From Myxococcales bacterium (GTDB taxonomy: Bacteria > Myxococcota > Myxococcia > Myxococcales > Myxococcaceae), in the NCBI GenBank assembly GCA_003153055.1, contig PMBV01000205.1, positions 1 through 19,448 of the forward strand: a DNA stretch of 19,448 nucleotides. The letters are read 5' to 3'. Below, piece by piece: positions 1-19,448 of the stretch. The translations under genes and the position numbers were made by a program. Position 1 is the stretch's first letter. Every line of letters begins with the position of its first letter. Under the pieces are notes generated by a model. It was not told the origin of the DNA and made no database searches. It saw only the letters and a program-made list of their open reading frames with translations.

Positions 1-231
1 GTGACCGGCATCGGCGCCGACGTCGGTGTCCTGGTGGTCTCGATCCCCGCGCAGAGCCAGGCGGCGACCGACGGGCTCCGGGGACTCGACGTCGTGCTGC
101 AGCTGGGGGGCCAAAGCGTGGTGTCGTTGGACGACCTGAACCGTCTCTACGGGGCGACCTCCGCGGGGCAGAAGGTGATCCTGGGGATCCACCGCTTGCA
201 GCAAGACACGACGGTGACGATCACCCGCTGA
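1..231 (+). CDS. C-terminal PDZ domain of an HtrA/DegP-like protein (5' end outside window)
   Basis: The frame is open from the first base of the window and ends at TGA 229-231, so these 76 residues are the tail of a longer protein. The segment reads like the second half of a PDZ domain: a VLVVSI strand, a GL..LDVVLQLGG turn with the usual 'G(D/L)(V/I)(V/I)...(I/L)(N/G)G' pattern, then a helix (SLDDLNRLY) and a final strand before the stop. PDZ domains at the extreme C-terminus are typical of envelope trypsin-like proteases of the HtrA/DegP family, where they bind substrate C-termini. The catalytic domain is not in the window, so the protease identity is an inference; another PDZ protein, such as a site-2 or C-terminal processing protease, is possible. 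Confidence 0.6.
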   Translation: MTGIGADVGVLVVSIPAQSQAATDGLRGLDVVLQLGGQSVVSLDDLNRLYGATSAGQKVILGIHRLQQDTTVTITR

Positions 232-242
232 GTCGTCAGGTC

Positions 243-277
243 CGCCAGCGACGAGCTCGCCGAGGTCGGCGCTGGCG
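243..277. terminator. Possible hairpin after the PDZ gene
   Basis: An 8-bp perfect inverted repeat (CGCCAGCG at 243-250, CGCTGGCG at 270-277) lies just after the stop codon at 231, with a 19-nt loop. No T-run follows, so it is not a canonical intrinsic terminator. The rest of 232-431 shows no gene that I can support. Confidence 0.25.
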
Positions 278-431
278 TTGTCCTGTCGGCTCGAAGGTGC
301 TATCGCTGGGCGCGCCGTGCCACCCAACGCCTCGATGGCGGCCGCCTCACCGGCCGTAGAGCGTTCAGGCGTGGTGCGCTCACTCGGCGACGGCTCCCGC
401 GCTTGAACTCCTCGTCGCCGGGAGCACACGC

Positions 432-1400
432 ATGAGCATCAGGCAATTCTGTCGAACGCACTTCCGTCACTTCAACGCCGCGGCCCTCGTCGACGCGGCC
501 GAGGACTACCGCCGCCACGTGGAGGGTGGTGGGAAGATGCTGGTGACGCTGGCCGGCGCGATGAGCACGGCCGAGCTTGGCATCTCGCTCGCCGAGATGA
601 TCCGCCAAGACAAGGTGCACGCCATCAGCTGCACCGGCGCGAACCTCGAGGAGGACCTCTTCAACCTGGTGGCCCATGAGTTCTACCAGCGAGTGCCGAA
701 CTACCGCGACCTCACTCCCCGCGACGAGCAGGCGCTGCTCGAACGGCACCTGAACCGGGTGACGGACACGTGCATCCCCGAGATGGAGGCCATGCGGCGC
801 ATCGAGAAGGTCGTCCTTGAGGAGTGGGTCGCCGCCGACAGGTCGGGGGCGCGGCACTTCCCCCACGAGTTCATGTACCGGGTGCTGCGAAGCGGGAAGC
901 TGGCCGGCTCTTACCAGATCGATCCGAAAGACAGCTGGCTCCTCGCCGCGTGCGACAAGGAGCTCCCCATCTGGGTGCCGGGCTGGGAAGACTCCACCCT
1001 CGGCAACATGTACGCGGGGCACTGCCTGTCGGGTGACCTCAAGAACGTGCACACGGTGCGCACGGGCATCGAGGCGATGCAGACGCTCGCGTCCTGGTAC
1101 ACCGAGACGGCGCCACGGACGCCAGTAGGCTTCTTCCAGGTGGGCGGCGGCATCGCCGGCGACTTCCCCATCTGCGTCGTCCCGATGCTTCACCAGGACC
1201 TCGGCCGCACCGGGGTGCCGCTGTGGGGCTACTTCTGTCAGGTGAGTGACTCGACGACGAGCTACGGCTCGTACTCGGGCGCGGTCCCCAACGAGAAGAT
1301 CACCTGGGGCAAGCTGGGCGTCGACACGCCCAAACACATCATCGAGAGCGACGCGTCCATCGTCGTTCCCCTGATGTTCTCCTACGTGCTCGACCAGTAA
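432..1400 (+). CDS. Deoxyhypusine synthase-like protein (candidate homospermidine synthase)
   Basis: This 322-residue protein has the deoxyhypusine synthase fold signature. The C-terminal ITWGKLG motif places a lysine at residue 294 (codon 1311-1313), where the catalytic lysine of eukaryotic DHS sits (SWGK). The NAD-binding CTGANLEED motif (67-75) and a GGGIAGDFP loop (238-246) are also recognisable. DHS transfers the aminobutyl group of spermidine to a lysine of eIF5A. Bacteria lack eIF5A, and several bacterial homologues are known to transfer it to a small polyamine instead, giving homospermidine. Here the region matching the conserved His-His of eukaryotic DHS reads DF, which fits a changed acceptor. 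The start ATG at 432 has GGGAG (420-424) 7 nt upstream. The gene is monocistronic and converges on the ATPase gene. The exact product is inferred. Confidence 0.85.
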   Translation: MSIRQFCRTHFRHFNAAALVDAAEDYRRHVEGGGKMLVTLAGAMSTAELGISLAEMIRQDKVHAISCTGANLEEDLFNLVAHEFYQRVPNYRDLTPRDEQALLERHLNRVTDTCIPEMEAMRRIEKVVLEEWVAADRSGARHFPHEFMYRVLRSGKLAGSYQIDPKDSWLLAACDKELPIWVPGWEDSTLGNMYAGHCLSGDLKNVHTVRTGIEAMQTLASWYTETAPRTPVGFFQVGGGIAGDFPICVVPMLHQDLGRTGVPLWGYFCQVSDSTTSYGSYSGAVPNEKITWGKLGVDTPKHIIESDASIVVPLMFSYVLDQ

Positions 1401-1444
1401 GCCCGCTGCAGGAAGCCGCCGAGCCGATGGCGAGCGCTAGCAAG

Positions 1445-4087
1445 CTAGGGCGCGCGACGAGCGGCCAACCGCTTCCTCAGCCAGTCGGCGAGAAACAGCA
1501 CCGGTGCGCCGAGCGCCGCGAGCGCCAGAAGCCACGGGGAGATCGAGCCCGTCCCGAGGGCGCGCCCAAGGGGCGGGAAGTACACCACCGCGACGACGAA
1601 GGTGAGCTCGAGGCCGACGCCCACGACGAAGAGCAGGTTGCGCAAGAGCCCTCGATCGAGCCCAGAGCGAGTCTCGTAGCGACGGCCAATCAAGTTGCCC
1701 ACCTGCGTGAAGACCACCGAGATGAGCGTCACGCCGGTCGCGCTGCGGTAGAGCGCGTCGTTCGCGCCCAGGTCCTGCCCGTAGCGCCAGCCACCGAGGT
1801 GCAGCGCGAGGAAGAACATGAACATCGCCCACGCCGCCTCGACCAGCCCGAGGAACAGGTAGGCTCGCACGATGAGCTTCGTGTCGAGCAGCCGCCCGTG
1901 CAGGCCGCGCGGCGGGTGGCTCATCGCCTCGCCATCAGGCGGCTCCTGGCCAAGGCCGATGGCCGGAATCAGATCGGTGCCGAGGTCGATCGAGAGGATC
2001 TGAATCACCGTGAGCCCCAGCGGCACCCGCAACACCACGTAGGCCAGAAAGGGCGCCATCTCGGGCACGTTGCTCGCGAGCACATAGGTCGTGAACTTGC
2101 GTATGTTCGAGAAGACCGTCCGCCCCTCTTCGACGCCCGCCACGATGCTCGCGAAGTTGTCGTCGAGCAGGACGATCTGCGCCGCCTCGCGCGCCACGTC
2201 CGTGCCTCCCAGGCCCATGGCGATGCCCACGTCCGCGACCCGCAGCGCTGGCGCGTCATTGACGCCATCTCCCGTCATGGCGACGAGGAGCCCCATGCGT
2301 TTGATGGCGCTCACGATCTTGAGCTTCTGCTCGGGCGTCGTGCGCGCGAAGACGCTGAGTCCGGCCTTCAGGCGCTCGGCGAGCTCGGCCTCGCGCAGCG
2401 CCTCGAGCGCGTCGCCGGTCAGCACGGCCTCGGCGGTCGAGTTCGGCGGAACAATGCCGGCCCGCTCGGCGATCGCCCGAGCCGTGTCGGGGTGATCGCC
2501 CGTCACCAGGATGACGCGAATACCGGCCCTGTGGCAGCGCGCGAGCGCGTCGGGGACCTCGTCCCGGAGCGGATCCGAGAGGCACATGAAGCCGTGCAGG
2601 TGAAGTCCTTCTTCCAGCTCGGCCTCCGGCGTCGCCACTTCTTCGGCTTTGAGTCGCCGTGACGCGACCGCGATGATGCGCAGCCCTTGCGACGCCAGCC
2701 GCCGCTCCGTCTCGTCGCAGCGTGCCCGCTCCTCGCTCGAGATCGCGACGTGCGGGCGCACGACTTCCCAGGCGCCCTTGAGCGCGAAGCGCCACGAGTC
2801 CCCTTGCTTCACCACCCCCGCTGCCCGCCGGCGCTGCACGTCGAAGGCGATGTGCCGGACAATGTCCTTAGACAACGCGAGCGGATCTCCTCCCAGCTTC
2901 TTCAAGAGCATCGCCGCGGCGACGTCGAGCGGATCGCCCGTGAGCGCGCCGTCCCGCCCATGGAGCTCCGACGCGGCCACGGCGACCTCGATGAGCTCGC
3001 GGCACGCGGCCTCGCCCAGAGGCTCTCCACTCGGCGCGTCGACGACGCTCGTCACCGCCAGCTCGTTCTTGGTCAAGGTTCCGGTCTTGTCGGTGCAGAT
3101 GATCTCGATCGACCCCAGGGCCTCGACCGCGTTCAGGCTCTTCACCAGGACCTTCTTCTTCGCGAGGCGCAGGCCTCCCATCGCCAGGGCGAGCGTCAGC
3201 GTCGGCAAGAGCCCCTCGGGCACGTTCGCGACGATGATGCCCACCATGAAGACGACGCTGACCCAGAGCGATCGCCCGATGGCCAAGCCATAGAAGAAGA
3301 AGGCGACGCCCATCACGACGGCGACGACCGTCAAGATGCGCACCATGCGGGCGACCTCGCGCTCGATCGGGGTCGGCGGCCGCTGCACCTGGACGCTGAG
3401 CGCGGCGATCTTCCCGAACTCGGTTCGCGGCCCGGTGGCGTGCACCACGGCGACGCCCGACCCGCGAACGAGCGTGCACCCCGCGAACACGAGGTTCGGC
3501 GCGTCGACCATTCGTCCCTTCTCGACGCGGCTCGCGGTGAGGCTCGCGTGCCGTGACTCGCCGGTCAGCGAGGCGTTGTTCGCGAGCAGATCGTGGCTCT
3601 CGACGAGGCGCGCGTCGGCGGGCACTCGGTCGCCTTCGGACAGCATGAGCACATCGCCCGGGACGAGCGCCTCGATCGGCACCTCTTGCTCGACCCCGCC
3701 CCGTCGCACCGTGATGCGCTGGGGCAACATGTTGCGGAGCGCGTCCATCGCGCGCTCGGCTCGAATCACCTGAGCGAACGTGAAGAGCGCGTTCAGGACC
3801 GCGACGGCGAGGAGCGCCCAGCCGAGCACGGCCATGCCCTCGCCTGGCTGCATGCGGTCGGCCACGAAGCAGAGCACCGCCGACACGTCGAGCAAGAGAC
3901 CGAACAGGTTCGTGAACTGGGCAGCGAACGTGCGGAGCCAGACCCAGCGCGGCGGCGCGGTCAGCGTGTTCGCCCCGGTCTCAGAGAGGCGCTGCGCGAC
4001 CTCGTCGGCCCGAAGCCCGTCGACCCGGCTGCGCAACAACGACCAGACCTCGTCGGATTCGAGGTTGTGAATCTGACGCTGCTTCAC
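1445..4087 (-). CDS. Na,K-ATPase-like (P2C-type) cation-transporting P-type ATPase
   Basis: This 880-residue membrane pump has all P-type landmarks: TGES in the actuator domain (175-178), the phosphorylated aspartate in CTDKTGTLT (D333), the nucleotide-domain lysine in LKGAW (K438) and the hinge TGDGVNDAP (605-613). About ten membrane segments are expected: two pairs before the P-domain and six from about 665 onward. The cation-binding helices match the animal Na,K/H,K-ATPase class closely: IVANVPEGLL (E291), SNVPE (E676) and SIDLGTD (D701, D705). These correspond to the four carboxylates that bind ions in the Na,K-ATPase alpha subunit, so Na+/K+/H+ transport is more likely than Ca2+ or heavy metals. 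There is no beta-subunit gene nearby. The GTG start overlaps the Usp stop by 4 nt, with GGAG (4094-4097) 6 nt upstream. It is the last gene of the operon. Confidence 0.92.
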   Translation of the reverse strand: MKQRQIHNLESDEVWSLLRSRVDGLRADEVAQRLSETGANTLTAPPRWVWLRTFAAQFTNLFGLLLDVSAVLCFVADRMQPGEGMAVLGWALLAVAVLNALFTFAQVIRAERAMDALRNMLPQRITVRRGGVEQEVPIEALVPGDVLMLSEGDRVPADARLVESHDLLANNASLTGESRHASLTASRVEKGRMVDAPNLVFAGCTLVRGSGVAVVHATGPRTEFGKIAALSVQVQRPPTPIEREVARMVRILTVVAVVMGVAFFFYGLAIGRSLWVSVVFMVGIIVANVPEGLLPTLTLALAMGGLRLAKKKVLVKSLNAVEALGSIEIICTDKTGTLTKNELAVTSVVDAPSGEPLGEAACRELIEVAVAASELHGRDGALTGDPLDVAAAMLLKKLGGDPLALSKDIVRHIAFDVQRRRAAGVVKQGDSWRFALKGAWEVVRPHVAISSEERARCDETERRLASQGLRIIAVASRRLKAEEVATPEAELEEGLHLHGFMCLSDPLRDEVPDALARCHRAGIRVILVTGDHPDTARAIAERAGIVPPNSTAEAVLTGDALEALREAELAERLKAGLSVFARTTPEQKLKIVSAIKRMGLLVAMTGDGVNDAPALRVADVGIAMGLGGTDVAREAAQIVLLDDNFASIVAGVEEGRTVFSNIRKFTTYVLASNVPEMAPFLAYVVLRVPLGLTVIQILSIDLGTDLIPAIGLGQEPPDGEAMSHPPRGLHGRLLDTKLIVRAYLFLGLVEAAWAMFMFFLALHLGGWRYGQDLGANDALYRSATGVTLISVVFTQVGNLIGRRYETRSGLDRGLLRNLLFVVGVGLELTFVVAVVYFPPLGRALGTGSISPWLLALAALGAPVLFLADWLRKRLAARRAP

Positions 4088-4917
4088 TCCACGCTCCGAT
4101 AGACGGCCACGTCCGAGGGTGCGTCGCGCAAGAGTTCCTCGATGGGGTTACCGTAGACCACGCGCTGGGGCAGCGTTCGCAGCGAGGCCCCGAGGCCGAT
4201 CAACCGCGAGCGGAGCCTGCGCGCGTGAAGGAGGATCTCCCTGGGCGTATCGGACGAGACGACGACGCTCGAGTCGAGCTCGAAGTCGTGCGGACTGAGC
4301 CCAGCGCGGAGCTCGTCTTCGATGGAAGCCACCAGGGCGCGCCCTTCGGCCAGGAGCTTCTCGCCGCCTTGGTTGCGCATGAGGCGAAGGCGCACCTGAG
4401 ACACCTCGCGCACGAAGAGAAAGTGCAGGCGCTGGAGATCGTCGCCGAGCAGGCGGAGCAGCGGCAGGGCGAGCGCGGCCTGGCGAGGGCGGCCCGCGAT
4501 GGGTAACAGCACGCTGCCGGGCTGCCCGAGCACGCCGGGGTTCACGACGCGGATCGCGATGACCGAGAAGCGACCGGCGTCGAGCAGGCGCGCCGAGACC
4601 GTTCCGGCGAGCAGCGCGCGGTTCTGTGGCTTCGCCCGAGTGCCGGCGATGAGCGTCGCGCGCTCGGGGACGAGCTCGAGCAGACGCTCGGCGACGCCGG
4701 CTCCGCGCCGCGGGACGAGCTCGGTCTCGAGCGCGACGCCGAGCACCTCGGACTCGCGGGCGATGCGCGCGATGCCCTGCTCGACGCTGGACTCGGGCGC
4801 GGCGTCCGCGACGTGCACGAGTCGGAGCTTGCGCGCGGCGGTGTTGGCGGCGAAGCGCACGGCGTAGTGCGCGACCCAGTCGCCGTTGAGCGTTCCGTCA
4901 TATGCAAAGACAAGCAC
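4084..4917 (-). CDS. Tandem universal stress protein (two UspA domains)
   Basis: The 277 residues hold two UspA-like alpha/beta units, roughly 1-125 and 133-277. Each starts with a hydrophobic strand (LVFAYDG; SVLLPIAG) and ends with a glycine-rich nucleotide loop followed by a helix (AGTRAK...LLAGT at 91-106; GLGASL...VVYGN at 241-257) and a short final strand. Such proteins bind ATP or AMP and often modulate partner proteins; the exact ligand cannot be read here. The GTG start at 4917 lies 14 nt after the histidine kinase stop, with AGGGG (4924-4928) 6 nt upstream. The stop overlaps the ATPase start (GTGA), so kinase, Usp and pump are almost surely co-translated. The context suggests a regulator of the pump or of the kinase. 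Confidence 0.88.
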   Translation of the reverse strand: MLVFAYDGTLNGDWVAHYAVRFAANTAARKLRLVHVADAAPESSVEQGIARIARESEVLGVALETELVPRRGAGVAERLLELVPERATLIAGTRAKPQNRALLAGTVSARLLDAGRFSVIAIRVVNPGVLGQPGSVLLPIAGRPRQAALALPLLRLLGDDLQRLHFLFVREVSQVRLRLMRNQGGEKLLAEGRALVASIEDELRAGLSPHDFELDSSVVVSSDTPREILLHARRLRSRLIGLGASLRTLPQRVVYGNPIEELLRDAPSDVAVYRSVE

Positions 4918-4931
4918 GCGGCACCCCTGGG

Positions 4932-6668
4932 CTACGCACCCCCACCCTTCGAGCCAAACGCAGGGACGAGCCCCGAGAGGTGCTGCTCGAGGCGATCGAG
5001 CGCGATCGGCTTCCTCAAGAACGCGTCGGCCCCCGAAGCGAGGCCCGCGGCTTCGTCCTCGGGCAGCGCGTTGGCCGACACGATGAAGATCGGCAGGCGG
5101 GTGGACTCCCTCTCGGCCTCCGTCGCTCGAATTCGCCTGGTCGCCTCGAGCCCGTCCATCTCGGGCATCTGCATGTCCATCAGGACGACGTCGAAGTGCC
5201 GCGAGGCCAGCTCACGAAGCGCCTCGACGCCGTTCCTCGCGACCAAGGAGCGATGCCCCAGACGGCTCAGGAACCCCTGCGCCACCTTCGCGTTGACCGC
5301 GTTGTCCTCGGCCACGAGCACCTCGAGCCCGGAGCGCGACCTCCTCTCGCCCGCTGGGGTCTCGAGCGCCACCGCACCACTGGCGGGCTGCTGCAGCGCG
5401 GCCTCTGCCGGCGCGAGCGGTACCCGGAAACGGAAGACGCTGCCTCTCCCGAGCTCGCTGGTGACCTCGAGGCTTCCCCCCATGAGCTCGATGAGCTGTC
5501 TGGTGATGGTCAACCCCAGGCCGGTGCCCCGGAAACGCCGGGCGTCAGAGTCGTCGACCTGCACGAACGCCTCGAAGATGCTCCCCAGGCGCTCTTGAGG
5601 GATCCCGATGCCGGTGTCCTCGACCTCGACGCACAACGAGGCCGGCGCGTCCGAGAGGAGCGCGCGCACGGTGACGCTGCCCTCGTCGGTGAACTTCAGC
5701 GCGTTGCCTACGAGGTTGATGATGACCTGCCGAAACCGGAGCTCGTCGCCCATCAGCGAGGCGGGGAGGCTCGGGGCGAGCTCGAGCAAGAGCTCGAGAC
5801 GCTTCTGTTTGGCCTGCGAGCCAATGCTTCGGACCGCGTCACGAATGACGGCGGCCGGCGTGAAGGGCGCACGCCGCAGCTCGAGCGTCCCCGATTTGCC
5901 CTTCGAGAAGCTGAGCACGTCATTGACGATCTCCAAGAGGCTGTTCGCCGACGTGTTGATGGTGCCCATCACTTCGCGGATCTCGGGCTCCGCGCTCTCG
6001 GGGAGCAGCTGCACCATGCCGATGATGCCCGTCAGCGGCGTGCGCAGCTCGTGAGTCATGTTGGCGAGGAAGCGCTCGCGCGTCTTGACCGCGTCCGTCG
6101 CCACCCTGAGCGCGGCCTCCGCTTCGAGGGTCGCCTTCTTCGCGGCCTTCAGTGCGCAGCGGTGCTGCTCTGCCTTGAAGTAGACGACGAGGCTGACCGT
6201 CGCGTGCATGACACTCGCGACGGCCGCCGCCCCGTAGCCCCAGGGGCCATCGTTCTGCGCCAGCGCGAGGAAGACGTACCCGACCGAGGAGAAGACCCAC
6301 GACGCGATGACCGAGCGCCGACTGTCGTGGAGACCGCTGATCCCCGCTGGCCCCATCAGCAAGGCCATGAAGAGCGACGGCTGACCTGACACCTCGGCAC
6401 CCGCGAGGCACGTCAAGAGCGGCGCGACGCCCAAAGGGTAGATCCACACCCATCCGTTCGACTGTCGCACCAGCAACAGCAGCAGCACGGACGAGACCGG
6501 GACGAAGGAGCCGACGAGAACCGCGCCTGAGAGTCCTCCCAGAGCCCACAACCAGACGATGAACGGCACGCCAACGGCACCGTAAACGAGCGCCACCAGC
6601 TTACGGCGCCCGTCGGGGTCTTCGACCTGGAGAGAGAGGGGCAGTTTCATCGGGCGTCGCAACAGCAA
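4932..6668 (-). CDS. Membrane hybrid histidine kinase with C-terminal receiver domain
   Basis: This 578-residue sensor kinase begins with about six hydrophobic segments between residues 25 and 165, with short loops and no large periplasmic domain. A helical linker (165-198) leads to the HisKA dimerisation domain with the phospho-acceptor histidine in MTHELRTP (H206). The HATPase domain follows, with N322 in NLVGNALKF, the G1 box DTGIG (351-355) and G2 box GTGLGL (381-386). A receiver domain (449-567) has acidic residues E454/D455, phospho-acceptor D498 in LMDMQMPEMDG and K553. There is no DNA-binding output, so signals probably pass to a separate phosphotransfer protein or act on the downstream Usp and ATPase. 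The TTG at 6668 lacks a Shine-Dalgarno sequence; the in-frame ATG at 6650 (residue 7) is an equally good start. Confidence 0.92.
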   Translation of the reverse strand: MLLRRPMKLPLSLQVEDPDGRRKLVALVYGAVGVPFIVWLWALGGLSGAVLVGSFVPVSSVLLLLLVRQSNGWVWIYPLGVAPLLTCLAGAEVSGQPSLFMALLMGPAGISGLHDSRRSVIASWVFSSVGYVFLALAQNDGPWGYGAAAVASVMHATVSLVVYFKAEQHRCALKAAKKATLEAEAALRVATDAVKTRERFLANMTHELRTPLTGIIGMVQLLPESAEPEIREVMGTINTSANSLLEIVNDVLSFSKGKSGTLELRRAPFTPAAVIRDAVRSIGSQAKQKRLELLLELAPSLPASLMGDELRFRQVIINLVGNALKFTDEGSVTVRALLSDAPASLCVEVEDTGIGIPQERLGSIFEAFVQVDDSDARRFRGTGLGLTITRQLIELMGGSLEVTSELGRGSVFRFRVPLAPAEAALQQPASGAVALETPAGERRSRSGLEVLVAEDNAVNAKVAQGFLSRLGHRSLVARNGVEALRELASRHFDVVLMDMQMPEMDGLEATRRIRATEAERESTRLPIFIVSANALPEDEAAGLASGADAFLRKPIALDRLEQHLSGLVPAFGSKGGGA

Positions 6669-6734
6669 TCAAGGGGGCAGTGGCAACGACGTGCGCGGCT
6701 TCCTCGAGCAGCTCGGACAAGACCGACCGTAGCA

Positions 6735-7679
6735 TCAATCGCCCAAAACACGAGGCGAGACTTTGTACCGAGCGCACCTCAGCGACCAATCGTGGTGACC
6801 TTGTGACCACTCACAGATGGCCCGGGCGAGATTTCGCACCGCGGGTGTCGCCGGCGACTCTCGAATGCGGCGCTCGAGCACCAGCAACTCGGCCAAGGCC
6901 TCGTTGTGCATTTGCCCGACGCGCTCGCGGGCACGCTCGGTGCTGAGCTGCTCGTTGAGCTCGACGACACGGACGAGGTTGCACACGTCACCGACGGCGC
7001 GTTCCTTTTCGTAAGAGAAGAGATCGTTCACCCAGGCCGAGACGTCGACCCCGAGCGTGCGGAGACGAACCACCTCGGAGGAGCGCCGCTCCTCGTCCGT
7101 GAGGAACGTCCCGAAGATTGACTCCATGAGATCGCACACCGGCGCGTAGCCGAAGCTGGCTCGCCTGAGCTCGAGGTACTGGGCCACCGTGGGGACACCG
7201 TTCGACTGCCTGAAGCGCGCCTCACGAACGCAGCCGGCGCAGTAGTACCGGAAGCTCTCGGTGAACCTGACGAACCAGTCCGCGGGGGCGAGGCGCAACA
7301 TGCGCTGGCGGAGGTCCATCAGCGCCACGGCGAAGTTCGAGTGCGGCGCGACGCGCGGGTAGCCCTCGAGCAGCTGCGCGTACCGGGCGCACGCGGCCTC
7401 GAGTCCTCGGGCGTCGACGCGGTAGGCGCCCTCGGGATACGCGTCGTCGAACAGGAAGAGCCACGAGATGAGATCGGCGGCGAGACCGACGACTTCGTCG
7501 GACGCGCTGGGGAACCCATAGCGGGCGGCCGTCCCACAGATGATGCGCTCGAAGTGCTCGACCTGCTCACCCTCGACGAGGTGGTGGCGCATGACCCATT
7601 CGAGTGTCGTCGCATCGTACGCGGCGGATGGGACGTGTCGAAGCGTCATGAACGGATACGCGAGGCTGAACGAGGCCAT
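6735..7679 (-). CDS. Class I terpene synthase (sesquiterpene cyclase-like)
   Basis: The 314-residue protein carries the full catalytic set of bacterial class I terpene cyclases. The aspartate-rich motif FDDAYPE (D78, D79, E83) and the NSE triad NDLFSYEKE (N218, D219, S222, E226) bind the Mg2+ cluster. A pyrophosphate-sensor arginine lies about 46 residues upstream (R172 or R173), and the C-terminal RY pair is at 304-305. Length is normal for the family. These enzymes ionise a prenyl diphosphate, usually farnesyl diphosphate, and cyclise the cation; the product cannot be read from sequence. The ATG at 7679 follows a strong purine run (GGGGGGAGGGG, ending about 5 nt upstream). It sits 24 nt after the peptidoglycan-binding gene. 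No P450, methyltransferase or prenyl synthase is adjacent, so it is an orphan cyclase in this window. Confidence 0.93.
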   Translation of the reverse strand: MASFSLAYPFMTLRHVPSAAYDATTLEWVMRHHLVEGEQVEHFERIICGTAARYGFPSASDEVVGLAADLISWLFLFDDAYPEGAYRVDARGLEAACARYAQLLEGYPRVAPHSNFAVALMDLRQRMLRLAPADWFVRFTESFRYYCAGCVREARFRQSNGVPTVAQYLELRRASFGYAPVCDLMESIFGTFLTDEERRSSEVVRLRTLGVDVSAWVNDLFSYEKERAVGDVCNLVRVVELNEQLSTERARERVGQMHNEALAELLVLERRIRESPATPAVRNLARAICEWSQGHHDWSLRCARYKVSPRVLGD

Positions 7680-7703
7680 GGAACCCCTCCCCCCCGAGAC
7701 GCA

Positions 7704-8357
7704 CTACACGCCGTGGCGCTTCCGCAGCGCGTCGGCGGTGGCGTCGTCGAGCTCCCCGGTGACCTTGAGCTTGGCGTCCTCCTGGAACGCCCGGAGCGCG
7801 AACGGCAAGCACGCCAGCGGATCCTGCCCTGGCACCGCGTACCCCAGGTTGGCCAGCCGGGCCGAGGCCCCGTCGTCGCTCTTCGACGGAGCCAGCGCCC
7901 CTACCGCCAGCTTCCACCGCGCCACGGGACGCTCCTTCGTCCCGTCGACCACCAGCCGCACCTCCTTCGCTCGGGCCGGCACCACCGCCTCGCACCACCC
8001 GTCGCCGTCCGACGAGGCCGTCACCTCCGGCCGGTCCTTCACCAGGAAATGGCAGCTCGCCCCACTGACAGCCTTCTCTTTCCCCTCGGCGTCCCAGCTC
8101 AACAGGCGCACGCGCACCCGCGCCTTGGGCAGCTTGACGACGAAGGTGTGAGACTTGCCCGTCGCCACCATCACCTTCTTCGTCTCGACGTCGGGGACGG
8201 CCACCACGTCGCCGACGGCCAGCGTGAAGGGCTCCCGCTTGGCGCGGAGCGCTTGGTTGTCCGGCGCGTTCCAGACCTTGTCCCATGCCTGCCCACCGCT
8301 CTGGGCGCCTATGCTGAGCGAGCAGTCACCCTTTTCGACGACGACGCGCTTCGGCAT
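7704..8357 (-). CDS. LysM-like / peptidoglycan-binding protein, possible type VI cargo accessory
   Basis: This 217-residue protein has no signal peptide. Residues 5-58 resemble a LysM-type module (G-DCSLSIGAQ ... W..VWNAPDNQALR ... LAVGDVVAVP). Residues 60-152 look like an Ig-like beta domain. Residues 163-216 match a PG_binding_1 domain (ARLANLGY ... ALRAFQ ... VTGELDDATADALRK). Proteins with this LysM-like plus PG_binding_1 layout are often found beside VgrG/PAAR and effector genes in type VI loci of Myxococcota and other proteobacteria. That association is from family knowledge and is not shown here. The start is well set: ATG with AGGAG (8364-8368) 6 nt upstream. It is divergent from the phospholipase unit across 49 nt, and may also lead the minus-strand run into the terpene synthase. 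Confidence 0.8.
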   Translation of the reverse strand: MPKRVVVEKGDCSLSIGAQSGGQAWDKVWNAPDNQALRAKREPFTLAVGDVVAVPDVETKKVMVATGKSHTFVVKLPKARVRVRLLSWDAEGKEKAVSGASCHFLVKDRPEVTASSDGDGWCEAVVPARAKEVRLVVDGTKERPVARWKLAVGALAPSKSDDGASARLANLGYAVPGQDPLACLPFALRAFQEDAKLKVTGELDDATADALRKRHGV

Positions 8358-8406
8358 CTCAGACTCCTGGTGGAAACCTACGCAGCGTAGTCAGCTGCTG
8401 GCACGG

Positions 8407-8850
8407 ATGGAAACGGAAGACGACGGCGTACGCTTCGACGAGGCGGCGGTGGCGAGGACACCAGACCCGGCTGGTGGGCGAGCGAGCGCGACGCTGGTGC
8501 CCAAGGCGATGGCTTTCCTCGCGGTTTCGGCCCGGTTCCACGGTCGCCCGGTGGGAGGCCTGGAGGCGCGCTTCTTCCGGTCGAAGGCCGACGGCTCGAA
8601 AGGTGAACAACTCGGCGGCGTGGTGCTGACCGACACCGAGGGGGTGGCGAGGCTTCCGCGGCTGGTGACCATCGGCCACTACGTTTGCGAGCTGGAGTAC
8701 CAGAAGCCGGCGCTGGTCAGCACCGTGCTGGAGCCGGGTTCGGCGCTGGCTTTGGCGCTGCCCATCGGCCGGCACCTCGAGGAGCCGGAGGGCGGCGAGG
8801 ACACTGAGCCGCACGACACCGAGCCGGAAAACACGGAGGAGACCGACTGA
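8407..8850 (+). CDS. Small beta-domain protein with acidic tail, coupled to phospholipase D
   Basis: A 147-residue protein read from ATG 8407. The frame stays open further upstream, but that part overlaps the divergent gene and has no protein-like character. Residues about 38-120 look like a transthyretin/carboxypeptidase-regulatory-like beta sandwich (FLAVSARFHGRPVGGLEARF ... VVLTDTEGVARLP ... GHYVCELEY), a fold used in bacteria for surface and cargo binding. The last 25 residues are strongly acidic (repeated EP, DTEP, ENTEE) and probably disordered. Its TGA overlaps the phospholipase ATG by one base (TGATG), so the two are translationally coupled. A chaperone, adaptor or carrier role for the lipase is inferred from this coupling only. 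No clear Shine-Dalgarno sequence precedes 8407, so the start is moderately certain. Confidence 0.7.
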   Translation: METEDDGVRFDEAAVARTPDPAGGRASATLVPKAMAFLAVSARFHGRPVGGLEARFFRSKADGSKGEQLGGVVLTDTEGVARLPRLVTIGHYVCELEYQKPALVSTVLEPGSALALALPIGRHLEEPEGGEDTEPHDTEPENTEETD

Positions 8851-11342
8851 TGGCACCGCAGCCTGGGACGGCGCTGACGCTGGGGGAGCCCGGGTACTGG
8901 CCCGAGGCGCCGGCGGGAGTTTTCGACGTGTACCTGCAGGGGGTGCCCGAGGGGCAGCAGGTCGAGGTGACGTTCTGGGAGACCGACGGGACGGACGAGC
9001 AGCAGTGGCGGACGGAACGGAAGCTGGGGAGCATCTCGGGGAAGACGGCTGCCTCGGCGAAGCACCCGGGGCGGATGACGCTCATCCCGAACGCGCCACC
9101 ACCCGAGGTGCCGCCGGCGGAGCTGGCCAAGCCAGTGCCGTGCGTGGTGGGGTTCCGACTGCAGCCGCCGGTGGGGGCCCAGGCGGCCGAGGCGCCGCAG
9201 CTGTTCCGCTACACCCTGGCGGACGCCATGGCTGACATCGACGAGGGCGACAGCTGGGAGCTGGTGGCGAAGGTCGAGGCGCTGGAGCTGGTGTCGCAGA
9301 AGCACACGGTGGCGCGGGTGCGCCGGGGGCTGGGCACGGCCGACGCCACCTACCGGCCGCACGATGGAGATGAGCTGACGCTCTACAACGACGGCTCCAC
9401 CGATGAGCACGGCTCGGGCGGGGCCTTCTTCGACCTCTTGAAGGCCATCCAGCAGGCGCAGTCCTTCATCTTCATCGCCGACTGGTCGTTCCATCCGCTG
9501 TTTCGCCCGTCGCGGCTGGGGCCCGACGCGGTGGCGACGTGGGAGACGTCCATCGGGGCCAAGCTCATCGCCAAGGCGGGCCAGGGGCTGCTCGTGGCCA
9601 TCCACACGTGGGACCACACCAACATGGCGGCGAACGACCCGCAGAACGACAAGGGGCAAAAGGTCTTCGTCAGCATGCTGGGACGCGCGCGGCCAAAGAA
9701 CCTGTTGTGGCGGGCGAGCTCCCACGACAACACCGGGATGTCGCATCACCAGAAGTTCGTGGTGATGGACGCCCCCCCGCCGCCGGGCGCGAAGGATGGG
9801 CGGCGCACCCTGCGGGTCTTCTTCGGTGGCCTCGACCTGACGCAGGGGCGCTTCGACTTTCCGGCGCACCCCATCTTGCCACCCGACCAGGGGTGCGCCT
9901 CGGCGTGGCCGTTCGTCCAGGAGTGGCACACACCGAACTTCGTCGCGGAGCACGTGGAGACCTCGCCGGTGGGAGAAGACTCCGTGGTTCCCCAGGTCGG
10001 CACCCAGACCAACGAGTGGTACAACGCCGAGTTCGGCGGAGACACCAGCCTGCCGCGGCAGCCATGGCACGACATCTACGGGAACGCCTGGGGACCGGCG
10101 GCGTGGGACTTCGTGCGGGAATTCGTGGGGAGGTGGGGGTGCGACCCGACGTGGAACCCCACCTGGGGGGACAACAGCAAGGAGCAGATGGAGAAGGTCC
10201 ACGAGATGTTCCGCGGGCTGTTCGACTCGAAGAAGTACAAGCAGCAGTGGGAGCCGTATGACGGGCCGTTCACCAGCCAGGTGCTGCGCTCCATCATCAA
10301 GTCGCACTGGAACGATGAGCTGGAGGTGGAGAACAAGGACCGGAACGGGCGCGTCACCGGGCGGGAGAAGGAGCTGGGCTGGCACCAGGAGACGCTCCGG
10401 GCAGACTTCGAGCAGAGCATCCTCCGGGCCTACCGCCAGGCCATCGGGCAGGCGGAGAAGTTCATCTACATCGAGACGCAGTACTTCATCGGCGGGGGGA
10501 AACGTTGGGGCGTCGACAGCATCCAGAACGACCTGCCGTTGCGCATCGTCGAGCGCATCATAGAGCGGCGGAAGGTCGGGGCCCCGTTCCACGCATACGT
10601 GGTCATCCCCATGTACCCGGAGGGCGACCCGGTGAGCTGGGCCATCCAGGAGCAGCGGTGGCTCGAGTGGCGGGCGATGGAGTGGATGATCAAGCAGCTG
10701 GGGGACGACTGGTACAAGAACCTCTCGTTCTATTTCCCGGCCAACTGGACCACCGTGCCCCCCACTCAGTGGAACATGAAGGGCGGGCGTGAAGAACGAG
10801 TGCGAGCGCACCGTCGCTACATGATCTACGTACACTCCAAGCTGATGCTGGTCGACGATCGCTTCGCGATCTTCGGGAGCGCCAACCTAAACGAGCGGTC
10901 TCTGGCGGGAAATCGTGACACCGAGATCGCCTGTGCGTTCTGGCCACGGCTGGGTCGGGAGAAGGATGCCATCGCCATCCTGCGCGCGTTCCGCAAACAG
11001 CTCTGGCGGGAGCACCTCGGCAACGATCCGGCGCAGGTGGCGACCTGGGAGAGCCCGGAACAACCGAGCTGCTGGTCCGGCGTCAAGACCCTCGGGTTGG
11101 CCAACTACACGGCGCTTCGGACGACGTCCCGCCGGGGCAAGGAGGGGGCGCTGTGCTACCTACCCTTCATCCGGTCGCCCAGCGACGGGCTGATGCTCGA
11201 CGACGTCCGTGGCGTTCCGGAGGGGTCCGCTGACCTGTTGCCCGACAGCCCGGAGGGCGACCAAAAGAAAGCGAAGAAGATGGGGTGGGCCTGGTCATCG
11301 CCGGGGTCCTGGACCATTCGGAGGCTGGGCCTCGCCGAGTGA
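8850..11342 (+). CDS. Phospholipase D family protein, Tle5-like candidate antibacterial lipase
   Basis: This 830-residue enzyme has two HKD catalytic motifs: H300-x-K302-x4-D307 (SHHQKFVVMD) and H662-x-K664-x4-D669 (VHSKLMLVD). It also has the conserved GGLDL (326-330), IYIETQYFI (539-547) and GSANLNERSL...RDTEIA (676-694) seen in eukaryotic-type PLDs and in the type VI effectors PldA/PldB (Tle5). Family members hydrolyse the distal phosphodiester of phospholipids. The first 170 residues are a non-catalytic, probably beta-rich region without signal peptide, consistent with non-Sec export or a cytoplasmic enzyme. A clear GGAGGAG (8835-8841) lies 8 nt before ATG 8850. The last 48 nt overlap the 3' end of lipoprotein copy E on the other strand. 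The effector role is inferred from the PLD subtype, the coupled small gene and the neighbouring lipoprotein array. Confidence 0.9.
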   Translation: MAPQPGTALTLGEPGYWPEAPAGVFDVYLQGVPEGQQVEVTFWETDGTDEQQWRTERKLGSISGKTAASAKHPGRMTLIPNAPPPEVPPAELAKPVPCVVGFRLQPPVGAQAAEAPQLFRYTLADAMADIDEGDSWELVAKVEALELVSQKHTVARVRRGLGTADATYRPHDGDELTLYNDGSTDEHGSGGAFFDLLKAIQQAQSFIFIADWSFHPLFRPSRLGPDAVATWETSIGAKLIAKAGQGLLVAIHTWDHTNMAANDPQNDKGQKVFVSMLGRARPKNLLWRASSHDNTGMSHHQKFVVMDAPPPPGAKDGRRTLRVFFGGLDLTQGRFDFPAHPILPPDQGCASAWPFVQEWHTPNFVAEHVETSPVGEDSVVPQVGTQTNEWYNAEFGGDTSLPRQPWHDIYGNAWGPAAWDFVREFVGRWGCDPTWNPTWGDNSKEQMEKVHEMFRGLFDSKKYKQQWEPYDGPFTSQVLRSIIKSHWNDELEVENKDRNGRVTGREKELGWHQETLRADFEQSILRAYRQAIGQAEKFIYIETQYFIGGGKRWGVDSIQNDLPLRIVERIIERRKVGAPFHAYVVIPMYPEGDPVSWAIQEQRWLEWRAMEWMIKQLGDDWYKNLSFYFPANWTTVPPTQWNMKGGREERVRAHRRYMIYVHSKLMLVDDRFAIFGSANLNERSLAGNRDTEIACAFWPRLGREKDAIAILRAFRKQLWREHLGNDPAQVATWESPEQPSCWSGVKTLGLANYTALRTTSRRGKEGALCYLPFIRSPSDGLMLDDVRGVPEGSADLLPDSPEGDQKKAKKMGWAWSSPGSWTIRRLGLAE

Positions 11343-12446
11343 ACGCTCCACCTCGATTTCCACGTGGGTGAGGTTGGAGCGCCCGTGGAGCTGAGCCCAA
11401 ACTCGAGAGTCGGCGGGGTCACGGTCCGCCAAGACCGCCGAGAGTCGGACATCGGCCAGCGCCTCAGGGAGGCGCTCGCCCACGACGGCGCCCCGGACCC
11501 TGTCGTTCTGGGCTTCGAATACCACCGCGCTCGCGAGGCGCATCTTGCTCGCTCGGAGCAACTGGCTGACGGCCGTGAGCCACTGGTGCATGACCTCCGA
11601 GTCAGAAGCGCCTGTGCCGATGGGCACTTCGAGGCGCACTTGCCCCTCTGCGCGGACGTGTTTCGCGGCGTTCCTGGCACCGTTGATCGAGTCGTCGAAA
11701 ACGTCGGGAGCTTCTCGCTCGTGAGCGATCGCTCCGAGAACGAATGCAGCCGCGGCGAGCCCGTCCGGCCAGTCGTCACCATCGACCTTCCAGATGTCCT
11801 TGGGAGGCTTCGGCGGCTCGCGAACGCGGGTGAGCTCCACATGGGGCGCCAGCATGGGGAGGCCCCCTATCTCGTGGGGACCAGACACGTTCTCTAAGGC
11901 GTTGAGGAGCCGCTTGGACTCCGCCCTCGTGGGGACGGCCTCCTCGGCCGCTCGAATGAAGGTGCCGATGGCCCACGACTTGGTGAAGAGCTCTGCGTTG
12001 GGCAGCTGGAGCGCCTCCGTCTTGAGCTCGACGCCCTCGACCCACATCAGGTCCACCCTCAGGGTGGACCGCGCCTTGGGATTCCTCGGGTCGGAGAGGC
12101 GTTCCTCGACGGTCTGCCCCAGTGCCACCAGCTCCTGCACGGAAAGGCGGGACTGGAGCAGGATGGATGCGGCCACGTACCCGGGAGCGGAGCCTTCGGG
12201 GGCGTAGATTTCGATGGTCGACTCTCGGACCAGCTTAACGGCGGGCGACCACTTGAAGAGCGCCTCAGCGGTGAGGAGGAACGAGGTTCGGCTCCCGGAG
12301 TAGGAGCGAAGGCCGAAGACGACGCTCCTCGGTTTTTCGGGTTGGTCGGTGAGCATGGTCGTATCCCTACGGAGGCAGGACGGGTGAGCGCACCCGGTCG
12401 CCAGCAGAACGGCGGCGATGAGGCATATCCGACGGCGAACGGGCAT
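11295..12446 (-). CDS. Paralogous lipoprotein, copy E (intact, 383 aa)
   Basis: Start chosen at the MPVRRR methionine because every copy shares it; the frame is open far upstream, but the extra part is not a gene. The first 19 residues form a lipoprotein signal (RRR, hydrophobic core, LLATGC with C19), so the protein should be exported and lipid-anchored. Conserved blocks shared with copies A, C and D include RSYSGSR (47-53), RLSVQELVALGQ (100-111), GPHEIGG (189-195), DWPDGLAAAA (225-234), ARNAA (257-261), RGAVVGERL (318-326) and a final region ending in GPGPRR. I do not recognise the family. Its stop lies inside the phospholipase gene (48-nt convergent overlap). A periplasmic or membrane-bound immunity protein to that lipase is the favoured inference. 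No Shine-Dalgarno sequence is visible before the start (CGGTCCCTTGATG). Confidence 0.85.
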   Translation of the reverse strand: MPVRRRICLIAAVLLATGCAHPSCLRRDTTMLTDQPEKPRSVVFGLRSYSGSRTSFLLTAEALFKWSPAVKLVRESTIEIYAPEGSAPGYVAASILLQSRLSVQELVALGQTVEERLSDPRNPKARSTLRVDLMWVEGVELKTEALQLPNAELFTKSWAIGTFIRAAEEAVPTRAESKRLLNALENVSGPHEIGGLPMLAPHVELTRVREPPKPPKDIWKVDGDDWPDGLAAAAFVLGAIAHEREAPDVFDDSINGARNAAKHVRAEGQVRLEVPIGTGASDSEVMHQWLTAVSQLLRASKMRLASAVVFEAQNDRVRGAVVGERLPEALADVRLSAVLADRDPADSRVWAQLHGRSNLTHVEIEVERSLGEAQPPNGPGPRR

Positions 12447-12561
12447 CAAGGGACCGAGCGTCGCATAGCGCAGTCCATGCGCCAGGGCGAAGTGACGGGG
12501 CGCGGAGAAACGGGTGCGAGATGGACCGCTTCTTCCCCTGGTGGAGGTGGGGGTCCGAGGT
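12324..12561. repeat. Leader-plus-signal-peptide repeat, unit 1
   Basis: This 238-nt segment covers the first about 41 codons of copy E and about 115 nt upstream. It is nearly identical to 14787-15020 at copy C. The length difference comes from a 3-nt gap in the signal-peptide part and a 1-nt gap in the leader; only a few substitutions separate the two. Outside it the copies differ much more, so this is a recently duplicated or converted module. Confidence 0.85.
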
Positions 12562-12643
12562 AGTCTGGGAGTCTCGGCGACGGCCGCTCGCCCAGTCGCG
12601 GTCAGCCGGTACTTCTGAAGGCGGCTGTTCGGCTTGTCGGGTG
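12562..12643 (-). other. Unrelated coding debris in the D-E spacer
   Basis: Between the shared sequence for RLSVQGL (about 12644-12664) and the leader repeat lies an 82-nt unique stretch. On the minus strand it reads like the end of a winged-helix protein (SRLQKYRLTATGRAAVAE). No start or full domain is present. It looks like a fragment trapped between lipoprotein copies; the assignment is weak. Confidence 0.3.
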
Positions 12644-12768
12644 CGAGCCCCTGCACCGACAGCCTCATCGCGGGTCGGGCGCCCCGGAAGGTCCAGCCTC
12701 GCGGCACGAAGGGTCGACCTCCAACCCCACCCGGGTGATGTTGGAGAACCCGTGGAACTCCGCCCACC

Positions 12769-12796
12769 CTCGCGTATCCGAGGGATTCCGGTCGGC
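12769..12796. repeat. Inverted 28-nt repeat, arm inside copy D
   Basis: This part of copy D (codons for NPSDTRG on the minus strand) occurs in exact inverted orientation at 15107-15134, where it joins the truncated copy B. It was probably templated from here or from a close relative during a rearrangement. Confidence 0.85.
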
Positions 12797-13396
12797 CACC
12801 ACGGCGACGACCCGGACGTCCCCCAGCGGCCGCGGGACTCGCTCTCCCACCACCGCGCCGCGGACACGCCCCCCGTCGGCCTCGTACACGACCGCTGTCG
12901 CGATCCGCAGCTTGCTGGCCCGGAGCGCATCGCGGACACCGTCGAGCCAGCGCCGAGCAATCTCCGAGTCTGAAGTGTCCGCGGCGGCCGTCGCTTCGAG
13001 GCGGACGAGGCCGTCGGACCGGACTCGGTTCGCTGCGTTCCTCGCGTCGATGAGCCGATTTCCGCTCGACGCGGGGGCCCCATCCAGTGCCCACCGAACG
13101 ACCCCGACGGCGTAGGCCGCCGCGGCGAGGCCGTCGGGCCAGTCCCTGCCCTCGACCTTCCAGATCTCGCGCGGTGCTCGCCCGCTCGAGACCTCGAGCT
13201 CCGGTGGAAGCAGCGGAATGCCACCGATCTCGTGGGGCCCGCGAACCTTCTCCATGGCGGCGAGGATGCGTCTGGCCTCCTCGCGCGAGTTGATCGCGTT
13301 CTCCGCGGCCCGAACGAAGGTACTGAGGGCCCACGACCTGGTGAGGAGGTCGGGTTGGGCAGCTGGAGGTCCTGGGTTCTCACCTCGACCCCCTCG

Positions 13397-13529
13397 ACCC
13401 CCTCGACCCACATCAGGTCCACTCGCAGGCAGGATCTCGCCTTGGGATTCTTCGGGTCGGCCACACGCTCCTCGACGCTCTGGCCCAGGGCGACCAGCGC
13501 CTGCACCGACAGGCGCGACTGGATGAGGA
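13397..13529. repeat. 133-nt tract identical to copy C (in copy D)
   Basis: This stretch of copy D is base-for-base identical to 14494-14626 in copy C, whereas the flanking sequences of C and D are clearly diverged. It encodes the RLSVQALVALGQSVEERV to MWVEGVE region. Such a sharp island of identity points to gene conversion or recent recombination between neighbours. Confidence 0.85.
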
Positions 13530-13796
13530 CGGAGGCGGCCACGAAGCCGGGCGTCGAGCCCTCGAGGGCGTAGATCTCCGGTCAGCTTCACGCCGGGCGA
13601 CTCTGCGAAGAGGGCCTCTGCGGTCAGAAGAAAGGCAGCCCTGCTGCCGGAGTAGGAGCGCATTCCAAAGACTGCGCTCCTCGGCTTCTCCGGTTGGTCG
13701 GTGAGGATGGTCGTATCCTATGGAGGCAGGACGGGAGAGCGCACCCGGTCGCCAGAAGAGCGGCGGCGATGAGGCATGTCCGGCGTCGAACGGGCA

Positions 13797-14906
13797 TCAA
13801 GGCGGTGGTCGGCTGATCACGAGCGCGACGCGCGTGCGATTGGGGAACCCGTGGAGCCGCGCCCATTCACGGGAGTCGGCGGGATCTCGGTCGGCCGTGA
13901 CCGCTACGGGACGGGGGTACTCGAGCGGCTCGCGGAGCCGCTCCCCCACGACCGCGCCGCGGACGCGGCCGGCCTCGGCTTCGAATACCACCGCCGTCGC
14001 GATGCGCATCCTGCTGGCACGGAGTGCGTCGGCGACACCTTCCAGCCACCGGCCGGTGATCTCCGACGCCGACGCGTCCGGGCCAGCTGTCACCTCCAGG
14101 CGGACCTGTCCCTCCCAAGCGAGTGCGTTGGCCGCGTTTCTTGCGGCGTCGGCCGGGTCCCAGAAGCGATCGGGGTGCTCCTTGGCTTGCTCGATTGCAC
14201 CGACCAAGTAGGCCGCCGCCGCGAGCCCATCGGGCCAGTCGCTGCCCTCGACCGTCCAGCGGTCACTGCCTGGCCTTGGCTCGTCCGAGTGATCGACCCT
14301 CAACTCCGGGAGCAGGAGGGGGAGGCCACCGATTTCGTGCGGGCCGGGGACGTCTTGGAGGGCCTTGAGGAGCCGTTTCGACTCCGCCTTGGTGGGGATC
14401 GCCTCCTCTGCTGCGCGGATGAAGGTGCCGATCGCCCACGACCTGGTGAGAAGCTCGGGGTTGGGCAGCTCGAGGCCCTGCGCCTTCAGCTCCACCCCCT
14501 CGACCCACATCAGGTCCACTCGCAGGCAGGATCTCGCCTTGGGATTCTTCGGGTCGGCCACACGCTCCTCGACGCTCTGGCCCAGGGCGACCAGCGCCTG
14601 CACCGACAGGCGCGACTGGATGAGGATGGAGGCGGCCATGTAGCCGGGGGTCGGGCCCTCCGGAGCATAGATCTCGATGGTCGAGTCCCCGGCAAGCTTG
14701 ACACCGGGCGCTCCTTTGAAAAGGGCCTCTGCAGTGAGCAGGAAGGAGACCCGGCTGCCGGTGTAGGAGCGCATTCCAAAGACGGCGCTCCTCGGTTTTT
14801 CGGGTTGGTCGGTGAGCATGGTCGTATCCCTACGGAGGCAGGACGGGTGAGCGCACCCGGTCGCCAGCAGAACGGCGATGAGGCATGTCCGACGGCGAAC
14901 GGGCAT
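13797..14906 (-). CDS. Paralogous lipoprotein, copy C (intact, 369 aa)
   Basis: The start is ATG at 14904-14906, the shared MPVRRR methionine. The longer open frame to 15101 contains spacer debris and is not used. The signal has RRR, a short hydrophobic core and LLATGC with the lipidation cysteine at residue 18 (one residue fewer than A and E). It carries the family blocks RSYTGSR, RLSVQALVALGQSVEER, GPHEIGG, DWPDGLAAAA, RGAVVGERL and DPADSREWA. It ends about 14 residues earlier than A and E, with ISRPPP, lacking their RSLG...GPG tail. Its stop overlaps the ATG of copy D (TGATG). Its middle is identical to D and its 5' end is nearly identical to E, so it is a mosaic. Function unknown; candidate lipase immunity lipoprotein. 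Confidence 0.85.
   Translation of the reverse strand: MPVRRRTCLIAVLLATGCAHPSCLRRDTTMLTDQPEKPRSAVFGMRSYTGSRVSFLLTAEALFKGAPGVKLAGDSTIEIYAPEGPTPGYMAASILIQSRLSVQALVALGQSVEERVADPKNPKARSCLRVDLMWVEGVELKAQGLELPNPELLTRSWAIGTFIRAAEEAIPTKAESKRLLKALQDVPGPHEIGGLPLLLPELRVDHSDEPRPGSDRWTVEGSDWPDGLAAAAYLVGAIEQAKEHPDRFWDPADAARNAANALAWEGQVRLEVTAGPDASASEITGRWLEGVADALRASRMRIATAVVFEAEAGRVRGAVVGERLREPLEYPRPVAVTADRDPADSREWARLHGFPNRTRVALVISRPPP
14494..14626. repeat. 133-nt tract identical to copy D (in copy C)
   Basis: Partner of 13397-13529. Identity begins at ACCCCCTCGACCCA and ends just before a C/T difference in GAGGA(C/T)GGAGG. Confidence 0.85.
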
Positions 14907-15020
14907 CAAGGGACCGAGCGTCGCATAGCGCAGTCCATGCGCCAGGGCGAAGTGACGGGGCGCGGAGAAACGGGTCCGAGATGGACGCTTCTTCCCCTGG
15001 TAGAGGTGGGGGTCCGAGGT
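14787..15020. repeat. Leader-plus-signal-peptide repeat, unit 2
   Basis: Partner of 12324-12561. It covers the start of copy C and about 115 nt upstream, and ends exactly where the spacer debris at 15021 begins. Confidence 0.85.
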
Positions 15021-15089
15021 CACCCGGAACGTGACCACCGCCGCGCCGGAAATCTCCTCGAACTCTGGCGCCGTGATCCCTGCTCCCGC
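15021..15089 (-). other. Debris resembling the C-terminus of a COG2865/AlbA_2-type regulator
   Basis: On the minus strand this 69-nt stretch reads AGAGITAPEFEEISGAAV followed by VTFRV. This looks like the conserved last strand pair of ATP-binding 'RecG-like' transcriptional regulators (typically aGlp.PefeE...vvvtFr). It is bounded by the RLSVQAL codons at 15090-15110 and the leader repeat at 15020, with no gene body. The assignment is from memory of the family and is weak. Confidence 0.3.
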
Positions 15090-15106
15090 CAGCGCCTGCA
15101 CCGACA

Positions 15107-15134
15107 GCCGACCGGAATCCCTCGGATACGCGAG
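15107..15134. repeat. Inverted 28-nt repeat, arm at the broken end of copy B
   Basis: Exact reverse complement of 12769-12796. It starts at the point where copy B stops matching its paralogs and ends against the RLSVQAL codons, so it fills the junction of a deletion. Confidence 0.85.
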
Positions 15135-15262
15135 ACGGCGCTCCTCGGTCTCTCGGGTTGGTCGGTGAGCATGCTCGTATCCCTATGGAGGCAGGACGGG
15201 AGCGCGCACCCGGTCTCCAGGAGAACGGCGGCGATGAGGCGTGTCCGCCGGCGAATGGGCAT
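15134..15262 (-). pseudogene. Paralogous lipoprotein, copy B (5' remnant only)
   Basis: From ATG 15260-15262 the first 43 codons match the other copies: MPIRRR, a hydrophobic core, LLETGC (C19), then MLTDQPERPRSAV. Homology ends abruptly at 15134. A 28-nt inverted fragment follows (15107-15134), then the codons for RLSVQAL (residue about 100 in the intact copies) and unrelated sequence. The frame runs on to a stop at 15020 but encodes only arginine-rich nonsense. The lipobox glutamate (LLETGC, where others have LLATGC) may also impair processing. This is a deletion product of a former full copy lying 52 nt after copy A. Confidence 0.85.
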
Positions 15263-15314
15263 CAAGGGACCGAACGGAGCATAGCGGAGAACCGAAGAAC
15301 TGGGCTGGGCGTGG

Positions 15315-16466
15315 TCATCGCCCGGGTCCGCGACCATGCGGAAGGCCGGTGTCGCCGAGTGAGCGGTCCACCTGGACCACCACTCGCGTCACATTGGGGA
15401 GTCTCCGGGCGGCGGCCCACCCGCGAGTGCCGGGGGGATTGCGATCGGCCGAGACGGCCAGGAGCCTGACCGGCTCCAGCGGCTCGCGGAGGCGCTCCCC
15501 CACCACCGCGCCTCGAAGGCGATCCCCCTCAGCCTCGAAGAGTACGGCACTCGCCAGCCGCATCTTGCTGGCCCGGACCGCGTCGCTGACCGCCGCCAGC
15601 CATCGCCGCATGACCTGCGAGTCCGACGCGTCGACCTCGAAGGGAACCTCGACGCGGACCAGGCCCTCTGACCTGACCGCGTTCGCCGTATTCCTCGCCG
15701 CGTCGGCGGGGTCCCAGAAGGGCCGGGGGTCCTCGCGCTCGTGGACGATCGCTCCGAGGACGAAAGCCGCGGCGGCGAGGCCGTCAGGCCAGTCGGTCCC
15801 CTGGACCGTCCAGACGTCCGTGGCCGGCGACCCCGGCTCGCGCTCCCGCCGGAGCTCGACCTCTGGCGCCAAAAAAGGCACCTCGTCGATCTCGTGTGGC
15901 CCCTGAACACTCTGGAGCGCCTTGAGGAGCCGCCTCGACTCGGCCTTGGTGGGGACCGCCTCTTCGGCGGCGCGGGTGAAGGTGCCGACGGCCCAGGACC
16001 TGGTGAAGAGCTCGGGGTGGGGCAGCTCGATGCCGGGCGCCTTCAGCTCGACCCCCTCGACCCACAGCAACTCCAGTCGTAGGCTCGACCTCGCCTTGGG
16101 CGCCATCGGATCGGCCAGTCGCTCCTCGACGCTCTGGCCCAGGGCAACCAGCTCCTTCACCGACAGCCTCGACTGACCCAGGATGGAGGCGACGAGGTAG
16201 CCCGGGGTCGAACCTTCGGGCCCGTAGACCTCGATGGACGATTCTTTGATGAGCTTGAGACCCGGCGATGCCTTGAGCAGCGCCTCGGCGGTCAGCAGGA
16301 AGGAAGTCCGGCTGCCGGAGTAGGAGCGCATTCCAAAGACCGCGCTCCTCGGCTTTTCGGGTTGGTCGGTGAGGATGGTCGTATCTCTATGGACGCAGGA
16401 CGGGAGAGCGCACCCGGTCGCCAGCAGAACGGCGGCGATGAGGCATGTCCGCCAGCGAACGGGCAT
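15315..16466 (-). CDS. Paralogous lipoprotein, copy A (intact, 383 aa, first in array)
   Basis: The start is the shared methionine at 16464-16466 (MPVRWR); the open frame continues to 16727 without protein-like sequence. The lipoprotein signal ends in LLATGC with C19. Family blocks are RSYSGSR, RLSVKELVALGQSVEER, GPHEI, DWPDGLAAAA, ARNTA and RGAVVGERL. It has the same length as copy E, and both end in RSLG...G.GP.R, so A and E form one subfamily. As the first gene of the array it probably follows the promoter, in the 241-nt spacer shared with the divergent diguanylate cyclase. The 21 nt beyond its stop (15294-15314) still resemble the end of the phospholipase gene that overlaps copy E, hinting that A once abutted a lipase gene. 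Function unknown; candidate immunity lipoprotein. Confidence 0.85.
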   Translation of the reverse strand: MPVRWRTCLIAAVLLATGCALPSCVHRDTTILTDQPEKPRSAVFGMRSYSGSRTSFLLTAEALLKASPGLKLIKESSIEVYGPEGSTPGYLVASILGQSRLSVKELVALGQSVEERLADPMAPKARSSLRLELLWVEGVELKAPGIELPHPELFTRSWAVGTFTRAAEEAVPTKAESRRLLKALQSVQGPHEIDEVPFLAPEVELRREREPGSPATDVWTVQGTDWPDGLAAAAFVLGAIVHEREDPRPFWDPADAARNTANAVRSEGLVRVEVPFEVDASDSQVMRRWLAAVSDAVRASKMRLASAVLFEAEGDRLRGAVVGERLREPLEPVRLLAVSADRNPPGTRGWAAARRLPNVTRVVVQVDRSLGDTGLPHGRGPGR

Positions 16467-16496
16467 CAAGGGACCGAGCGTCCTATACCCCGTGTC

Positions 16497-16514
16497 GCTT
16501 CGGCATGCCGGAGC
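16497..16514. promoter_or_regulatory. 18-nt palindrome upstream of the lipoprotein array
   Basis: GCTTCGGCATGCCGGAGC is a palindrome apart from one T/G pair, with a perfect 10-nt core CGGCATGCCG. It is centred 40 nt upstream of the copy A start, next to a TATAGG-like element read on the minus strand (about 16482-16487). It could be an operator for the array. No matching -35 box is evident. Confidence 0.35.
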
Positions 16515-16557
16515 GGGTCTCCCCTGACATGCTGCACGAAAGGAAGTCCTGGAGAGG

Positions 16558-16573
16558 GGGTGTAAACACACCC
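16558..16573. promoter_or_regulatory. Small inverted repeat in the divergent spacer
   Basis: GGGTGT-AAAC-ACACCC forms a 6-bp dyad in the spacer between copy A and the diguanylate cyclase gene. It could be a second operator or a hairpin; there is no further support. Confidence 0.25.
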
Positions 16574-16707
16574 GGCGACGAACCGCAATGGGTTGGAAAC
16601 ACGGCTGGCCCAACGAATGCAATGGTTCGCTGCCGGAGTCGCTGTGCTGGATAACCTGACCACCTCGTACGACGCCAGCACAGTTCTTTCCCACGCGGTG
16701 TCCGCCT

Positions 16708-18435
16708 ATGTCGAACACCCCTGACACCCAGAGCCTGCTGACTCACGACGACCGCTCGCGCTTCTGCCGCGAAGTCCTCCAGCTCAGCCCTGACCCGGTG
16801 TTTCTCATCGAAGTCACCGAGGGCGGGCGCCTCTGCCTCAAGGAGTTGAACCCCGCCGCGGAGCGAGCGCTCGGGCTTCCCGGCTACGCGCTTCTCGGCA
16901 TGGACCTCGATGAGATCGCCGCCGGCCGCCCGGGGCCGGACACCGATGCGTCCATGCGACAGGTCATCGACCAGTGTCGGCGATGCATCGAAGGCCGCGA
17001 CCCTCTGGACTTCGAAGGCTCGCTGAACCTCGCCCCTGGGGTCGAGCGCCGCGACTACGAGGTGCGTCTGATCCCGATTCCCGAGGCGGGAAGGATCAAC
17101 CGCATCATCGCCATCGGTCACGACGTCACCGAGCGGAAGCGCGCGGAGGAACTGCTGCGCCAGCGCGAAGCGGAGTTCAGGACGCTGGCCGAGAACATGC
17201 CTGACAACCTGGTCCGCTACGACCGTGAGTGCCGAGTCACCTATTCCAATCCCCAGCACGCCCGGGCCATCGGCGTGCCCGCGTCCGCCTTGCTCGGCAC
17301 GTCCATCACCCAACCCGTCTCGCCCACCGTGGCTGGAATGGAAGAATACGCGAAGACGCTACAGCGCGTCCTGGTCACTGGCGCTCCCAGCGAGACCGAG
17401 TTGATCGTGAGCCTGCCCGGTCAGCAGCCGGAGATCCACCACCTGCTCACGGTGCCCGAACGCGACGGTGACGGGCGCGTCGTCGGCGCGCTGTCGATCG
17501 GGCGAGACATCACCGAGCGGAAGCGGGCGGAGGCGAGCCTGCGCATGGCGGCCAGCGTGTTCGACACCGCGCTGGAAGGCATCACCATCACCGATCCGTC
17601 TGGTGTCATACTGGATGTCAACAAGGCCTTCACACGCATCACCGGGTACTCCCGAGACGCGGCGATCGGGAAGAAGCCGAACATGCTCCGCTCCGGCCAC
17701 CACGGCAGGGAGTTCTACGCTGCCATGTGGACGGCCCTGCGCAACTCCGGCACCTGGTCGGGGGAGATCGTCAACCGGCACTTCGACGGGGAAGTCTTCA
17801 CCGAGTACCTGTCGATCTCCGCCGTCCGCGACGGCAACGGCGCCGTGGTGCATTTCGTCGGCATCTTCTCGGACATCAGCCGCTCGAAGCAGCACGAAGC
17901 GCGGCTGGAGCACTTGGCCCACCACGACACGCTGACCGGTCTCCCCAACCGTGTCCTTTTGGCCGATCGCCTGGGGCAAGCCATCGCCCAGTCGGTCCGC
18001 TCGGGGAAGATCCTCGCGGTGTTCTTCCTCGACCTCGACGGCTTCAAGCCCATCAACGACACGCACGGGCACGGCGTCGGAGACCGCACGCTCATCGAGC
18101 TGGGAAAGCGCATGGCCAAGACGCTGCGCGCCAGCGACACCGTCGCGCGGGTCGGCGGCGACGAGTTCGTCATGCTGCTGCCGGGGCTCTCCAGCGCTGA
18201 GGAGTGTGAGGCCTCGGCGAGCCGACTGCTGGCCGCGATCGCCAAGCCGATCCAGGTCGACGGGCATGAGCTGTCCCTCACCGCCTCCATCGGCATCGCC
18301 CGGCATCCGCGCGACGCCGAAGATGCCGACACGCTCCTGCGCTGCGCCGACAAAGCGATGTATGCCGCCAAGCAGACGGGGCGAAACAGGTTCGTGCTCT
18401 GGGCCGCCAAGAAGGGGAAGAGCCCGGGTGGCTGA
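16708..18435 (+). CDS. PAS-domain diguanylate cyclase (GGDEF)
   Basis: This 575-residue soluble protein has three PAS-like sensor domains, about 22-140, 153-270 and 279-393. The first two end in the DVTERKRAE / DITERKRAE linker typical of PAS-PAC units. A GGDEF domain (about 405-568) follows, with HHDTLTGLPNR, the metal-binding FFLDLDGFK and an intact active site GGDEF (483-487). The product-inhibition I-site RxxD (RASD, 474-477) lies exactly five residues upstream. It should convert 2 GTP to cyclic di-GMP under feedback control. There is no EAL domain and no membrane segment. The ATG at 16708 lacks a clear Shine-Dalgarno sequence. It is divergent from the lipoprotein array and converges on glpK (8-nt gap). 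The sensed ligand is unknown; no haem- or flavin-binding motif is obvious. Confidence 0.92.
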   Translation: MSNTPDTQSLLTHDDRSRFCREVLQLSPDPVFLIEVTEGGRLCLKELNPAAERALGLPGYALLGMDLDEIAAGRPGPDTDASMRQVIDQCRRCIEGRDPLDFEGSLNLAPGVERRDYEVRLIPIPEAGRINRIIAIGHDVTERKRAEELLRQREAEFRTLAENMPDNLVRYDRECRVTYSNPQHARAIGVPASALLGTSITQPVSPTVAGMEEYAKTLQRVLVTGAPSETELIVSLPGQQPEIHHLLTVPERDGDGRVVGALSIGRDITERKRAEASLRMAASVFDTALEGITITDPSGVILDVNKAFTRITGYSRDAAIGKKPNMLRSGHHGREFYAAMWTALRNSGTWSGEIVNRHFDGEVFTEYLSISAVRDGNGAVVHFVGIFSDISRSKQHEARLEHLAHHDTLTGLPNRVLLADRLGQAIAQSVRSGKILAVFFLDLDGFKPINDTHGHGVGDRTLIELGKRMAKTLRASDTVARVGGDEFVMLLPGLSSAEECEASASRLLAAIAKPIQVDGHELSLTASIGIARHPRDAEDADTLLRCADKAMYAAKQTGRNRFVLWAAKKGKSPGG

Positions 18436-18443
18436 GGGCTTCG

Positions 18444-19448
18444 TCAGGCCCGCTTCACCGCCTCACGCCACTTCCCCAGGTGGCGAGCGCGCACCTCTTC
18501 GCTCATCTTCGGCTTGAAGATGCGGTCGGCCCGCCACGCCTTGCGGATGTCCTCCGGGCTCTTCCAGAAGCCGACGCCCAGACCGGCGAGGAAGGCCGCC
18601 CCGAGGCTCGTCGTCTCGATGTTCTTCGGCCGCACGACGTTGGTGCCGAGAATGTCCGCCTGGAACTGCATGAGAAGCTCGTTTCGCACCGCGCCCCCGT
18701 CGACCTTGAACGCGGGAATGTCCTTCCCCGAGTCGAGCTTCATCGCCTCGGCGAGGTCCTGGATCTGCAACGCCATGCCCTCGAGCACGGCGCGGGCCAG
18801 GTGCCCCTTGGTGGTGGAGCGATCGATGCCCCCGAAGAGCCCGCGGGCGTCCGGTCTCCAGTGCGGCGCCCCGAGCCCTGCCAGGGCCGGCACGAAGACG
18901 ACGGCGCCGGTGTCCTTCACGGTCTTCGCCAGCGCCTCGACGTCCTCCGCCTTCTTGATGAGCCCCAGCCCGTCCCGGAGCCACTGCACCGCCGCTCCGG
19001 CGATGAAGGAAGAGCCCTCGAGCGCGTAGGTCGTCTTGTCTCCCAGTCGCCACGCCACCGTCGACAACAGGCCCGACTTCGAGGCCACCGGCGCCGAGCC
19101 CACGTTCATCAAGAGGAAGGCGCCCGTGCCGTAGGTGCACTTCGACTCGCCCGGCTCGAAGCACGCCTGGCCGAACAGGGCCGCCTGTTGGTCGCCCGCC
19201 ATGCCCGCCACCGGCACCCCATCGGGGAGCGACTTCATGCCTCGGGTGAGGCCGTAGAGCTCCGACGAGCCGGCCACTCGAGGGAGAATCGCCCGGGGCA
19301 CGTCGAACAGCTCGAGGAGACTGTCGTCCCAGGCGAGCGTCTCGAGGCCGAGCAAGAGCGTGCGACTCGCATTCGAGACATCGGTGACGTGGGCGGCGTG
19401 GCCCGTCATCTGGTAGACGAGCCAGGTGTCGATGGTGCCGAAGGCGAG
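18444..19448 (-). CDS. glpK: Glycerol kinase, C-terminal two thirds (5' end outside window)
   Basis: The frame is open to the window edge, so the gene starts outside; 334 residues are visible of a family norm near 500. The segment begins inside the conserved FGTIDTWLVYQMTG motif and continues with DVSNASRT, AGDQQAALFGQ, the nucleotide-binding TYGTGAFLLMN, ALEGSSFIAGAAVQW, PALAGLGAPHW and KVDGGAVRNELLMQFQAD...TSLGAA. These are diagnostic of FGGY-family glycerol kinase, which phosphorylates glycerol to sn-glycerol 3-phosphate with ATP in the cytoplasm. The stop is TGA 18444-18446, 8 nt from the stop of the convergent diguanylate cyclase. Partner genes (glpF, glpD) are not in view. The position beside a phospholipase-bearing region is probably coincidental. 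Confidence 0.95.
   Translation of the reverse strand, partial: LAFGTIDTWLVYQMTGHAAHVTDVSNASRTLLLGLETLAWDDSLLELFDVPRAILPRVAGSSELYGLTRGMKSLPDGVPVAGMAGDQQAALFGQACFEPGESKCTYGTGAFLLMNVGSAPVASKSGLLSTVAWRLGDKTTYALEGSSFIAGAAVQWLRDGLGLIKKAEDVEALAKTVKDTGAVVFVPALAGLGAPHWRPDARGLFGGIDRSTTKGHLARAVLEGMALQIQDLAEAMKLDSGKDIPAFKVDGGAVRNELLMQFQADILGTNVVRPKNIETTSLGAAFLAGLGVGFWKSPEDIRKAWRADRIFKPKMSEEVRARHLGKWREAVKRA

What the first reader, a model, noticed from the sequence alone, without database searches (positions are those of the whole stretch)
8407..16466. Phospholipase D facing a five-copy lipoprotein array: candidate antibacterial lipase with poly-immunity
A PLD of the eukaryote-like subtype, which includes the type VI effectors PldA/PldB, is coupled to a small acidic-tailed beta-domain protein. 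It faces an array of five related lipoprotein genes (three intact, one pseudogene, one remnant). Known Tle5 lipases act in the target periplasm and are neutralised by envelope immunity proteins; PldB has three tandem ones. Those known immunity proteins carry Sel1-like repeats, while the proteins here show no such repeats and match no family I recognise. The new element would be a previously undescribed immunity lipoprotein family kept as a diversifying array. The PLD motifs and array are seen directly; the toxin-immunity link is inference.
Basis: partly seen in the sequence, partly recalled or inferred. Interest (0 to 1): 0.8.

Follow-up and report, generated by a model that had tools for sequence, protein, structure and literature searches.

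The report
Dead-enzyme lipoprotein array beside a phospholipase
Next to a gene for a membrane-lipid-cutting enzyme, a bacterium (probably a myxobacterium) keeps a row of related proteins that descend from a two-part housekeeping enzyme (folate kinase fused to the RNA-ligase helper archease) but have lost key parts of both active sites and appear to be anchored in the cell envelope; whether they protect against the lipid-cutting enzyme is not known.

Summary
In detail: an intact eukaryote-type phospholipase D (PLD, 8850-11342, +), a small beta-domain gene coupled to it, and on the opposite strand five related genes (three intact, one frameshifted, one remnant). The "unrecognised" lipoprotein family can be identified: it is a degenerate FolK (HPPK)-archease fusion. 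HPPK ancestry rests on profiles (17 of 17 weak PDB sequence hits are HPPK); the archease half on profiles plus a predicted fold (11 of 11 significant PDB matches). Intact FolK-archease fusions exist in other genomes, two of six just upstream of rtcB, and keep the catalytic residues examined; all six family sequences have lost key residues of both sites. dN/dS of 0.28-0.35 between the intact copies indicates selected, non-catalytic proteins. Their leaders are homogenised. The immunity idea is open. For it: a 75%-identical PLD and a 60%-identical lipoprotein lie on contigs of the same length; a PLD relative lies in a contractile-injection cluster and a relative of its neighbour gene beside VgrG. 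Against it: the genes are convergent, and none of eight other PLD loci has the family. Most likely these are envelope-anchored pseudoenzyme binding proteins; PLD immunity about 0.3.

The parts
7704..8357 (-). LysM-like / PG_binding_1 protein (P0001), divergent from the beta-PLD pair
   Evidence: PF01471 E 1.1e-5; 'LysM-like' is recalled; homologues near the PLD in L002, L003, L007, L008 and beside VgrG/PAAR in L122
8407..8850 (+). small beta-domain protein with acidic tail, stop overlaps PLD start
   Evidence: homologues upstream of the PLD in L001, L003, L005, L007, L008 (phmmer E 1e-19 to 1e-40); no Pfam match at E<=1
8850..11342 (+). eukaryote-type phospholipase D, two intact HKD motifs
11295..12446 (-). 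copy E, intact pseudo-FolK-archease lipoprotein (383 aa)
11919..12326 (-). copy E: HPPK-derived domain (residues 41-176)
   Evidence: 17 of 17 PDB sequence hits at E<=1 are HPPK, best E 0.027; fusion-HPPK profile E 1.8e-21 with database size set to 1000
11343..11852 (-). copy E: archease-derived domain (about residues 199-368)
12327..12476 (-). copy E: homogenised leader block (about -30 to codon 40, lipobox LLATGC)
   Evidence: 86-100% identity with copies A, B and C, and 92/87% with D (74% in the stretch spanning the D start)
12667..13797 (-). copy D, frameshifted pseudogene
   Evidence: body split between two frames
13797..14906 (-). copy C, intact (369 aa); stop overlaps the ATG of D (TGATG)
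15143..15262 (-). copy B, remnant: leader block only, lipobox changed (LLETGC)
15315..16466 (-). copy A, intact pseudo-FolK-archease lipoprotein (383 aa)
16347..16496 (-). copy A: homogenised leader block

Best explanation
The array is a lineage-restricted family of envelope lipoproteins exapted from a bifunctional FolK(HPPK)-archease fusion enzyme. SHOWN: both domains are homologous and collinear with intact FolK-archease fusions; key residues of both active sites are gone in every member seen; the three intact copies evolve under purifying selection; the leader segment is homogenised between copies. INFERRED: the proteins are exported and lipid-anchored (lipobox; the leader ATG is the only start shared by the intact copies upstream of the HPPK domain) and act without catalysis, as binding proteins on the periplasmic face, kept in several diverging copies by duplication, loss and recombination at the leader. 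The most specific partner I can name is the neighbouring PLD, plausibly a cargo of a VgrG/contractile-type injection apparatus; binding it would protect kin from incoming enzyme. I put that last step at about 0.3 on its own.
Against: The HPPK half was predicted with poor confidence (block pLDDT 22-44), so its fold rests on sequence alone. The ribosome-binding site before the leader ATG is weak and database gene callers start downstream of it, so export is not shown. dN/dS in the first 40 codons is 0.78-0.93 on few changes. Some archease-profile matches are weak. HPPK D97 and H115 survive in 4 and 3 of 6 sequences. Only three contigs with the family are visible in the listings. Partner and function are untested.
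Confidence: 0.7

Rival explanations
1. PLD immunity array: the lipoproteins bind and inhibit the PLD when it arrives in the periplasm of kin; several copies cover PLD variants.
For: Adjacent here; probably same contig in a second lineage; a PLD relative lies among contractile baseplate genes and a P0001 homologue beside VgrG/PAAR; a PLD-immunity protein complex is known (PldA-PA3488, passages of PMC9550806); purifying selection on three copies.
Against: Convergent, tail-overlapping genes instead of one operon. 0 of 8 other PLD loci carry the family. 118 of the 120 listed PLD homologues are 50% identical or less, while the family is visible on only three contigs. A shared narrow clade alone could explain the linkage.
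Confidence: 0.3
2. PLD-independent envelope function: the lipoproteins bind some other ligand or partner and lie beside the PLD by ancestry.
For: The family appears confined to a narrow lineage, so synteny is expected anyway; convergent orientation; PLD relatives do without it.
Against: The neighbourhood probably persists at 60-75% protein identity.
Confidence: 0.4
3. Cytoplasmic pseudo-FolK-archease proteins; the leader is not translated and the real starts are internal.
For: Weak RBS at the leader ATG; AGGAG upstream of codon 46 in A and C; database starts are internal.
Against: No internal start ahead of the HPPK domain is shared by A, C and E; a start at codon 46 would remove the first predicted HPPK strand, 41-45 (low confidence); the lipobox LLATGC is kept in A, C, D, E and P0010 and altered in remnant B.
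Confidence: 0.2
4. Decaying neutral array of a duplicated metabolic gene.
For: Two of five copies are dead; P0010 and P0011 look frameshifted.
Against: dN/dS 0.28-0.35 and codon-position bias in A, C and E; the same lost catalytic residues in all six sequences imply a long-fixed non-catalytic state.
Confidence: 0.08

Closest known systems
FolK (HPPK, PF01288) fused to archease (PF01951)
   Same: Domain order, collinear whole-length homology
   Different: Key residues of both active sites lost in 6 of 6, added leader with lipobox, C-terminal extension, multi-copy array
PldA-PA3488 (T6SS PLD effector and its immunity protein)
   Same: Eukaryote-type PLD; candidate protective partner nearby
   Different: The PLD here is structurally nearer plant PLD-alpha; the partner candidate is convergent, and no PA3488 chain is among the PDB sequence hits of copy E at E<=1
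PldB with PA5086-PA5088 (tandem Sel1-like-repeat immunity proteins)
   Same: Several tandem candidate partners beside a PLD
   Different: No Sel1 match; HPPK plus archease ancestry instead
Plant PLD-alpha (6kz8/6kz9)
   Same: Best sequence and fold match of the PLD
   Different: Bacterial, in a module with PG-binding and beta proteins

Membership tests
Tle5-type PLD effector | two intact HKD motifs in a eukaryote-type PLD fold | tested here: met
Tle5-type PLD effector | delivery by a type VI or contractile apparatus | tested here: inconclusive
   None among the 13 window frames scanned with Pfam. One PLD relative lies in a baseplate cluster (L005); P0001 homologues lie beside VgrG in L122 and L135
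Tli5-type PLD immunity proteins (PA3488; PA5086-5088) | Sel1-like repeats (PA5086-5088) | tested here: not met
   No Sel1 match at E<=1 in 3 of 3 copies; Sel1 property from passages of PMC9022076
Tli5-type PLD immunity proteins (PA3488; PA5086-5088) | same-strand operon with the PLD (expectation recalled, not from a call) | tested here: not met
   convergent, 48-nt tail overlap
Tli5-type PLD immunity proteins (PA3488; PA5086-5088) | binds and inhibits the PLD | not testable with these tools
   no complex prediction or assay available
HPPK (FolK) | HPPK sequence homology | tested here: met
HPPK (FolK) | catalytic residues (D95, D97, R82, R92, N55, W89; E. coli numbering recalled) | tested here: not met
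   D95, R82, R92, N55 and W89 lost in 6 of 6; D97 kept in 4 of 6
Archease | archease fold | tested here: met
   (predicted model of copy E)
Archease | essential metal-site residues (His9, D12, K117, D141, C-terminal carboxylate) | tested here: not met
   absent in 6 of 6; essentiality from PMC3973293 passages. P0011 is truncated at K and C-terminal D, and the HTAD region aligns across gaps
Bacterial lipoprotein | signal peptide with lipobox | tested here: inconclusive
   LLATGC leader in A, C, E, D and P0010; judged by eye from recalled rules, no predictor available; translation from that ATG not shown

The most novel reading that the evidence does not exclude
A folate-biosynthesis/RNA-ligase-cofactor fusion enzyme has been turned into a family of lipid-anchored, doubly dead pseudoenzymes that neutralise an injected phospholipase D: an immunity array whose leader and lipobox segment is homogenised by recombination while the binding bodies diverge.
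Probability: 0.27. Interest if true: 0.85.

Novelty: new variant of a known kind. Interest (0 to 1): 0.6.

Why it matters
If right, it shows a two-domain cytoplasmic metabolic enzyme recruited whole to the cell envelope as a non-catalytic protein family, a clear and testable case of pseudoenzyme exaptation. It also gives an 'orphan' lipoprotein family a definite origin. If the PLD link holds, it would add a new source of immunity proteins and an array architecture with a shared leader and diverging bodies. The intact FolK-archease fusion, in two of six genomes just upstream of rtcB, is itself a link between folate synthesis and RNA ligation; no paper holding both 'archease' and 'HPPK' was found in the one library searched, nor 'archease' with 'gene fusion' and 'folate'.

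Tried and rejected
Rejected: chance or low complexity (whole-length homology). Sel1 or other recognised immunity domains (Pfam; NCBIfam and PADLOC on copies A and E only). Neutral decay of all copies. A known RNA element behind the conserved leaders (no Rfam match at gathering threshold; only this was tried). ChaN as a general PLD neighbour: the lipoprotein next to the module in L003 is ChaN; I did not test whether other PLD loci have it.

Led nowhere: the window's own genome is not held. The family was not found in genome contigs (two peptide patterns, 280 stretches, none confirmed), viral contigs (20 stretches, none confirmed), or the orders of G093 (0 of 26) and G369 (0 of 29); searches had no positive control. 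In the 30 loci inspected the profile hits are HPPK frames; the other matched places were not inspected. The PLD profile rang at E<=1e-60 in 3 of 377 and 3 of 183 genomes, but these three are the very genomes I started from, so no new PLD locus was found. Protein searches scored only about 8,000 candidates each, so remote members may be missed. The 33,813- and 109,399-bp ENA contigs could not be fetched; co-location of P0009 and P0013 rests on equal contig length and source, and no PLD could be assigned to the 109-kb contig. Of 203 PLD hits, 120 were listed. Two of eight PLD loci (L004, L006) show neither P0001 nor beta homologues among the frames picked. VgrG near P0001 homologues: 10 of 20 neighbourhoods matched the VgrG query, but only 1 (L135) its core; the other 9 matched only its C-terminal tail; no background set was run. 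PAAR and baseplate queries hit 0 of 20. One of the two plasmid hits (L123) had no VgrG annotated within 8 kb. The HPPK half did not fold with confidence. The tree leaves four of six family sequences unresolved; only A with P0011 is supported. In one search the frames printed for several hits were of the wrong strand; one search replaced them.

Full report
WHAT IS THERE. The window (64-71% GC in 1-kb steps, no tRNA) holds a deoxyhypusine-synthase-like gene, P-type ATPase, Usp, histidine kinase and terpene synthase, then the module of interest: P0001 (LysM-like by recall, PG_binding_1; 7704-8357 -), a beta-domain protein with an acidic tail (8407-8850 +), and a PLD (8850-11342 +) whose start overlaps the beta stop. 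On the other strand lie five related genes A-E from 16466 down to 11295. A, C and E are intact, D has at least three frame changes, and B keeps only the leader. E and the PLD overlap by 48 nt at their 3' ends. A PAS/GGDEF gene and an FGGY-kinase gene follow. No whole genome is held for the window. Its deoxyhypusine-synthase-like protein has its best matches, up to 75% identity, in genomes of the phylum of G003/G073; G003 was reached through a locus titled 'Myxococcales bacterium'. A myxobacterial origin is likely but not proven.

THE ACTIVE SITES ARE GONE. In a joint alignment, HPPK positions R82, W89, R92, D95 and N55 and archease positions H, D (HTAD), K and C-terminal D are kept in 6 of 6 fusions and in 0 of 6 family sequences; HPPK D97 and H115 are kept in 4 and 3 of 6. 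HPPK numbering is recalled. Archease residues His9, D12, K117 and D141 and the C-terminus are essential for RtcB activation in P. horikoshii (passages of PMC3973293). P0011 is truncated at the last two positions and P0010 is locally frameshifted. The parental type is conventional: it is the only HPPK match in 6 of 6 genomes (completeness unknown), and in G073 and G402 an rtcB match starts a few hundred bases downstream on the same strand.

SELECTION AND ARRAY DYNAMICS. dN/dS (Nei-Gojobori, my script) between A, C and E is 0.28-0.35 overall, 0.14-0.32 in the HPPK part and 0.32-0.36 in the archease part, with dS up to about 1, so the intact copies behave as functional proteins. From about 30 nt upstream of the ATG to about codon 40, copies A, B, C and E are 84-100% identical; D is 87-94% from its ATG on and 72-76% in the stretch that spans its start, since it lacks the upstream part. 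Further upstream most pairs fall to 25-60%, except C-E (up to 100% next to the leader) and B-D (84%, where both lie in the 3' end of the preceding copy). Downstream the fall is gradual among A, C, D and E (72-90%, then 59-73%) and abrupt for B. The clearest sign is at synonymous sites: C-E 0.00, A-C and A-E 0.08 in the first 40 codons against 0.34-0.61 elsewhere. D starts on the last base of the stop of C (TGATG), and C lacks the last residues of A and E. This points to recombination at the leader. Copy A pairs with P0011 from a 109-kb contig (support 98/100), so at least one duplication predates the split of those strains.

IS IT A LIPOPROTEIN? The leader ends in LLATGC in A, C, D, E and P0010 but reads LLETGC in remnant B. 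Against this, the ribosome-binding site is weak and gene callers start downstream. The leader ATG is the only ATG/GTG/TTG shared by A, C and E ahead of the HPPK domain (the next shared one is at column 103). I take export as likely (about 0.8), not shown.

THE IMMUNITY QUESTION. For: adjacency here; a 75% PLD and a 60% lipoprotein each listing a contig of 33,813 bp; maintained copies; the known precedents of PLD plus immunity protein (PldA-PA3488, passages of PMC9550806; PldB's three Sel1-like proteins, passages of PMC9022076). Against: convergent orientation; no match to A, C or E in 8 other PLD loci (phmmer with copy E on picked frames; tblastn with A, C and E on the DNA, which recovers the window array); a whole-genome search of seven genomes behind those loci gave only weak hits (best 1.7e-7; two of the three fall in HPPK-like frames); and a distribution so narrow that linkage may be ancestry. 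No further genomes with this PLD type were found in 377 and 183 genomes beyond the three I started from, so the denominator is small. I give about 0.3.

LITERATURE. Searches of the held library: 'archease' + 'HPPK' 0 papers, 'archease' + 'gene fusion' + 'folate' 0, 'pterin pyrophosphokinase' + 'pseudoenzyme' 0, 'immunity protein' + 'pseudoenzyme' + 'type VI secretion' 1, a review on ADP-ribosylation (listing only). Searches were seen as listings; three papers were read in passages only. Subscription papers and preprints are not covered.

VERDICT. Interest 0.6.

Noticed in passing
L087 (G073:C17) and L107 (G402:C1110): Intact FolK-archease fusion genes lie just upstream of rtcB on the same strand (2 of 6 fusion genomes), and the fusion is the only HPPK match in 6 of 6; two library searches found no paper on such a link.
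   Followed up: partly
L005:4264-15926: A PLD relative is encoded inside a contractile-injection/phage-tail-like baseplate cluster, with a subtilase and, two genes upstream, a protein with five matches to the beta domain.
   Followed up: partly
L122:5465-7804 and L129, L133, L134, L136-L138, L141, L143, L145: The C-terminal tail of a VgrG (residues about 716-777) has relatives near P0001-type genes in 9 of 20 neighbourhoods that lack a VgrG core match; possibly an adaptor domain. No background set was run.
   Followed up: partly
L007:6004-8562: An 852-aa protein without Pfam match at E<=0.1 sits between beta protein and PLD; unknown.
   Followed up: no
window:12447-12575 and 14907-15040 (-): Spacers upstream of E and C share a conserved stretch (87-100%), also seen translated at the start of P0010 from another contig; its role is unknown.
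   Followed up: no
window:432-1397: Deoxyhypusine-synthase-family gene (PF01916 E 5.3e-36) in a bacterium, with relatives in 83 of 377 genomes of the phylum sampled (E<=1e-30).
   Followed up: no
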